Assembly (NCBI GenBank): GCA_040221055.1
Contig: JAVJVN010000018.1
Coordinates: 62,001-126,000, forward strand
Source of the DNA: Rhodothermales bacterium
GTDB taxonomy: Bacteria > Bacteroidota > Rhodothermia > Rhodothermales > UBA10348
Direction of reading: 5' to 3'
Length of the DNA stretch: 64,000 bases
The notes under the pieces are model-generated. The model saw only the letters and a list, made by a program, of their open reading frames with translations, did not search any database and was not told where the DNA came from. Below, one piece after another: positions 1-64,000 of the stretch (the first letter of the stretch is position 1; every line of letters begins with the position of its first letter). The position numbers and the translations under genes are program-made.

Positions 1-84
1 TTTTACCTGGTGGCCGGTCAACACCAGCAAAAGAACGGGGAGCAGCCAGGCAATCCGGGCGACACGTCGGGACGCAGAAGTCAT
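1..84 (-). CDS. 5' fragment of an exported protein
   Basis: Only the first 28 codons are in the window; the gene continues beyond base 1. The start ATG is at 84-82. The peptide begins MTSASRRVARIAWLLPVLLL, that is, a positively charged N-terminus followed by a hydrophobic stretch, which looks like a signal peptide or membrane anchor. It lies 97 bp downstream of the HNH gene on the same strand. The 97-bp gap shows no clear signal. Function cannot be assigned from this fragment. Confidence 0.55.
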   Translation of the reverse strand, partial: MTSASRRVARIAWLLPVLLLVLTGHQVK

Positions 85-181
85 GGTTCAGAACGGTATG
101 GATGAGCCGCAATCCCACCGGTCAACCGGTGCCCGACCGGACGGTTCGTGGACCGGAGTGAAATTGACAGGAATCCGGGTA

Positions 182-706
182 TCACGACAGGAACAGGTAG
201 GGTTTCCAGGAATCGTCCACGAGGCCAACGTAATCCCGGATGTACATGACATAGCTCGGCCGGAAGGGTGTGCGTGCCAATGAGATACCGGCTTCTTTCG
301 GTGTCCGGTCCCCCTTCCTGTTGTTGCAGGGCACGCACGCGGCCACCAGGTTTTCCCACGTATCCTTGCCACCGCGGGATCGGGGTACGACGTGATCGAT
401 GGTCAGCTTCTCCCGGCTGCCACAATACTGGCACGTATCGCGATCCCGGCGGAAGACATTCCGACGCGTCAACAGGATACGTTTGTACGGCACGCGCACA
501 TACTGGCGGAGACGGACAATGCTGGGCCACGGGAAATGGGTCGTGGGGCTGCGAACAACCCGGTCACTTTCGCTCGCCACCAGTTCGGCCTTCTGCATCA
601 TGACAAGCACGACGGCGCGTTGCACGCTCGTGACCGTGAGGGCCCGGTAATCCTGGTTCAGGACCAGGACGTGGCCACTGAAGAATGTGGAGCCTGGGAC
701 TTCCAT
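182..706 (-). CDS. HNH endonuclease family protein
   Basis: A 174-residue protein with a C-terminal HNH nuclease fold. The zinc pair C92-C95 (CQYCG) precedes the IDHVVPRSRGG motif with D104 and H105, followed by N119, a second pair C124-C127 and the NNRKGDR segment. These are the metal-binding and catalytic elements of HNH enzymes related to McrA-type nucleases. The N-terminal 80 residues (beginning with a VLNQDYRAL segment) are typical of a widespread chromosomal HNH family in Bacteroidota and Cyanobacteria whose role is not established. There is no methylase or restriction partner nearby, so a classical restriction system is unlikely. It starts 25 bp after the MOSC gene and may be co-transcribed with it. 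Confidence 0.9.
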   Translation of the reverse strand: MEVPGSTFFSGHVLVLNQDYRALTVTSVQRAVVLVMMQKAELVASESDRVVRSPTTHFPWPSIVRLRQYVRVPYKRILLTRRNVFRRDRDTCQYCGSREKLTIDHVVPRSRGGKDTWENLVAACVPCNNRKGDRTPKEAGISLARTPFRPSYVMYIRDYVGLVDDSWKPYLFLS

Positions 707-731
707 GCTCCTGAGTATACGAATTGCCGCA

Positions 732-1535
732 TCAAGCGGAAGGGCTCGCGTCCTTTGTTGACAATACGGTTACCCGGTCCCCCACGGCAATCGTGCCCGC
801 CTTCTCCACGACGGCATTTTCACCGAACAGGACCTTGCTGCCCTGTTTCCTGAGCCGGGCAAGTGTGGTTAGCGGCTCCTTCCCGGCGACACCCGTATCC
901 TGGTCGATGGTGGTCACGACGCATCGGCCGCACGGCTTCACCAAGCGCAGCTCCACGTCCCCGATGGCAATGCGGTCCCAAGCATCTTCCATCCAGGCGT
1001 CGAGCGTATGGATCACAATGCTCGGCCGGAAGCGATTCATGGGAATGTCCAATCCGAGCGACTGCAGGGACCCCGTCGTGGTCACCAGTACGGGGTAACC
1101 ATCCGTGAAACGCGTCCCGTGGCCCTCGCTTGCATAGACCGGATCCACCTGGCGGTGCGTGGTTGGTGGCATCCAGAACAGGCGGAATGTGCGACCCAAT
1201 CGCTCGGAAAGCCAGCTGTTTGCCTCTTCGTCCGCCGGGATGGCTTCCACGATGTCGTTCCACACGCGCACGGGTTCCAACGGGCCCGTGGGCTGCGGCA
1301 CCGTATGATGCTCGCCTCGCCACACCAACTCGAGTGAGTCACCCGTCTTGTGATGCGCCGTCAGGCCCGTCAAATCGGGCACCGAACGCTGCGACACGAA
1401 TGTGCCGTCCGCATCCACCAACATCCAGGCGCGATCACCCTCCAGTCCCCTCGACTGGACACGGACCGTATCCAAATCGACGGCGCGAGCCCCCTTCAAC
1501 GGGTAAATATGGAGCGATACAACTCGGGATTCCAT
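732..1535 (-). CDS. MOSC domain protein
   Basis: A 267-residue protein with an N-terminal MOSC beta-barrel domain (LHIYPLKGARAVDLDTV, then GLEGDRAWMLVD) and a C-terminal MOSC domain. MOSC proteins act on molybdenum-cofactor-bound sulfur; YcbX and mARC relatives reduce N-hydroxylated compounds. The conserved cysteine region is visible in KPCGRCVVTTIDQDTG, matching the YcbX/mARC-type cysteine that coordinates Mo. It has no ferredoxin domain, so it is shorter than YcbX. No molybdopterin genes are nearby. Substrate is not predictable from sequence. Confidence 0.9.
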   Translation of the reverse strand: MESRVVSLHIYPLKGARAVDLDTVRVQSRGLEGDRAWMLVDADGTFVSQRSVPDLTGLTAHHKTGDSLELVWRGEHHTVPQPTGPLEPVRVWNDIVEAIPADEEANSWLSERLGRTFRLFWMPPTTHRQVDPVYASEGHGTRFTDGYPVLVTTTGSLQSLGLDIPMNRFRPSIVIHTLDAWMEDAWDRIAIGDVELRLVKPCGRCVVTTIDQDTGVAGKEPLTTLARLRKQGSKVLFGENAVVEKAGTIAVGDRVTVLSTKDASPSA

Positions 1536-1559
1536 CGGAGGACAGGTTCGGGTGGCGTT

Positions 1560-2516
1560 CTACAATTGTCCGAGACCGGTATTCAGGGTACGAATGGCCC
1601 GCGACAGGAACACCCCGACCGACCGATAGAACTCCGGCGTGATCTGGTCGAAATCATCGGACGGGCGGTGATATCCGTCATGATCCTCCACGCCGAAATA
1701 CACGAACGGGATGCCGGCGGCGTGGAATGGCCCGTGATCGCTGGACATCGTCCAGTCGTCGCTGCCGGTACCGGGCTCATCGTGGCCGTATAGCAACGTA
1801 ACGCCCTCCGGAACGGCGACCATCTCCAGAAGGGGCCGGACGCTCGGCCAATGCCGCGTGCCCGACGCGTACAGTTCACCGGCCTCGCTTCGGCTGACCA
1901 TGTCCAGATTCACATTCAGGGCGATGGTCCCCGATCCACACGGGGATTCCACGAACGCCCGCGCTCCGTTCAGTCCGCCTTCCTCGAAGTCGAACAGTGC
2001 GAAGACGATGGTGTGTTCGGGAGGATGCGCTGCGAAATACCGGGCGAGTTCCAACACGGCTGCCGTTCCCGATGCGTTGTCGTCGGCCCCGTTGTAGATC
2101 TCGCCATCCCGGATGCCGAGATGGTCATAGTGGGCCGAGACGACCATCCGGATGTCTGACCCCGATGTCCCGGGCACCTGAGCGAGCACATTCACGATCG
2201 GCTGATTGTCCCGACGGGCGGCGACAGCCGGGTGCTCCCAGGCACCGTCGTCCGAACACGGCACGGCCCCGGTTTCCTCAAGTACGCCTACCAGGTACGC
2301 CCGTGTCCGCTCGGCGGCCGGGGTTCCGGTCTTTCGCCCTTCATACGCGTCGGACGACAACACTTCCACGTGCTGCAGCATGCGGTCCGTGTCCATCTCG
2401 GCGGGCGGCGGTGCAGGCTGTGAACACGCGGCCGACAACGGCAGAAGCACGAGCGTGAGCAGCACCGGAGAAACGCGTGACCGGAAGGCGACGCACGGAT
2501 GAAAAGGGAAACGCAT
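1560..2516 (-). CDS. M28 family zinc peptidase, lipoprotein
   Basis: A 318-residue aminopeptidase-like enzyme of MEROPS family M28. I chose the ATG at 2516 because it gives a compact lipoprotein signal ending in LSAAC (Cys31); an ATG nine codons upstream (2543) is possible. The two-zinc site is complete: H129 (SAHYDHLG), D145 (GADDNASG), E178/E179 (DFEEGG), D205 (NLDM) and H283 (YHRPSDDFD). The lipobox predicts attachment to the periplasmic or outer membrane, where it would trim peptides. It is divergent from psuG, the two starts being 123 bp apart. Confidence 0.92.
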   Translation of the reverse strand: MRFPFHPCVAFRSRVSPVLLTLVLLPLSAACSQPAPPPAEMDTDRMLQHVEVLSSDAYEGRKTGTPAAERTRAYLVGVLEETGAVPCSDDGAWEHPAVAARRDNQPIVNVLAQVPGTSGSDIRMVVSAHYDHLGIRDGEIYNGADDNASGTAAVLELARYFAAHPPEHTIVFALFDFEEGGLNGARAFVESPCGSGTIALNVNLDMVSRSEAGELYASGTRHWPSVRPLLEMVAVPEGVTLLYGHDEPGTGSDDWTMSSDHGPFHAAGIPFVYFGVEDHDGYHRPSDDFDQITPEFYRSVGVFLSRAIRTLNTGLGQL

Positions 2517-2639
2517 GGAAGGCGGATTGGGATGATGCGGCATCCGGTTGGATGCGCGCAGGAATGTAATGTGCGTCGTAAGATACGCTTCTCCATTCTA
2601 CGAACGATCCAGGCTGGACGATCCAGACCGGAATCCTGC

Positions 2640-3554
2640 ATGAACGCTTCCGCCCCCCGTGCCACCGTTGCACTTGAGACCAGTGTCCTGGCGCAGGGGC
2701 TTCCCTGGCCCGCAAACCGCGATCTGATTCACCGGCTGCATGGCGCCGTGACCGCAGTGGGCGCGCGCCCCTGTACGACGGGTTGCCTGGACGGAGAACT
2801 GCGCGCCGATCTGAGCATGGTCGAGGTCTTGTCCTTTTGTCAACCGCCCGACCCGGCCGCTCCACCCATTCGAAAAGTCTCGCTTGCCAATCTGCCCGCG
2901 GTCCTGGCCCGACGCGAGCAGGGCGCCACAACGGTCGCCACCACCATGCTGGCCGCCCACCGGGCAGGTATCCAGGTCGTTGCCACCGGCGGAATCGGCG
3001 GCGTTCATATCCGCAGCAGCGAGCGCGAACCGCTCGATGAAAGCGGCGACCTCATGGCGCTGTCCCGCATTCCGGTGACCGTCGTCTGTTCCGGGCCGAA
3101 AGCCATCCTGGACGTGGCGGCCACACGCGAAAGACTGGAGACGCTGGGCATCACCTTGATCGGGTACCGGACCGACACATTGCCCGCGTTCTATTGCGGC
3201 CATTCCCCGCACGCAGTGGACGTCCGCTGCGACGATGTAACCCAGGTCGTGGAAATCATTCGCGCCCGGGACCGGATGGCCCTCCCCTCGGCCATCCTTG
3301 TGACCGTTCCCGTTCCGGACTCCCACGCCCTCCCATGGGAGGCCGTCCAGGACGTCGTGCAAACCGCCTTACGCCGGCCTGCAGGGGCCCGCCTGGCACC
3401 GGCCGAGGTTACGCCCTACCTGCTCGGGGCCGTGCGGGATGCGCTGGGAAATCGAGCACTGGACGCGAATATTGCACTTCTGGAGCAGAATGCACGGCTT
3501 GCGGCCGAATTGGGGGTAGCACTGGCCGAGGCGAACCCGGCCAGCCATAGCTAG
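2640..3554 (+). CDS. psuG: Pseudouridine-5'-phosphate glycosidase
   Basis: A 304-residue enzyme that reversibly cleaves pseudouridine 5'-phosphate to uracil and ribose 5-phosphate. The start at 2640 is preferred over an in-frame ATG at 2499 because family members begin close to the ALETSVLAQGLPWPANRDL segment. The conserved core is present: GATTVATTMLAAHRAG, FATGGIGGVH-like VATGGIGGVH, LDESGDLMAL and CSGPKAILD (lysine that forms the sugar adduct). Usually a PsuK kinase is adjacent or fused; none is seen here, so the kinase must be elsewhere or absent. Transcribed divergently from the M28 peptidase. Confidence 0.93.
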   Translation: MNASAPRATVALETSVLAQGLPWPANRDLIHRLHGAVTAVGARPCTTGCLDGELRADLSMVEVLSFCQPPDPAAPPIRKVSLANLPAVLARREQGATTVATTMLAAHRAGIQVVATGGIGGVHIRSSEREPLDESGDLMALSRIPVTVVCSGPKAILDVAATRERLETLGITLIGYRTDTLPAFYCGHSPHAVDVRCDDVTQVVEIIRARDRMALPSAILVTVPVPDSHALPWEAVQDVVQTALRRPAGARLAPAEVTPYLLGAVRDALGNRALDANIALLEQNARLAAELGVALAEANPASHS

Positions 3555-3560
3555 GGGCTG

Positions 3561-4775
3561 TCAACTCTTCGCCCCCTTGAGCCCGCGAACCGCCCGCTCC
3601 TGCAGCAAATTGATATCGTAGGACTGCACCCGGGCCTGCTGCTCCTCGAACCGCTCGAACGCCAGGTCAATCAGCTCCGAAAGCAATTCCCGGAACGGCA
3701 GCCCGGCCGGCTCCCACAGATAGAACGAAAACGATCCGGGGATCGTGTTGATCTCATTGAAATACACGTCGCCCGTCCCGGCGTCCATGAGAAAGTCGAT
3801 GCGGGCTACACCGGCACTGTCCAGCGCCGTGAACGCCTGCACGGCGAGCCCACGGATGCGCTCCGCCACGTGCGCTTCGAGCGGAGCCGGGATGAGCCGA
3901 TCCAGGGAGGCCATCCCCGACGACTTGCCCGCCGAGCGCTGGTATTTGTCCTTGAAGGACAGGAACGCATCGGCCGCGACCGGCTCTTCGAGTACGGAAA
4001 CCCGGCACGTTGCCCCACGGCCGAGCACCGACGCATTGATTTCCCGGAGGTTGGGTACACACTGTTCAATGAGGGCACGGGAGTCGTAGCGGAACGCATC
4101 CTCCATTGCGGCCTCCAGTTCTTCGGCCGTCGTCACCTTGGCGATTCCGATGGAAGAGCCCAGCCGGACCGGCTTCACGATCAGCGGCATGCCAAGCGCA
4201 TCCTGTATCATCTTCAGGAATGTATCCTCGTGTCCGCGCCATTCGTTCTCGGCAACCACCTGCCAGGGCACGACCGGTACCCCATCCAGCTGGCACAGGG
4301 TCTTGGCCACCACCTTGTCCATGCCCGCAGCGGACGACAACACCCCGCTTCCGGTGTACGGAACGCCGAGCATCTCACACATTCCCTGGACGCCCCCGTT
4401 CTCGCCGCTGCCCCCATGGAACGCCACGAAGACCACATCCAGGACTACGGGCTCCGCGCGTCCCAGCAATGGGCCATGCACCGGCACGAGGCGCGCCGTC
4501 TGTCCCGTACCGGGGGCAAGCGCCACCTCGGTCGCATCGGCCACCAGGGATGCCAGGTCCTGATACCGTTCCAATTCCAAAAGGTGATTTCCGGCGTACC
4601 ATTGTCCTTGCTTGGAAACATACACCGGGACGGGGACGAACCGATCCCCATCCAGTGCGGAAGCTGCCTGGAGTGCAGAGATGACCGAGACTTCATGCTC
4701 CGGTGACTGCCCGCCGAACCATACGCCGACGCGGGTTTTCCGGGACAATTCCGGGGAGGCTTGGAGTGAGTTCAT
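3561..4775 (-). CDS. ddl: D-alanine--D-alanine ligase
   Basis: A 404-residue ATP-grasp ligase that makes the D-Ala-D-Ala dipeptide for peptidoglycan. The start at 4775 is chosen because GVWFGGQSPEHEVSVIS, the N-terminal family signature, follows closely; a longer ORF would run into the divergent phosphoesterase gene. ATP-grasp elements include LIVKPVRLGSSIGI and the metal-binding FNEINTIPGS. The omega-loop region reads KDKYQRSAGKSSGMASLDR and differs from the usual Ddl pattern (see findings). An alanine racemase gene lies 2.2 kb away, consistent with a cell-wall role. Confidence 0.92.
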   Translation of the reverse strand: MNSLQASPELSRKTRVGVWFGGQSPEHEVSVISALQAASALDGDRFVPVPVYVSKQGQWYAGNHLLELERYQDLASLVADATEVALAPGTGQTARLVPVHGPLLGRAEPVVLDVVFVAFHGGSGENGGVQGMCEMLGVPYTGSGVLSSAAGMDKVVAKTLCQLDGVPVVPWQVVAENEWRGHEDTFLKMIQDALGMPLIVKPVRLGSSIGIAKVTTAEELEAAMEDAFRYDSRALIEQCVPNLREINASVLGRGATCRVSVLEEPVAADAFLSFKDKYQRSAGKSSGMASLDRLIPAPLEAHVAERIRGLAVQAFTALDSAGVARIDFLMDAGTGDVYFNEINTIPGSFSFYLWEPAGLPFRELLSELIDLAFERFEEQQARVQSYDINLLQERAVRGLKGAKS

Positions 4776-4827
4776 GCCCGAAAATACAACCGGCGAACAG
4801 ACAGCGCCCAACGGGCGTAGAGGCGAC

Positions 4828-5535
4828 ATGCAAATCGCGCTCCTCTCCGATATCCACAGCAACTTGCCCGCCCTGGAGGCGGTCCTGACGCATATCCGCG
4901 CCCAATCCTGGTCCGTCGACCGGATCTACTGCCTGGGAGACATCGTCGGGTACGGGGCGCAACCCCTGGAATGCGTGGAGCGGATCCGCGAAACGTGTCA
5001 CGGTGTCGTCCTGGGCAACCACGACCTGGCCGTGGCCGACGGAACGGGCGAAATGTATCTTCCGCGGGACGGCCAGGCGGCAGCCCAGCACAATCGGGCC
5101 GTGCTCCCGACCGAGGCCCGCACCTGGCTCCGCGACCTGCCCATGACCGTGGCCGATGACGTAGCAACGTTCGTTCACGCTACCCCCCTGGACCCCGAGC
5201 GCTGGCTGCGCATGGAGTCATTCCACCTGACACAGGCCCAGTTCAGACACTTCGACACCGACCTGTGCTTCACCGGGCATACGCACATGCCCGGCATCCT
5301 GTCGCAGACGTTGGGCGTGTTCCGGATTCGCCCTGGACATCGGTACCTGGTGAACGTGGGAAGTGTCGGCCAGCCCAGGGACGGCGACCCGCGTGCCTGC
5401 GTGGCCTATCTGGATACGGAAACCCTGGACTACCGGCTCGAACGCGTTGCATACAACGTGGACGCCGCGGCGCGGGCCATCAAGGAGGCCGGGTTGCCGC
5501 GCGCGCTGGCCAGTCGGCTCGAACGCGGCACGTAG
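4828..5535 (+). CDS. Metallophosphoesterase, YfcE/MJ0936-like
   Basis: A 235-residue calcineurin-like phosphoesterase. The start at 4828 places the dimetal motif D8-x-H10 (LLSDIHSN) at the N-terminus, as in the family; further ligands are D38 (LGDIVGYG), N64-H65 (GNHD) and the late FTGHTHMP. NVGSVGQPRDGDP is the typical C-terminal motif of the YfcE/DUF2851-like group of single-domain phosphodiesterases. The substrate is unknown. It is divergent from ddl (52 bp between starts) and converges on pyrC with a 6-bp gap. Confidence 0.88.
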   Translation: MQIALLSDIHSNLPALEAVLTHIRAQSWSVDRIYCLGDIVGYGAQPLECVERIRETCHGVVLGNHDLAVADGTGEMYLPRDGQAAAQHNRAVLPTEARTWLRDLPMTVADDVATFVHATPLDPERWLRMESFHLTQAQFRHFDTDLCFTGHTHMPGILSQTLGVFRIRPGHRYLVNVGSVGQPRDGDPRACVAYLDTETLDYRLERVAYNVDAAARAIKEAGLPRALASRLERGT

Positions 5536-5541
5536 GACCGG

Positions 5542-6825
5542 TCAGGCCTTGACGAACTGCCCCTTGTTGTAGATGGCGTGCGCCTTCCCGACCATCTTCG
5601 CGCCCACGAACGGCGTGTTGCGCGACTTGGATTTGATGTCCGCCGACGTGAAAGTCCACTCGGAATCCGCATCGAACACGGTCAGATTGGCGGCTGCGCC
5701 AACTTCAATCACCGGCAGCGGAATCCGCATGATTTCCCGTGGGGCCACCGTGATCTTCCGGACCGCGTCGGCCAGGGACAGCACGCCCGGCCCGATCAGC
5801 TCCCGCCCGATCAGGCCCCAGGCCGTTTCCAGGCCCAGGATCCCGAACGGCGCGGCCTGGAACTCGACTTCCTTCTCGTTCGGGGCATGGGGGGCGTGGT
5901 CCGTGCAGATCGCATCGATGGTCCCGTCCGCCAGACCGGCTTTCATGGCTGCGACGTCGGCGGCCGTCCGGAGCGGCGGATGCATCTTGAAGTGCGTATC
6001 GTAGTCGGATTCCTCCACAGCAGCGTCCGTCAGCGCGAAATGATGCGTGCAGACTTCGGCGGTAATCGGGATGCCACGTGCCTTGGACCGGCGTACGATT
6101 TCCACGGCGCCGGCGGTAGAAATGTGGGCCACGTGGACAGGCCCCCCGGTGAACTCGGCAATCAGGGCGTCGCGGGCGATCATGACTTCCTCGGCCAGGG
6201 CTGGAATGCCCGGCAGGCCGAGTCGCGTGGACACTTCACCCTCATGCATGTGCCCGTGGGGATTCAGCGTGAGGTCCTCCATGTGGTTGATGATGGGACG
6301 ATCCAGCATGGACGCGTACTCCAGGGCATGGCGCATGAGACCGCCGTCCTGCACGGGCGATCCGTCGTCGGAAAAGGCAACCGCCCCTCCCGCCATCATG
6401 TCCGCCATTTCCGCGAGTTCCTTGCCCTCGCGGCGCTTCGAGACGCAGGCAATCGGATGGACATTCACCGGTAGGCGTCGTGATCGTTCGACAATGAATT
6501 CCACGACATCCCGCGTGGCAATGGGCGGGGTCGTATTGGGCATGCAGGCGACGGCCGTGAAGCCTCCGAAGGCGGCGGCGCGGCATCCGGTCTCAATGGT
6601 TTCCTTGTACTCCTGCCCCGGCTCGCGCAAATGCACGTGCATGTCCATCCATCCGATGGAAACGTGCTTTCCTGCCGCATCGAATACCGGCTCGTCCCCG
6701 TCGGGCGACAGCGATCCGAGTTCAGCGATCACACCGTCGCGTATCCGGATGTCCTGGCGGGTGGTCTTGCCGGTGGCGGCGTCGAGTACCTGGCCGCCGA
6801 GGATAAGGAGGTTGGGAGTCTGCAT
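5542..6825 (-). CDS. pyrC: Dihydroorotase
   Basis: A 427-residue amidohydrolase that closes carbamoyl-aspartate to dihydroorotate in pyrimidine synthesis. The start at 6825 is chosen because the N-terminus then reads LLILGGQVLDAATGK, as in class I dihydroorotases. The zinc motif DMHVHLREPG carries H63 and H65; GGFTAVACMPNTTPP and CTDHAPHAPNEK are the other two family signatures. It is divergent from alr with 120 bp between starts. No other pyr genes are nearby. Confidence 0.95.
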   Translation of the reverse strand: MQTPNLLILGGQVLDAATGKTTRQDIRIRDGVIAELGSLSPDGDEPVFDAAGKHVSIGWMDMHVHLREPGQEYKETIETGCRAAAFGGFTAVACMPNTTPPIATRDVVEFIVERSRRLPVNVHPIACVSKRREGKELAEMADMMAGGAVAFSDDGSPVQDGGLMRHALEYASMLDRPIINHMEDLTLNPHGHMHEGEVSTRLGLPGIPALAEEVMIARDALIAEFTGGPVHVAHISTAGAVEIVRRSKARGIPITAEVCTHHFALTDAAVEESDYDTHFKMHPPLRTAADVAAMKAGLADGTIDAICTDHAPHAPNEKEVEFQAAPFGILGLETAWGLIGRELIGPGVLSLADAVRKITVAPREIMRIPLPVIEVGAAANLTVFDADSEWTFTSADIKSKSRNTPFVGAKMVGKAHAIYNKGQFVKA

Positions 6826-6945
6826 GCCGGTTTCGCGAAAGGTGGGCTGGATGATTCCGAAAGGTACGATTCCCGTTCCAGCGAGGGGAGTCCGGTCCGG
6901 CATTCCACGGTTTCTTCAGGAGCATCCCCAGGAGTATCTTCAGGT

Positions 6946-8067
6946 ATGTCCGTCCCTGTCGCCACCATAGCCCGTATCCACGAAGACCGCCTGCGCCGCA
7001 ACGTGCAGCGGCTCCAGGCCCGTCTGGGGCCGGTCGGGCTCATGGGCGTCGTCAAAGCGGACGCCTACGGCCACGGCGCCGTCCGGGTGTCCCGTATCCT
7101 GGAATCGCTGGATGTCCCGTGCCTGGCCGTGGCCACGTTGGCGGAAGCCGTAGCGCTGCGGGAGGCCGGCATCCACGCACCCATCCTGGTCTTCGCACCT
7201 CCCACCGCTGAAGGGGCCGTCCTCTATGCCGCCTTCGACCTCCAGGCCGTGGTCGACGCACCCCGGGCCGCCTCGGCGCTCACGTCTGCCGGTGTCCGCG
7301 GTATTTCCGTGCACGTGAAAGTGGATACCGGAATGGGTCGATACGGCGTGTCCGTTGAACAGGTGCCCGACCTGCTGCGCCTCGTTGAGCAGGCCCCGGG
7401 GCTCCGGCTGGCCGGCCTCTGGTCCCACTTTGCCGATGCCGATACGCCCGGATCACCACAAACCACCCGCCAGATGGCTCGATTCCGGGACCTGCTGGAC
7501 ATGCTGGGCGGACACGCCCCCTGCCCCGTACACCTGGCCAACAGCGGAGCCATCTATACCACGCCCGAAAGCGTCGATCCCCGGCTGGTGGGTTCGGCCC
7601 GCGCGGGCATCGCGCTGTACGGCCTGCTGGACGTGCCGGCCGCGCGGGCCGAACTCGAGCCCGTCATGGAGGTCCTGAGCACCGTCAATGCCGTGCGCCC
7701 GGTGCGGAAGGGAACGACCGTATCGTACGGGGCCCATTGGACGGCTCCCCAGGACACGGTCCTTGCCGTGGTGGGCGCCGGGTATGCCGACGGTATCAGC
7801 CGCATGCTGTCCAACCAGGGCCAGGTCTCCATTGACGGCAAAACCTACGCCATCCGTGGAAACGTATGCATGGACGCCATCGTGGTGGACCTCGGGCCGG
7901 GAAATCCTGACGGCGTTGTGGAAGGGGACACGGTCACGTTGCTCGGCGACCATCCCACGGCCTTCGAGATCGCAGACGCTTGCGGGACAATAACCTATGA
8001 GGTGACCTGCCGGATTTCACATCGGGTTCGCCGAATTGCGTATACTCCCGGACTCGCAAGGGAGTGA
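6946..8067 (+). CDS. alr: Alanine racemase
   Basis: A 373-residue PLP enzyme that supplies D-alanine for peptidoglycan. The start at 6946 puts the PLP-binding lysine at K37 in VVKADAYGHG, the expected position. The catalytic tyrosine is Y280 in GAGYADG, and the CMD motif follows (GNVCMDAIVVD). Its length fits the stand-alone Alr family (no MurF fusion, as occurs in some Bacteroidota). The response-regulator gene starts 55 bp downstream. Confidence 0.95.
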   Translation: MSVPVATIARIHEDRLRRNVQRLQARLGPVGLMGVVKADAYGHGAVRVSRILESLDVPCLAVATLAEAVALREAGIHAPILVFAPPTAEGAVLYAAFDLQAVVDAPRAASALTSAGVRGISVHVKVDTGMGRYGVSVEQVPDLLRLVEQAPGLRLAGLWSHFADADTPGSPQTTRQMARFRDLLDMLGGHAPCPVHLANSGAIYTTPESVDPRLVGSARAGIALYGLLDVPAARAELEPVMEVLSTVNAVRPVRKGTTVSYGAHWTAPQDTVLAVVGAGYADGISRMLSNQGQVSIDGKTYAIRGNVCMDAIVVDLGPGNPDGVVEGDTVTLLGDHPTAFEIADACGTITYEVTCRISHRVRRIAYTPGLARE

Positions 8068-8121
8068 ACCTTTTGGTTCGTATATTCATCGGTAACGCCC
8101 AAACCCAATACCCGATTGATC

Positions 8122-8832
8122 ATGGCCAGCACTTTCGATCCTTCCCAGTTGCATGTCCTGTTGGTCGACGACGAAGAAGACGTTGTCGAAATCGTATCCC
8201 ATTTCCTTTCCGGAGAGGGATTCAACGTCCACAAGGCGTACTCCGGCAGCGAAGCCCTGGAAAAGGCCACACCCGAGATTGACCTGATCGTGCTGGACAT
8301 CATGCTGCCCGAGATGGACGGATATGAAGTCTGCCGCAAGCTCCGCAGCCGCGTCGAAACAGAAACCATCCCGATCATTTTCCTCTCGGCAAAGGACGAG
8401 GAAGACGATCAGATCAAGGGGCTCATGCTGGGTGCCGATGCGTATCTGACGAAACCCGTGTCGCCCCAGGTCATCGTGGCGCACGTCAAGGCGGTGCTCC
8501 GCCGATCGGGCATCGAAGAAAGCCGGACGCTCCAGGTCAAGAACCTGACCATCTATGAGGATGAATACCGGGCGTCATTGGATGGCAAGGATCTGGGTTT
8601 GACCCTCACGGAATTCGAACTCGTCCGCTACCTGGTCCGTCACCCCCGCAAGGCCTTCACACGGCAGCAACTCCTGGAAACCATCTGGAAAGACGCCATG
8701 ATGGTCACGGAACGCACGGTGGATGCCCATATCAAGAACCTCCGGGAAAAACTCGGCTCGTTTGCCCAACACATCCAGACCGTTCGCGGTGTTGGCTACC
8801 GGTTCGTGGAAGAAGGCGGCGGCGAGGAATAA
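8122..8832 (+). CDS. OmpR/PhoB-type response regulator
   Basis: A 236-residue two-component regulator. The receiver domain has the acidic pocket VDDEED (residues 15-20), phospho-acceptor D59 (IVLDIMLPEMDG), T/S near 87 and K near 109 (LTKPVSP). The C-terminal winged helix (about 130-232) ends with TVRGVGYRF. The ATG at 8122 is preferred over a TTG two codons upstream. The histidine kinase gene begins 3 bp after its stop, so they form one unit. Target genes are not evident. Confidence 0.94.
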   Translation: MASTFDPSQLHVLLVDDEEDVVEIVSHFLSGEGFNVHKAYSGSEALEKATPEIDLIVLDIMLPEMDGYEVCRKLRSRVETETIPIIFLSAKDEEDDQIKGLMLGADAYLTKPVSPQVIVAHVKAVLRRSGIEESRTLQVKNLTIYEDEYRASLDGKDLGLTLTEFELVRYLVRHPRKAFTRQQLLETIWKDAMMVTERTVDAHIKNLREKLGSFAQHIQTVRGVGYRFVEEGGGEE

Positions 8833-8835
8833 GGC

Positions 8836-10287
8836 GTGACTGCACGTCCCGGGCGCCATTTCTTCGAGCGGTTCGTTCCCGCCCGGGCCTCGACGCAGAC
8901 CTGGATGATCCTGACATTCGTGTTCTTCGTCGGGATCGCCGTCGTGGCCGTGGGTCTCTATATCGCGTTCGTCCTGCGAAGTGAGGTTCAGGTGGCCTTC
9001 CGCCAGACCCTCGTCGACCAGACGCTCCAGATTGCGACGCTCGTGGAAGAGGTCCCCGACGACTCGTCCCGCGCAGCGTTGGCACGGGATTTTTCCCGCT
9101 TCGGAGGACTCCACGTGACCGTCCTGGCTCCGAATCGGGTCATTGCCGATGTGCATCTGGGAAATCCTGCCCGTGCGGACATCCCGTCCCCTGCCGACGT
9201 CGTCTTTCCGGAAAACGGGGGTGTGCTGCTTGAGGAGTACGTGGTCGACGGTGTACGGCTCTTCTACGCGAGTATGGTGCGGCACGATTCCGGACTGATC
9301 GTGCGGGTCGGACAGCCCCGCCCTCCGTTGTTCCGGCTTATTCAGCGCATACAGTACACGTTGGCGGCGGCCATGCTGATGGCCCTCCTTCTGGCGGTAT
9401 TCGGATCCTGGATTGCGGCGGAACGGGTGACCGAGCCACTCGTGACCATCCGGAACAGCGCCCGATCCATAAGTGAAGGCCAGTTGGACCGGGAAATCCT
9501 GGTCGATTCCCGGGCATCCGAGTTCCAGGACCTGGCCAAGAGCCTGAACCGGATGTCCGACACGTTCAAGGAGAAAATCCAGGAACTGGAGCGCCTGGCC
9601 GCACTTCAGAACGAGTTCATCGGGAACGTATCGCACGAAGTCCGCAACCCCATTTTTGCCGTCGGCGGCTATCTGGAAGCCCTCGGTTCGAGCACCCTGT
9701 CCGATGACCAGCGCCGGTTCTATGCCGAGAAGGGCCTCATGAACCTGGAGCGGCTCAACAACCTGTTCAGCGACCTGATTGAAATCGCCCGGTTGGAGTA
9801 CCGGGAAGACCTCATAAAACCGTCCATATTCAACCTGCAGGACCTGCTGAAGGATGTTGCCGAGGTGGTCCAGGCCAAAGCCGAGGCCAAGGGACTGGAG
9901 TTGCATGTGGACAATCCGGAGTGGTTCGTCCGCGCCGACCGTGCGCGTCTGCGTCAGGTGCTCATCAACCTCATTGACAATGCGATTGCCTACTCGGACG
10001 AAGGTTCCGTCCGGTGTCGCTGTCGGCGGCACCTGGACAAGGTCAGGATAGAGGTCGTGGACACCGGCCGCGGAATTCCGGAGGAACATCTGGAGAAGGT
10101 GTTCGAACGGTTCCATCGCGTGGACCCCGACCGATCCCGGAAATCGGGAGGAACGGGCCTTGGTCTCTCGATTGTACGTCAGATCCTGGCCTCGCACGGA
10201 GAGAGCATCCACGTCGAAAGCACCGTCGGCCGGGGAACGCGGTTCTGGTTCGAGATTCCGTTCGCGTCGGAGTCCCCCGACGCCTGA
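8836..10287 (+). CDS. Sensor histidine kinase with HAMP domain
   Basis: A 483-residue membrane kinase with a GTG start 3 bp after the regulator stop. Two membrane helices (about 22-47 and 172-195) frame a roughly 120-residue periplasmic sensor region; a HAMP linker follows, then the HisKA domain with H267 (NVSHEVRNP) and an HATPase domain with DTGRGIPEEHLEKVF and GGTGLGLSIV. The architecture matches PhoR/VicK-like kinases. The ligand is not predictable; the periplasmic part has no PAS motif I can recognise. Confidence 0.93.
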   Translation: MTARPGRHFFERFVPARASTQTWMILTFVFFVGIAVVAVGLYIAFVLRSEVQVAFRQTLVDQTLQIATLVEEVPDDSSRAALARDFSRFGGLHVTVLAPNRVIADVHLGNPARADIPSPADVVFPENGGVLLEEYVVDGVRLFYASMVRHDSGLIVRVGQPRPPLFRLIQRIQYTLAAAMLMALLLAVFGSWIAAERVTEPLVTIRNSARSISEGQLDREILVDSRASEFQDLAKSLNRMSDTFKEKIQELERLAALQNEFIGNVSHEVRNPIFAVGGYLEALGSSTLSDDQRRFYAEKGLMNLERLNNLFSDLIEIARLEYREDLIKPSIFNLQDLLKDVAEVVQAKAEAKGLELHVDNPEWFVRADRARLRQVLINLIDNAIAYSDEGSVRCRCRRHLDKVRIEVVDTGRGIPEEHLEKVFERFHRVDPDRSRKSGGTGLGLSIVRQILASHGESIHVESTVGRGTRFWFEIPFASESPDA

Positions 10288-10298
10288 ATTGTCAAGGG

Positions 10299-10310
10299 AC
10301 TGTTAACAGT
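10299..10310. promoter_or_regulatory. 12-bp perfect palindrome upstream of E1 gene
   Basis: ACTGTTAACAGT is its own reverse complement. It lies in the 123-bp gap between the histidine kinase stop and the E1 start, 101 bp before the ATG. Its size and position are those of an operator for a dimeric regulator, but no regulator can be named. A weaker CCCGC/GCGGG hairpin follows at 10320-10334. Confidence 0.3.
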
Positions 10311-10410
10311 GTTAATTGACCCGCGATCGGCGGGCTCGGCGGCAAACAAATGGGCAGCCATCCGCGTAGGCAAAGTCTACGACGTTGGCATGTGAAAACA
10401 GACAGGTATC

Positions 10411-12558
10411 ATGGCGAGTACGAAGAAGAAGACGAGCACCCCATCCACGGCAACCAACGGTTCCGGCACGCGCACGGATGCCAACACCCCTGTCAATACC
10501 GCGCTCATGGATCGCCCGCTGTTCCAGGGCGACTTTGAATACGTCGAGTTGGGCCCGTCCGACTTCGACTCCACGGAGTTGTTGGACGTCTACCGCACCA
10601 TGCTCCTGTCGCGTCGCCTGGACGAGAAAATGCTCACGCTGCTGAAGCAGGGCAATGGTTTCTTCCATATCGGATGCGCTGGCCATGAGGCCACGCAGGC
10701 CGCGATCGGCCTGCTCTCCCGCCCTGGCCACGACTGGTTCAGCTTTTACTACCGGGACATGATGATGTACCTCATGCTCGGGGGTACGGCCGAAGAAGTG
10801 CTGCTGCATCACATGGCCAAGGCCGCCGACCCGAACTCGGGCGGACGCCAGATGTCCGAGCACTTCTCGAACAAGAGCCGAAACATCTTGCCCATTTCGT
10901 CCTCCGTCGGCGCCCAGTTCCTGCCCGCCGTTGGCGTGGGCCTGTCCCTGCAGCGGGACGGTGTGGAGGATGCCTATGTGTACTGTTCCTGTGGAGATGG
11001 AGCCACCTCCCAAGGTGATTTCCACGAAGCCCTGAACTGGGCGGCACGGGCCAAAACCCCGGTCCTGTTCGTGGTCCAGGACAACGGATATGCCATTTCC
11101 GTCCCCGTCCGGGACCAGACCGCCGGTGGATCGGCATTCAAGTTGGCCGCAGGATACGAGGGGTTGAAGCGCATCCATGTGGACGGAACCGACTTTTTCA
11201 GCACCTATTCGGGTGCCAAGGCAGCCATCGAGCACATCCGCTCCGGCGAAGGCCCGGTCTGCCTCGTCGCCGACCTGGTACGTCTGCTCCCGCACTCAAG
11301 CTCCGACAATCATACCAAATACCGGACCCCGGAAGAGCTGGAGGCCGATCGGCGGGAGGACCCCATCCTGCAAATGGAGGAGCGCCTGAAGGAGGCCGGC
11401 CTCCTGGACGATGCCCGCATCGAGTCCATGCGCAAGGAAGTCGCGAAACAGGTGGACAAGGCGTCGGCCTGGGCCGCTGCCCAGGCGGATCCCGATCCCT
11501 CGACGGCGCTCGATCACGTCTACTTTGAAGGCGATACGGGGCTCGAATTTGAAACGTCGGAGCCGTCAGGCGAACCGATCGTACTGGTGGATGCCATCAA
11601 CCACGCCCTCCACGAGGAAATGGAGCGCAACGAACGAGTCATCGTCTACGGCGAGGACGTGGCCGGCGGCAAGGGCGGTGTATTCACGGCCACCCGCGAC
11701 CTGACGGACCGGTTCGGTGCCGACCGGTGCTTCAACTCCCCGCTGGCCGAGGCGTCGGTTGTCGGAACCGCCGTCGGATTTGCATCGGCCGGCTTCAAGC
11801 CCGTGGTCGAAATCCAGTTCGGCGACTACATCTGGCCGGCCATGCAGCATCTTCGGAATCAGGTTTCCTCCTACCGGTATCGGTCGAACGGCGAATGGGG
11901 GTGCCCCATGGTCATCCGCGTACCCGTCGGCGGGTACATCCATGGCGGGCTCTGCCACTCGCAGAACATCGAGGCGTTCTTCGCCCACATGCCCGGCTTC
12001 AAGATTGCCCTGCCCTCCAACGCTGCGGACGCCAAAGGACTGCTGAAAGCCGCCATCCGGATGGAAGACCCGGTGCTCTTCATGGAGCACAAGGCCCTGT
12101 ACCGGTCGGCCGCTGCCCGCAGCCCTGAGCCGGACAAAGACTACCTGCTGCCGTTCGGGAAAGCCCGTACGGTCCGCGAAGGAACCGATCTGACCATCAT
12201 CACCTGGGGCATGATGGTCCACAAGTCCATGAACGCCGCGCGTCAGCTGGAAAAGGAAGGTGTGTCGGTTGAAGTCATCGACTTGCGCACCATCCTTCCC
12301 ATGGATTCCGATGCCGTACTGGCGTCGGTCCGGAAGACAAACCGGGCCATGGTCGTGTACGAAGACCATGAATTCGGTGGATTCGGCGCGGAAATCTCCG
12401 CCCAGATTGCTGACCTGGCCTTTGAATCCCTCGACGCGCCGGTGCGACGCGTGGCAGGTGCCTTCACCATGATCCCGTTCGCGGATCCGCTGGAACGCGC
12501 TGTCCTGCCCGATGACGAACAGGTCCTGGAAGCCGCCCGAGCCCTGGCCGCCTGGTAA
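10411..12558 (+). CDS. 2-oxoacid dehydrogenase E1, fused alpha and beta subunits
   Basis: A 715-residue fusion of the two chains of the thiamine-diphosphate E1 component. Residues about 45-355 are the alpha chain, with the ThDP motif GDGATSQGDFHEALNWA and later DNGYAIS; the HSSSDNHTKYR loop resembles branched-chain E1 alpha. Residues about 385-715 are the beta chain (YGEDVAGGKGGVFTATRDL, FAHMPGFKIALPSNAADAKG). It would decarboxylate a branched-chain 2-oxoacid or pyruvate and pass the acyl group to a lipoyl E2. The likely partner E2 is at 33799-35511. An N-terminal ~30-residue Ser/Thr-rich stretch is probably disordered. Ends 3 bp from the convergent PLP gene. Confidence 0.93.
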   Translation: MASTKKKTSTPSTATNGSGTRTDANTPVNTALMDRPLFQGDFEYVELGPSDFDSTELLDVYRTMLLSRRLDEKMLTLLKQGNGFFHIGCAGHEATQAAIGLLSRPGHDWFSFYYRDMMMYLMLGGTAEEVLLHHMAKAADPNSGGRQMSEHFSNKSRNILPISSSVGAQFLPAVGVGLSLQRDGVEDAYVYCSCGDGATSQGDFHEALNWAARAKTPVLFVVQDNGYAISVPVRDQTAGGSAFKLAAGYEGLKRIHVDGTDFFSTYSGAKAAIEHIRSGEGPVCLVADLVRLLPHSSSDNHTKYRTPEELEADRREDPILQMEERLKEAGLLDDARIESMRKEVAKQVDKASAWAAAQADPDPSTALDHVYFEGDTGLEFETSEPSGEPIVLVDAINHALHEEMERNERVIVYGEDVAGGKGGVFTATRDLTDRFGADRCFNSPLAEASVVGTAVGFASAGFKPVVEIQFGDYIWPAMQHLRNQVSSYRYRSNGEWGCPMVIRVPVGGYIHGGLCHSQNIEAFFAHMPGFKIALPSNAADAKGLLKAAIRMEDPVLFMEHKALYRSAAARSPEPDKDYLLPFGKARTVREGTDLTIITWGMMVHKSMNAARQLEKEGVSVEVIDLRTILPMDSDAVLASVRKTNRAMVVYEDHEFGGFGAEISAQIADLAFESLDAPVRRVAGAFTMIPFADPLERAVLPDDEQVLEAARALAAW

Positions 12559-12561
12559 TAA

Positions 12562-13746
12562 TCAGGCGTCCAGCGCCGAGGACAGATCGGCCAACAGGTC
12601 GTCCACGTCCTCGATTCCGACTGACAGTCGGATGAGAGAATCGTGCAATCCGGCGGCGTGACGTTCGGCTGCCGGAATGGATGCGTGGGTCATGGTAGCC
12701 GGGTGATTCAACAGGCTCTCTACGCCACCCAGGCTCTCAGCCAACGTGAATATCTGCGTTGAGGACATGACACGCGTTGCCGCCTCTATGCTGTCATCCT
12801 TCAGCAGGAACGATACCATCCCCCCGAACTTGCACATCTGACGCGCCGCGATCTCGTGCCCGGGATGACCGGAAAGGCCGGGGTAGTACACCGTTTCCAC
12901 CTTGTCGTGGGCCTGCAACCACTCGGCAATCCGTTCAGCGTTGGCGCAGTGCCGTTCCATCCGGAGATGCAGGGTCTTGGTCCCCCTGAGCGTCAGGAAA
13001 CAGTCCATGGGTCCCGGGGCCGCACCGGTACTCTTGACGATGAACCGGAGACGATCCGCCCATTCGTCATCGTTCGTACACACGGCGCCACCAATGACAT
13101 CGCTGTGCCCGCCCAGATACTTGGTCGTCGAATGCAGCACCATGTCGGCACCCAAAGCAAGCGGAACCTGAAGGACCGGCGTAGCAAACGTATTGTCCAC
13201 CACGGTCACGATGCCCCGCTCCTTCGCAAGGGCCGTCAGCGCGGCTATGTCCACGACACGCAGCAGCGGGTTGGTCGGCGTCTCAATCCAGAGCAACTTC
13301 GTTTCCGGCGTGAGCGCGGCCTTGACGATCTCCAGGTCCGTCATGTCAATGAACGCCGACGTAATCCCGAACGGACCGAACACTTGCCTCATGAGGCGGT
13401 AGGTGCCGCCGTAGAGGTCATTCGAAGCCACCACATGGTCCCCGGGACGCATCCACTTCATGACCGCGTCGGTAGCCGCGACGCCCGACGCGAAACAGAT
13501 ACCGTGCCGGGCCCCCTCCAATGACGCCAGGTTGCCCTCCAGGGCACTCCGCGTGGGGTTCGTCACGCGGGCATACTCATGACCCTTGTGGACACCCGGG
13601 GCGCTCTGGGCGTACGTGGAGGTCTGGTAGATGGGCGTCATGACGGCACCGGTCGAGGGATCCGGAGCTTGTCCGCCATGCACGGCGCGCGTACCGATAC
13701 CAAGACCGGCAGCTTCTTCGGGAGTCAGGGGGAGTTCGCGGGACAT
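12562..13746 (-). CDS. Cystathionine gamma-synthase/lyase family PLP enzyme
   Basis: A 394-residue Cys/Met metabolism PLP enzyme. The start at 13746 is preferred to one 33 codons upstream that would overlap the terminator hairpin. PLP lysine is K209 in HSTTKYLGGHSDV; GTRAVHGGQAPDPSTGAV, YARVTNPTR and the SLGGVESLLNHPATMTHASI end are family hallmarks. The last motif, with ESL and SHASI-like residues, fits cystathionine gamma-synthase or gamma-lyase better than beta-lyase, but the exact reaction is not settled by sequence alone. Confidence 0.9.
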   Translation of the reverse strand: MSRELPLTPEEAAGLGIGTRAVHGGQAPDPSTGAVMTPIYQTSTYAQSAPGVHKGHEYARVTNPTRSALEGNLASLEGARHGICFASGVAATDAVMKWMRPGDHVVASNDLYGGTYRLMRQVFGPFGITSAFIDMTDLEIVKAALTPETKLLWIETPTNPLLRVVDIAALTALAKERGIVTVVDNTFATPVLQVPLALGADMVLHSTTKYLGGHSDVIGGAVCTNDDEWADRLRFIVKSTGAAPGPMDCFLTLRGTKTLHLRMERHCANAERIAEWLQAHDKVETVYYPGLSGHPGHEIAARQMCKFGGMVSFLLKDDSIEAATRVMSSTQIFTLAESLGGVESLLNHPATMTHASIPAAERHAAGLHDSLIRLSVGIEDVDDLLADLSSALDA

Positions 13747-13800
13747 GCGGTTGGAAGGAGGCTGGAGAAAAAAAGGAGGCGTGATCAGTAGAGCCGGAAC

Positions 13801-13843
13801 AGGAAAAAGGAAGCGGGCCCGGTCCAACATGGACCGGGCCCGC
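13801..13843 (-). terminator. Intrinsic terminator downstream of TPR lipoprotein gene
   Basis: A perfect 13-bp stem: GCGGGCCCGGTCC (13813-13825), loop of five bases (13826-13830), complementary arm 13831-13843. Read on the minus strand the hairpin is followed by TTCCTTTTTCC, a short U-rich tract. It sits between the stop of the TPR gene (13917) and the start of the PLP enzyme gene (13746) on the same strand, so it should end the TPR transcript. Confidence 0.85.
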
Positions 13844-13916
13844 ACCGGGACGTGTCACCACGCCCTCATCAGGACAGGCCGCAGCTGAGCACCATGTGGG
13901 TCAGCATGCAACGGCC

Positions 13917-15128
13917 TCAATTGCCGGAATCATCATAGCCGGCACAGGCCGAAATGGCTTGAGCCTTGTCGGTCTCATTCACCTGGACGTAGGCCTGGAA
14001 GAGGGCCATGCAAACCGGCTGGGCATCTTCGCCAGCCGACTCGAACAGTTCCTTGGCTTTTTCCAGGGGTGCGACCGCCGAGCCGAAGAGTTCACGACGC
14101 GTATCGACCAGCGCATTGATCTGGGCCTCGCGTGCCGCGACCTCTGACGAGGACAGATCGGCCCGCTCGGCGCGCAGGGCATCGTCCAGAGCCGACACTT
14201 CCTCGTTCACATCGACGGCCTTGTTGATAAAGACCGCACCCAGGTTGTAGTAGGCGTTCGCATACTCCGGATTGATTTCAATGGCCTTCTCAAGCTGCTC
14301 GATGGCCTCATCGTACCGCTCCATCTGCGTCAGGAGGGTGCCGTAATTGTAGCGGAACAACTCGTTTTCCGGATCGCGGGCAACGGCCGATGTGTACCGG
14401 TCCATGGCCTTGTCAATCTGGCCTGTAAGCTGGTAGACGTTCAACAGATCCGTCTGGATATCCACGTTGTCCGGGTACATGCTGGCCGCGCGTTCCAAGA
14501 GGGCCACGGCATCGTCCATCCGATCGCCCGACTGGTAGAGGGTCGCCAGGAAGCGGTAGGAGTCCGGCTCCGTATCGCCCTTTTCAATGGCCATCTCGAA
14601 GGGCTCCATGGCCTTTTCCGGCTGGCTGGCGTTCATCCAGGCGTACGCTTCATTTACGTAGGCACCGGAAGAGTCAGGCTGGATGGAGCCGGCGTTGTTG
14701 AAGTACAGTGCCGCCACCGGGAACTCGGCGTCGTCGTTGCGGCCCCGGTTGAAGGCCTGGATGCCGCGCTGGAATTCACTCGCATAGGCAAAGCGGAGCG
14801 CACGGGTGACTTCAGGCTCCAGTGCCGGATCGTACTCGAGCGCCTTCTCGTAGGCATCGATCATCTCGAGGATCATGCGGGTATGCTCTGCCGGATCTTC
14901 CGTGGCGAATGCCTGTTCAGAAAGGACCTGGCCTTTGAGCTGGTACGCTTCGGCATTGGCCGGATTGTTGCTGATGGCGGTCTCCAGGTTCTGGAGGGCC
15001 CGGTCGTAATCCTTGTTGCGGAGGTCGAGCTTGGCACCCTCCACATTCGGATCGCTGGAACAGCCATCGGCTCCAGCCAGGACGAAAAAGGCGATCAGCA
15101 GGCCGTAAATAATGTTGGTGCGCTTCAT
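13917..15128 (-). CDS. TPR-repeat lipoprotein
   Basis: A 403-residue secreted protein with a lipoprotein-like signal (hydrophobic residues 8-20, Cys23 in AGADGCSS; the box is not canonical). The mature part is a string of tetratricopeptide repeats, seen as recurring units such as PEYANAYYNLGAVFINKA and PENELFRYNYGTLLTQMERY, up to about residue 330, followed by a charged helical segment (about 335-375). TPR lipoproteins of this kind in Bacteroidota serve as scaffolds at the outer membrane; the partner is unknown. It is divergent from the gene at 15223. Confidence 0.85.
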   Translation of the reverse strand: MKRTNIIYGLLIAFFVLAGADGCSSDPNVEGAKLDLRNKDYDRALQNLETAISNNPANAEAYQLKGQVLSEQAFATEDPAEHTRMILEMIDAYEKALEYDPALEPEVTRALRFAYASEFQRGIQAFNRGRNDDAEFPVAALYFNNAGSIQPDSSGAYVNEAYAWMNASQPEKAMEPFEMAIEKGDTEPDSYRFLATLYQSGDRMDDAVALLERAASMYPDNVDIQTDLLNVYQLTGQIDKAMDRYTSAVARDPENELFRYNYGTLLTQMERYDEAIEQLEKAIEINPEYANAYYNLGAVFINKAVDVNEEVSALDDALRAERADLSSSEVAAREAQINALVDTRRELFGSAVAPLEKAKELFESAGEDAQPVCMALFQAYVQVNETDKAQAISACAGYDDSGN

Positions 15129-15222
15129 AAGTCGGGTATATATCAGGGTTTTCCGATGAAAACAGGCGGTGAAAGGTACTGTTCCACTTTCCTGCATACA
15201 ACAGTTAATAGATAGTTCTCAC

Positions 15223-16209
15223 ATGGCCTCCGGTTCCGATTCCGCGCTTTCCATCCCCCCACAATTGCTTCAGGGCCTGTTCGATTATGCGGGTCTGTTC
15301 CCGCCGGCCGCCCTTGCCATGGATGCCGCCGTGGCTGAGTATGTAGCCCACAAGACCGGACCCGAGGCCTGGCTGGTGGGTCCGTTCGTGGTGCCCGCCG
15401 CCCGACTGCAGGAAATGGAAGATGCGTTCGCCACGCACGCACCCACCGCTGCTCCCGAGCCGGCTGCCGCGGTGGGCATCACGCTGCTCCCCCGTTCGGC
15501 CGATACGCTCCAGGAAGACCTCCATGCCTTCATGTCGCTCGTCCATCGGGCGTCCACTCCATTCCGTCTCGCCGCTGTCGAATTCCGTCTGCCACCCCAT
15601 GCGCTGCAGGATCGGACGTCCATCGACGCCGTGCTGGATTCCGCAGCCGCGGCTGTCCTGGGTGTAAAGGCTTCCCGTTCGGACGTACCGATGCCGGTCT
15701 ATATCGAGCTGCCCCGTCCCTTCACGTCGGCGCAGTTGGCAACGTACATGGGGGGGCTGTCCTCCCGGACAGCCCCCCCATCCTTCCGCGCCAAGATCCG
15801 GTGCGGCGGTGACTCCATCGCGGCGTATCCGTCGGCTGGGGAACTGGCCGGGTTCATCGACGCAGCCCATCGGGCCGGTATCGCATTCAAGGCCACCGCC
15901 GGCCTGCATCATCCGTTTCCCGTGCCCGATACGGCCACCGGGGCGACCATGCACGGCTTCATCAACGTATTCACGGCGTCCGTGCTTCATGCCGTCCACG
16001 TGTTGCCGCTGGCCACGCTGGAGGAACTCCTGACCGAAACCGACCGGGATGCGTTTTCCCTGTCCGCGTCGCATATTGGTTGGCGCTCCTGGCAGGCCTC
16101 GGCCGCCGACGTCCACCGCGTCCGTCGCACCTTTGCCATGGGCATAGGCAGTTGCAGCATTTCCGAACCTGTAGAAGATCTTTCATCACTGGGCTACTCC
16201 ATTTCATGA
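15223..16209 (+). CDS. Uncharacterised protein coupled to fumarylacetoacetase
   Basis: A 328-residue, apparently soluble protein with no signal peptide. I do not recognise a characterised family. The N-terminal [19 protein letters not shown] and the stretch [14 protein letters not shown] look like conserved motifs; the middle has a possible barrel-like alternation ([30 protein letters not shown]). The start at 15223 is the first ATG after the divergent intergenic region. Its TGA overlaps the fumarylacetoacetase ATG by four bases (ATGA), so the two are probably translated together, suggesting a role in tyrosine/homogentisate or related furanone-type catabolism. An intragenic palindrome is present at 15748-15781. 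Confidence 0.75.
15748..15781. repeat. Perfect 15-bp inverted repeat inside a coding sequence
   Basis: The arms are 15748-15762 (ATGGGGGGGCTGTCC) and 15767-15781, with a 4-base TCCC loop. It lies wholly inside the gene at 15223 and encodes [12 protein letters not shown] without breaking the frame. No T-run follows, so it is not a standard terminator. Confidence 0.9.
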
Positions 16210-17465
16210 CCTCTTTCATACCCGTCCCGTCCGATCACGATTTTCCCATCCAGAACCTGCCCTACGGCGTTTTCCGGGCAACGCCCGCCGAACCCGCCCG
16301 CGTGGGCGTGGCCATCGGGGATTACATCCTCGACTTGACGACGCTGGAAGAGGCCGCCTGGCTCCAGTCCCGCAGCGGAGCGTCCTTCTTCCGTGCCGGC
16401 TCATTGAATGCCTTCATGGCGGCCGGACGGGATGAGTGGCGGCATATCCGGACCCAGATCCAGGCCCTCTTGTCCGCCGACGAGCCGCGACTCCGGGACA
16501 ACGAGGCCATGCGGCGGCGGGTGTTTTTCGAGCAGGGCGCGGTCACCATGGAATTGCCGGCGCTGGTCGGTGACTACACGGATTTCTACTCCTCCCGGGA
16601 ACACGCCACGAACGTCGGCACCATGTTCCGCGGTAAGGAAAACGCCCTCATGCCGAACTGGACCCACCTTCCGGTGGGATACCACGGCCGGTCCAGTTCA
16701 CTGCTTGTGTCCGGTCGACCCGTTCGTCGTCCATCCGGCCAGACCAAGCCCGGGGAGGACGGCCAGCCCGGCTTCGGCCCGACCCGCCTTTTGGATTTCG
16801 AATTGGAGATGGGCTTCTTCGTGGGCCCGGGGAATGCGCTCGGACACCCTATTCCCATTGCGGACACGCCCGAACACATTTTCGGCATGGTCCTCGTGAA
16901 TGATTGGAGTGCACGCGATATCCAGGCTTGGGAGTATGTACCGCTCGGACCGTTCCTGGGAAAGAATTTTGCTACGACACTGTCGCCATGGGTGGTTCCG
17001 ATGGATGCGCTGGAGCCGTTCCGCGTATCGGGTCCGACGCAGGATCCCGCACCGCTCCCCTATCTGACCTCGACGGGCCCGTGGTCCTATGATATCCAGT
17101 TGGAGGTCGGCATCCGAACCCCGGGAGCCCAGCAACCGGATGTGGTCTGTCGGTCCAACTTCCGCTATCTGTACTGGAACGTGTGTCAGCAGTTGGCGCA
17201 TCACACGGTGAATGGATGCAATGCCCGCCCGGGGGACCTCATGGCATCGGGTACCATTTCGGGGCCGGAACCGGAAAACTTCGGCTCCATGCTGGAACTC
17301 AGCTGGCGGGGGGAACGCCCGATTTCCCTGGCGGACGGCACGTCCCGTACGTTCCTGGAGGACGGAGATTCGGTCGTCATGCGGGGATGGGCGCAGGGAG
17401 ACGGCTATCGGATCGGGTTCGGAAAGGCCGAAGGTACCGTCCTGTCTGCCGTCCCGTCACCCTGA
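16206..17465 (+). CDS. fahA: Fumarylacetoacetase
   Basis: A 419-residue enzyme that hydrolyses fumarylacetoacetate to fumarate and acetoacetate, the last step of tyrosine degradation. The start ATG at 16206 overlaps the upstream stop. FAH hallmarks are [19 protein letters not shown] (catalytic His region), [11 protein letters not shown] (metal-binding acidic residues), [20 protein letters not shown] and [19 protein letters not shown]. Length matches the family. Homogentisate dioxygenase and maleylacetoacetate isomerase are not in the window. Confidence 0.96.
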
Positions 17466-17514
17466 ACCACTCATTCTGTCAGTCCGGGCCGAAAAAATGG
17501 CAGAAATGCGGGAT

Positions 17515-17530
17515 TGGCACGCGCGTTGTA
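17515..17530 (+). promoter_or_regulatory. Possible sigma-54-type promoter of hsp20
   Basis: TGGCACG-CGCG-TTGTA matches the -24/-12 layout TGGCACG-N4-TTGCA with one change (C to T) in the -12 element. The spacing from GG to the -12 dinucleotide is the expected 10 bases, and the Hsp20 start codon is about 40 bp downstream. No enhancer site was identified. Confidence 0.3.
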
Positions 17531-17570
17531 ATGACGTGGGTGAACCTGTTCATCCAAACTGATTACTGCC

Positions 17571-18008
17571 ATGACACAGATTGTACGCTTTTCCCCGCGC
17601 CATGACCTGAATCGCCTGCAGCGCGATTTTGACCGCATGTTCTCCGGCTTCTTCCCGGGCTACGACGAGGACGAAACACCCGTATCCTGGACTCCCCACC
17701 TGGATGTGACCGAGACCAACGAGGCTTACATCCTGGAAATGGACGTTCCCGGCCTGTCCCGTGAGGATATCCAGATCAATCTCCAGGACGGCGTGCTGAC
17801 CATTTCCGGGGAACGCCAGTCCCGTGAGCTGCAGGAGAACGACAGTGTGGTCCGCGTGGAGCGCCACGTGGGGCGCTTCTTCCGCTCGTTTTCCATGCCC
17901 AAGCAGGTCAATGAGAAGAAGATCGAGGCCCGGCACGAAAACGGCGTGCTTACGGTGACCTTGCCGAAGCTGGAAGACAGCAAGCCACGCAAGATCAAGA
18001 TTTCCTGA
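17571..18008 (+). CDS. Small heat-shock protein, Hsp20/alpha-crystallin family
   Basis: A 145-residue ATP-independent holdase chaperone. The alpha-crystallin domain spans about residues 38-130, from TPHLDVTETNEAYILEMDVP to HENGVLTVTLPKLE, and the conserved A-x-x-x-N-G-V-L-style motif is present as ARHENGVLTVTLPK. The N-terminal FSPRHDLNRLQRDFDRMF region is typical. The C-terminal IxI anchor is seen as KIKIS. There is no Shine-Dalgarno sequence before the ATG. A strong terminator follows. Confidence 0.95.
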   Translation: MTQIVRFSPRHDLNRLQRDFDRMFSGFFPGYDEDETPVSWTPHLDVTETNEAYILEMDVPGLSREDIQINLQDGVLTISGERQSRELQENDSVVRVERHVGRFFRSFSMPKQVNEKKIEARHENGVLTVTLPKLEDSKPRKIKIS

Positions 18009-18039
18009 CCAAAGACACTGGAGCCCGGGATTCCACGCA

Positions 18040-18069
18040 AAAGGGGGCGCCGCGAGCGGCGCCCCCTTT
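18040..18069. terminator. Bidirectional intrinsic terminator
   Basis: Arms AAAGGGGGCGCCG (18040-18052) and its complement (18057-18069) form a perfect 13-bp stem with a CGAG loop. The stem is flanked by A-rich and T-rich edges, so it can work in both directions. It lies between the convergent hsp20 (stop 18008) and histidine kinase (stop 18089) genes. Confidence 0.88.
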
Positions 18070-18088
18070 CTATTGCCTGGTCCGATTG

Positions 18089-19585
18089 TCACGAAGCCTT
18101 CCAGGAGGCTCCGATCGGGTTCGGAAGACGGATATGCACCGCCGTTCCTTCGCCCGGAACCGACTCCATCCAGATGCGACCACCGTGGGCCTCGGCCACT
18201 GCACGGGCAATGGCCAGCCCCAGCCCGGTGCCGGCATCGGTCCCGGATTTCCGCGTGCGCGCGTCCGTTCCCCGATAGTACCGATCGAAAACCCGCTCCA
18301 CCTCATCGGGTGCAAGCCCGGGGCCGTCATCCCGAATGGTGATGACCAGGGCGTGTTCATCGGTGCCGACAGCAATCTGCACGGATGTCCGGGCAAATGC
18401 GACGGCATTGGACAGCACGTTTGTCAGCATTCGGAGCAGACGACTCCCGTCCCCTTGGACCATGGGCCACACTTCCGGCGGCCGGATGACCACGCGAACT
18501 CCATCAGGCGTCCGCACGGCGACCGTTTCCACGGCATCCGACACCAACTCTCCCAGTGGAACCGGCTCTGAGACAAGTCGGGATCCGGATTGCTCCAGGA
18601 CCGCCAATTCGAACAGATCGTCCACGAGGCTGCGGATGCGGCGGACCTGGCGCTCGGCTCCTTCCACCGCCATGGAGGCGTCCGCATGGCGGCCTTCCGC
18701 TTCGAATCGGACCGCTTCCTCCAACCACGCCTGAACCGCGGCCAACGGGGTCCGCAGGTCATGACCCACGTTGGCCACGAGTTCCTGCCGCAGTTGGTGC
18801 GCCGACTGCATGGCCGTGATGTTCCGCTGGATATCATCCGCCATCCGGTTCACAGCAGTGGCTACCAAGGCGATTTCGTGGGTCCCTTGGACGTCCACCC
18901 GGACGCCGTAATCCCCCTTCCCGATTTCCGATACCCGAGTAGCAATCCGGCGCAGTGGTGCCACCAACCACCAGGTTACTCCACCACCGGTCAGCAACGC
19001 CAGGATGACCGCCAGAACGGCCACCAGACGAAGGGATTCCCTCGCCGCCTGATTGGCACCCGAGAGTTCCCACGCCATGGACTGCCGGAGGGGTTGGACG
19101 AGCAGCGCACCCACGGGAAAACCGACCGCGTCATACAGGGGAGCCACGGCGTATCCACCGGGCAGGCCATTATCCGTCGCATCCACCACCAAGCCGGAGA
19201 ACAACGCCTGGGCGTCGGGGACCTCAGGCGTGCCTGTCGTATCCACCCGAACTTCCGGGAAGGCGGTCGGATCGGCATGGATGACATGCCGTACCTCCCC
19301 ATCCAGATCGAGAATGGCCACAGGATCCGGAAAGCGGAGGGCCAGGTCGGCCAGCAGCGCACCGGCCACGTGCAACCGCCCGTCCTGGATGGAGGAACGC
19401 CGTTCAATTTCCTCGGCCACCGCATCCAGCCGCGATTCTATGGACGTGACGGCGAGTTCACGACTGCGCTCGGTGGCAAACCGTACCGTCAGGCCGATAG
19501 CCACGGCAGCAACCGTGAGTTCGGCAATCACCAGGATGGCCACAATCCGCCAGAACAGGGTATTGCCAAGGGAGCGCGCGCTCAC
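18089..19585 (-). CDS. Sensor histidine kinase with HAMP domain
   Basis: A 498-residue kinase starting at a GTG (19585) that overlaps the regulator stop by four bases (GTGA); the ORF is open further upstream but would sit inside the regulator gene. TM1 is at about residues 11-33; a periplasmic region runs to TM2 at about 188-210; the HAMP domain follows; H275 lies in NVGHDLRTPLAAVQAWLEEA. ATPase motifs are NVLSNAVAFA, RDDGPGLAPDEVERVFDRYY and GTGLGLAIAR. It forms a two-component pair with the preceding regulator. Signal unknown. Confidence 0.92.
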   Translation of the reverse strand: MSARSLGNTLFWRIVAILVIAELTVAAVAIGLTVRFATERSRELAVTSIESRLDAVAEEIERRSSIQDGRLHVAGALLADLALRFPDPVAILDLDGEVRHVIHADPTAFPEVRVDTTGTPEVPDAQALFSGLVVDATDNGLPGGYAVAPLYDAVGFPVGALLVQPLRQSMAWELSGANQAARESLRLVAVLAVILALLTGGGVTWWLVAPLRRIATRVSEIGKGDYGVRVDVQGTHEIALVATAVNRMADDIQRNITAMQSAHQLRQELVANVGHDLRTPLAAVQAWLEEAVRFEAEGRHADASMAVEGAERQVRRIRSLVDDLFELAVLEQSGSRLVSEPVPLGELVSDAVETVAVRTPDGVRVVIRPPEVWPMVQGDGSRLLRMLTNVLSNAVAFARTSVQIAVGTDEHALVITIRDDGPGLAPDEVERVFDRYYRGTDARTRKSGTDAGTGLGLAIARAVAEAHGGRIWMESVPGEGTAVHIRLPNPIGASWKAS

Positions 19586-20295
19586 GATGCCCCTTCCGGG
19601 TCGAACTTGTAGCCGACCCCCCAGACCGTCCGGATGAATCGCGGGGCACCCGGATTGGACTCGATCTTGGCCCGGAGTCGCTGGACGTGGGAATCCACGG
19701 TCCGGTCGTACCCCTCGTACTGGATGTCCCATACGGCATCCAGCAATTGCATCCGCGTGAACGGACGCTCGGGGTGGCGTGCCAGATACAGCAGCAAATC
19801 GTACTCAAGGACCGTGAGCACGACTTCTTCTCCGTCCATCGTAACACGGCGACGGGGCGGATCCATCCTCAGGGGCCCGAATTCCAGCGGGCGCTCGTCG
19901 GCGCCGCTGTCGGCCGCCACCTCGTCGAGCAATCGGAGCCGACGCAGGGCAGCCCGCACCCGGGCCACGAGTTCGGAAAGACTGAACGGTTTGGTGACGT
20001 AATCGTCCGCGCCGACCTCCAATCCAACCACCCGGTCCATTTCGTCCGACCGTGCAGTCAACATCATGATGTACAGCACCGGGTGTGCGGCCCGCAGTCG
20101 CCTGCAGACTTCCAGTCCGTCCAGTTCAGGCAGCATGATGTCCAGCAGGACGACATCCGGCACGGACGCCTCGACGGCTTTGAGGGCCAGGGGTCCCGTT
20201 CCGACGGTCCGTACCGCGTAACCGGATTCCGAAAGGCGACGCTCCACCAGCCCCGCCAGTTCCTCGTCGTCCTCCACCAGTAGAATGGATGCCAT
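19582..20295 (-). CDS. OmpR-type response regulator
   Basis: A 237-residue regulator. The receiver has ED residues 8-10 (LLVEDDEEL), phospho-acceptor D52 (VLLDIMLPELDG), T at about 81 (LTARSDEMD) and the KPFSLSELVAR lysine. The winged-helix domain occupies about residues 135-232 (RHPERPFTRMQLLDAVW ... TVWGVGYKF). Its stop overlaps the kinase start. A candidate -10 TATAAT lies about 60 bp upstream. It is divergent from the exported protein gene at 20434. Confidence 0.94.
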   Translation of the reverse strand: MASILLVEDDEELAGLVERRLSESGYAVRTVGTGPLALKAVEASVPDVVLLDIMLPELDGLEVCRRLRAAHPVLYIMMLTARSDEMDRVVGLEVGADDYVTKPFSLSELVARVRAALRRLRLLDEVAADSGADERPLEFGPLRMDPPRRRVTMDGEEVVLTVLEYDLLLYLARHPERPFTRMQLLDAVWDIQYEGYDRTVDSHVQRLRAKIESNPGAPRFIRTVWGVGYKFDPEGAS

Positions 20296-20353
20296 GCGTC
20301 TGCGGTCGGGTTTGGCGTGCTTGGGGTTGCGTTGCTCCGGGTTGCCAGCCTGT

Positions 20354-20359
20354 ATTATA
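20354..20359 (-). promoter_or_regulatory. Candidate -10 element for the two-component operon
   Basis: On the minus strand the bases read TATAAT, inside an AT-rich island (20351-20366) that stands out in GC-rich surroundings. The regulator start is at 20295, giving a leader of about 50 bases. No good -35 hexamer is seen at the usual spacing, so the call is tentative. The same island could also serve the divergent gene. Confidence 0.3.
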
Positions 20360-20433
20360 CATACTTTCGTGACAACTGAAGGAGGTGCGTGCAGTAGAAT
20401 GTCTTGACCATCTTACCCGGAACCTGTCCATCC

Positions 20434-21273
20434 ATGACTTCGCGGAATCCATACTGCCCCACCCGGTGTGCCAGCCTGTTGGTTGTCAGCCTGATGCTGC
20501 TGTTCCCGAGCGCCTTGCATGCCCAAAAGACAGCAGAAGGAGTGGTCCGGGACTGGCTGGCTGTCCAGCAGTCTGCGTTGTCCGGTGTTGAACGAATCAC
20601 GCTCCGGGCCGACATGGCACTGTCCCTGACGTCCGGACAGACCACCCGGCGCATTGAGAGCCGAACGCTGCTGTCGTTCGAGCCCGGGGACACGCCGGAC
20701 CGGACCCTGGAGTGGCTGTCAGTGGACGGCACCCGGATGCCACCCGAAAGCAGTGACCGGTACGATGCCCGCATGCGGGCCCTGCTGGGTGACGGGCCGG
20801 AAGGTGAAATGGTCATAGGCAACCAGGCCATCGGCGCATTATTGCCGGGAATGCTCATCCGCAATCTCCGATTGGCGCAACGTATTGAAACGCGCGAGCG
20901 GGGCGGCGAGGCGTACGACGTTGTCACAGGTCGGCTGGAGCGCCCGGGGCCACCTCCGGGACCACTCCCAGGGCGCATGCAGGGTCGTCGCAGGCCCCCG
21001 CCACCCCTCTCCGCCACACCACCCCGCCATGTGGTGACACTCTGGTTCAGTCAGGCGTCCGGACGGCTGGCATTCGTGGAACATCGCATAGCCATGCCGC
21101 GTGGGCAGGGCCTGCTGGTCCGCACGCGCCTGGAACGCCATGGTGGTCTCGACATTCCGGTCGCGCGGACCATCGAAGGGGACATCCCGAGCATCCGGCG
21201 CTTGCGGACGGTGACCCTCCGCCTGGACCATCAGATCACGTTCCGGGATCACGAACTGACCCTCATTGAATAA
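20434..21273 (+). CDS. Exported protein of unknown function
   Basis: A 279-residue protein with a clear signal peptide (hydrophobic LLVVSLMLLFPS, cleavage after ALHA near residue 31). The mature part starts KTAEGVVRDWLAVQQSALSG and has alternating short strands, for example ERITLRADMALSLT and RRIESRTLLSFEP, with a Pro/Gly/Arg-rich loop (about residues 168-200) in the middle. I do not recognise a family, although the pattern resembles periplasmic lipid-carrier-like folds. ATG at 20434 is used; a TTG ten codons earlier is possible. The last base of its stop is the first base of the next gene's ATG (TAATG), so it is coupled to the Nudix gene. Confidence 0.75.
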   Translation: MTSRNPYCPTRCASLLVVSLMLLFPSALHAQKTAEGVVRDWLAVQQSALSGVERITLRADMALSLTSGQTTRRIESRTLLSFEPGDTPDRTLEWLSVDGTRMPPESSDRYDARMRALLGDGPEGEMVIGNQAIGALLPGMLIRNLRLAQRIETRERGGEAYDVVTGRLERPGPPPGPLPGRMQGRRRPPPPLSATPPRHVVTLWFSQASGRLAFVEHRIAMPRGQGLLVRTRLERHGGLDIPVARTIEGDIPSIRRLRTVTLRLDHQITFRDHELTLIE

Positions 21274-21917
21274 TGCGATTCGATGTCTTGATGGACGTGC
21301 TCGGAACCGAGCTGGGAAAGCCGTTGCCGGGCCGGGAGGCCCAGTTGGACATGGCGCCGCTGGATCGGTTGGAGCACCTGGCTGCCGACGCGTCGGACCG
21401 TCCATACCGCGATGCCGCCGTCCTGGCCCTGCTCTATCCGGACGCATGTGGCATGACCCATCTTCTGCTGACTGTACGGCCCGATGGCATGAAACAGCAC
21501 GCCGGCCAGGTCGCCTTGCCCGGAGGTCGCCGCGAGGCCGGCGAGTCCCTGACCGACACGGTGTTGCGCGAAACCCACGAAGAGGTTCTCATTCCGCCGG
21601 ATCGTATTGCCCTGCTGGGCATGTTGACGCCGCTCCACGTCATTCCGTCGAAATTCAATGTGCACCCGTATGTCGGATACATCACGGAAGCGCCTGATTT
21701 GAGCGTGCGGACCGACGAGGTGGCCCATCTGTTCGGTGTGCCTCCCGTGGACCTGGTCCGGCCGGAACGACGTAAGTCCCGTCGCCAACGCATTGGCCAA
21801 CAGGAACGCGAGGTCCCGTACTTCGACCTGGAAGGCCACGTCGTGTGGGGCGCGACCGCCATGATGCTTGCCGAATTCGCCGCCGTGCTTCAGGCCGCGC
21901 TGCCCACCCCCAACTGA
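21273..21917 (+). CDS. Nudix hydrolase, CoA pyrophosphatase-like
   Basis: A 214-residue Nudix enzyme. The Nudix box is complete: GGRREAGESLTDTVLRETHEEV. The segment just before it, TVRPDGMKQHAGQVALPGG, fits the UPF0035 signature of NudL/PCD1-type CoA pyrophosphatases, which cut CoA to 4'-phosphopantetheine and 3',5'-ADP. The start overlaps the preceding stop by one base. Its 3' end overlaps the convergent phosphohexomutase gene by 28 bp. Confidence 0.9.
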   Translation: MRFDVLMDVLGTELGKPLPGREAQLDMAPLDRLEHLAADASDRPYRDAAVLALLYPDACGMTHLLLTVRPDGMKQHAGQVALPGGRREAGESLTDTVLRETHEEVLIPPDRIALLGMLTPLHVIPSKFNVHPYVGYITEAPDLSVRTDEVAHLFGVPPVDLVRPERRKSRRQRIGQQEREVPYFDLEGHVVWGATAMMLAEFAAVLQAALPTPN

Positions 21918-23299
21918 CGAAGGGCGTCCACCACCAGCTCCCGGGCCCCGGCTTCCGTAGGCGCCTCCGCGTACACACGCAGCACGGGTTCGGTCCCGGA
22001 CGGCCGGATGAGCAACCAACCGTGGTCCATACGGTGCTTGTACCCATCCAGGTCTGCGACCGAACGCACAGGGGCTCCTGCGATTTCCCGCAGCCCGCCC
22101 TCCTTCTGCAGTACGTCCAGAATCCGCTCCTTTCCACTCGCCGTGGTATGGGCGTCCACACGCCAGTAGGCATGCGGCCCGAAGCGCCGGAACAGATCGT
22201 CGACGAGCGCACTCAGCGACTTCCCGCGTACCGCCATCATTTCCAGGACCAGCATCCCGATGAAAATGCCATCCCGCTCGGGAATATGTCCCTTCACCGC
22301 CATTCCACCGGATTCCTCCCCTCCCACCAGCACATGCCCTTCCAGGATCTTTTCCCCGATATACTTGAATCCGATGGCCGTCGTCTCGACCGGCAAGCCC
22401 AAGGCGGCCCCCATCTTGTCCAGCATGTCGGTGGTGGAAAAGGTCTTCACGATGGTCCCCGACGCGCCGCGGTCCGTGTGCAGGTAGTCCACGAGCAGGG
22501 CCAATATGCGATGCGAGTCGACGAAATTCCCGCGCTCATCGAACATGCCGATCCGGTCAGCATCCCCGTCATTCGCAATACCGGCCGATGCGCCGTGCGA
22601 TACGACCATGCCCGGGAGCTCAGCCAGGTTCTTCTCGATGGGCTCCGGTGCAACACCTCCGAAGGACGGGTTCACGGTTGAGCGATGCTCCACCACGTGC
22701 TCCTGACCCAGCAGGGCGGAATACAATCCCATTCCCGAGCCATGCATGGCGTCATGCACAATGGTGAGGCCTGCCGCCCGGATGCGATCCAGATCAATCC
22801 TCTCCCGCACGTAGGCACAGTAAGCCGCCGTGAAGTCCCGCGTCGTGATGGCCTCCGACGCCGGGTAGGACTGCTCACGCCACGGCGCAAGACGGGCTTC
22901 CACGGCCTTCACCATGGACGGCAGCGCCGATCCTCCGAAGTGGCCCTTGATCTTGTATCCGTTGTATTCGGGCGGGTTGTGGCTGGCCGTGATCACGACG
23001 CCGGCCGCGGCGCCGATATCCTGGACGGCCCAACTCGCAACGGGAGTCGCCGTTATCCCTTCCGACACAATGACCTGCAACCCCTGGGACGCCAGTACCC
23101 GGGCCGTATGATCGGCGAACATCCGCCCCCCGAAGCGGGCATCGTAGCCCAGCACGATGACCGGATTGGAGGGATAGGTCTCGACGACCCAGGCTGCCGT
23201 CGCCAGCGCAACCCGCTCCAGGTTGTCCATGGTGTAGCCGTCTGCGATGATGGCCCGCCACCCATCCGTTCCGAAAGCGATTTCGTGTCGATCTGCCAT
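21890..23299 (-). CDS. Phosphoglucomutase/phosphomannomutase
   Basis: A 469-residue alpha-D-phosphohexomutase that interconverts hexose 1- and 6-phosphates. The phosphoserine loop is ITASHNPPEYNGYKI, the magnesium loop is NDGDADRIG, the sugar-binding loop is GGEESGG and the phosphate-binding loop near the C-terminus is RPSGTEPVLRVY. All four family elements are intact. The start at 23299 places FGTDGWRAIIADGYT at the N-terminus as expected. Substrate preference (glucose or mannose) cannot be fixed from sequence. It lies 17 bp after recN on the same strand. Confidence 0.93.
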   Translation of the reverse strand: MADRHEIAFGTDGWRAIIADGYTMDNLERVALATAAWVVETYPSNPVIVLGYDARFGGRMFADHTARVLASQGLQVIVSEGITATPVASWAVQDIGAAAGVVITASHNPPEYNGYKIKGHFGGSALPSMVKAVEARLAPWREQSYPASEAITTRDFTAAYCAYVRERIDLDRIRAAGLTIVHDAMHGSGMGLYSALLGQEHVVEHRSTVNPSFGGVAPEPIEKNLAELPGMVVSHGASAGIANDGDADRIGMFDERGNFVDSHRILALLVDYLHTDRGASGTIVKTFSTTDMLDKMGAALGLPVETTAIGFKYIGEKILEGHVLVGGEESGGMAVKGHIPERDGIFIGMLVLEMMAVRGKSLSALVDDLFRRFGPHAYWRVDAHTTASGKERILDVLQKEGGLREIAGAPVRSVADLDGYKHRMDHGWLLIRPSGTEPVLRVYAEAPTEAGARELVVDALRQLGVGSAA

Positions 23300-23315
23300 A
23301 CTACCGTTCGGGGGA

Positions 23316-25022
23316 TTACAGTTTGAGGAGTTCACGAGCGCTCGCGCGCGCCGCTTCCGTCACGGTACTTCCGGACAGCAAGGCGGCTATTTCGTGGATG
23401 CGGGCGGCTTCGTCCAGACGGGTAATGCGCGTCCGCGTGACGTCCCCGTCGGTTTCTTTCGCCACCCGATACTGGGATCGTCCGGCTGCCGCAACCTGCG
23501 GCAAGTGGGTGATGGCCAGGATCTGAAGGGATTCTCCGAGGGAGGCCATGCAATCAGCCACCTTTTGTGCCGTCGCTCCCGATATGCCCGTATCAATCTC
23601 GTCGAAAATGAGGATGGGCAGTTGGTCGGTCCGGGCCAGGATGGACTTCATGGCCAACATGATCCGCGAGATTTCACCGCCAGAGGCCACCCGGGCCAGC
23701 GGCATGATGTCCATGCCCGGATTCGTGGATATCAGGAAGCCCCCCCGGTCCACACCCCGGGCACCGGCCGTGAATGTGGTCCCGTTCTCCGATCGGATCC
23801 AACCAACCGGATCGACGTCCTGGACCAATTCAACGCGGAACCGACTTTCCGGCATGCCGAGCCGACCCAACTCTTCCACAATCAACGATTCAATACCGTC
23901 CGCAGCTTTTCTGCGCAGGCCGGATAACCGCCAGGCCTGGGCGGACAATCGGTCCGTGACCTCGTGGAAGGCATCATCCAACTGCCTCAACGCACCGTCC
24001 ACATCGCTGGCCATGGCAAAGCGCTCACCGATTTCCTGGCGATGCAACAGCACCGCATCGAGCGTGCCTCCATACTTCCGCTTCAGGCGGTCCAGGTCGA
24101 TGGAACGCACCCGGATGGCCTCCAGCCTGTCCGGATTGAATTCGATGCGCGAGTTGTAATCCTGCAGGAACGCCGCCGCTTCAGCGACTGAAATCTGCGC
24201 CGAGGCGATTTCCTGGCGAATATCATTGAACGCAGGGTCAATGCGTGTCAAATCCGACAGCTGGTTCCTTGCCTGCACCAGGAGGTCATTGATGGCCGTG
24301 TCGGAGTCGTACATCAACTCGGACAATTGATTGGTGGCCTCGAACAGGCGCTCTGCATTCTCCAGCACACGACGCTCGGCCTCCATGGCGTCTTCCTCGC
24401 CTTCCACCGGAGCCACTGCGTCAATTTCGTCGATCTGGAAGGACAGCAAATCCTTCTCCCGGCCCAACGCATGCTTCTCGGACTGGAGACGGGCTCGGCG
24501 GTCGGCGATGTCGCGGGCTTCGGCCAGCAACCCTCTGTACGCCGCCACCTCGTTGTCCAGATTGCCGAACGCATCCACGAGCGGGATGTGGCGCTCCGTC
24601 CGAAGCAATGACTGATGCTCATGCTGGCCGTGCAGGTCCACCAGCTCGGAGGCGACATCCTTCAACAAGGTCACGGTTACCGGCGTGTCATTGATGAACG
24701 CGCGACTCTGTGAGCCGGACACTTCCCGCCGGAGGATGAGTTCCGGGAGGACTTCAATGTCATTTTCCTCCAGCACCCCTGCCACAATCCGGCCGGTCGA
24801 ACCCTCGGCAGCGAGTTCAAAGGTGCCCTCAATGACGGCCTTGCGTGCACCGGGGCGGACCACGTCGGTCGAAGCGCGATCCCCGAGGATCAACTTGAGC
24901 GCGCCGACCAGGATGGACTTCCCCGCCCCCGTCTCACCGGTAATGCAATTCAGACCGGGGCCGAACTCGACGTCAAGCGCCTCGATGAGTGCAAAATCCC
25001 GGATATGAAGCGTTCGGAGCAA
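23316..25022 (-). CDS. recN: DNA repair protein RecN
   Basis: A 568-residue SMC-like ATPase for double-strand break repair. Walker A GETGAGKS is at residues 29-36, a long coiled coil fills the middle, and the ABC signature VASGGEISRIMLAMKSIL and Walker B LIFDEIDTGISG are near the C-terminus. The start is a TTG at 25022; it is preferred because MLRTLHIRDFALIEAL aligns with the family N-terminus and there is no nearby in-frame ATG. It is 35 bp downstream of secA on the same strand. Confidence 0.96.
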   Translation of the reverse strand: MLRTLHIRDFALIEALDVEFGPGLNCITGETGAGKSILVGALKLILGDRASTDVVRPGARKAVIEGTFELAAEGSTGRIVAGVLEENDIEVLPELILRREVSGSQSRAFINDTPVTVTLLKDVASELVDLHGQHEHQSLLRTERHIPLVDAFGNLDNEVAAYRGLLAEARDIADRRARLQSEKHALGREKDLLSFQIDEIDAVAPVEGEEDAMEAERRVLENAERLFEATNQLSELMYDSDTAINDLLVQARNQLSDLTRIDPAFNDIRQEIASAQISVAEAAAFLQDYNSRIEFNPDRLEAIRVRSIDLDRLKRKYGGTLDAVLLHRQEIGERFAMASDVDGALRQLDDAFHEVTDRLSAQAWRLSGLRRKAADGIESLIVEELGRLGMPESRFRVELVQDVDPVGWIRSENGTTFTAGARGVDRGGFLISTNPGMDIMPLARVASGGEISRIMLAMKSILARTDQLPILIFDEIDTGISGATAQKVADCMASLGESLQILAITHLPQVAAAGRSQYRVAKETDGDVTRTRITRLDEAARIHEIAALLSGSTVTEAARASARELLKL

Positions 25023-25057
25023 GGATGGACCGACGTTGAGTCAGGAAAAACAGGAGC

Positions 25058-28000
25058 TCAAGCCGCGCCGTGGCAGTGCTTGTATTTCTTGCCACTTCCA
25101 CACGGGCACGGATCGTTACGACCCACTTTGTCGTCCACCGTAACCGGCTCGGCCTTGGCCGTAGGGTCGGCCTCGGCGGCCGCACGTCTCCCGTCACCAC
25201 CGGCGCCCACGCCGTAGGTGGGCGACATGGACTCGTGGGTCGTACGGGAACGACGCGGATCCAACCGACGCGGCCGCGCGCCCGCAGCACCCGCTCCCTG
25301 CTGCTGATTGACCAGGGGACCGGACCGGAAAATGAAGGAGACCATGTCCCGGTTGATGGTATCAATCATCTCCGTAAACAGACCGTAGGCCTCCATCTTG
25401 TATTCGATGAGCGGATCGCGTTGACCATAGGCGCGCAGGCCGATGCCCTCCTTCACCTCATCCAGGTTCCGGAGATGCTCTGTCCAATGCGCATCGATGA
25501 AGCTGAGCATGGCCACGCGTTCGAGTGCATCATTGACTTCCTGCCCTTCCGATTCGATGGCATCCTCAATCCGGACCACGGCCCTGAGCGCCTTGCGTCC
25601 ATCGGTGAAGTCCACGTAGACCTTCTCCGGTTTCTGCTCCCGGTCGCTCTCCTGCAACTGTTTCATGCTCTCATGGAACGGCCGGGCGAGGGCATTGCGC
25701 TTCCGGTTGTAGAACGCCAGCGCATCGTCATAGACCCGATCCGTTACCCCGTCCTCTCCCAGCTTGTGGAACAGTTCGCGATCCATTTCCACATCGAGCG
25801 CGAGCAGACGCAGCAGGTCCGCACGCATTTCATCCAGGTTGCCCTCACCGTGGTGCTGCTTTACGAGGTCTTCCACCATCCCGCGGAGCATGTCCATGAT
25901 ATCCCCGGCCAGCCGTTGTCCACGCAATGCGTGTACGCGGCGGTCATAGATGACCTTTCGTTGGGAATCCAGCACGTCATCGTACTCAAGCTGGCGCTTC
26001 CGGATGGCGTAATTGTTCTGCTCCACCTTCCCCTGCGCGCGTTCAATGCTCTTGTTGACCCAAGGGTGGGTGATGACAGCCCCTTCTTCCAGGTTCAACC
26101 GGTCCATGACCTTGGCCACACGATCGGAACTGAACAGGCGCATGAGATTGTCCTCAAGCGAAATGTAGAACTGGCTCTCGCCGGGATCGCCCTGACGGCC
26201 GGCCCGACCACGGAGCTGGAGGTCAATCCGCCTACTGTCGTGCCGCTCGGTGCCAATGATGGCCAAACCTCCGATTTCCCGGACACCCTCGCCGAGCTTG
26301 ATATCGGTACCGCGACCGGCCATGTTGGTGGCAATGGTCACACCGCCTTTCTGACCGGCCTCTGCCACAATCAGGGACTCGGCCTTGGCCCGGTCCCGCT
26401 TGGCGTTCAACACGTTGTGCTTGATGCCCGCACGGGTGAGCATGCGGCTGTACATCTCCGAGGCCTCAACGCTGGTTGTACCGACCAAGACAGGCTGACC
26501 GCGGTCATGGTATTCCTGGATCTTCTCGATGACGGCATTCACCTTCTCCCGTTTGGTCCGCAGGACCAGATCGTCCAGGTCGCGACGCGCCACCGGCTTG
26601 TTGGTGGGGACGACCACGACCTCCATCTTGTAGGTCTTGAAGAACTCCTCGGATTCGGTCTCGGCCGTACCTGTCATGCCGGCCAGCTTGTGGTACAGCC
26701 GGAAATAGTTCTGGAGGGTGACCGTGGCGTAGGTCTGTGTAGCCGCCTGGATCTTCACACCCTCCTTGGCCTCAATAGCCTGGTGGAGACCATCCGAATA
26801 GCGGCGACCGGACAGCACGCGGCCCGTATGCTCATCCACGATCTGGATTTTGCCGTCCTGGACAATGTATTCGGTGTCCTTCTCGAACAGGATGTAGGCC
26901 TTCAACAACTGCTCAATGGCGTGCAGCCGCGACGCCGCCTCGGCATACCGGTTGTACAGCTCCCGTTTGAAGTCCGCCAGTTTGTTGCGCAGGATGCTTA
27001 TGTCGTTGGCGAGCTTGTTTTCCTTCTTCTCCTCGCTGAGCGCTTCGTCCGACTGTATATCACTGACGAGCGTTTTCTGCTCCGTTTCCATTTCCTTCTC
27101 GGCCTTGGCGACTTCCTCGCCCAGATCCGGAAGGATGAACAGGTTCTCATCCTTGCCGGCCGCAGAGCCGATGTACTGACGACCCTTGTCGCTCATTTCT
27201 ATGGCCCGCTGCTTCTCGTCATAGGAGAAGTACAGCTCCTGATCGACGAACGGCATCTTCTTGGCGTTGTCCTGCAGGTAGAAATACTCCGTCTTCTGAC
27301 GGAGCTGCTCGACCCCGGGCTCCTGAAGGAGTTTGCGGAATTTCTTGTTCCGCGGGTAGCCCCGATGGGCGCGGAGCAGCGCGAGGCCGGCTTCACTCTC
27401 GTGTTCGGAGGCCTTCTTGTTGTCGCCGGCTTCAACCGCCTTGTCGCGCTCCGCCAGAAGACGTTCGGCGTCGGCCACGAATCCGGCCACCAGCTTCTGC
27501 TGGGAATAGACCAGCCGTTCGACCGACGGCTTGAACTCCTGGAATTGCGTTTCGTCGGACTCCGGCACCGGGCCGGATATAATGAGCGGCGTACGGGCCT
27601 CATCAATCAGGACCGAGTCCACTTCGTCAACCACGGCAAAATGGTGCTTGCGCTGCTGGAGATGCTCCGGATCGTTCACGAACGAGTTGTCACGGAGGTA
27701 ATCGAACCCGAATTCGTTGTTCGTACCGTACGTGACATCGGCTTGGTAGGCTGCTTTCCGCTGCTCCGTGTGGGGCTCATACTTGTCGATGACGTCGACC
27801 GTCAGGCCGAGGTATTCATAGACGGGGCCCATCCACTCGGCGTCGCGTTCGGCCAGGTACGGGTTGACCGTCACCAAATGCACGCCCTGACCCGCGAGTG
27901 CATTCAAATAGACCGGAGCGACGGCAACCAGGGTCTTGCCCTCCCCCGTCTTCATTTCAGAGATGTTGCCCTCGTGGATGGCAATACCGCCCAGCAACTG

Positions 28001-28456
28001 AACGTCGTAGGGGACCATGTCCCAGGTGACGGTCCGACCACCCGCCTCCCACTGACGACCCAGCATGCGACGACACGCATCCTTGGCCACCGCGAATGCC
28101 TCCGGAAGCAACGCGTCGAGCGTCGAATCGAGCGTAGAGTACCACTCCTTTTCCAGCACATCGAGCTCATCGTACAGATCAAGCCGATCGTTCAGCGTGA
28201 GCGTGTGCGACTCACCGGCCTCGTCTGTATTGCGGCCCGCCTTCAACTGCCGGTTGATCTCGGCCATATCGGCCTCGATTTCGGCAAGCGTTTCCCGGAT
28301 CCGACCCCGGAATTCCTCCGTTTTGGCCTGCAGTTGCTCATCGGTGAGCGTTTGCAGCTTTTCATATTCCTCATTTATGCGGTGAACCATCGGCCAGAGA
28401 CGCTTGACTGAGCGTTCCTGACTGTCGCCGAAAAATTTCTTGAGCAGATTGAGCAT
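25058..28456 (-). CDS. secA: Preprotein translocase ATPase SecA
   Basis: A 1,132-residue motor that drives proteins through SecYEG. Walker A is in [15 protein letters not shown], the DEAD-like box in [17 protein letters not shown], and the second nucleotide-binding fold has [14 protein letters not shown] and [14 protein letters not shown]. It is about 230 residues longer than E. coli SecA because of a charged insertion (about residues 275-470) common in Bacteroidota. The C-terminus [17 protein letters not shown] is the zinc-binding SEC-C motif that contacts SecB and phospholipids. The start at 28456 matches the [17 protein letters not shown]-terminus of the family. Confidence 0.97.
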
Positions 28457-28612
28457 GGAGCAAGGGTCTGTAAGGGTTGCCGTCGGAGGAGAGGCCCCCG
28501 GCATCCCGGTAACACGCGATCCGATTGGCGGTCGTTCCCGTTGGGGCCCATATTCGTCGAGCCTTCCACATCGGAGCGTCGTCAGGCTGCGATATACCGT
28601 CCCGCGGGTAGT

Positions 28613-28642
28613 TCCCCGCACGGGTCGCGCGGATAGTTTTCG
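28613..28642 (+). promoter_or_regulatory. Candidate Bacteroidota-type promoter
   Basis: TTC-N19-TAGTTTTC resembles the Bacteroidota consensus TTTG-N19-TAnnTTTG with two deviations. It lies about 30-60 bp upstream of the ATG of the fibronectin-repeat gene, in the 218-bp gap after the divergent secA start. No other signal is seen in that gap. Tentative. Confidence 0.25.
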
Positions 28643-28674
28643 GGTTGAATCGTTGAACCCGACTCCAACACACC

Positions 28675-30999
28675 ATGCATTGCATCCGCTACACGCTTTT
28701 CGCACTCTTCCTGCTGTCCGGTTTCGTCACCTCTGCCTCGTTCGGCCAGATCAGCATTGACAGGGCCCACGCCGAGGGACAACTGGGACAGACCTTCACT
28801 CCGATATCCGTCCAGGCCTCCTCGGGCCAGTCGGTGGCCATCCAGGCGCTCGCTGCACAAATCGGAGCCGGCCAGACGTGGGACTTCACGGCACTCTCAT
28901 TCGATGCGCCCGCGGCGAACCCCGTTGAACAGGAGTTCATTGCGTTGCCCGATGCGACATTGCTGGGTGCCGGGGATCCGCGGATTGCGAACGCAACGCA
29001 TGCTGTCCGCAGCATTGATCCGGCCAAGCCCAACGACGTTTCCATCGTGTACTCGAGTTTCGATGCCGACGGACACCGGACCTACGGAACCATGGCACGG
29101 GTCGACGGCGCGACCAACGACCTGCTGTATGACCAAGGGTTGTTTGACTATCCGTTTCCCCTGGAGTTCGGGGCAACCTGGACCGGCTCCACGTCCTACA
29201 TCCAGTCGACGGGAGGCTTCAATACGGCCGTTTCCATCACAAAAGACGGCACCGCGAACGGATGGGGAACGCTGCAGACGCCCCAGGGCACCGTCGACGC
29301 GCTCCGATACGAAACCGAGTTGACGACGACGGTGACCGTTTTGGGCTTCCCCACCGCTACAAGCTCCCGACTCATCTTCTTCGTCTCCCGGACGGGCATT
29401 TCGGCCGGCATCACCATCACCTCGACGGTCCAGGGCGATGTCATCACCGCATCGTACCAGTATGACGGGTACGGTGAAGGTGGCGGCGGCAACCCGACAG
29501 ATCCGCCTGCGACGGCACCGGCAGGACTGTCTCCGGCCACGGCGGCCACGGGCGTATCCACCAGTCCCACGCTGTCCTGGGGGACCGTGGATGGCGCGAC
29601 AGCCTACGACCTGCAGGTGGCGGTAGGCGGCTTCACCAAGTCCGGCTCACAGCCCATCGTGATTGAACAGACCGGGCTCACGACGACCTCCTTTGACGTC
29701 ACGGGGCTGGAGTTTGCCACCGAATACCTGTGGCGGGTCCGCGCCACCAATGAAGGGGGTGCCGGTGCATGGACGGATGCCGCCACGTTCACAACGGAAG
29801 CCGCCCCTCTTGTGCCCCCCGGCGCGGTGGCGTTGACGTCTCCGGCTGATCTGGCGACCGATGTCAGCCCGGTCAATCCTTCACTGACATGGAATGCCGC
29901 CGCCAATGCCGCCACCTATGACGTCCAACTGGCGACGGACGCAGCGTTCACGCTGTTGATCGTGAACGAGACGGGGGTTGCAGGTACATCGGTCAATGCT
30001 CCCCTCCTGGCGTACAGCACCACCTACCACTGGCGCGTCCGTGGCGTGAATGCCGACGGCAACGGGGATTGGACGACGGCTTCGTTCACGACCGAGGCGG
30101 AGGTGGTCCCTCCGACGCTCCCGGGTACGGTCACCTTGACCGCACCGGCCAATGCAACCACCGGTGTGGCGCTCGCTCCCACGCTGACGTGGGTCGCTGC
30201 CGCGGATGCGGCCAGCTACGAGGTCCAGGTGGCTACCGATGCCGCGTTCACAACGCTGACCACCGATCAGACCGGCGTACCCGGGACTTCATTGGCGCTG
30301 TCCGGCCTGGCCTACAACACCACCTACCACTGGCGTGTCCGTGGTGTGAATACCGACGGAGCGGGCGCGTGGACGTCCGCCTCGTTCACGACCGAAGCGG
30401 AGGTGGTCATTGTGCTTCCCGGCGCGGTCTCCCTGGTGTCTCCGGCAGATGCCGTGCTCGACGTTGAGACCGACGTTACCCTGACGTGGACGTCCGCCCC
30501 GAATGCCCTCACGCACGACGTACAGGTCGCCACGGATGCGTCGTTCTCAGGTACGCTGATTGCGGATGAAACCGGCCTGACCGGCGCGGAACTGGCCCTC
30601 TCCGGACTCGCGCTGAACACCGCCCATTTCTGGCGCGTCCGCGGGGTCAACGCCGATGGCACCGGTGAATGGACCGCCGCGTCGTTCACCACGGTCACCG
30701 GCGTAGCCACGGAATCGGCCGACGGGGCCATTCCCGGTTCCTTCCGTCTCGCTGCCGCGTATCCCAATCCCTTCAACCCGCAGACCACCCTTCAATTCGA
30801 CCTCCCACAGAGCAGTCACGTCACGTTGTCTGTTTGGGACCTGTCAGGACGCGAGGTAGCCCGGCTCCTTTCTGGACCGATGGCCGCCGGGAGCTACACG
30901 CATCGTTGGAATGCAGCCCATCTGAACAGCGGTGTCTACATGATCCGTCTGGTTGCCGACACGGACATCACGACGCGTACGGTAACGTTGCTCAAATAG
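28675..30999 (+). CDS. T9SS-exported fibronectin type III repeat protein
   Basis: A 774-residue secreted protein. The signal peptide ends near residue 25 (SFGQ). Residues about 25-275 form an N-terminal beta-rich domain of unknown role. Four fibronectin-III-like repeats of about 97 residues follow, each with a [13 protein letters not shown]-type and a [12 protein letters not shown]-type strand. The C-terminal about 80 residues are a T9SS sorting domain starting [18 protein letters not shown] and ending in RTVTLLK, which directs the protein across the outer membrane. It is followed by porQ, a T9SS gene, with a long hairpin in the gap. It may be cell-surface adhesive, but no ligand is known. 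Confidence 0.9.
29515..30702 (+). repeat. Four tandem fibronectin-III-like coding repeats
   Basis: Units begin near 29515, 29809, 30112 and 30409, about 290-300 bp each. Units 2 and 3 share nearly identical DNA around the CACTGGCG-CGTCCGTGG stretch (30030 and 30330), suggesting recent duplication or homogenisation; unit 1 is the most divergent. Confidence 0.85.
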
Positions 31000-31016
31000 C
31001 CTTCCGTGCAGAACTC

Positions 31017-31084
31017 CATGGCGGCGGTCCGGTAGAAGCGGACATCCAACCGGGTGTCCGCCCGACTACCAGACCGCCGCCATG
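31017..31084 (+). promoter_or_regulatory. Composite hairpin covering the porQ start codon
   Basis: The outer stem pairs CATGGCGGCGGTCCGGTAG (31017-31035) with 31066-31084, 18 of 19 positions matching (one C-A mismatch). A second stem, GCGGACA (31038-31044) with TGTCCGC (31055-31061), nests inside. The ATG of porQ (31082-31084) is the last three bases of the outer stem. No U-tract follows, so it is not a standard terminator; it could control porQ translation. Confidence 0.7.
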
Positions 31085-32065
31085 CGATTGCTGATCCTGT
31101 TCCTCTTTCTTTTCGTGGTGCCGCAAGCCGCGCGGGCACAGGTGGAATCGTCAGCCTACCCGGTGGTCCAGCTGGACGCATCGGCCCGCTCGGCGGCCCT
31201 GGGAGGCAACGCTCCGGCGTTGGTCGATGTTGGGCCCGGAAGCATCTTTTCCAACCCCGCCCTGGTCACGCCCGACATGCATGGTGCAGCGGAGCTGTCG
31301 TACCTGAATCATGTTTCGGACCTTTCCGCCGGCTGGTTGAGCTACGCCCGGAACGTGGAAGGAATCGGAACGGCGGCCGTCGGACTCCGGTACCTCTCGT
31401 TTGGTGAAATGGACCGGTTGGACGCATCCGGCAATGCCGACGGCACGTTCGGTGCATCGGACCTGGGGCTCACGGTGGCCCTGTCGCGTCCGCTGGCCCT
31501 CGTCGGCGCCCCGTGGATGAGCCGGATCCGGTACGGCGGGGCCCTGTCGTGGCTGAATCAGCGGATTGATACCGAAGGTGCCCAGGCGCTTACCATGGAC
31601 CTGGGCGCGGTCTATCACGACGCCGAGCGCCGGTTCACGGCGGGTATGGTGGTGCAGCACCTCGGATTGCGCCTGTCCTCCCTGGGCAGTCGTGCCGATC
31701 GGCTGCCGACGGACGTGCGGGTGGGTCTGGCGAAACGCCTGAATCATCTCCCTGTACTGTTCTCGGTAACGGCCTACCGGCTGCACGCCTTGGATGGAGG
31801 ACCCGACGGTGCGTCGGTCCTGGCTCATGCCCTGTACCATGCCGTGCTGGCTGCGGAATTCCAGTTCTCAGAGAGTTTCCGGCTCCGCTTCGGCTACAAC
31901 CACCGCCGTCATGATGAGCTCAAGGTCAAGGCCAGGCTGGATTTCGCGGGGGTATCGACCGGCGTCGGCATCAAAATCCGCAATGTGGGCGTGGACTACG
32001 CGTACAATTCCTGGTCCAGCCTGGGCGGATTGCATCGGATTTCGGTCAAGACGGCCCTGTTTTAG
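31082..32065 (+). CDS. porQ: Type IX secretion system protein PorQ
   Basis: A 327-residue outer-membrane beta-barrel protein of the PorV/PorQ family. The signal peptide ends AARAQ near residue 20. The family signature after it is LDASARSAALGGNAPALVD followed by SIFSNPALVT. The rest is a series of amphipathic strands ending in aromatic RISVKTALF, as in FadL-like barrels. PorQ takes part in T9SS cargo handling with PorU/PorV/PorZ, none of which is here. The position directly after a T9SS cargo gene supports the call. Translation may be limited by the hairpin at 31017-31084. Confidence 0.85.
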   Translation: MRLLILFLFLFVVPQAARAQVESSAYPVVQLDASARSAALGGNAPALVDVGPGSIFSNPALVTPDMHGAAELSYLNHVSDLSAGWLSYARNVEGIGTAAVGLRYLSFGEMDRLDASGNADGTFGASDLGLTVALSRPLALVGAPWMSRIRYGGALSWLNQRIDTEGAQALTMDLGAVYHDAERRFTAGMVVQHLGLRLSSLGSRADRLPTDVRVGLAKRLNHLPVLFSVTAYRLHALDGGPDGASVLAHALYHAVLAAEFQFSESFRLRFGYNHRRHDELKVKARLDFAGVSTGVGIKIRNVGVDYAYNSWSSLGGLHRISVKTALF

Positions 32066-32089
32066 AAGGCTGTTGCACAGATCGCCACG

Positions 32090-32809
32090 TCACGGCTCGC
32101 TCGGCAGCCCCTTCGTGGCCTCCATGTACGTAATCCGCGCCATGGCATCACCGTTTTCCTGCACGAATCGCGCCACGTTGTGCGGGGCGGCCTTGGCGTA
32201 GTCCCGCAGGGCCCAGCCGATCGCTTTCCGGATGAACGGATCCGTATCGCCCAGACATGCCCGGCAATACCGGAACAGGCGGGCTTCGTCCGTATCCGTC
32301 CGGTGCATGACCTGACTGATGATGGCGGACCGGCGGATCCAGCGGTTCTCATCCTCGATCCAGTCATCCAGCAGGGTCGAAACCACGTCCCGCTCATGCC
32401 GGAGCACGGAACCTACAAGCCGGATGGCCACATCATCCACGAAATCCCACCAGGCTCCGTCCCGGATGAGGAATTCGTACAGCGGCAGGGCCTCACTGGT
32501 AATGAAGAGCCGGAACGTACGCGCAAATTGGACGGCCAGATATTTTTCTTCCCGGTGCGTCTGCGACCACAGCAACCGGACCAGGTCCTCGTACTCCGCA
32601 TGTGATGAGGGACGGAAATGCCATTTGACGGCACGGGCAATATGCTCCCGGCCCGGCTTCTGCACCCCATGGAACGGCATGGTCGTTTTCATGTATCGCG
32701 CCATCTGCTCCGCCTTTTCCGGGTCGGCAGCGGCGGCCAGTTCACGACGCACGAAACGGAGTACGTCCTCTGGCGAGTACATGTGGGGAATGTCGATCGG
32801 TCCGGGCAT
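32090..32809 (-). CDS. DNA alkylation repair protein, AlkD-like
   Basis: A 239-residue HEAT-like-repeat protein of the AlkD/AlkC DNA glycosylase family, which removes alkylated purines without base flipping. Visible family features are MKTTMPFHGVQKPGRE at the N-terminus, HREEKYLAVQFARTF, WWDFVDDVAIRLVG (the conserved Trp/Asp segment) and FIRKAIGWALRDYAKAAP. The length is the family norm. It is 11 bp from the recombinase gene on the same strand and converges with porQ. Confidence 0.92.
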   Translation of the reverse strand: MPGPIDIPHMYSPEDVLRFVRRELAAAADPEKAEQMARYMKTTMPFHGVQKPGREHIARAVKWHFRPSSHAEYEDLVRLLWSQTHREEKYLAVQFARTFRLFITSEALPLYEFLIRDGAWWDFVDDVAIRLVGSVLRHERDVVSTLLDDWIEDENRWIRRSAIISQVMHRTDTDEARLFRYCRACLGDTDPFIRKAIGWALRDYAKAAPHNVARFVQENGDAMARITYMEATKGLPSEP

Positions 32810-32820
32810 TTCGGGGTTTT

Positions 32821-33729
32821 TTACGTCGTGGGTACGGACTGGCGGCGCCAGTAGATCATGGTGGTCTCCATGGTGCCGTGCCGCATGCGTCGCTTCACGT
32901 CATCCACGGACATGCCATCGTTGAGCCACAACAGCGCGGCCGTGTGCGTCAGACTGTGGGGCGTAATGCCCGGTCGTTTGATGCCAGCACTGTTCAGGTG
33001 CACATTGATGCGGCTGCGCACGGACCGGGTGTTCAACCGGCTACCGTCACTTCGGTGCCCGTGCGACACGAACAACGGATCCTCGGGGCGGATGCGACGC
33101 CGCGTATCGAGATACAGACGGATGGCATCCATGACGGGTGGGTCGATGGGCACCTGTTGATCCTTGGCCTTGTGACCCTTTCCCTGGATGCGCAGATACC
33201 ATCCCATGAGGGTCTGTTCCAGGTCCTGGACATCGGCACGGATGATCTCTATTTCACTCAAACCTGCGTACAGCATCATATGGACGATGGCCCTGTCCCG
33301 CTTGTCGATCTCGGTCTCGACCGGGATGGAGGACAACAGGGTCTGGACGTCCTCCCCGGTCAGCATTTCCCGCGTATGGACATCGGGACGCCGGTTTCCT
33401 TTCACGGCCTTGGCCGGATTCACCTCCAATTTGCCGATATCAACCAGATATTGGCAAAAACGCCGAACGGCTGTGAGATACGTGGACACCGACACCTGAT
33501 GCAGTTCGCGTTCCTTCATCAAGTACGTCTTGTACGCTTCCACGTCCTCCGTGCAGAAGGTACAGGAAACACCGGGAGATGCAAACCACCGCTCGAATTC
33601 GTTGAGCGAACGGCGATACGTACCGATGGTCTCCGGGCTCTTGCCTACCAGGTAATTCCTCAGGAAGTCCTGGAGGTGGTTTTCAAGGGCGGAAGGCGAC
33701 AGCTCCAACCCGGGTTCAACGTGTGACAT
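32821..33729 (-). CDS. Tyrosine recombinase-like protein lacking both catalytic arginines
   Basis: A 302-residue protein with the two-domain plan of XerC/D-type recombinases: SAM-like core-binding domain (about 12-110) and catalytic domain (about 120-300). The nucleophile is kept as Y293 (TTMIYW), the histidine H284 (MRHGTM), the lysine K184 (IQGKGHK) and the first H258 of the HxxR box. However, the box reads HSLTHT, so Arg is Thr261, and the first arginine expected in GLR-x-SE is Ser158 (YAGLSEIEII). Without these two residues normal cleavage is not expected. The start at 33729 is preferred over an ATG 11 codons upstream. No att-like repeats or mobile genes flank it. Confidence 0.85.
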   Translation of the reverse strand: MSHVEPGLELSPSALENHLQDFLRNYLVGKSPETIGTYRRSLNEFERWFASPGVSCTFCTEDVEAYKTYLMKERELHQVSVSTYLTAVRRFCQYLVDIGKLEVNPAKAVKGNRRPDVHTREMLTGEDVQTLLSSIPVETEIDKRDRAIVHMMLYAGLSEIEIIRADVQDLEQTLMGWYLRIQGKGHKAKDQQVPIDPPVMDAIRLYLDTRRRIRPEDPLFVSHGHRSDGSRLNTRSVRSRINVHLNSAGIKRPGITPHSLTHTAALLWLNDGMSVDDVKRRMRHGTMETTMIYWRRQSVPTT

Positions 33730-33798
33730 GGGGACGTTTCGTGCATTCTGACGGCACCCCAATCAAGCAATCCGGGCGGACTTTGTCAATAACGGAAA

Positions 33799-35511
33799 TC
33801 AGATTTCGGTGTTCGGGTCCAGTCCTTCGAGCACATCGGTGTACTTGCGGAGGAACGATGATCCCATGGCTCCGTCCACAATCCGGTGGTCGTAGGAGAG
33901 CGAAACAATCATCATGTGACGCACCGCAATGATGTCTCCGAGATCCGGATCCTCCACGACGACCGGGCGCTTCTTGATGGCCCCGATGGCCAGGATACCA
34001 ACCTGCGGCTGATTGATGATGGGGGTCCCCATGATGGAGCCCAGGGATCCCACGTTGGTCACGGTGAACGTGCCACCCGAGAGCTGATCCGGCATGAGCT
34101 GCTTGTTGCGCGCCCGCTCGGCCAGGTCGGCCGTGGCCAGGGCCAGGCCGACGACGTTGCGCTGGCCCGCATCCCGGATGACCGGAGCCACGAGACCGGT
34201 CTTGCCGATGGCGACCGCAATGCCAATGTGGAAATCCTTTTTCAGGTGGATGGTGTCCCCAACTACCGAACTGTTCAGGATGGGATGCTCACGGAGCGCT
34301 TCGACCGCAGCATGCACAAAAAACGGAGTATACGTCAGTTTGACGCCTTCCCGCTTCTCGAACGCGGCTTTGTTGCGCTCGCGCAAACGGACCAGATTGG
34401 TTACATCGATTTCCGCGAACGACGTGACGTGGGCACTCGTAGCCTTCGATCGCACCATGTGTTCGGCAATGATTTGCCGCATGCGATCCATTTTGACGAT
34501 CTCGACCCGACCGTCCGCGCTCGGGGTCGAGGCCGGCGCCGAGGGCTGGCGCGGGGTCTGGGCTGGCGATGCGGAGGGTTTGGCCGCCTCGGCCTGCTTC
34601 GGAGCGGATCCCCGACCCGACACGTACGCCAGTACATCTTCCTTGGTGACCCGGCCGTCCCGCCCGGATCCCTTGATGGAACCCAATTCGTCGGCCGATA
34701 CGCCCTCTGTCTCCGCAATGGAGCGAACCAGGGGGGAATAGAATTGCCCATCCGGCCCGGTCCGGGGAATGGGTCCGGTCTCGCCGGCGGGAGCCGACGC
34801 CTCCGACCGGGCTCCCTTCTGGTCCTCGGATTCCGGTTTGGCTTCCTTCTTGTCCTCGGATTCCGGTTTCGATGGCTCTTTTTCGTCGGATTCGGCCGGG
34901 GCGTCTGACCCGATGACGGCAATCAACGTGCCCACATCCACCGTGTCGCCTTCCGGCACCAGGATTTCCTGGACAATGCCGGCGGCCGGTGACGGAACCT
35001 CGGTATCCACCTTGTCGGTCGCGATTTCCAGGAGCGTTTCGTCCAGTTCAATGCTGTCCCCCACGCTCTTTGCCCATGAAATGACGGTGCCTTCCATGAT
35101 GCTCTCGCCCATCTTGGGCATGAGCACCTCGGTCCGCGACCCACCATTCCCGGGCGTCGGTGCCGATTTCGGAGCCGGGGCGGGCTCCGGTTCGGGCTCC
35201 GGCGCGGCTTGCTGCTCCGGCTCCGGTTCGGGCTCGGGTTCCGGCTCGGCTGACGCCGTCGCGGCGTCTCCGTCCGTGTCCACCACGGCAATGACCGTCC
35301 CCACATCCACCGTATCACCCGCCTCCACCAGGATCTCCACAAGCACACCCTCGGCCGGAGACGGCACCTCGGTATCGACCTTGTCGGTACCGATTTCCAG
35401 CAGCGGCTCATCCATTTCAATGGCGTCGCCAGGCTGCTTGAGCCATTCGATTACCGTGCCTTCCGTGATGCTTTCGCCCATCTTGGGCATTCTCACTTCA
35501 ACCTTGGACAT
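33799..35511 (-). CDS. Dihydrolipoamide acyltransferase (E2), two lipoyl domains
   Basis: A 570-residue E2 subunit. Two lipoyl domains carry lysines K44 and K167, both in [12 protein letters not shown]. They are joined by a Glu-Pro-rich linker (about 88-120) and followed by an acidic Lys/Glu linker, then the subunit-binding domain ([20 protein letters not shown], about 255-300). The catalytic domain ends with [17 protein letters not shown], holding the active-site His and Asp. It fits branched-chain or pyruvate/2-oxoglutarate E2; the E1 at 10411 is a plausible partner. No E3 gene is in the window. Confidence 0.94.
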
Positions 35512-35591
35512 GAATGTGGAGCAGGTTTGATTTCATTCGACTCCTTAACGCGGCATCGAACAGAAAGGTCTGTACGGGTCGGGATGCGGGA

Positions 35592-37676
35592 TCAGGCAAT
35601 CAGCGGCGCAATGACCAGGGCCACGACCGCAATCAGCTTGATCAGGATGTTCAGGCTCGGACCCGACGTATCCTTCAGCGGATCACCCACGGTATCGCCG
35701 ACAACAGCGGCCTTGTGGGCATCGGAGCCCTTGCCATGGACCACGCCGTCAATCGTCATCTTCGATTCGATCATCTTCTTGGCATTGTCCCAGGCACCAC
35801 CGGCATTCGACTGGAAGATGGCGAAGAGCACGCCAGAGACCGTCACGCCAGCCAAAAGACCACCCAACATGCTCTTGTCGATGAATCCGATGGCAACCGG
35901 TACGATGACGGCCAGGAGGCCCGGAGCCACCATTTCCCGGATGGCAGCCTTCGTGGAGATTTCCACGCAACGCTCGTGATCCGGCTTGGCGGTACCCTCA
36001 CGCAGACCGGGGATCTCGGCGAACTGACGTCCTACCTCCTTGATCATGTCGCCGGCCGCACGACCGACCGCCCCCATGGCCATGGCTGAGAATACATACG
36101 GCAGCATGGCACCCAGGAGCAGTCCGGCCAGGATGGTCGGGTTGGCCACGTCAATGTTGGGTACGCCGGCCTGCTGCATGAATGCGGCGAACAGACCCAA
36201 CGCCGTCAGCGCGGCAGAGCCGATGGCAAATCCCTTGCCGATGGCGGCGGTCGTATTGCCCACCGCATCCAGCTTGTCGGTGCGCTCGCGGACTTCCGCC
36301 GGGAGATGCGCCATTTCGGCAATACCGCCGGCGTTGTCGGAAATCGGACCGTAGGCGTCGACCGCCAACTGGATGCCCGTCACGGAAAGCATGCCGACGG
36401 CGGCAATGGCAATGCCGTAGAGACCGGCAAACTCATAGGCACCGATAATGCTGAGCGCGAGAACCACGGCCGGCAGTCCCGTCGAATACATGCCCACACC
36501 GAGCCCGGAAATGATGTTGGTGGCCGATCCCGTGACCGACTGCCGCGCTATACCCATGACCGGGCCCTTGCCCGTCGCCGTGTAGTATTCCGTGATGAGA
36601 CCGATCAGCGTACCGGCAGCCAGACCGATGAGGACGGCCCAGTACACGCCCAGTGACGTGAATGTGGCACCACCCACGACCCATTCGGCCGGCATCATGC
36701 TGTTGATGATGAAGTACGACAGGATGGCCATGAGACCAGCCGCGCCGAATTCACCGATGTTCAAGCCGTGCTGCGGGTTGCCGCCTTCCTTCACCCTCAC
36801 GAAGAACGATCCGGCAATCGAGACGAGGATTCCGACCGCAGCAAGCGCCAGGGGAAGCACGACCGCGCTGAGCGGTCCGAGGACTGACCCTTCAAACGCC
36901 GGCAGGGCCATGAAGGCCGTACCCAGCACCATGGTACCAATGATGGATCCCACGTAGGATTCGAACAGGTCGGCGCCCATACCGGCTACGTCGCCCACAT
37001 TGTCACCCACGTTGTCCGCAATGGTGGCGGGGTTGCGCGGGTCATCCTCGGGGATGCCTTCGTAGACCTTGCCGGCCAGGTCGGCGCCAACATCTGCGGC
37101 TTTCGTGTAGATGCCGCCGCCGACACGGGCAAACAGGGCGATGGACGATGCGCCGAGCGAAAAGCCGGAAATCACACTGACCACCTTCATGGGCGTCCAG
37201 TCCAGGCCGCTGTAGATGACGAACAACCCGCCCAGACCCAACAGGCCGAGTCCGACGACGCTGAGCCCCATGACGAGCCCACCGGAGAACGCCACATTCA
37301 AGGCGGGTGCGAGGCCCGTTCGGGCGGCCTGTGTCGTACGGACGTTGGCCTTGGTGGCCACGTTCATCCCGATGAATCCGGCCAGGGCACTACAGAACGC
37401 GCCCACGATGAACGACAGGGCAATCATCCAGGAGGATCCCTCCTGATTCATGTTGGCGAACGCCAACAGAACGGCGACAACTGCGACGAAAACCACCAGG
37501 ACGCGGTACTCCTGGCGCAGAAACGCCCGTGCACCTTCGGCAATGGACTTGGCCAGATCCGCCATCTCCGGCGTGCCTACATCCTGCTTCGTGACCCACC
37601 GGGTACGCGTGTACGCGTAGAGCAGCGCGAGGACGCCGGCAACCGGGACCAGGTAGGTAATTGTGGTGTAATCCAT
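35592..37676 (-). CDS. hppA: Membrane-bound ion-translocating pyrophosphatase
   Basis: A 694-residue protein with about 16 membrane helices that couples pyrophosphate hydrolysis to cation export. The substrate loop reads [21 protein letters not shown] followed by [21 protein letters not shown]477 and G480 in [10 protein letters not shown] match the signature of potassium-dependent enzymes (potassium-independent ones have Lys/Thr). E239 in DLFESY is compatible with sodium- or proton-pumping types, so the ion is not settled. The start at 37676 ([14 protein letters not shown]) removes a 20-residue upstream extension. Lies 80 bp downstream of nothing else on its strand; the 120-bp gap to pth has no clear terminator. 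Confidence 0.95.
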
Positions 37677-37796
37677 GGGAAGTGGGTGTTCAGGGTTGGC
37701 TGAAATTGAAATAGTCCGCCAATTTACCCCATTCACCCCGAGGGTTGCACCCGTTAACCAAGAATTAGAAGACTGCCCGACAAAAACCTGGATATC

Positions 37797-38363
37797 CTAC
37801 AGGTTGAACCGGTTCATTGCGGTCACAATCCCGTCGTGCACGAAGGCCAATGCCGCGTCCCGGCAATGCAAAATGAGCTCCTGGACCTTTTCCTGCTCGT
37901 CGTCGGCAAAGGGCTGCAGCACGTATTCCGCCTGCCGCCCCGTCTCGAATTCATTGCCCACGCCGAAGCGCAACCGCGGCCATTCGTCGGAATCCAGCCA
38001 ATCGGAGATGTCCTCCAGACCATTGTGCCCCCCGGTTCCTCCCTTCTCCCGCAGGCGGACCTTCCCGAACGGCAGATGAATGTCGTCCACGATGACAAGT
38101 AGATCCTTGGGGGACAACTTGTTGCGGCGAACCAGCTCTTCGACGGCCAGCCCACTCCGATTCATGTACGTCTGCGGCTTGGCCACGCCCAGGGAATGAC
38201 CGCGCCAACGTCCTTCGGCAATCAACGATTGTCCACGTCCGGAGAACGATACGCCTATCCGCTCGGCGACCGCGTCGGCCACCATGAACCCGATGTTGTG
38301 GCGGGTACGTTCGTACTCGGGTCCCGGATTTCCGAGACCCACGATGTATCGTCCAACCGCCAC
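37797..38363 (-). CDS. pth: Peptidyl-tRNA hydrolase
   Basis: A 188-residue enzyme that recycles tRNA from prematurely released peptidyl-tRNA. Active-site residues are N12 (GLGNPGPEYERTRHNIGF), H22, N68 (PQTYMNRSG), D93 (VIVDDIHLPFG) and N114 (GGTGGHNGL). The pth-rplY-prs order seen here is a common conserved cluster. It starts 9 bp after the rplY stop. Confidence 0.97.
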   Translation of the reverse strand: MAVGRYIVGLGNPGPEYERTRHNIGFMVADAVAERIGVSFSGRGQSLIAEGRWRGHSLGVAKPQTYMNRSGLAVEELVRRNKLSPKDLLVIVDDIHLPFGKVRLREKGGTGGHNGLEDISDWLDSDEWPRLRFGVGNEFETGRQAEYVLQPFADDEQEKVQELILHCRDAALAFVHDGIVTAMNRFNL

Positions 38364-38372
38364 GAAGCCGGA

Positions 38373-39014
38373 TCAGTCCTGCGTTTCCGCGACTTCCTCG
38401 GCCTCGGCGCCTTCTGCGACTTCGCCTTCCTCGGCTGCGGCTTCGTCCTCTTCCTCATCCGCAGCGACAATACCACGCGGTACGGTGATGGTGACGAGCG
38501 TCTGATGGGCGGGCGTCAGGAATTCAAGGCCTTCGATCTCGAGATCCTTGACCATGAGGGACTGACCAATCCGCAGCGGGGAAATATCCACCTTTACGTG
38601 GTTCGGCAGGTCCTTGGGAAGACAACGGACGCGGACTTCGTTGACGAACGTCTGGGCGATGGCCCCGTTCTTCTGGCCGATGGATACGCCTTCGAAGTGC
38701 ACCGGAATCTTGAGGTTGATCTTCTCGCCCGGGTGCAGGATCTGGAAATCCGCGTGGATGGGCTTGTCCGTGACCGGATGGAAATCCACCTTCTTCAGGA
38801 CGCACTCATACGTTTTGCCTTCGAAAACCACATTGATGCGGTTGAACTCATCCGTGAAGATGAGTTTGCGCATGGCGAGTTCGGGCGCGTTGAATGATTT
38901 CGGCGACTCCTCGAAGCCGTACATGACGCACGGGACCATCTCGGCGCGGCGAGCGTCGCGGACTGCTTTCTTTCCCGTTTCGCGGGGGGTTACGTCGAGC
39001 GTGATCCCTTCCAT
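38373..39014 (-). CDS. rplY: Ribosomal protein bL25, general stress protein Ctc form
   Basis: A 213-residue protein: an N-terminal 5S-rRNA-binding L25 domain (about 1-95, including LRPVTDKPIHADFQ-like HPVTDKPIHADFQIL) plus the C-terminal TL5/Ctc beta domain (about 100-185) and an acidic Glu/Ala tail (about 185-213). Stress-type long L25 is common in Bacteroidota. It lies between prs (33 bp) and pth on the same strand, and all three are probably one transcript. Confidence 0.95.
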   Translation of the reverse strand: MEGITLDVTPRETGKKAVRDARRAEMVPCVMYGFEESPKSFNAPELAMRKLIFTDEFNRINVVFEGKTYECVLKKVDFHPVTDKPIHADFQILHPGEKINLKIPVHFEGVSIGQKNGAIAQTFVNEVRVRCLPKDLPNHVKVDISPLRIGQSLMVKDLEIEGLEFLTPAHQTLVTITVPRGIVAADEEEDEAAAEEGEVAEGAEAEEVAETQD

Positions 39015-39047
39015 GCCTTTTCTACCTGTAAAACGTTTTGTTTGGAC

Positions 39048-39986
39048 TCAGGGGATGAACAGTGTGGAAACCGATTCATCCGTATAAATGCGGTTGATGG
39101 CATCGGCAAAAATCTTTGCCGTGCTCACTACCGTAATGCGGTCGGACGTCCGTACGAGTGGAATCGTATCGGTCACGACCAGGTTTTCAATTTCAGAATT
39201 TTCGATGCGCTCATAGGCCGGTCCGGAAAGCAACGGATGCGTTCCGGCAGCCATGATGCGCAGTGCGCCGGCCTTGCGGAGCGCACTTGCCGCATTGGTC
39301 AGCGTTCCGGCCGTATCGATCATGTCGTCGATGAGGATGACATTCTTGCCCTCCACCTCGCCGATGATGTTCATGACCTCGGCCACGTTCTGTTTGGGGC
39401 GGCGTTTGTCGATCATGGCCAGATCGGCCTTCAGGCGCTTGGAATACGCCCGGGCCATCTTGATCCCACCGACATCCGGCGCCACAACCACCACGTTGTC
39501 GAGGTTCATTGCCCGGAAATAGTCCACAAATACCGCGCTGCCATAAAGGTGATCCACGGGAACGTCGAAGAATCCCTGAATCTGGGATGCGTGGAGATCC
39601 ATGGTCAGCACCCGGTTCACGCCCGCCTCGGTCAACATGTTGGCCATGAGCTTCGAGGCAATGGACACGCGGGGCTGGTCTTTCCGGTCCTGCCGGGCAT
39701 AACCGAAATACGGAATGACGGCGGTAATGCGCTCGGCCGAGGCCCGCTTCGCCGCGTCAATCAGCATGAACAGCTCCATCCAGTTGTCGCTGGAAGGATG
39801 GGTACTCTGGATGAGGAACACGTCGCCGCCCCGGATGGACTCCTCGTAGTGGACGTAGATTTCGCCATCGGAGAAGTTCTTGATCTCCACTTTGCCCAAT
39901 TCCTGACCGTAGGCCTGCGCAATGGCACGGGCCAACGCCGGGTTGGACCGGCCGGCAAAGATCTGGATGGGGTGGTCTCCTTTCAT
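39048..39986 (-). CDS. prs: Ribose-phosphate pyrophosphokinase
   Basis: A 312-residue PRPP synthetase. The start at 39986 gives the family N-terminus (IQIFAGRSNPALARAIA). Functional sites are the ATP-binding RQDRKDQPR flexible loop, DLHASQIQGFF, and the PRPP-binding loop VILIDDMIDTAGTLTNAA. PRPP feeds nucleotide, histidine and NAD synthesis. tRNA-Gln lies 81 bp upstream on the same strand, so the two may share a transcript. Confidence 0.97.
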   Translation of the reverse strand: MKGDHPIQIFAGRSNPALARAIAQAYGQELGKVEIKNFSDGEIYVHYEESIRGGDVFLIQSTHPSSDNWMELFMLIDAAKRASAERITAVIPYFGYARQDRKDQPRVSIASKLMANMLTEAGVNRVLTMDLHASQIQGFFDVPVDHLYGSAVFVDYFRAMNLDNVVVVAPDVGGIKMARAYSKRLKADLAMIDKRRPKQNVAEVMNIIGEVEGKNVILIDDMIDTAGTLTNAASALRKAGALRIMAAGTHPLLSGPAYERIENSEIENLVVTDTIPLVRTSDRITVVSTAKIFADAINRIYTDESVSTLFIP

Positions 39987-40067
39987 GTGTGCGGGGCCGG
40001 AGTTGAATCCGGCGCTTTGGGGCTGCAATGCGTTCCGTACCAGACCAGGAACCGCAGGGCGGCTTTG

Positions 40068-40138
40068 TTGCCCGGGGAGGATTCGAACCTCCACATACGG
40101 CTTCAAAGGCCGCTGTCCTGCCATTAGACGACCGGGCA
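40068..40138 (-). tRNA. tRNA-Gln (anticodon UUG)
   Basis: On the minus strand the cloverleaf is complete: acceptor TGCCCGG with CCGGGCA, D-arm GTCT...GGAC, anticodon stem GCGGC/GCCGT around loop CTTTGAA (anticodon TTG at positions 34-36), and T-arm GAGGTTCGAATCCTC. CCA is not encoded. It is the only tRNA seen in the window. Confidence 0.97.
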
Positions 40139-40217
40139 GTTCCCTGAAGGGTACAGATCAGGAAAAATAGGGATTCCTTCGGGCTGTCGCAACGAAAGGG
40201 ACAATGTTACAGAATCT

Positions 40218-41393
40218 TCACCGGCTCTTTCCCATCACCTCGAGCAAGCGGTCCACCGGCAGCGCCTGTGCCGTACCCCGATCTCCCGTTACCGATGTGG
40301 CCATGAACAGGGAATTCAGGATGGCTTCCTCGGTGGCTTCCACCACGGCCTGGAAAAGCGGCGAAACCCGATCGTTGGGCAATTCCGTGATTGGCATGGG
40401 CGCATTCCGTCGCTCGGGTGTCCGCCGGACATCGGGATGCGTGGAAAACGCCACTGCATAGTCTCCGGATCCATTGGTAGCCGGTGAGCCCGTGCGGGCC
40501 AGACCGAAGAACGCGCGACGCGCGAGCCGTTCCAGGTTCCGGTCCGACAGGGGCGCATCGGTGGCCACGACGATGACAATCGATCCGTCGGCGTCTCCCC
40601 GGTCCAGCGCGGATTTCAGGTAATACTGACCGAGGGCCTCGCCCGCCCGGAACCCATCAACCATCAGAACCCCTCCGTAATTCGACTGCACGAGCACGCC
40701 GACCGTGTACCCCCCGAGCGATTCCGGCAATTGCCGTGAGCTGGTCCCGATACCGCCTTTCCAACCGAACGCCACCGTCCCCGTGCCCGCCCCGACCGAG
40801 CCTTCGGCCACGGGTCCGCTGCGCGCCGTCCGGATGGCGTCCACCACGTGGTGGGCCCGGACGTGCCGACCGCGGATGTCATTCAGGAATCCATCATTGG
40901 TCTCCCCCACCACGGCATTCACCGATCGGGCCTCCTCGTTTCCTTCCTGGGCAAGGGTCCAATCAATAACCCCCTCCATGCCCTGCGGCACGGAAAGCGT
41001 GTTCGTCAGGACGATGGGTGTCTCGATTTCCCCCAACTCCAGGATCTGGCTGCTCCCGGCGAATTTCCCGAAGGCATTGGCGGCCACGTATCCCGCGGGC
41101 ACCTTGTCCCGGTAGATGTTGCCGCCGTGCGGCAGGATGGCCGTCACGCCCGTCCGGACGGACGTTTCCTCGACCAGCGTGACGTGGCCCACGCGGACGT
41201 CAGCGACATCGGTGATGGCGTTCAACGGGCCCGTCGGAAGGATGCCCGGACGGATGCCCGCATCACGGACCCGGATGGGACCGTCCTGGGCATTGGCAAT
41301 CGGGACCATCCCCGGCATTCCGGCAAGAAGGGCAACGAAAAGCGTGGCACGCACCAGGGGCAGGACGGAACAATTCAGCATGGAGTGACCCAT
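40218..41393 (-). CDS. P1 family (DmpA-type) peptidase, exported
   Basis: A protein of about 390 residues of MEROPS S58/P1, related to L-aminopeptidase/D-esterase DmpA. A signal peptide precedes IANAQDGP. The self-cleavage and nucleophile region is WKGGIGTSSRQL, and the family segment GPLNAITDVADVRVGHVTL is near the N-terminus of the mature protein. Members process themselves into two chains and cleave N-terminal residues, some with D-amino-acid specificity. An ATG at 41381 is an equally possible start. The ORF is open further upstream but would overlap the divergent racemase gene. Confidence 0.9.
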   Translation of the reverse strand: MGHSMLNCSVLPLVRATLFVALLAGMPGMVPIANAQDGPIRVRDAGIRPGILPTGPLNAITDVADVRVGHVTLVEETSVRTGVTAILPHGGNIYRDKVPAGYVAANAFGKFAGSSQILELGEIETPIVLTNTLSVPQGMEGVIDWTLAQEGNEEARSVNAVVGETNDGFLNDIRGRHVRAHHVVDAIRTARSGPVAEGSVGAGTGTVAFGWKGGIGTSSRQLPESLGGYTVGVLVQSNYGGVLMVDGFRAGEALGQYYLKSALDRGDADGSIVIVVATDAPLSDRNLERLARRAFFGLARTGSPATNGSGDYAVAFSTHPDVRRTPERRNAPMPITELPNDRVSPLFQAVVEATEEAILNSLFMATSVTGDRGTAQALPVDRLLEVMGKSR

Positions 41394-41502
41394 TCGGCGG
41401 TTCGTTTTCGGGGAGCGGGACGGCCGGACAGGACCATCGGGCCGGCGAGGGCAAGATAGCGGTTCACCCGAACTTTTGGCCGCGGGTGCAGGTTCAGTCC
41501 GG

Positions 41503-42273
41503 ATGACTTCACCCATCGGCATACTCGGGGGCATGGGCCCCCAGGCAGGCCTCGATCTGCATCGCAACGTGCTGGCCGAAACCCGGGCCACGACGGACCA
41601 GGATCATCTGCCCTGCCTGCTGTTCAGCGAGACGCGCATTCCGGACCGCACGACGTTCCTTCTGGGGCGCTCGGCGGCCGATCCCGCGCGCCCCATGGCC
41701 CAGGCCCTCGAACGCATGGCGCTTGCCGGTGCGGTCGTGGCCGGGATTGCCTGCAACACCGCCCACGCGGATCCCATTTTCAACGCCGTCCGGTCCAGCC
41801 TGGACGAACGCCTCGCCGACCGGGGCGTCGAATTACGACTGCTGCACATGATGGATGAGACCATCCATGCCATCCGGACCCACCACCCCGGAGCCCGGCG
41901 GGTCGCCGTGCTCGGCACGCAGGGGACCTACCGGTTCCGACTGTACGACCGCCGCCTGGAAGCCGCCGGCTACGACGTGGTTCTCCCCTCCGAAACGCTC
42001 CGCAACGGGCTCCTCCACGACACCATCTACCACCCGGAGTGGGGCGTGAAGGCCGAAAGCGTACGCGTCACCAAACAGGCCCGGGACGGGGTGCACCGCG
42101 TCATTGACCAGGTCCTGGATGCCGGAGCCGACCTGGTCATCCTGGGATGCACCGAACTCCCGCTGGCCATCCGTGCGTCCGATCCCTCCCGCCCTAAGCT
42201 TATCGATGCGACGCGGATGCTGGCGCGGGCCCTGGTCCGGGAAGCCGCGCCGGATCGGTTGCGCCCCTATTGA
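41503..42273 (+). CDS. Aspartate/glutamate racemase family protein
   Basis: A 256-residue cofactor-independent racemase-like enzyme. The two catalytic cysteines are C84 (GIACNTAHA) and C216 (LGCTELPLA). The N-terminus IGILGGMGPQAGLDL is the Asp/Glu racemase signature. Aspartate, glutamate or a related acid may be the substrate. The start at 41503 is chosen because it opens with the family GILGG motif; a TTG at 41476 is also in frame. The DtxR-type regulator starts 28 bp downstream. Confidence 0.9.
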   Translation: MTSPIGILGGMGPQAGLDLHRNVLAETRATTDQDHLPCLLFSETRIPDRTTFLLGRSAADPARPMAQALERMALAGAVVAGIACNTAHADPIFNAVRSSLDERLADRGVELRLLHMMDETIHAIRTHHPGARRVAVLGTQGTYRFRLYDRRLEAAGYDVVLPSETLRNGLLHDTIYHPEWGVKAESVRVTKQARDGVHRVIDQVLDAGADLVILGCTELPLAIRASDPSRPKLIDATRMLARALVREAAPDRLRPY

Positions 42274-42301
42274 GTAGAAGCCGTTCATCCACCGGATTAT
42301 C

Positions 42302-42967
42302 ATGCTCAGTCAGGCGGTAGAAGATTACCTGAAGGCCATCTACAAGCTGCACGATGGCGCAGCGGTCACCACGACCGAGCTGTCCCGGCACCTGTCGGTC
42401 TCGTCGGCGTCCGTGACCAACATGATGGTCCGGCTCTCGGAGATGAAGCTCGTCGAGTACACCCGCTACAAAGGGGTCAAATTGACGCCGGCCGGCGAAA
42501 AGATCGCGCTGGAAATCATCCGCCACCACCGATTGCTGGAGACCTACCTGCGCGAGGTCATGGGATACAGTTGGGAGCAGATGCACGCCGAGGCCGAGCA
42601 CCTGGAGCACCACATATCCGAGGAATTCGAGAACCGGATGGACGAACTCCTGGGCTACCCGACCCACGACCCGCACGGCGACCCCATCCCCACGCGGGAG
42701 GGCGTGCTGCCTGAACTGGTGGCCGACCCCCTGGCCTCGTTCTCGCCGGGCGACCGGATTGAAGTCCGACGGCTCATGGATACCGATCCCGACATGCTCC
42801 ACCGGATAGAGGCCTTGGGGCTGCTTCCTGGCACGGTCTGCCGCGTAATCGATACTGGAAACGGCATCACACTGGAAATCGAACGTCGCCAGGAGGTCGT
42901 GCCGCAGGAGGTCGCCGATCACATTTTTGCCGCGCTCCCGGACGCCCCCCGTCCCGACAGTCCATGA
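42302..42967 (+). CDS. DtxR-family metal-dependent regulator
   Basis: A 221-residue regulator of the DtxR/MntR/IdeR type. The winged helix occupies about residues 1-65 (DYLKAIYKL ... TTTELSRHLSVSSASVTNMM); the dimerisation and metal-binding domain (65-140) has the His/Glu-rich HHRLLETYL and EAEHLEHHISEEFENRM. An SH3/FeoA-like domain (about 148-215) is present, as in the iron-type branch. It would repress metal uptake genes; none lies directly beside it. Its TGA overlaps the next ATG by four bases. Confidence 0.92.
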   Translation: MLSQAVEDYLKAIYKLHDGAAVTTTELSRHLSVSSASVTNMMVRLSEMKLVEYTRYKGVKLTPAGEKIALEIIRHHRLLETYLREVMGYSWEQMHAEAEHLEHHISEEFENRMDELLGYPTHDPHGDPIPTREGVLPELVADPLASFSPGDRIEVRRLMDTDPDMLHRIEALGLLPGTVCRVIDTGNGITLEIERRQEVVPQEVADHIFAALPDAPRPDSP

Positions 42968-43980
42968 CCGTTTTTGTCACCGGTGCTACGGGATTCCTGG
43001 GCGGTCATGTGGTGCGCCAGTTGCTGTCCGGTGGGCACAGCGTGACCGCGCTGGTCCGCCGACCGTACGAGGCCCGACACCTGGCCGATGCCGGCTGCCG
43101 GCTCGTGCAGGGCGACATCACGGATTCGGCGTCCGTACGGGCCGGTATGGCCGGGTCCACAGGTGTCATTCACATGGCCGCCCAGTACGAAACCGGCCTT
43201 TCCGGCCCGGACCGGGGATGGCTGTCCGAGCGCATGGCGGACATCAACGTGAACGGAACGCGGAATGTACTCGAAGCCATGCGCGATCTGGACGTTCCAC
43301 GCGGGGTGTACACAAGCACGTTGGCCGTGGTCGGAGACGAACGGCTCACGGCCTACGACGAAACCAAGTGGCGCGCCCACTACGACGTGGCATTGCCCAT
43401 GATGGACGCCGGACTCCCACTGGCCATCGTCCAACCGGGCCTCATTTATGGCCCCGGCGACCACAGCACCATCCACCAGGCCTTCATCGATTGGTTCCGG
43501 GGGCGCCTGCCCGCCATTCCCCGCGACAGCACGTTCTCGTGGGCGCACGTGGAGGACGTGGCGCGCGGCCACGTGCTGGCGCTGGAGAAGGGCACCCCGG
43601 GGCGGTCCTATGCCCTGGCCGGCCCGGCGCACACCCTGGTCGACGCGTTCCACGTGGCCGCGCGCCTCTCGCGCCGGCGGCCACCCCGCATCCACCTACC
43701 CGGCTCCGTCGCGGCCAGATTGGCCGCCGGCGCGGCGCTCATTGAGCGCGTCCTCCCCCTGCCCGCTTCGTACTCCGCCGAAACATTACGACTGGCGTCC
43801 GGTGTCAACTGGACGGCCGACGCATCCCCTGCCACGAAGGCGGGTGCCGAAGCGGCCCGGGATGAACTGGGCTGGACCTGCCGCCCGATTGACGCCGGTT
43901 TCAAGGACACCCTCGCGGACGCCGCCCTCACCGCATCCATCCGAAAACGACCCATCCACCGCAACCCGACCCGCCCATGA
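42964..43980 (+). CDS. NAD-dependent epimerase/dehydratase, DFR-like
   Basis: A 338-residue extended SDR. The Rossmann motif is TGATGFLGGHVV (residues 6-17) and the catalytic set is S118, Y131 and K135 (YDETK). The rest resembles dihydroflavonol 4-reductase/hopanoid-associated sugar epimerase members. The start overlaps the preceding regulator stop (ATGA) and its own stop overlaps the rnr start (ATGA), giving a three-gene coupled run. The substrate is not known. Confidence 0.88.
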   Translation: MTVFVTGATGFLGGHVVRQLLSGGHSVTALVRRPYEARHLADAGCRLVQGDITDSASVRAGMAGSTGVIHMAAQYETGLSGPDRGWLSERMADINVNGTRNVLEAMRDLDVPRGVYTSTLAVVGDERLTAYDETKWRAHYDVALPMMDAGLPLAIVQPGLIYGPGDHSTIHQAFIDWFRGRLPAIPRDSTFSWAHVEDVARGHVLALEKGTPGRSYALAGPAHTLVDAFHVAARLSRRRPPRIHLPGSVAARLAAGAALIERVLPLPASYSAETLRLASGVNWTADASPATKAGAEAARDELGWTCRPIDAGFKDTLADAALTASIRKRPIHRNPTRP

Positions 43981-46073
43981 GCGCCGACCCGGACATCCAG
44001 AAACGCATCCTGAACTTTTTCAAGAATCACGGGAAACGTGCGTTCAGGGCCAAGGAGGTCACCAAGCGGCTGGATTTCAAGGCCCAGGACGACTACAAGG
44101 CCGCCCTGCAGGCCATTGACAACCTGGTGGCCAACGGGAAAATCCAGGCCGTGGGCAAGAACCAGTTCTCGTATCGCCCGCCCGAGCACATCATGGAGGG
44201 CCGGATATCCGTCCACCCGGACGGCTTCGGGTTCGTGACGGTGGAAGGGTACGACGACGACATGTACGTGCGCTCACGCCGCATGGGCAATGCACTCGAC
44301 GGAGATACGGTCCAGGTGGCCGTGGTCGCGGCCAAGAAGGGCGATCAGCGCCGCGAAGTGGAGGTCATCGAGGTCCTGAAGCGCGGTCGGTCCCGGGCCG
44401 TGGGGACGTTCAAGCACAGCGGCAGCTTCGCCATGGTGACGCCGGACGACCGGCGCCTCATCCACGATGTGTTCGTGGACTCCGCGTCCATTGGCGAGGC
44501 CCGCGACGGGGACAAGGTCATCGTATCCATTGACGAATTCGAGAAGGCCGGCAGTGCACCCCGCGGCCGATTGCTGCAGGTCCTGGGCCGCGCCGACGAC
44601 CCGGCGGTCCAGACCCTGGCCGTGGCCCTCAGCATCGGGGTCATTGACGGCTTCAGCAAGGCCGCGGAAGACGAGGCCAACGCCCAGCAGATCAACATCA
44701 CCCCGGCGCTGCTGAAGGAGCGTGAGGATTTCCGCCACCGCAATGTGTTCACCATCGACCCGGTGGACGCCAAGGACTTCGACGACGCGTTGCATATCCA
44801 CACGCTCGACAACGGAAACCTCGAGATCGGCGTCCACATTGCCGACGTCAGCCACTACGTGCCGGAAGGCGGACCGCTGGACCAGGAAGCCCTCGCACAC
44901 GGCACATCGGTGTATCTGGTGGACCGCGTCGTGCCCATGCTGCCGGAGCATCTGTCCAACAACATCTGTTCGCTGCGGCCGAACGAAGACCGCCTGGCGT
45001 TTTCCTGCATCTTCGAGATGACCCCGAAAGCGGATGTGGTGCGGTTCCGCGCCGCCGAGACCCTCATCAATTCCCGGTACCGGCTGGCATACGAAGATGC
45101 GCAGGCCGTCATCGACGGCAAGGATCACGAACTCTCGGACGACATCCGGCGCATGGCCGAACTGGCGCGCATCATGCGGAAAGATCGGTTCGAACACGGT
45201 GCCGTCAATTTCGACCTTCCGGAAATCCGGGTCGTGCTGGACGAAAAGGGGCACCCCATCGACATCGTACCCCGGGAGCGGCACGAGACGAACACCATGA
45301 TCGAAGAGTACATGCTGCTCGCGAACCGGTCCATTGCCAAGGAATTCGGAGACGAGAAGTACGGCGGGTTCGTGTTCCGCGTGCACGACATCCCCAACCG
45401 CGAGCGGATTGAGCGGCTGGCCGATTACATCCGCGCCTTCGGGTTCAACATGCCCCATTCGGAGGGTGCCGTCGACCCGAAAGTCCTGAATGCGCTGCTC
45501 GACGAAGTGAAAGGCACGCCCCAGGAGCCCATCATCGAGCAGGCGGCCCTGCGCGCCATGTCGCGCGCCCGCTACGCAGTCGACAACATGGGGCATTACG
45601 GTCTGGCCTTCGAGGACTACACCCATTTCACGAGCCCCATCCGTCGGTACCCTGACCTGGTGGTCCACCGCCTGGTGAAAGCCCATCTTAAGGGCCTCGG
45701 GCGGCCTTCCCCGGCCGACCTGGACGAAATTGCCACGCACTGCAGCGAGCGGGAGCAGATTGCCACCCAGGCCGAACGCGAGAGCGTGAAGCTGAAACAG
45801 GTGGAATATGCCCGGATGCACATCGGCGAACAGTTCGACGGCGTCATCTCGAGTGTGACGCGGTTCGGCATCTTCATCGAGATCCCGACGCTCCTCATTG
45901 AGGGACTCGTTCATGTTCGCGAGTTGACGGACGATTACTACGAATACGTGGAAGAAAAATACCTGCTCAGGGGCCAGCGGAAGGGCCGCACCTTCAAGCT
46001 GGGCCAGGAAGTCCGCGTGACCATTGCTGCTGCATCCATGGAAAACCGGGAAATCGACTTTGCCTTCGCCTGA
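43977..46073 (+). CDS. rnr: Ribonuclease R
   Basis: A 698-residue 3'-5' exoribonuclease that degrades structured RNA. Domains in order: helix-turn-helix-like N-terminus (about 1-60), cold-shock domains (about 70-215), RNB catalytic domain (about 250-590) with DPVDAKDFDDALHI metal-binding Asp residues and HYGLAFEDYTHFTSPIRRY, and an S1 domain (about 615-698, EQFDGVISSVTRFGIFIE). Slightly shorter than E. coli RNase R because the C-terminal basic tail is absent. The start overlaps the epimerase stop. Confidence 0.96.
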   Translation: MSADPDIQKRILNFFKNHGKRAFRAKEVTKRLDFKAQDDYKAALQAIDNLVANGKIQAVGKNQFSYRPPEHIMEGRISVHPDGFGFVTVEGYDDDMYVRSRRMGNALDGDTVQVAVVAAKKGDQRREVEVIEVLKRGRSRAVGTFKHSGSFAMVTPDDRRLIHDVFVDSASIGEARDGDKVIVSIDEFEKAGSAPRGRLLQVLGRADDPAVQTLAVALSIGVIDGFSKAAEDEANAQQINITPALLKEREDFRHRNVFTIDPVDAKDFDDALHIHTLDNGNLEIGVHIADVSHYVPEGGPLDQEALAHGTSVYLVDRVVPMLPEHLSNNICSLRPNEDRLAFSCIFEMTPKADVVRFRAAETLINSRYRLAYEDAQAVIDGKDHELSDDIRRMAELARIMRKDRFEHGAVNFDLPEIRVVLDEKGHPIDIVPRERHETNTMIEEYMLLANRSIAKEFGDEKYGGFVFRVHDIPNRERIERLADYIRAFGFNMPHSEGAVDPKVLNALLDEVKGTPQEPIIEQAALRAMSRARYAVDNMGHYGLAFEDYTHFTSPIRRYPDLVVHRLVKAHLKGLGRPSPADLDEIATHCSEREQIATQAERESVKLKQVEYARMHIGEQFDGVISSVTRFGIFIEIPTLLIEGLVHVRELTDDYYEYVEEKYLLRGQRKGRTFKLGQEVRVTIAAASMENREIDFAFA

Positions 46074-47577
46074 GTTGTCGGGCCTCGCGGCCTTCCGCCT
46101 GTTGGCGCGCATCCAGGCGCGTGTATCGCTGCGGGCGTTCCAGTCGCGCCAGAGCGTGTTCATGTGGATCGTACTGACCGTACTGTTCACGTACTCGGCG
46201 TTCGTCCTGGTCGTACTGGGGGGCTACTTCGACCGGTTCAGTGAGCTCGTGGATCCGGGTGCCATGCCCATGGCGGTGGTCAACCAATACGCCCTGGCAG
46301 CCTTCGTCAGCCTGTTCTTCATCCGGTTCCTGTTCCAGAAGACCCCCCGCATGCGGGTGGTGCCCTTCCTGCACCTGCCCATTTCCCGCGGCAGCCTGAC
46401 CACGTTCTTCCAGCTGTCCTCCCTGGGAAGCATCCACAACGTCTACCCGCTGCTGTTCTTCGTGCCGTTCTGGAACCGGTTCGTGCGGCCGGAGGCCAGT
46501 CTGGGCGGGTCGCTGTGGTGGATGGCGGCCATCCTGTTGCTGATTGTGGCCTCCCATTTCGCCAACCTGTTCCTGCGCAGCTCACTGCGACAGCGAGCGG
46601 GCATGTTCTACGGACTCATGACCTTGTTCATCGGCACGGCCTTCGTGGATGAACTCATGGGCGCCGGTCTGCAGCGTACACTCTCCGAATTCCTGTTCGC
46701 CGACATCCTGCGGGGCGGCGTCCAGGGCATGGTGCTGCTGGGCGCGTTCACCCTGCTCTGCATTGTGCTGTCCACGCGGGAACTCATGGCCGGCCTGCGC
46801 CCGGAGCCCTCCGTCGGCACCACGGGAAACGGTAAGCGCCTGGGCCTCGAAATCCCCGATTCCTGGGGACTCACCGGGCAACTGGTCCGCCTCGAGTTGC
46901 TGCTCATGTGGCGCAACCGCCGACCCCGACACTATCTCATCATCTCGCTGCTGTTCTCGACCATGTACCTGCTCCTCATGATGGTCCCCGGTGGGCTTTC
47001 CGGGAGCGTGGCCATGGGTGCCATGCTCGGCCTGTTCGCCTCCGGCGGGTTCATCCTGAACTACGGTCAGCTCATGTTCTCCTGGGACAGCCGTCACTAT
47101 CCAGCCCTGCTCTCCCGGAACATCCCCCTGCGCAGCCTGGTGAAGGCCAAACTGATCGTCCTGCAGGCCTCATGCCTGGTCCTGTTCGTGGTATCCATGC
47201 CCATCTTCGTGGTCTTCCGGCCCGAATATTTCCCCCTTCATGTGGCCTTCCTGTTCTACAACGCGGGCATTACGAGTGTCCTCATCATGGATCTGGCCGC
47301 ACGGAACACCGTGGGCATCGATATCGGACGATCAGGCGGATTCTTCAATTACGAGGGGTTTTCGGCCAAGCATTGGATCTGGTTCATCCCCACCGCGCTG
47401 CCTCCGCTGCTGTTCATGATGGTCATGGGGGACAACCAGACCCTGGCGCTCATCATCCTGGCATCGGCCGGCTTCGTCAGCATCCTCGCGACAGACCTCT
47501 GGACGCGCTATTTTGGTCGCGCCCTGCGAATCCGCAAGCACGCCATGCTGGATGGCTTCCGCAACTCCGCCACCTGA
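46060..47577 (+). CDS. ABC transporter permease, DUF5687-like
   Basis: A membrane protein of about 505 residues with about 11-12 hydrophobic helices. It resembles the DUF5687 family of Bacteroidota permeases: N-terminal RVSLRAFQSRQ before the first helix, then LPISRGSLTTFFQLSSLGSI and, late, WDSRHYPALLSRNIPLRSLVKAK. No ATG lies near the expected start; TTG at 46060 (14-bp overlap with rnr) or TTG at 46075 are possible. The ATPase gene starts 55 bp after the stop, so the pair likely forms an exporter. Cargo unknown. Confidence 0.85.
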   Translation: MPSPELSGLAAFRLLARIQARVSLRAFQSRQSVFMWIVLTVLFTYSAFVLVVLGGYFDRFSELVDPGAMPMAVVNQYALAAFVSLFFIRFLFQKTPRMRVVPFLHLPISRGSLTTFFQLSSLGSIHNVYPLLFFVPFWNRFVRPEASLGGSLWWMAAILLLIVASHFANLFLRSSLRQRAGMFYGLMTLFIGTAFVDELMGAGLQRTLSEFLFADILRGGVQGMVLLGAFTLLCIVLSTRELMAGLRPEPSVGTTGNGKRLGLEIPDSWGLTGQLVRLELLLMWRNRRPRHYLIISLLFSTMYLLLMMVPGGLSGSVAMGAMLGLFASGGFILNYGQLMFSWDSRHYPALLSRNIPLRSLVKAKLIVLQASCLVLFVVSMPIFVVFRPEYFPLHVAFLFYNAGITSVLIMDLAARNTVGIDIGRSGGFFNYEGFSAKHWIWFIPTALPPLLFMMVMGDNQTLALIILASAGFVSILATDLWTRYFGRALRIRKHAMLDGFRNSAT

Positions 47578-47632
47578 GCCACCTGAGCCACCCGCACCAC
47601 TCGCGACGGGCCACACCGCCTCCCATGCCTCC

Positions 47633-48352
47633 ATGCTCGTAGAATTCCAGGATATCCAGAAACGATTCGGCCAGAAACTCGCGCTGGATGTCCCTTCATG
47701 GACCATGCAGCCGGGCGAGATCGTGGGGCTGGTCGGGAGCAACGGGGCCGGAAAGACCACCTTCCTGCGATTGCTGCTGGATCTGCTGGCCCCCGATACG
47801 GGCGAGGTCCGGATTGACGGCACGCCCGTCAGCCAAGACGGGGCGTGGCGGGCATCGACCGGTTCGTACCTGGATGCCAGCTTCATGGTCGACTTCCTGA
47901 CCATTCCCGAATTCATCGAGTTCACGGGAGCCGCCTATGGTCTGGGAAAAGCCGAAATGGCCGCACGCATCCATCCCCTGTCCAATTTCCTGCCCGTCGA
48001 TTCGGTGGACCGCTCCCGCCTGTTGCGTGACCTGTCAACCGGAAATGCCAAGAAGGTCGGCATAGCCGTCGCACTTGCCGTGCGTCCCCGACTCCTCGTC
48101 CTGGATGAACCGTTCGCGAACCTGGACCCACCGTCCCAGCTCCGATTGAAAGAACACCTGCTGCGGATGTCCCGGGAGCACGGCACGACCATGCTCATTT
48201 CCAGTCACGACCTCGGCTACGTGACCGAGATCTGCAACCGGATCACGCTCATTCGACGTGGGGCCATCCTGCGGGACGAAGCCCGCTCTGAAGTGACGCT
48301 CGAACGTCTGCGGGCGTACTTTTCAGATGAGGATGCGGCCGACGTGACGTAG
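47633..48352 (+). CDS. ABC transporter ATP-binding protein
   Basis: A 239-residue ABC ATPase partner of the upstream permease. Walker A is GSNGAGKTT (residues 35-43), Walker B LLVLDEPFANLD and the H-loop SSHD. The signature motif is LSTGN (134-138) in place of LSGGQ, a form also found in CcmA-like and antibiotic exporters. The start at 47633 fits the family N-terminus MLVEFQDIQKRFG. A short tandem GCCACCTGA repeat lies just before it (47568-47590). Its last 104 bp overlap the convergent ferrochelatase-like gene. Confidence 0.92.
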   Translation: MLVEFQDIQKRFGQKLALDVPSWTMQPGEIVGLVGSNGAGKTTFLRLLLDLLAPDTGEVRIDGTPVSQDGAWRASTGSYLDASFMVDFLTIPEFIEFTGAAYGLGKAEMAARIHPLSNFLPVDSVDRSRLLRDLSTGNAKKVGIAVALAVRPRLLVLDEPFANLDPPSQLRLKEHLLRMSREHGTTMLISSHDLGYVTEICNRITLIRRGAILRDEARSEVTLERLRAYFSDEDAADVT

Positions 48353-49559
48353 CCGCGAGCGGACACACCGCGCACGATATGTCTTCCCGCGATGGCGCAT
48401 CCGTCGTCCAATGGGGTCGTGGACAGGACGCGAACGTCTCCATCTGGGGCAATCGCGTGTCGCGAGGCCCAAGTGCCGCGTGAACCAGGTCCGTCAGCGC
48501 ATCCATGAACAGTGGATGACAATTCAATCCGGACGATACGTGGTAGTGGGAAATCCCTTCCGCTTCGGCCGCATCCCGCATGCGCACATCCAACACGAAG
48601 GTCGTATCGAACTGCTCCGATACGTGATCGACCGGCACCACGAGGACCGACCGGCGGCCCGTCGCTACCATGTCCCGGAAGCGTTCGGGAACGGACCACG
48701 ACAGACGCGACCCCCACGAATTCGGCCGCACAAAGGCCAGCGAGAAGGGGATGTCATTTCCCCGGTGCTTCATCACGGCATCGGCCGTGTAGTGGGCCTG
48801 GCAACAATATGGATCCTGCTGGCCACCGGTCACGGGATCGGCGGCGCCGTGTGCGGCGAACAGGATCTGGACATTCTCCCGGGCGTGCTTGGGAAAGCGC
48901 TGCAAGGCCTGGTCCATCCGCTCGCTCATGGCCCGGATGAACAAATCGTGTGTGGCAAACTCCCGGACGGCGACCGTCGGGCGCGCTGCGAAGGCACCCG
49001 AGGCCATGAGGGACTCCCACTCGGCCAGGGCCCGACCGGTCGTCTCCATGGCGTACTGCGGAAACAGGGGCAACAGGACGACATGGGTAACGCCGTCCTC
49101 GTCCATTTTCCGGGCGGTTTCGGCCATGTCCGGAACGCCGAACGGGCTGGCCGTATAGACCGATGTGTGCACGCCGTCCAGCCGACCACCCGCCGCACTG
49201 GCCGCCAACAGCTTGGCCAGCGTCTGGGCCTGCTCCCGATTCAGACGATTGATTACAGACCCGCCGCCGATGGCATCGTATTCTGCCTGGAGACGGCCAG
49301 CCGCCCACCGGGCACGGATGGTGGCCGCCACGTGTGTCTGCCAGAATCGGCGCAAACCGCGCGCTTTCACAGGCCGAAGCAGGCGTCGGTACAGATACGG
49401 CAGCACGTCGGCTTTCGATTCGGGCGCTCCCGGAACCAGCAGCACGACACCCACGCGCGAGCCCGGGCCGACGTCGAGCGCCTGCAGCGGGAAGAACCGT
49501 CCTGTGAACAGGCGGTCGTCCGACGAGTACGTGTGTTGCAGTTCGAGGGGAGACATCAT
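48249..49559 (-). CDS. Ferrochelatase-like protein with C-terminal extension
   Basis: A 436-residue protein of the ferrochelatase family, which inserts iron into porphyrin. The N-terminal GVVLLVPGAPESKADVLPYLY parallels the usual GVLLLNLGGPE pattern. The catalytic His is kept in LFAAHGAADP, but the late motif expected as FVSDHxETxYExD reads HVSEQFDTTFVLD, changing D-H to E-Q and Glu to Asp. The last about 60 residues (Cys/Pro/His-rich, containing CPRPH and DISCAVC) extend beyond the normal end and overlap the convergent ABC gene by 104 bp. Two adjacent ATGs (49559 and 49556) can start it. Function in heme synthesis is likely but not certain. Confidence 0.8.
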   Translation of the reverse strand: MMSPLELQHTYSSDDRLFTGRFFPLQALDVGPGSRVGVVLLVPGAPESKADVLPYLYRRLLRPVKARGLRRFWQTHVAATIRARWAAGRLQAEYDAIGGGSVINRLNREQAQTLAKLLAASAAGGRLDGVHTSVYTASPFGVPDMAETARKMDEDGVTHVVLLPLFPQYAMETTGRALAEWESLMASGAFAARPTVAVREFATHDLFIRAMSERMDQALQRFPKHARENVQILFAAHGAADPVTGGQQDPYCCQAHYTADAVMKHRGNDIPFSLAFVRPNSWGSRLSWSVPERFRDMVATGRRSVLVVPVDHVSEQFDTTFVLDVRMRDAAEAEGISHYHVSSGLNCHPLFMDALTDLVHAALGPRDTRLPQMETFASCPRPHWTTDAPSREDISCAVCPLAATSRRPHPHLKSTPADVRASLQSGLRPAGWPHVE

Positions 49560-49652
49560 TGCGGAAGGTAGACACGCCCTCCCCATCGCTGTTTCAGGGC
49601 TGTGTGAAGTCCACGGCTATTTGCGGAAGCTTCATTCCCGACCCACAGACCA

Positions 49653-49920
49653 GGGTCTGTTAAAACTACCCCAAAGTCCCGCTGTAGCCACCAGAAATGG
49701 CGTTTATCAAGGCGTGAGGAGCGAAGTATGGCAGCGTCATTCGAACGACGAACAACACAGAGAAACGCCATTTCCGGTGCTACCCGCAGGGACGGGGACA
49801 ATTTCGCGCCCACCGGCGTTGTCCTCACCTCGAGTAACGCTGCTACACTTCGGTTCGTCCGCCTTGGCGGACACGAAATTGGCCACCGTCAGCGAGCTTT
49901 GGGGTAGTTTTAACAGACCC
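49653..49920. mobile_element. 268-bp foldback/MITE-like element
   Basis: The ends are perfect 24-bp inverted repeats (49653-49676 and 49897-49920), outermost bases GGGTCTGTTAAAAC. No ORF of useful size is inside. Internal inverted pairs occur at 49684-49705 with 49763-49783, at 49721-49757 with 49815-49857 (diverged), and CAATTTCG/CGAAATTG at 49798-49805 and 49874-49881. No clear target-site duplication is seen. It looks like a non-autonomous derivative of a DNA transposon whose transposase is elsewhere. It fills most of the 372-bp gap between two genes; the rest of the gap shows nothing else. Confidence 0.85.
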
Positions 49921-49931
49921 TATTCAAATTG

Positions 49932-50222
49932 ATGACGATTCTCCAGCACACTCCGACGGCCGACGACCTACTGGACTTCCTGGACCAGTCCATCAGTCAG
50001 CTCGCGGAGACGGGCGCCGAAGCCCGGTACATCCTCATGGGCCCGGCCGCCTACGACCTGTTCCGCAAGACCCTGGCCGCCTCGCTGCGGCGGGGCAAGG
50101 GCGACTTCGAGACGTACAACTACCTGCCGGTCGTGGTCGACCCCTTCCGCGAAGCCTCTGTCTGTGTGGTCCCCGCCCCCGCCGGGACCGATGCCGCCTG
50201 GCAGCCGTTCAATATCGGGTGA
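49932..50222 (+). CDS. Small protein of unknown function
   Basis: A 96-residue soluble protein, MTILQHTPTADDLLDFLDQS at the start. The middle (YILMGPAAYDLFRKTLAASL) is helical and the end (LPVVVDPFREASVCVVPAPA) is beta-like; this plan resembles fragments of capsid-type folds, but I cannot assign a family. ATG at 49932 is only 11 bp after the mobile element, so its promoter must be inside that element or absent. It converges with the RluA-type gene, 22 bp away. Confidence 0.65.
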   Translation: MTILQHTPTADDLLDFLDQSISQLAETGAEARYILMGPAAYDLFRKTLAASLRRGKGDFETYNYLPVVVDPFREASVCVVPAPAGTDAAWQPFNIG

Positions 50223-50244
50223 CACTACCGCCCGGCCGGCCTCG

Positions 50245-50946
50245 TCATCCCGAACCCGGAGCCATCGGAAGCGACGCTGCAGCCCGCTGGGTCCACTCGG
50301 GCCACAGGAGCGGCACCGGCGCCGTGAACGTCATGAGCTCCTTCGTAGTGGGATGCTCAAAACTCAACCGGTAGGCGTGCAGCGCCAGGTTCTGGCCGTC
50401 CAGCTCGCGGCGACTGCCATACCGGAAGTCCCCGACAATGGAATGCCCCCGGCTGGCGAATTGGACGCGTATCTGATGAGCACGGCCCGTGCCCAGATGC
50501 ACGTGGATGAGCGATACCGGCTTGCCTGACGCATCCATCGCACGCGTTTCCACGGCCCGCCAGGCGAGACGGGCCGGCTTGCCCCCGGATTTCACGACAT
50601 GCACATGGCCTTCCCGCTTCTGCAAACGATTGGTCCACACATCTTCGCCCGTCAATTCGCCCTCCACGATGGCCACATACTCCTTTCGTGGACGCCGTTC
50701 CCGGAATTGCTCGGACAGGCGCGCCGCCGCCTTCGAGGTCCGCGCGAACACCATGACCCCCGATGCGGGCCGGTCCAGCCGATGTACCAGCCCCAGATAC
50801 ACGGCCCCCGGCTTGTTGTACTTGTCCCCGATGTATTCCTTGCACATGGTGAGCATGTCCTCGTCGCCCGTCTTGTCGGCCTGCGACAGGATTCCGGCCG
50901 GCTTGATGACCACAAGCAGGTGGTTGTCTTCGTAGAGGATGTCCAT
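50245..50946 (-). CDS. RluA-family pseudouridine synthase
   Basis: A 233-residue RNA pseudouridine synthase. The catalytic aspartate is D58 in HRLDRPASGVMVFAR, and the segment GRAHQIRVQFASRGHSIVGD is the second family signature. There is no S4 domain. The start at 50946 matches the family opening YEDNHLLVVIKPAG; its start overlaps nothing once the downstream divergent gene is begun at 51056. The RNA target is unknown. Confidence 0.94.
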   Translation of the reverse strand: MDILYEDNHLLVVIKPAGILSQADKTGDEDMLTMCKEYIGDKYNKPGAVYLGLVHRLDRPASGVMVFARTSKAAARLSEQFRERRPRKEYVAIVEGELTGEDVWTNRLQKREGHVHVVKSGGKPARLAWRAVETRAMDASGKPVSLIHVHLGTGRAHQIRVQFASRGHSIVGDFRYGSRRELDGQNLALHAYRLSFEHPTTKELMTFTAPVPLLWPEWTQRAAASLPMAPGSG

Positions 50947-51055
50947 GCGGTACGTGATGGCTATGTTAACAAGGCGCTCAGGGAGCCCGCGCAGGAAACC
51001 GTTGGCCGGTTCCGGCTTTCGCCCCTCCGACACCCCCCGACCACGTGAGTTCCGG

Positions 51056-51697
51056 ATGACCCATCCCGATTTGCCGTATTCCGGAGAACTCTACCGGAAA
51101 GCCCTCCACCTGCTGGCCCTGGTCCTGCCGGTCGGGGTCGTCCTGCTCGGCAAGCCGCTCGCCCTGTGGATCCTCCTGCCGCTCGCCCTCACGGCCCTCG
51201 CCCTGGATGTGCTCCGCGTGCGATGGGTCTGGTTGAACCGTACCATCGATACCGGATTCGGATGGATGATGCGCCGCGCGGAACGCCCCCGGGTCGGCGC
51301 GCCCGTCCGCGTGAATGGCGCGTCGTGGGTGCTGACGAGCATGGCCTTGCTCACCCTGCTGTTTCCGGTGGACGTGGCCGTCGTGAGTTTCGTGGTGTTC
51401 ATGCTCGGGGATGCGGCAGCGGCGCTTGTGGGACGGGGTATTGGGCGTCTGCACTGGGGCGTCTCAGAGCGGACCATGGAGGGCACGGTGGCCTTCCTGC
51501 TCGTGGGGATGGGCTCGGCGGTCGCGCTGGCTGCCCCGTTCGTTCCGTTCGCGCCGTTTGCGTTTCCATTGTGGATGCTCGGGGTAGCCGTGGTGACGGC
51601 CGCCGTACTGGAAACCCTGCCCCTGCCCGTCAACGACAACCTGGCGGCACCGCTCGGCGCGGCGGGCGTACTTTACGGACTGCACTACTTTTTTTAG
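51056..51697 (+). CDS. Dolichol/phytol kinase-like membrane protein
   Basis: A 213-residue integral membrane protein with about six helices. The motif ELYRKALHLLAL near the N-terminus, GDAAAALVGRGIG in the middle, and TMEGTVAFLLVG and NDNLAAPLGA near the end are those of the SEC59/VTE5 polyprenol or phytol kinase family, related to CDP-diacylglycerol synthases. It would phosphorylate a membrane lipid alcohol. The start at 51056 is chosen because 39 upstream residues are Arg/Pro-rich and unlike the family. The lipase gene begins 3 bp downstream. Confidence 0.82.
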   Translation: MTHPDLPYSGELYRKALHLLALVLPVGVVLLGKPLALWILLPLALTALALDVLRVRWVWLNRTIDTGFGWMMRRAERPRVGAPVRVNGASWVLTSMALLTLLFPVDVAVVSFVVFMLGDAAAALVGRGIGRLHWGVSERTMEGTVAFLLVGMGSAVALAAPFVPFAPFAFPLWMLGVAVVTAAVLETLPLPVNDNLAAPLGAAGVLYGLHYFF

Positions 51698-51700
51698 CCG

Positions 51701-52549
51701 ATGGCCAAACTCACCGATGCCGCCTTCAAGCGGTTTGCCAGCCTGGATGCCTTCCCGCAACCTCCGGTCATCCGGATTGCGCATCCCGTCGTCCTCATGC
51801 ACGGGTTCGGCCTGCTGTCCGTGCTGGTCAAGGGCGGGCACCTGCACGATGAGGCGATGTACCTCCGGCTTCGCGGCGTGACGGCCTACGCACCGAATGT
51901 ATCCCCCTACCAGACCGTCCCCATCCGGGCCGAAATGTGGCGCGACCGCCTGGATCAGATCCTGGCGGAAACGGGCGCGGACAAGGTGCACCTCATTGCC
52001 CACTCCATGGGTGGCCTCGATGCGCGCTGGCTCATCAGCCAACTGGATTATGCCCGGCACGTCCTGAGTCTCACCACCATTGCCACCCCCCATCAGGGCA
52101 GCGCCCTCGCCAACATCGTGCTGGAGCGACCGGAGCGTTTGCAGGGATGGATATCCGAAGCGGCCAACTGGGCTGGAGAGCGCGTCCTGGACGGGGGGAA
52201 AGCGGATTTCCGGCGTGCCGTCCACGATCTGACGCCGGAGTACGTGCAGGAGACCTTCAATCCCGAGGTTCCGGACCATCCGGACGTGGTCTACCGGTCC
52301 TGGGCAGGACGCGCCGGAAAAGGCACCGACACCTCCATCAACCCGGTGCTGCGCCCGCTGAACCTCATGCTGTATGCCCGGGAGGGCGTGAACGACGGAT
52401 TCGTATCGGTGGAATCGGCCAAATGGGGCACGTTCATGGGCGAACTGGATGCCGATCACGCCCAGCAGATCGGCATTGACCTGTTGGCCTCGTCCACGTA
52501 CACGTCCACGGCATTCTTTGCCGAAATCGTGGCCGGCCTGGAAATGTAA
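51701..52549 (+). CDS. Alpha/beta-hydrolase, triacylglycerol lipase-like
   Basis: A 282-residue lipase. The oxyanion hole is LMHGFG (H34-G35) and the nucleophile elbow is AHSMGG with S102. The motif TTIATPHQGSALA follows, and late NDGFVSVESAKWGTF and DADHAQQ likely carry the catalytic Asp/His partners. It has no signal peptide, unlike secreted group I lipases, so it may act in the cytoplasm. It begins 3 bp after the membrane kinase-like gene and is probably in the same transcript. Confidence 0.88.
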   Translation: MAKLTDAAFKRFASLDAFPQPPVIRIAHPVVLMHGFGLLSVLVKGGHLHDEAMYLRLRGVTAYAPNVSPYQTVPIRAEMWRDRLDQILAETGADKVHLIAHSMGGLDARWLISQLDYARHVLSLTTIATPHQGSALANIVLERPERLQGWISEAANWAGERVLDGGKADFRRAVHDLTPEYVQETFNPEVPDHPDVVYRSWAGRAGKGTDTSINPVLRPLNLMLYAREGVNDGFVSVESAKWGTFMGELDADHAQQIGIDLLASSTYTSTAFFAEIVAGLEM

Positions 52550-52558
52550 CCTGGCAGG

Positions 52559-53029
52559 TTACATTTGAATGTCGCCGTAGGAGACGATCTCTCCGAGCCT
52601 GTCGAACACAAACACCCGCACGAGACCCGTCCGCGCCAGGATGGTCGGGGCGAAGGAGAACACATAGACGCCCGGATCGGTCGTTTGCAGCAGGTCGTCG
52701 AGTGTACGCAGACGTCCCTCGGCATCGCGGGCCCTGAGGACCAGCCCACCCTGGACGGCATTGAATTCCAGGACCGTCACCGGCAACGTCACGAAATTCC
52801 CGGCAGCCGGATTCGGATAAGCGGGGTCGAACCGGACCTTGCCCCCGTAGACCGGCGATGTCCGCCAGTCGTCGAGGTCGTCGTTCAGTACGATCCCGTC
52901 GGCGTCGGTCCGCGCGAATCCGGATGCCGGCAGGCTCGCGTCGTCCACGAACTCCGACTGGCGTTCCTGTGTGTCGCATCCGGCCACTGCCAGGAAGAGG
53001 ACGAAAATGAAAACGATTCGGGAAATCAT
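52559..53029 (-). CDS. Small lipoprotein with a T9SS-CTD-like domain
   Basis: A 156-residue protein with lipoprotein signal (VAGC, Cys18). After a short linker the sequence reads FDPAYPNPAAGNFVTLPV, then strands ending VRVFVFDRLGEIVSYGD, which resembles a type IX sorting domain that forms almost the whole mature protein. A lipoprotein anchor and a CTD together is unusual. It converges with the lipase gene and is divergent from the ABC ATPase. Function unknown. Confidence 0.78.
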   Translation of the reverse strand: MISRIVFIFVLFLAVAGCDTQERQSEFVDDASLPASGFARTDADGIVLNDDLDDWRTSPVYGGKVRFDPAYPNPAAGNFVTLPVTVLEFNAVQGGLVLRARDAEGRLRTLDDLLQTTDPGVYVFSFAPTILARTGLVRVFVFDRLGEIVSYGDIQM

Positions 53030-53129
53030 GCGGATCCGTGGTTGACCATCCGGGTTGTCCGGGGACGGTGCGTGGACCTACCTTTACCGACGCCCGCCGT
53101 TCCCGACCGCAACCTGCTCCTGCCCCGAA

Positions 53130-53969
53130 TTGCCACCGGACCGCCCCATACCTCCATCCGCCACCGGCGCCATCCTGGACGCGCATGGCCTGGGCGTGGA
53201 CCTGGCCGGCCGCCCCATTCTCAGAGACCTGTCGTTCCGCGTAGAGCGCTGTGAGTGGCTCGGCCTGGTCGGACCCAACGGCAGCGGCAAGACCACACTG
53301 TTGCGGACGCTGGCCGGACTGCTGCCCCACACCGGCTCGGTGGACCTCATGGGCCAGGGCATCCGCGCGTGGCGACCGGCCGAGCGCGCCCGGCGCCTGG
53401 CCATGGTCCGTCAGACCCGGTCGGTGGCCTTCGACTTCCGGGTGGATGAGCTGGTGCTGCTCGGCCGGTCCCCCCACAAGGGACTGCTGGCCACCTTCGA
53501 TCGGAGCGACCACGAGCGGATGTCGGCCGCGCTCCGCACGGTGGACCTCGCCGGGTTCGAGGACCGCTCCTTCGAATCCCTGTCGGGCGGCGAGCAACAG
53601 CGGGTCTTCCTGGCACAGGCCCTTGTCCAGGAGGCCGACGTACTGCTGCTGGACGAGCCGACCACGTACCTCGACGTTCATCACCAGTACGAATTCATGG
53701 TGCACGTGCGCCGCCAGGTGGATGCCGGGACCACCGTGGTCGGGGCCTTCCACGACCTGGAACTGGCCGCCCGGTTTTCCGATCGCATGGCCGTACTCGA
53801 CCGGGGCCGCCTGGTGGCTCTTGGTGCCCCCGAAGCGGTCCTCACCCCGGCCCTGCTGCGCGATGTCTTCCGGATGGAGGCCGTCGTGGAACACCGGGAA
53901 GACGGGCTCCAGGTCCGGTTCACCGGTCCGGCAACACGCGCCGGGCATGCAGCGTTGCAGGTCCCATGA
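53130..53969 (+). CDS. ABC transporter ATPase, BtuD/FecE-like
   Basis: An ATPase of the iron-siderophore/cobalamin importer type. Motifs: GPNGSGKTT, SLSGGEQQRVFLAQAL, VLLLDEPTTYLDVHHQ and the H-loop FHDLELAARFSDRM. No ATG fits the expected N-terminus; the TTG at 53130 (about 279 residues) is my choice, a TTG at 53055 and a GTG at 53196 are also open. The next gene, a cobalamin adenosyltransferase, overlaps it by four bases, suggesting B12 or corrinoid import. No permease or binding protein is adjacent. Confidence 0.88.
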   Translation: MPPDRPIPPSATGAILDAHGLGVDLAGRPILRDLSFRVERCEWLGLVGPNGSGKTTLLRTLAGLLPHTGSVDLMGQGIRAWRPAERARRLAMVRQTRSVAFDFRVDELVLLGRSPHKGLLATFDRSDHERMSAALRTVDLAGFEDRSFESLSGGEQQRVFLAQALVQEADVLLLDEPTTYLDVHHQYEFMVHVRRQVDAGTTVVGAFHDLELAARFSDRMAVLDRGRLVALGAPEAVLTPALLRDVFRMEAVVEHREDGLQVRFTGPATRAGHAALQVP

Positions 53970-54547
53970 AAATCTACACCCGTACCGGCGACACCGGCAA
54001 AACCGGCCTCTTCGGCGGCCCCCGCGTATCCAAACACCACATCCGGATTGAAAGCTACGGCACGGTCGATGAGCTGAATTCCGTGCTCGGCATGGTCATG
54101 GCATCCGGCCGGTCCCTCGATCGGGCTTCGCTTTCGGACGATGCGCTCGGCGCCGTCCTCGCCACCCTCGATCGCGTCCAGCGCGAGCTGTTCATCATCG
54201 GCGCGGACCTGGCCACGCCATCCGATGCGCGCGCGGCAACCGTCCGCGTTACGGAGGACCACGTCCGCACCCTCGAGACGGAAATAGATGCCCTCGACGC
54301 CGATCTCGCCCCGCTGAAACGCTTCATCCTTCCGGGTGGCAGCATGATGGCCGCCCATCTGCATCTGGCCCGCACGGTCTGCCGGCGGGCCGAGCGGTTG
54401 GTGGTTGCGCTGGCCGAGCAGGAAGACATCAACGAGCACACCATCGTGTACCTGAATCGCCTCTCCGACTGGCTGTTCACGGCCACCCGCGCCGTAAACC
54501 ATGCGCTCGGCGTACCGGACAACGAGTGGCTGCCCCCGGCCCCATGA
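53966..54547 (+). CDS. Corrinoid adenosyltransferase, PduO type
   Basis: A 193-residue enzyme that transfers adenosyl from ATP to cob(I)alamin. The ATP-binding motif TGDTGKTGLFGG is at residues 7-18, YGTVDELNSVLG follows, and the VCRRAERLVVALAE motif is near the end. Length is normal for PduO-type. Both its start (with the ABC ATPase) and stop (with the SGNH gene) are ATGA overlaps. Confidence 0.94.
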   Translation: MKIYTRTGDTGKTGLFGGPRVSKHHIRIESYGTVDELNSVLGMVMASGRSLDRASLSDDALGAVLATLDRVQRELFIIGADLATPSDARAATVRVTEDHVRTLETEIDALDADLAPLKRFILPGGSMMAAHLHLARTVCRRAERLVVALAEQEDINEHTIVYLNRLSDWLFTATRAVNHALGVPDNEWLPPAP

Positions 54548-56487
54548 AAAAACGCCTGTTCACGCTTCTTGCCGTGGCGCTGCCGTTCGTTCTGCTGGCG
54601 CTCCTTGAGGCTGGACTCAGGCTTACCGGGACGGCGGCCTACCCGCCGCTGTTCATGGACGTGGAGGGCATTCCGGGGTGGCGCGTGCAGAATCCGGACG
54701 TGGCCGCCCGCTGGTTCCGGAGTGAAACGTCCCTCCCCACAGCGCTCGGTGACGCGTTTCCGGCGTCGAAACCCGAGGGCGGCCTCCGGCTGGTGGTCCA
54801 GGGCGGCTCCAGCGCAGCCGGATACCCCTACTATTATGGCGGTGCCTTTTCCCGGATGCTGGATCAGGCCCTGGAAGATGCTCTCCCTGATCGGCACGTG
54901 GATGTCATCAACACGTCCATGGCCGCTATCAATTCGTATGCCCTGGCCGACGTGGCCCGCGAAATCGTGGATATCCAGCCGGATGCCGTGCTCATCTACG
55001 CCGGTCACAACGAGTACTACGGGGTGCTGGGGGTCGGCTCGGCGCAGGCGCTGGGCCGGAATCCGTCGTTCGTGAACCTGTACCTGTCCCTGCAACGGCT
55101 GCACACGTTCCGGCTGTTGGACCAGGGACTCTCCCGGTTGGCCGGACTGTTCCGGACTTCGGCCGGCGAGACGGCCACGCGCAGCACCCTCATGGAACGG
55201 ATGGTGGGCGAACAGGTCATCCCGTACGGCTCTGAGGTCCACCGGCAGGGCATTGACCAGTTCGGGCACAACCTGTCGAAGCTGCTGGACATCTACCGGG
55301 ATTCCGGCATTCCGGTGTTCATTTCCACCATTGCGTCGAACGAACGGGACCAGGCCCCGTTCGTGGATGCCGTCGCCGACCCCGACGCCTACCGCGCGGA
55401 CGTCCGCCGGGCCGCGGCCGCCGGCGACACCACCGCCCTTTCGGGGCTCATTGCCCGCGAACCGCTCGGCGCATCGGCCTGGTTCGCCCGTGGACATTTG
55501 GCACTGGAAACGGGACCTGCCCCGGCTCAGGTCGATCGGTCAGCCGCCCCCTATCTCTTGGCCGCCCGCGATCGGGATGCCCTCCGTTTCCGCGCATCTT
55601 CTGAAATAAATGGCATCATCCGTGCGCTGGGCACAGAACCGGTAGGAATCCAGGGCAAAATCGGGAGGCATGTCACGGTGGTCGATGCCGAAACGGCGCT
55701 GCGGAGCGCGTCGCCCGACGGCGTCATCGGCAACCGGCACATGCTCGAGCATCTGCACCCGAACATCGACGGCACCTTCCTGGTGGCGCGTGCCTTCATG
55801 GATGCGCTGACGGCGGCCGGCCTGGCCCCCACGGTGGATACCGGCGCCTGGAAGGCGTCACTCGCCGTGACTCCGGTGGACCGGCGCTTCGGCGAACTCC
55901 GGTTGATGCAACTCATGGGCGCGTGGCCGTTCCAACCGCCCGGCGTGAATGCGTTCCGGGATACGCTGCAGGCCCGCTCCTTCTTGGATACGCTTGCGCT
56001 GGCCCTGTTCCGCCGCCAGACGGGGTGGCAGCAGGCGACCGCCACATGGCGCATGCGCCAACGACAGACGGCCGACCTGGACAGCGCCATCCGGGCCGCC
56101 CGGGCACTGACCCTGCAATACCCGTTCCTGCCCGGTCCGGCGGCGGAACTCGGTGCGCTGCATGCCACAGCCGGGCATTCGGCGGAGGCCGTCCGGTGGT
56201 ACGAGCGCGCCCTGGCGCTCGAGGAAACCCCGGCGCTCCAGGTGGCCCTGGGCAGTGCGCTGGTCGACCTCCGCCGAACGACAGAGGCCGAGGCGGCCTT
56301 CAGGCGGGCGTTGGCGCTGGACGCATCGAACGAGGATGCCGTGGTCCGGTTGGTCGCGCTCATGGCCGCCACCGGGCGCGGCCGGGATGCCCTCCAGACG
56401 CTCCGCGCACACGTGGACCGGTATCCGGACCAGGTCCGTCCGCGTGTGATCCTGGAACGACTGGGCGGGACGGTGCCGCCGCCATGA
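54544..56487 (+). CDS. SGNH-hydrolase-like protein with TPR tail
   Basis: A 647-residue protein. The N-terminal helix (about 5-24) is a membrane anchor or signal. Residues about 80-460 form an SGNH/GDSL-like domain: block I QGGSSAAGY (S89 likely nucleophile), YAGHNEYYG with the block III Asn, and LEHLHPNIDG with the late His. The C-terminal 170 residues hold tetratricopeptide repeats (about 505-640), e.g. AVRWYERALALEETPALQ. The start overlaps the adenosyltransferase stop and its stop overlaps the next gene. A substrate is not known. Confidence 0.85.
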   Translation: MKKRLFTLLAVALPFVLLALLEAGLRLTGTAAYPPLFMDVEGIPGWRVQNPDVAARWFRSETSLPTALGDAFPASKPEGGLRLVVQGGSSAAGYPYYYGGAFSRMLDQALEDALPDRHVDVINTSMAAINSYALADVAREIVDIQPDAVLIYAGHNEYYGVLGVGSAQALGRNPSFVNLYLSLQRLHTFRLLDQGLSRLAGLFRTSAGETATRSTLMERMVGEQVIPYGSEVHRQGIDQFGHNLSKLLDIYRDSGIPVFISTIASNERDQAPFVDAVADPDAYRADVRRAAAAGDTTALSGLIAREPLGASAWFARGHLALETGPAPAQVDRSAAPYLLAARDRDALRFRASSEINGIIRALGTEPVGIQGKIGRHVTVVDAETALRSASPDGVIGNRHMLEHLHPNIDGTFLVARAFMDALTAAGLAPTVDTGAWKASLAVTPVDRRFGELRLMQLMGAWPFQPPGVNAFRDTLQARSFLDTLALALFRRQTGWQQATATWRMRQRQTADLDSAIRAARALTLQYPFLPGPAAELGALHATAGHSAEAVRWYERALALEETPALQVALGSALVDLRRTTEAEAAFRRALALDASNEDAVVRLVALMAATGRGRDALQTLRAHVDRYPDQVRPRVILERLGGTVPPP

Positions 56488-58262
56488 CGCGCGCCGCGAT
56501 AGCGATGGCCGCGTGCGCGTTCGGTGCTGCGTCGGCAATCGCCCAGGACACGCCCATCCGATTTCAGGACGTCACGATGGCCGCCGGGCTGGAGCGCATT
56601 GGGGGAGCGTCCGGCGTCAGCTTCGCGGACTTCAATCGGGACGGCTGGGATGATCTCACCTTTGCGGCCGTGGATGGCCAGGTCCGGTTGTGGGCCAACC
56701 AGAAGGACGGAACGTTCCGGGACGTCACCCCAGCGGGCGGCCTGCCGGGCGGTGGAGTGCGTGCCTTCGTGATTTGGTTTGACCATGACGCCGATGCGTT
56801 TCCGGACCTGCTGGTGGGGGGCACGAGAACGGTCCTGTACCGGAATCTCGGCGGCGCCCCGGGACACGGGTCAACGTTCGAGGACATCACCGATGCCGCG
56901 GGATTGTCGATGACCGGGCCGACAGCCACCGGCGCCGTGGCCGACGTGGACGGGGACGGCTGGCTGGATGTATTCCTGACGGCTCCGCAGGCGCCCGACC
57001 GGCTGTTCATGGCCGATGGGAACGGTTCCTACCGGGAGGAGGCCCTTTCGCGCGGCGTTGTGGATGCGACCGGGTCCTTTCCCATGCAGGCCGTGTTCGT
57101 GGACGTGGACAGCGATGACCATCCGGATCTGTATGCCCTGTATGACGGCCAGCAACGGAGCCGACTGTTCCTGAACCAGGGCGGGGGCTTGTTCGTGGAA
57201 TCGGCCCAGTCGCGTGGCCTTTTCGACATCGGTCCAGGCAACACGATGGGACTCTCGGTGGGCGACGTGAACGAGGACGGCATACCCGATTTCCACGTGA
57301 CCCGCATTGGCCGGGCGGGCCTGTTCGTGAGCCACGCGCACATCACCGGACCCACATGGTCGGACCAGGCCGTGGCGTGGGGAGCCGACCGGAACGGGAT
57401 GTCCTGGGGCACCGTGCTGGCCGATGCCGATGCGGACGGCGACCTGGACCTCGCGGTCGTGAACACGAGCGGATACGACGGGACGCCGTCCCTGTTTTTC
57501 GAGCGGACGGGACCCGTGAACTATTCCGAACAGGGCGCATCGGCCGGTTTCGCTGCGCTCTCCGAATCGTACGGGCTCGCGTGGGGGGACATCAACCGGG
57601 ACGGACTGCCCGACTTCATTATTCCCGACATGAACGGGCGGCACCGGCTGCTTCTGAACGTTACCGACGCCCCGGGGCGTCGCGTGGGGGTGGTGCTGGA
57701 CGGACCACCGGGGAACCGGACGGCGGTGGGTGCCCGGGTGCGCGTGGCCGCCGGCGGCCACGCATGGCTGCGATGGCAGTTGGCGGGCGACAGCTACCTG
57801 TCCCAGCAATCCCGGCGGTTGTTGTTCGGTGTCGGGGATGCCGGTCCGGAGTTCACGGTCGACGTGACCTGGCCGGACGGGGAGCGCACCACGGCCACGG
57901 GCATGTGGTCCGGGGATGATCCGTATGCGGTGGTCCGCCTGGCACACAGTAGCGTGGTCAGGGTGGACGCGATTCCCGGAACGGATGGACAGATGGATCC
58001 GGATCTGGACGTCTGGCCCAACCCGGTGCCGTCCAATGGCCGGATAAGGGTGATGCTTGCCCCATCCTCCACCAATCCCGAGTCTCTTCACCCGGCCCGA
58101 AACGTCTCCCTGTTCGATGCGTTGGGACGATTGATTTGGCAGGGCCAAGCGGGCGAAGTGGATCTTTCCCGGTTGAACCTGGCGCCGGGAGTCCACGTAT
58201 TGCGTTATTCTGCGCACTTCGGCGTATCTTCAAGAATACTGGTTGTCACTTCACCACTCTGA
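56484..58262 (+). CDS. FG-GAP/VCBS repeat protein with UnbV domain and T9SS-like tail
   Basis: A 592-residue exported protein (signal cleaved near residue 20, AIAQ). It has at least six calcium-type loops, such as DFNRDGWDDL, DVDGDGWLDV, DVNEDGIPDF, DADADGDLDL and DINRDGLPDF, forming a beta-propeller. An ASPIC/UnbV domain follows (NRTAVGARVRVAAGGHAWL ... FTVDVTWPDGERTTATG). The end (VWPNPVPSNGRIRVMLAPS ... ILVVTSPL) looks like a sorting domain. The true start is ATG 56484 (ATGA overlap with the SGNH gene); the frame is also open upstream. It is presumably surface-exposed. Confidence 0.85.
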   Translation: MTRAAIAMAACAFGAASAIAQDTPIRFQDVTMAAGLERIGGASGVSFADFNRDGWDDLTFAAVDGQVRLWANQKDGTFRDVTPAGGLPGGGVRAFVIWFDHDADAFPDLLVGGTRTVLYRNLGGAPGHGSTFEDITDAAGLSMTGPTATGAVADVDGDGWLDVFLTAPQAPDRLFMADGNGSYREEALSRGVVDATGSFPMQAVFVDVDSDDHPDLYALYDGQQRSRLFLNQGGGLFVESAQSRGLFDIGPGNTMGLSVGDVNEDGIPDFHVTRIGRAGLFVSHAHITGPTWSDQAVAWGADRNGMSWGTVLADADADGDLDLAVVNTSGYDGTPSLFFERTGPVNYSEQGASAGFAALSESYGLAWGDINRDGLPDFIIPDMNGRHRLLLNVTDAPGRRVGVVLDGPPGNRTAVGARVRVAAGGHAWLRWQLAGDSYLSQQSRRLLFGVGDAGPEFTVDVTWPDGERTTATGMWSGDDPYAVVRLAHSSVVRVDAIPGTDGQMDPDLDVWPNPVPSNGRIRVMLAPSSTNPESLHPARNVSLFDALGRLIWQGQAGEVDLSRLNLAPGVHVLRYSAHFGVSSRILVVTSPL

Positions 58263-58263
58263 C

Positions 58264-59562
58264 ATGCGCCTGAAACCGCTCGTGCCGGCCTCCCTGTTGG
58301 CTATCGGCATCCTGTTGTTCCTTTTCTATCAGGCCTCGAACCAGTCGCGTGCCGCGTTGGACGCCGATTTGGCCGGGTCAGCGCCCACCGCATCGGTGTC
58401 CTTTGACGAGTTCGGCCTGCCCGGACAGGGATTCTCCACCGTTGAAGACCGCATCCCCCGGAACGCCACATTTTCCGACCTCCTGACGCCGTATGGCGTT
58501 CCCTACGAGCGCATTGTGACCCTGGCCCAGGATTCCCGGTCGACGTTCGATGTCCGTCGCCTGAAATCGGCGCGCCCGTACCGGGTCTACATGAACGACT
58601 CCACGAACACCGCGCGCTACCTGGTTTACGAGCCGAATGTGACCAGCTACGTGGTGTTCGACCTGGCGGGGTCCGGTACCGTCCGCCTGGTGGACCGGCC
58701 CGTGGAGACGCGGTTGCGCACGGTGGAAGGCACCATCACCAGCTCGCTGTACGTGACGCTCATGCAGCAGGACATCCATCCGGCGGTCGCTACCCGGATG
58801 TCCGAGGTATTCGCCTGGCAGATCGATTTCTATCGCATCCAGAAAGGCGATTCCTTCCGCATCATCTTTGAAGAAGAGTACATCGGCGACGAGGCGGTTG
58901 GTGTGGGCGACATCCTCGCCGCCCGCTTCAAGCACTTCGGTTCGGACTTTTACGCGTTCCGCTACGTGAATGAGGAGGCCGACCTCGACGAACATTACGA
59001 CCAGGACGGCAACAGCCTCCGGAAGGCCTTCCTGATTGCCCCGGTCGAGTATTCCCGGATTTCTTCCGGCTATTCCGGTCGGCGGTTCCACCCCGTCCAG
59101 AAGCGCTATAAGGCCCATCTCGGGACCGACTACGCCGCCGATCGCGGAACGCCCATCAAGGCCACCGGAGACGGTATTGTGACCGAGGCCACATTCGGGC
59201 AGTACAACGGCAATTACGTCAAAATCCGGCACAACAGCACCTACACCACGCAGTACCTGCACATGTCCCGGATTGCTTCCGGCATGCGCCCCGGTGTGAA
59301 GGTGAAGCAGGGACAGGTCATTGGCTATGTAGGCGCGACCGGCCTGGCCACGGGCAACCACGTCTGCTACCGCTTCTGGATGAACGGCCAGCAGGTGGAC
59401 CACCGTCGCCTGGATATCCCGTCGGTCGGCCCCATTCCGGACTCGCACCGTGCATCGTTCGATGACCTCCGAAACCGGTACCGCGCCACGCTCGATGCGC
59501 CTTTCATGGACTCGGGCCTGGAGCCGAGCTACGCCATGCTGCTTGGCGATTTTTCGGGGTAG
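58264..59562 (+). CDS. M23 family metallopeptidase, murein endopeptidase-like
   Basis: A 432-residue membrane-anchored protein (one helix, about 7-25) with a C-terminal LytM/M23 domain. Zinc and catalytic motifs are RYKAHLGTDYAA (His and Asp) and YLHMS. The site normally reading HLH reads NHVCYRFWMNG, so the third zinc ligand position is Cys. The N-terminal half (about 30-270) is a coil/strand region as in MepM-type hydrolases. It lies 1 bp after the preceding stop. It likely cuts peptidoglycan cross-links. Confidence 0.9.
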   Translation: MRLKPLVPASLLAIGILLFLFYQASNQSRAALDADLAGSAPTASVSFDEFGLPGQGFSTVEDRIPRNATFSDLLTPYGVPYERIVTLAQDSRSTFDVRRLKSARPYRVYMNDSTNTARYLVYEPNVTSYVVFDLAGSGTVRLVDRPVETRLRTVEGTITSSLYVTLMQQDIHPAVATRMSEVFAWQIDFYRIQKGDSFRIIFEEEYIGDEAVGVGDILAARFKHFGSDFYAFRYVNEEADLDEHYDQDGNSLRKAFLIAPVEYSRISSGYSGRRFHPVQKRYKAHLGTDYAADRGTPIKATGDGIVTEATFGQYNGNYVKIRHNSTYTTQYLHMSRIASGMRPGVKVKQGQVIGYVGATGLATGNHVCYRFWMNGQQVDHRRLDIPSVGPIPDSHRASFDDLRNRYRATLDAPFMDSGLEPSYAMLLGDFSG

Positions 59563-60545
59563 GGCCCCGAACGATCCACGATCTCCAGGAACGTTTCCAG
59601 GGCCACATTCCGGCCGGAAATGAATACGACCACGGGTTTTCCCCCGCCGCGGGTAGCAGCCACTGTGGGCATATCCCCCGCGAGGCACGCCGCTACCGCG
59701 ACCGACGCCGACGCCTCGATCATCATTTGATGTTCGGCGGCCATCCAGCGCATGGCGCCCCGGATGGCGTCTTCGTCAATGAGCGCCACGTGATGGACGG
59801 CGTCCCGCAGGATTTCGAACGGCGCGGCCCCCAGTCCCCCTTCCAATCCATGTGCCAGGGTCCCCGGCCCGTCAAGCCTGGTCACCGCCGAGCCCGCCTC
59901 CAGGGACTGCGCCAGCGCGGGGGATGCCGCGGCCTGGGCGGCAACGATCTGCGATCCGGGGCGTAATTCCTGCATGGCGCGGGCGAATCCGGCGGAATGA
60001 CCGCCGCCGCCCACGGGCATGACGCAGGTCAAGGTCCCGTCGGGCAATTGCGCATCCACTTCGAGCGCCACGCTGCCCCCGTTGGCGGCCATGATATCCA
60101 CATGGTCATATGCGCTCAGGAACGGCAATCCCCGTTCGCGGCAGACCTCCTTGGCCCACGCCTCGGTCCGGTCGAATCCGGGCCACGGGCTGGTTTCCAC
60201 CGTGGCGCCGTCCGCTTGCATCCCGGCCAATTTGGCCGGATCCACGGATGCCGGAACGAAAATGGTGGCCTCCGCGCCGAGCATCTGCGCGGCCCGTGCC
60301 AGACCCCGTCCATGATTGCCGGCCGAGCACGTAGCTATGCGCGTATGCCCCTCCAGCATCAGTCGATGCAACCCGAACAGCGCGCCCCGGATCTTGAAAC
60401 TGCCGGTCAGCTGCCAGTTCTCCAGCTTAAGGTAGACCGGAGCGCCGAGCCGCTCGGACAATCCCGGAGACGCCTCCACCGGCGTCCGGCGCACCCGACC
60501 CTCCAGGAAGGCCGCGGCTTCACGAATGTGTTCCATGGTCAACAT
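59529..60545 (-). CDS. PLP-dependent serine/threonine dehydratase-like enzyme
   Basis: A 338-residue fold-type II PLP enzyme. The Schiff-base lysine is K51 in TGSFKIRGA; SAGNHGRGLA binds the cofactor ring, and PVGGGGHSAGFARAM is the phosphate-binding loop. It resembles threonine ammonia-lyase/serine racemase but lacks the C-terminal ACT domain of IlvA. Starts at 60545 or 60536 are possible. Its 3' end overlaps the convergent M23 gene by 34 bp. Confidence 0.9.
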   Translation of the reverse strand: MLTMEHIREAAAFLEGRVRRTPVEASPGLSERLGAPVYLKLENWQLTGSFKIRGALFGLHRLMLEGHTRIATCSAGNHGRGLARAAQMLGAEATIFVPASVDPAKLAGMQADGATVETSPWPGFDRTEAWAKEVCRERGLPFLSAYDHVDIMAANGGSVALEVDAQLPDGTLTCVMPVGGGGHSAGFARAMQELRPGSQIVAAQAAASPALAQSLEAGSAVTRLDGPGTLAHGLEGGLGAAPFEILRDAVHHVALIDEDAIRGAMRWMAAEHQMMIEASASVAVAACLAGDMPTVAATRGGGKPVVVFISGRNVALETFLEIVDRSGPYPEKSPSSMA

Positions 60546-60640
60546 GCCGTCAGAACGCCCCCTCCGCAATCGGGTTCGGAATCGCTATCTTCAGAAGGCA
60601 TCCTATCCACCGCTCGGCGCATCCGACGCACCGCCCGCCC

Positions 60641-62050
60641 ATGTCCGGATCCTTCACCACCCTGTTCGACCACCAGTTGGCGGCCTTCGAATCCGCACCG
60701 GCGCCCACCGCCCAGGACAGACTGGACCGGCTGGGCCGTCTCCGTGCGCTCCTAATGCATCACCGGCCGGCCATCCGGAAGGCCCTCCACGCCGATTTCC
60801 GGAAGCCCCCCCAGGAAGTGGATGCCACCGAAATCGCGCCCGTCGTCATTGAAATCGACCATGCTATCCGGAATCTGCGCGACTGGATGAAGCCCCGCAG
60901 CCACCGCGCGCCGACGTTCCTGGCCGGCACCACATGGGAAACCCGGTACGAGCCCGTGGGCCCGTCGCTCATCCTGGCGCCCTGGAATTACCCGATCACG
61001 CTCACGCTCGGCCCGCTCGTCCACGCCATCGCCGCCGGGTGCCCGGTCTTCGTGAAGCCGTCCGAACATACGTCCGCGACCGCCGCTCTCATCCAGAACA
61101 TGGTTTCGGACCTCCTGGGCCCGGAAGATGCCGTGGTCGTCCAGGGTGGTCCCGACGTCGCCCAGCGCCTCCTGGAACTCCCCTTCCGCCACGTCCATTT
61201 CACGGGCAGCCCCCGCGTGGGCCGGCTCGTCATGCAGGCCGCCGCAGCGCATCCGGCATCGGTCACGCTGGAACTCGGCGGCAAAACCCCGGCTGTGGTC
61301 GACGGGACCGCCGATTTGGCCCTGGCGGCATCCCGGATCGTATATGGCAAATTTGCCAACGCCGGGCAGACCTGCATAGCGCCCGATCATGTCCTGGTCC
61401 ACCGGGACGTGTTCACGGACTTCCTGGGCGCCCTCGTCAACGAAATCTCGACCCGATACGGCGAAACGGCCAAAGACCGCCACGCCACGCCCGATCTGGC
61501 CCGGATCGTGACGCCGGAGCATTTCGAGCGGCAGGTCCGTCTTCTGGATGATGCGACGCGCCTCGGCGCCCGCACGGCCTTCGGAGGCGGCCACGATTCA
61601 GCCGACCGATACGTCGAGCCGACCCTGCTCGTTAACGTCCCCGATGATGCGCGGGTCATGCAGGAGGAAATCTTCGGCCCCATCCTTCCCATCGTGACGT
61701 ACGCGTCATTCGAGGGCATGCTGGAGCGCATCCGCTCGGCGCAGCATCCCCTGTCGGCCTACGTGTTCTCCAAGGACGACGACCTGGCACGGGCGCTCGG
61801 CGCACGCATCCGAACGGGAGCCATCTGCCAGAACGAGACCCTGCTCCACTTCGTGAATCCGGAAGTGGGGTTCGGCGGAATCGGCACCAGCGGCATTGGC
61901 CGAAGCCACGGCCACGCCGGTTTCCAGGCCTTTTCGAACGAACAGACGCTCATGCGCCGCCGGTTCGGCGCGGGCATTGTCGAGCGGCTCTATCCGCCCT
62001 ACTCCAGCCGCACCACGAAGCTCGTGGATTGGCTCATGAGGCTGAGTTGA
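60641..62050 (+). CDS. Aldehyde dehydrogenase (class 3-like)
   Basis: A 469-residue NAD(P)-dependent ALDH. The general base is E211 (TLELGGKTP) and the nucleophile is C245 (AGQTCIAPDHV). EEIFGPILPI and the C-terminal GFGGIGTSGIGRSHG are family hallmarks. Length and the RYEPVGPSLILAPWNYPITL segment point to the fatty/aromatic aldehyde (class 3) group. Divergent from the dehydratase gene, with 95 bp between starts. Confidence 0.95.
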   Translation: MSGSFTTLFDHQLAAFESAPAPTAQDRLDRLGRLRALLMHHRPAIRKALHADFRKPPQEVDATEIAPVVIEIDHAIRNLRDWMKPRSHRAPTFLAGTTWETRYEPVGPSLILAPWNYPITLTLGPLVHAIAAGCPVFVKPSEHTSATAALIQNMVSDLLGPEDAVVVQGGPDVAQRLLELPFRHVHFTGSPRVGRLVMQAAAAHPASVTLELGGKTPAVVDGTADLALAASRIVYGKFANAGQTCIAPDHVLVHRDVFTDFLGALVNEISTRYGETAKDRHATPDLARIVTPEHFERQVRLLDDATRLGARTAFGGGHDSADRYVEPTLLVNVPDDARVMQEEIFGPILPIVTYASFEGMLERIRSAQHPLSAYVFSKDDDLARALGARIRTGAICQNETLLHFVNPEVGFGGIGTSGIGRSHGHAGFQAFSNEQTLMRRRFGAGIVERLYPPYSSRTTKLVDWLMRLS

Positions 62051-62060
62051 GTCCGCGGGC

Positions 62061-62828
62061 TTATTTCGGGCCCATGCGGATGGCGCCATCGAGCCGGATG
62101 GTTTCGCCGTTCAGCTTCACGTTCTCAATGATGTGCTGCGCCAGGAACGCGTAGTCGGCGGGCTTGCCGAGCCGGGACGGGAACGGAATCTGCGCGGCCA
62201 GGGAGGCCTGTACATCGGGTGGCATGCCGGCGACCATGGGGGTTTCGAAGATGCCGGGGGCAATGGTCATGACGCGGATGCCGGTCCGTGACAGGTCGCG
62301 GGCGATGGGCAGGGTCATGCCAACGACGCCGCCTTTCGATGCGGAATAGGCGGCCTGGCCGATCTGTCCTTCAAAGGCAGCAACGGAGGCCGTATTGATG
62401 ACAATACCGCGCTCGCCCTCTTCCGTCGGAGCGTTTTCCGCCATGGCTTCAGCAGCCAACCGGATGACGTTGAACGTGCCCACCAGGTTCACCATGATCA
62501 CGCGCTGGAAGCTCTCCAGGTCGTGGACGCCTTTCGAGCCCCAGGTCTTCTTCGCCACCAGGATGCCGGCGCAATTCACGACGCCCTGCAGCCCGCCGAA
62601 ACGGTCAACGGCGGTCTTGACGGCCGCCCGTACGCTTTCCTCACTCGTGACGTCCGTCCGGACGAACACGGCCCGGTCACCCAGAGCGGCCGCTTTCGCC
62701 TGTCCGGCCTCGTCGTTGACGTCAGCGAGTACCACGTTTGCGCCGAGCTCAATGAGCCGGTCCGCTGTACCGCCGCCGAGACCGCTGCTGGCGCCGGTTA
62801 CCAAAAAAGTGTTTCCCTGGATCTGCAT
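62061..62828 (-). CDS. SDR-family 3-hydroxyacyl-CoA dehydrogenase-like
   Basis: A 255-residue short-chain dehydrogenase. The cofactor motif is [10 protein letters not shown] (residues 11-20), then NCAGIL, and the catalytic set S148, Y161 and K165 (YSASK). [30 protein letters not shown] and [18 protein letters not shown] closely resemble type-2 3-hydroxyacyl-CoA dehydrogenase (HSD17B10-like), suggesting beta-oxidation of branched or short acyl-CoAs. The start at 62828 is chosen since the cofactor motif follows directly. Convergent with the ALDH gene, 10 bp apart. Confidence 0.92.
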
Positions 62829-62906
62829 GGCATCCTTTGGTGTTGGTTGATCGAATGCATCAAAGTACGCGCACCGCTTGTCGCGGTGCTTGAATCCCGG
62901 GCGAAA

Positions 62907-63611
62907 ATGCCGGTCTACACCGTCAAGGAAATCTACAAGACCGTTCAGGGCGAGGGGCACCACACCGGTCGCCCCGCGGTATTCCTGCGTTTTGCCGGAT
63001 GCAACCTGTGGACGGGCCGGGAAGAAGACCGCGAACAGGCCATCTGTCAGTTCTGTGATACGGATTTCGTGGGCACGGACGGGCCGGGCGGCGGGAAATA
63101 CCGCTCGGCGGTCGCGCTGGCAGAACGCGTGCGGGAGGAATGGGATGCGGCCCTGCCGCCGGGCGCGGACGATTGCGCCGGGCTTGCTGCGTTCCACGCA
63201 CCGTTTGCGGACCGCTCAGCCACAGCCCCACCCTATGTGGTCTGCACCGGTGGCGAACCGCTCCTGCAGCTCGACGCATCGTTGGTCTCGGCCTTGCATG
63301 ATGCCGGTCTGGAGGTCGGCGTGGAGACCAATGGCACGCAGCCCGCGCCACCCGGGCTGGACTGGATCTGCGTATCGCCCAAAGCCGGTGCGCCGGTCAC
63401 GCTGACCCGCGGCAGCGAGCTGAAATTGGTGTACAGGCAACCCCGGGCGCTGCCCGGGTCTTTCTCCCACATGGACTTCGAGCATTTCTACCTGCAGCCC
63501 ATGGACGGCCCCGACCGCGAGCAATTCACCGAGGATGCCCGAGCGTACTGCGCCGAGCATCCGCAATGGAAGCTCAGCCTGCAGACCCACAAGCTCCTGG
63601 GCGTGCCATAA
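62907..63611 (+). CDS. queE: 7-carboxy-7-deazaguanine synthase
   Basis: A 234-residue radical SAM enzyme of queuosine synthesis. The cluster cysteines C32, C47 and C50 are in the CX14CX2C arrangement, a known variant of QueE (most radical SAM enzymes have CX3CX2C). The start at 62907 gives [31 protein letters not shown] region in the normal order: [11 protein letters not shown] binds substrate, and [11 protein letters not shown] is the GGEP motif binding SAM. Other que genes are not in the window. Confidence 0.94.
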
Positions 63612-63619
63612 GCGGCTGT

Positions 63620-64000
63620 TCAGCGGGGCAAACGGACAAATACCTTCCGTGCCGGTGCATGTCCCGGCGACTCGACGACCACGACATAAACGCCCGCAGC
63701 GAGTCCGGCGACATCCCATGCCAGCCGCCATTCAACGCCTGCAACCACGCTGGCCTGCCGAACCACGCCCACCCGCCGCCCGTCCACGCCGTAGACCACA
63801 GCGGTGACCGGGCCCGTCCGTTCCGATGTGTAATTGACCGTGAGTCGGTCTGACACCGGGTTCGGATACACGTTCAGGAGCGCCGGTTCGAGGGGAATTG
63901 CCGCATCGACCGCCGTATCTGCCGCGAAACTCACCTGCCAGATACGGCCGGCTCCCGCGAATTCCAGGACGTACAACCGCCCGTCCACGAGCACGGCATC
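63620..64000 (-). CDS. 3' part of a T9SS cargo protein
   Basis: The last 126 codons of a gene that enters from the right edge. The visible part starts DAVLVDGRLYVLEFAGAGRI, as at the end of a sugar-dehydrogenase-like propeller, then a type IX sorting domain (LLNVYPNPVSDRLTVNY ... RKVFVRLPR) at the C-terminus. The catalytic part lies outside the window, so the function is not assigned. Converges with queE, 8 bp apart. Confidence 0.85.
   Translation of the reverse strand, partial: DAVLVDGRLYVLEFAGAGRIWQVSFAADTAVDAAIPLEPALLNVYPNPVSDRLTVNYTSERTGPVTAVVYGVDGRRVGVVRQASVVAGVEWRLAWDVAGLAAGVYVVVVESPGHAPARKVFVRLPR

Follow-up and report, generated by a model that had tools for sequence, protein, structure and literature searches.

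The locus and its gene

The window analyzed here is the whole stretch of 64,000 nucleotides of bacterial DNA, to which all positions below refer. It contains an intact minus-strand frame running from 33729 to 32821, whose product is 302 aa long. An earlier, sequence-only reading had called the frame intact without giving a strand; it is indeed intact, and its strand is minus. The features of the locus are the following:

32821..33729, minus strand: tyrosine-recombinase-fold gene lacking Arg I (Ser158) and Arg II (Thr261), from the reading frame, Pfam and alignments
33799..35511, minus strand: sucB-type E2 of 2-oxoglutarate dehydrogenase, the upstream neighbor, from locus comparison
32090..32809, minus strand: DNA alkylation repair (HEAT-like) protein, the downstream neighbor, from locus comparison
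33784..33797, minus strand: element TTCCGTTATTGACA, from an alignment of upstream regions
33761..33789, minus strand: putative promoter-like pair overlapping the element, with TTGACA at 33789-33784, a gap of 17 nt and TTGATT at 33766-33761

By fold, the 302-aa protein belongs to the tyrosine recombinase superfamily, with both an N-terminal SAM-like core-binding domain (PF02899, E=1.5e-12) and the catalytic domain (PF00589, E=2.9e-19, residues 122-296) matched over cut-off. The XerC, XerD and XerA models are matched far below their equivalog cut-offs, as illustrated by the NCBIfam scores for XerC (120.7 bits vs a cut-off of 335.15) and XerD (118.8 vs 329.6). Five Phage_integrase proteins are encoded in this genome in all, another of which is an integron integrase that scores over its cut-off.

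The gene lies among housekeeping genes. Those checked around it encode ribose-phosphate pyrophosphokinase, L25, peptidyl-tRNA hydrolase, a membrane pyrophosphatase, the sucB-type E2, the HEAT-like protein and secA, and for these genes the earlier statement that nothing mobile lies nearby holds. Given such neighbors, and with no match at 60% identity or above in the plasmid and phage collections, we rejected the possibility of a mobile-element integrase or its remnant. When 48 loci were compared (a set that includes a few repeat fetches and loci cut by contig ends), the E2 gene was found upstream, often adjacent, in 32, and often together with pyrophosphatase and pth genes. The HEAT-like neighbor was refound among the 48 loci at E 1e-8 only in a locus of the same genus (L140) and is thus not a conserved partner. 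Outside the class, the neighbors, which were named by eye only, differ. Across the loci compared, with those outside the order judged by eye, we detect no conserved functional partner beyond lineage-specific genes, and a search of positions 32000-36000 returned no RNA family at E 0.1.

Loss of the catalytic arginines

The active site of tyrosine recombinases comprises Arg I, Lys, His, Arg II, His or Trp, and Tyr. The 302-aa protein keeps four of these residues and lacks both arginines. Alignments with XerD (1a0p) and XerA and with 82 control recombinases bear out the residue numbering of the sequence-only reading: Ser158 occupies the Arg I position and Thr261 the Arg II position, while K184, H258, H284 and Y293 fall at the remaining catalytic positions. 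The controls, which were aligned alongside the family, comprise 30 B-type, 30 C-type, 8 XerC and 14 XerD sequences. The B and C types are Xer-like families with catalytic residues that occur side by side in some genomes of the order; in one locus (L035:1084-3107), a C-type recombinase stands just before an ORF that, judging by motif, we take to resemble miaA.

When family f3 is set aside, the order contributes 60 distinct proteins, and all of them lack both arginines, whereas both are present in 82/82 controls in the same alignment. Because of this separation, the replacement, as judged from these alignments, is not a matter of chance or sequencing error. In the same 60 proteins, position 158 is Ser in 56, Ala in 2, Thr in 1 and Gly in 1, while position 261 is Thr in every one. 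These homologs thus show the conserved Ser/Thr at the two positions that the earlier reading had proposed to look for. The Lys and the first His are retained in 60/60, the second His in 59/59 readable sequences, and the Tyr position, cut off in one protein, reads Tyr in 54, Ser in 4 and His in 1.

In family f3 (14 proteins; L106, L107 and L110-L121), no sequence has Arg I or either His, and Arg II and Tyr are each present in only 2. The active site of this branch is nearly all gone, while the reading frame, selection and predicted fold stay; the upstream element described below is missing in the same branch. The two proteins of family f21 carry Thr and Val at the two arginine positions.

Outside the class, we divided the sequences into 12 "Chlorobi-side" rows and 21 others, these labels being our own. 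Among the Chlorobi-side rows, in which L073 (Thermochlorobacteriaceae) and L236 are one protein counted twice and one row is broken, the Arg I position is Ser in 7, Arg in 4 and Thr in 1, and the Arg II position is Arg in 8, Gln in 3 and unreadable in one. The other 21 rows all lack Arg I (0/21) and nearly all keep Arg II (20/21) and Tyr (21/21); the first His is replaced by Phe in 15, and the second His by Ile (16) or Leu (5). Every readable member of the family therefore lacks at least one catalytic arginine, with the sole exception of L238 (G460:C39), in which all six catalytic residues are present. Close relatives of this sequence (L240, L267 and L268) keep Arg I and have Gln at Arg II. 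Arg I was thus either regained or lost several times.

Conservation, selection and predicted fold

In a protein search of 27 genomes from the same family, 24 of the 26 others proved to have an ortholog, at 66-77% identity and over the full length or close to it. In a profile search of the class (244 genomes, threshold E 1e-40), 106 genomes were matched, always by a single copy. They comprise 104 of the order's 114 genomes and both genomes of f21, while families f16-f20 yielded, by subtraction, no match among 128 genomes at this threshold. The ten genomes of the order with no match at E 1e-40 have completeness values of 56-96%. In a sample of 394 genomes across the phylum, 79 were matched at E 1e-42, of which 33 lie outside the class. 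Named carriers include Roseithermus, Salinibacter and Salinivenus, and as Roseithermus belongs to Rhodothermales, we take the order to be Rhodothermales.

The ratio dN/dS could be computed for 17 of 21 pairs (the other four are saturated), with values between 0.05 and 0.37, 13 of the 17 being at or below 0.2; frames were taken stop to stop, which raised some of these values. Five pairs from f3 give 0.12-0.28. On the basis of this purifying selection, we rejected a pseudogene reading, and together with the single copy across the order, it argues against decay, in line with the earlier remark that this is not an obvious decayed gene.

An AlphaFold2 model of P0001, built from a 24-row alignment (pLDDT 83.9, pTM 0.60), matches XerH (5jjv_A) with Z 20.3 and rmsd 3.3 over 286 aligned residues, and thus has a predicted Xer fold. 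A model of the f3 type (pLDDT 86.5, pTM 0.64) matches XerA (5hxy_C; Z 19.9, rmsd 12.6, 265 aligned) and XerH (5jjv_A; Z 18.3, rmsd 5.7, 287 aligned). The proteins are basic, with a median pI of 9.73 for the family (8.9 for P0001), compared with 9.70 for the B type and XerC and 6.29 for XerD; because the B type and XerC are equally basic, this charge does not discriminate.

Ancestry and plasmid relatives

A maximum-likelihood tree of 92 rows recovers the family as one clade (bootstrap/SH-aLRT 100/98), and likewise the Rhodothermia members (100/98) and f3 (98/99). Our trees place the family in a clade separate from XerC/XerD. Mapped on the 92-row tree, presence or absence of Arg I requires at least 2 changes, that of Arg II 5 and that of Tyr 4.

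The best match in the plasmid and phage collections is WP_012477141 from the Streptococcus thermophilus plasmid pSMQ-316 (37% identity over 90%, E=1e-39). At E 1e-20 or better, 32 plasmid records are matched, while the eight phage rows listed have 30% identity or less. We examined the residues of 11 of the 32 plasmid relatives (L312-L322), and all six catalytic residues are present in 11/11, in a similar motif context (GLRTIE/QGKG/HSLRHT/RH..TTMIY). Ten of the 11 are typed as non-mobilizable and one (L318) as mobilizable, and several adjoin genes for ParA, a DnaB-like helicase or a small helix-turn-helix protein. Their role is perhaps plasmid multimer resolution. Neither these plasmid genes nor the window gene are preceded by a shared inverted repeat, although two plasmid loci have one each.

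The small tyrosine recombinases of plasmids thus resemble the window protein in motif context and provide its best match in the collections, but they differ in keeping all six catalytic residues, in their plasmid location and in the absence of a full-score upstream element. A quick tree put the family and the plasmid relatives on one side of a branch, whereas the careful 92-row tree did not; the plasmid relatives are thus a candidate sister group, and a plasmid origin is probable at best.

A conserved element upstream of the gene

The element TTCCGTTATTGACA occupies the stretch 55-68 nt ahead of the start codon ATG, and a single base separates it from the stop codon of the E2 gene. No second exact copy of this 14-mer exists elsewhere in the window or in the 3.3-Mb genome. 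Once f3 is excluded, the order provides 59 distinct upstream regions (those shorter than 250 nt dropped), and 56 of them carry the CCGTTAT core of the element on the gene's strand, vs 10/514 background windows. This enrichment is post hoc, having been found by looking, and it rests on related regions whose counts are not independent. One of the 56 core-bearing regions has a reverse copy besides. Two same-strand copies are present in 15/59 regions, with a spacing of 43-44 nt in 7, 54-55 nt in 2, 64 nt in 2 and 86 nt in 1; spacings of 16, 19 and 27 nt also occur.

When regions of at least 200 nt were scored against TTCYGTTATTG, 39/59 from the order outside f3 reached 10 or 11 of 11; in a background of 1093 windows, 1% did so. 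Of the 21 other relatives from outside the class, 4 score 10 or more (L245, L246, L248 and L259), and in the first three of these relatives a similar TAATTTCTGTTATTG stands before the gene. The TTCYGTTATTG element is absent from the upstream regions of f3 (0/14), f21 (0/2) and the Chlorobi-side rows (0/12). Among the 11 plasmid genes, L318 has the highest-scoring upstream match on the gene's strand (10 of 11), and the other ten reach 8 or less.

Exact copies of CCGTTATTGACA are found in 79/268 loci, once each (repeat fetches included), and 78 of the 79 are on the gene's strand within 300 nt upstream. The one not upstream (L144, genome G020) is located about 2.6 kb beyond the gene; in G020, the gene is instead preceded by a copy of the 14-mer with one mismatch (L021). 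Of the order's 114 genomes, 36 contain exact TCCGTTATTGACA, each of them once, compared with 5 hits for a reversed control. By coordinates, 29 of these 36 lie within 300 nt upstream of the gene, and 7 lie elsewhere (G165, G171, G191, G207, G209, G237 and G242). The element also stays with the gene where the upstream neighbor is not E2 (L129, L134 and L136).

In its own genome, the element gives 13 hits with up to 2 mismatches, whereas its reversed control gives 3. Apart from the element itself there are 12 such hits, of which 11 fall inside mechanical open frames, and we found no convincing second promoter at this mismatch level that would suggest a wider regulon. The remaining two-mismatch copy, TTCCGTTATATACA (L278, G000:C16:16245-16258), is the only one in this genome between such frames. 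Another two-mismatch copy, TTCCGTGATTGGCA, lies on the plus strand of the window at 40383-40396, inside a long minus-strand frame (L280), and is probably due to chance.

A consensus promoter scan of positions 32700-34000 found none. Among 87 site occurrences (repeat fetches included), the hexamer 17 nt after TTGACA is TTGATT in 40 and TATTAT in 1.

Possible roles of the protein and its element

We consider it probable, although far from certain, that the product is a non-cleaving, DNA-binding recombinase-fold protein that likely regulates itself and resembles MrpR in its manner of working. The individual parts of this reading differ in strength. At the level of sequence, the loss of recombination is well supported. 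The family, the residue losses, the conservation, the predicted fold, the selection, and the element and where it lies are observed, while a plasmid origin, non-cleavage, DNA binding, the element as target and regulation (of itself) as the role are inferred. Cre carrying R173A or R292A retains occupancy and synapsis of loxP sites but does not proceed to recombination (PMC4381057), which predicts that a protein having lost both arginines would bind without cleavage. MrpR, a recombinase-fold repressor with Arg and His replaced and Lys and Tyr kept, was found to bind a 15-bp motif and not to recombine DNA (PMC10516654). Together, the Cre mutants and MrpR favor a DNA-binding protein that would set its own promoter via the element. 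The sequence-only reading had offered binding without recombination or a changed chemistry as alternatives; the former is the better supported, with the binding itself a likely rather than an observed property.

In the scenario that we envisage, an Xer-like tyrosine recombinase, probably of the small-plasmid kind, would have been captured by the chromosome early in the phylum. Its chemistry may then have been lost stepwise, with Arg I going first and Arg II following in the Rhodothermia lineage, and some branches would later have lost Tyr and the rest of the active site. As the core-binding and catalytic domains are kept, the protein has most likely retained the ability to clamp onto a specific DNA site while being unable to cleave there. 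The best candidate for this site is TTCCGTTATTG(ACA) at the promoter of the gene itself; by binding to it, at times through two same-strand copies, the protein would control its own transcription.

Several observations stand against a regulator. Outside f3, conservation of K184, both His and mostly Tyr exceeds what a pure DNA binder strictly needs, although Lys and Tyr are retained in MrpR as well. It would be unusual for a regulator to act on nothing but its own gene, and a wider regulon is not seen in its own genome. The element is not present in f3, f21 or the Chlorobi-side rows, and the family includes L238 with six catalytic residues and three more sequences with Arg I but Gln at Arg II.

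Alternatively, the protein could be a non-cleaving DNA binder with its real role elsewhere, for example in chromosome structure, and the element only a conserved promoter read by another factor, which we regard as unlikely but quite conceivable. TTGACA with a hexamer 17 nt on fits a promoter, the core is on the gene's strand in every one of the 56 regions bearing it, and there is no genome-wide set of exact copies. However, a bare promoter would leave unexplained the CCGTTAT part, the rarity of the element in the genome and the second same-strand copies (15/59). Also against this reading are the similar TAATTTCTGTTATTG before the gene in L245, L246 and L248, all outside the class, and the consensus scan of this region of the window, which came back empty. 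It is improbable, in turn, that the protein is a catalytically dead partner, or a part of a dif-like system, standing in for the XerC/XerD that the order is missing. In its favor, 0/114 genomes of the order exceed the XerD cut-off (best 193.3 vs 329.6 bits) compared with 119/244 in the class, and a unique site beside a xer-like gene recalls difSL/XerS and difH/XerH (PMC9765430). Single-recombinase Xer systems have their dif site at the terminus, whereas in three single-contig genomes, the gene and element lie 29-37% of the chromosome away from it by coarse GC skew (about 5.9, 7.3 and 6.6 twentieths in G191, G194 and G175, respectively, the skew of G175 being irregular). The skew was computed from 20 samples of 12 kb per genome in these three genomes, each distinct from that of the window. 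Furthermore, Tyr is gone in several lineages, and possible active partners are patchy: the B type (P0002) is found in 42/114 genomes at E 1e-35 and the C type (P0003) in 62/114 at E 1e-30, and G157 and G231 have neither. The two f21 genomes each carry two XerC/XerD-type proteins in addition to the recombinase-fold protein. We therefore disfavor an XerC/XerD replacement or a dif-like site.

That the protein is an active recombinase of altered chemistry seems to us very improbable; other arginines would have to take over from Arg I and Arg II, in the way that a single downstream Arg does for the CTnDOT integrase. Conservation of the Lys, both His and Tyr in most members outside f3 is what such an enzyme would show, one relative (L238) keeps all six residues, and the IntCTnDOT subgroup offers a known case in which Arg I is lost and another residue substitutes for it (PMC8138268). 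Here, however, two arginines would need replacing. The plasmid relatives have Arg at the R164 position in 11/11 and at R283 in 8/11 beside intact catalytic arginines, and because of this, R164 and R283 look ancestral rather than compensatory, while R281 is kept in 13/14 f3 proteins that have no active site. From the alignments with the plasmid relatives and f3, we rejected R164, R281 and R283 as likely substitutes. The changed chemistry proposed earlier also finds no support in the non-f3 members that have lost Tyr (Ser in 4 and His in 1 of 59), nor in f3, where both His are gone and Tyr survives in 2/14, yet purifying selection and the predicted fold are kept; whole branches would thus have to manage without Tyr or both His. 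A decaying relic with no function could also lose its catalytic residues step by step, as the family did, and f3 most completely. To such a relic we give hardly any credence, given one copy in 104/114 genomes, dN/dS at or below 0.2 in 13/17 computed pairs, a predicted fold that is kept and a conserved upstream element.

Returning to the non-cleaving DNA binder, a broader version of its history is doubtful in our estimation but worth stating. A plasmid multimer-resolution recombinase would have been domesticated before several classes of the phylum split and would have given up recombination. It may now be a core chromosomal DNA-binding protein, with its own level set via a private element, and may serve the whole chromosome in synapsis, architecture or regulation now that the order has lost canonical XerC and XerD.

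DNA-binding-only recombinase-fold proteins have been described from phages and mobile elements, and in the family here such a protein seems to be part of the core chromosomal gene set of an entire order of bacteria. Its sequence record points to a stepwise dismantling of the active site, with plasmid relatives that have an intact site available for comparison, and the candidate binding site upstream is directly testable.

Comparison with known recombinase-fold proteins

In the open-access literature searched, we found no description of the family. The closest parallels in working are MrpR/YopR from the B. subtilis prophage SPbeta and SroF from phage phi3T, which likewise have the recombinase fold; MrpR has also lost catalytic residues. 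Unlike these prophage repressors, the protein described here is encoded by a chromosomal single-copy gene of a whole order and is nearer in sequence to Xer and plasmid recombinases. The P0001 model matches 8a0a_A (Z 13.6, rmsd 17.5, 256 aligned), 8bpz (Z 14.1, rmsd 17.1, 255 aligned) and 9rd5_H (Z 16.3, rmsd 5.6, 265 aligned); these Z values are lower than those to Xer and Cre structures, and the rmsd to MrpR/YopR is large, while SroF is known to us from PDB titles.

With XerC, XerD, XerA and XerH, the window protein shares the two-domain Xer architecture and the fold. It differs in scoring far below the XerC/XerD equivalog cut-offs, in lacking the catalytic arginines and in its gene, which by coarse GC skew in the three genomes is not at the terminus. 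Tfp, from strand-biased circularizing elements, and GinC, from GInts, are likewise described as having the recombinase fold but not the catalytic RHRY residues (PMC10214605). As judged from their descriptions, these are set apart by belonging to mobile-element operons beside active recombinases, and Tfp is larger. IntCTnDOT is similar in that Arg I is absent in some members, but there (PMC8138268) a downstream Arg substitutes functionally, the integrase is active, and there is an extra arm-binding domain. The window protein, in contrast, lacks both arginines, and its 302 aa match in Pfam only the core-binding and catalytic domains. Finally, a PDB chain named ribosome-associated translation inhibitor RaiA (9i5v_14) gives an Xer-like recombinase match over residues 5-280, and is either an odd fusion or an odd annotation.
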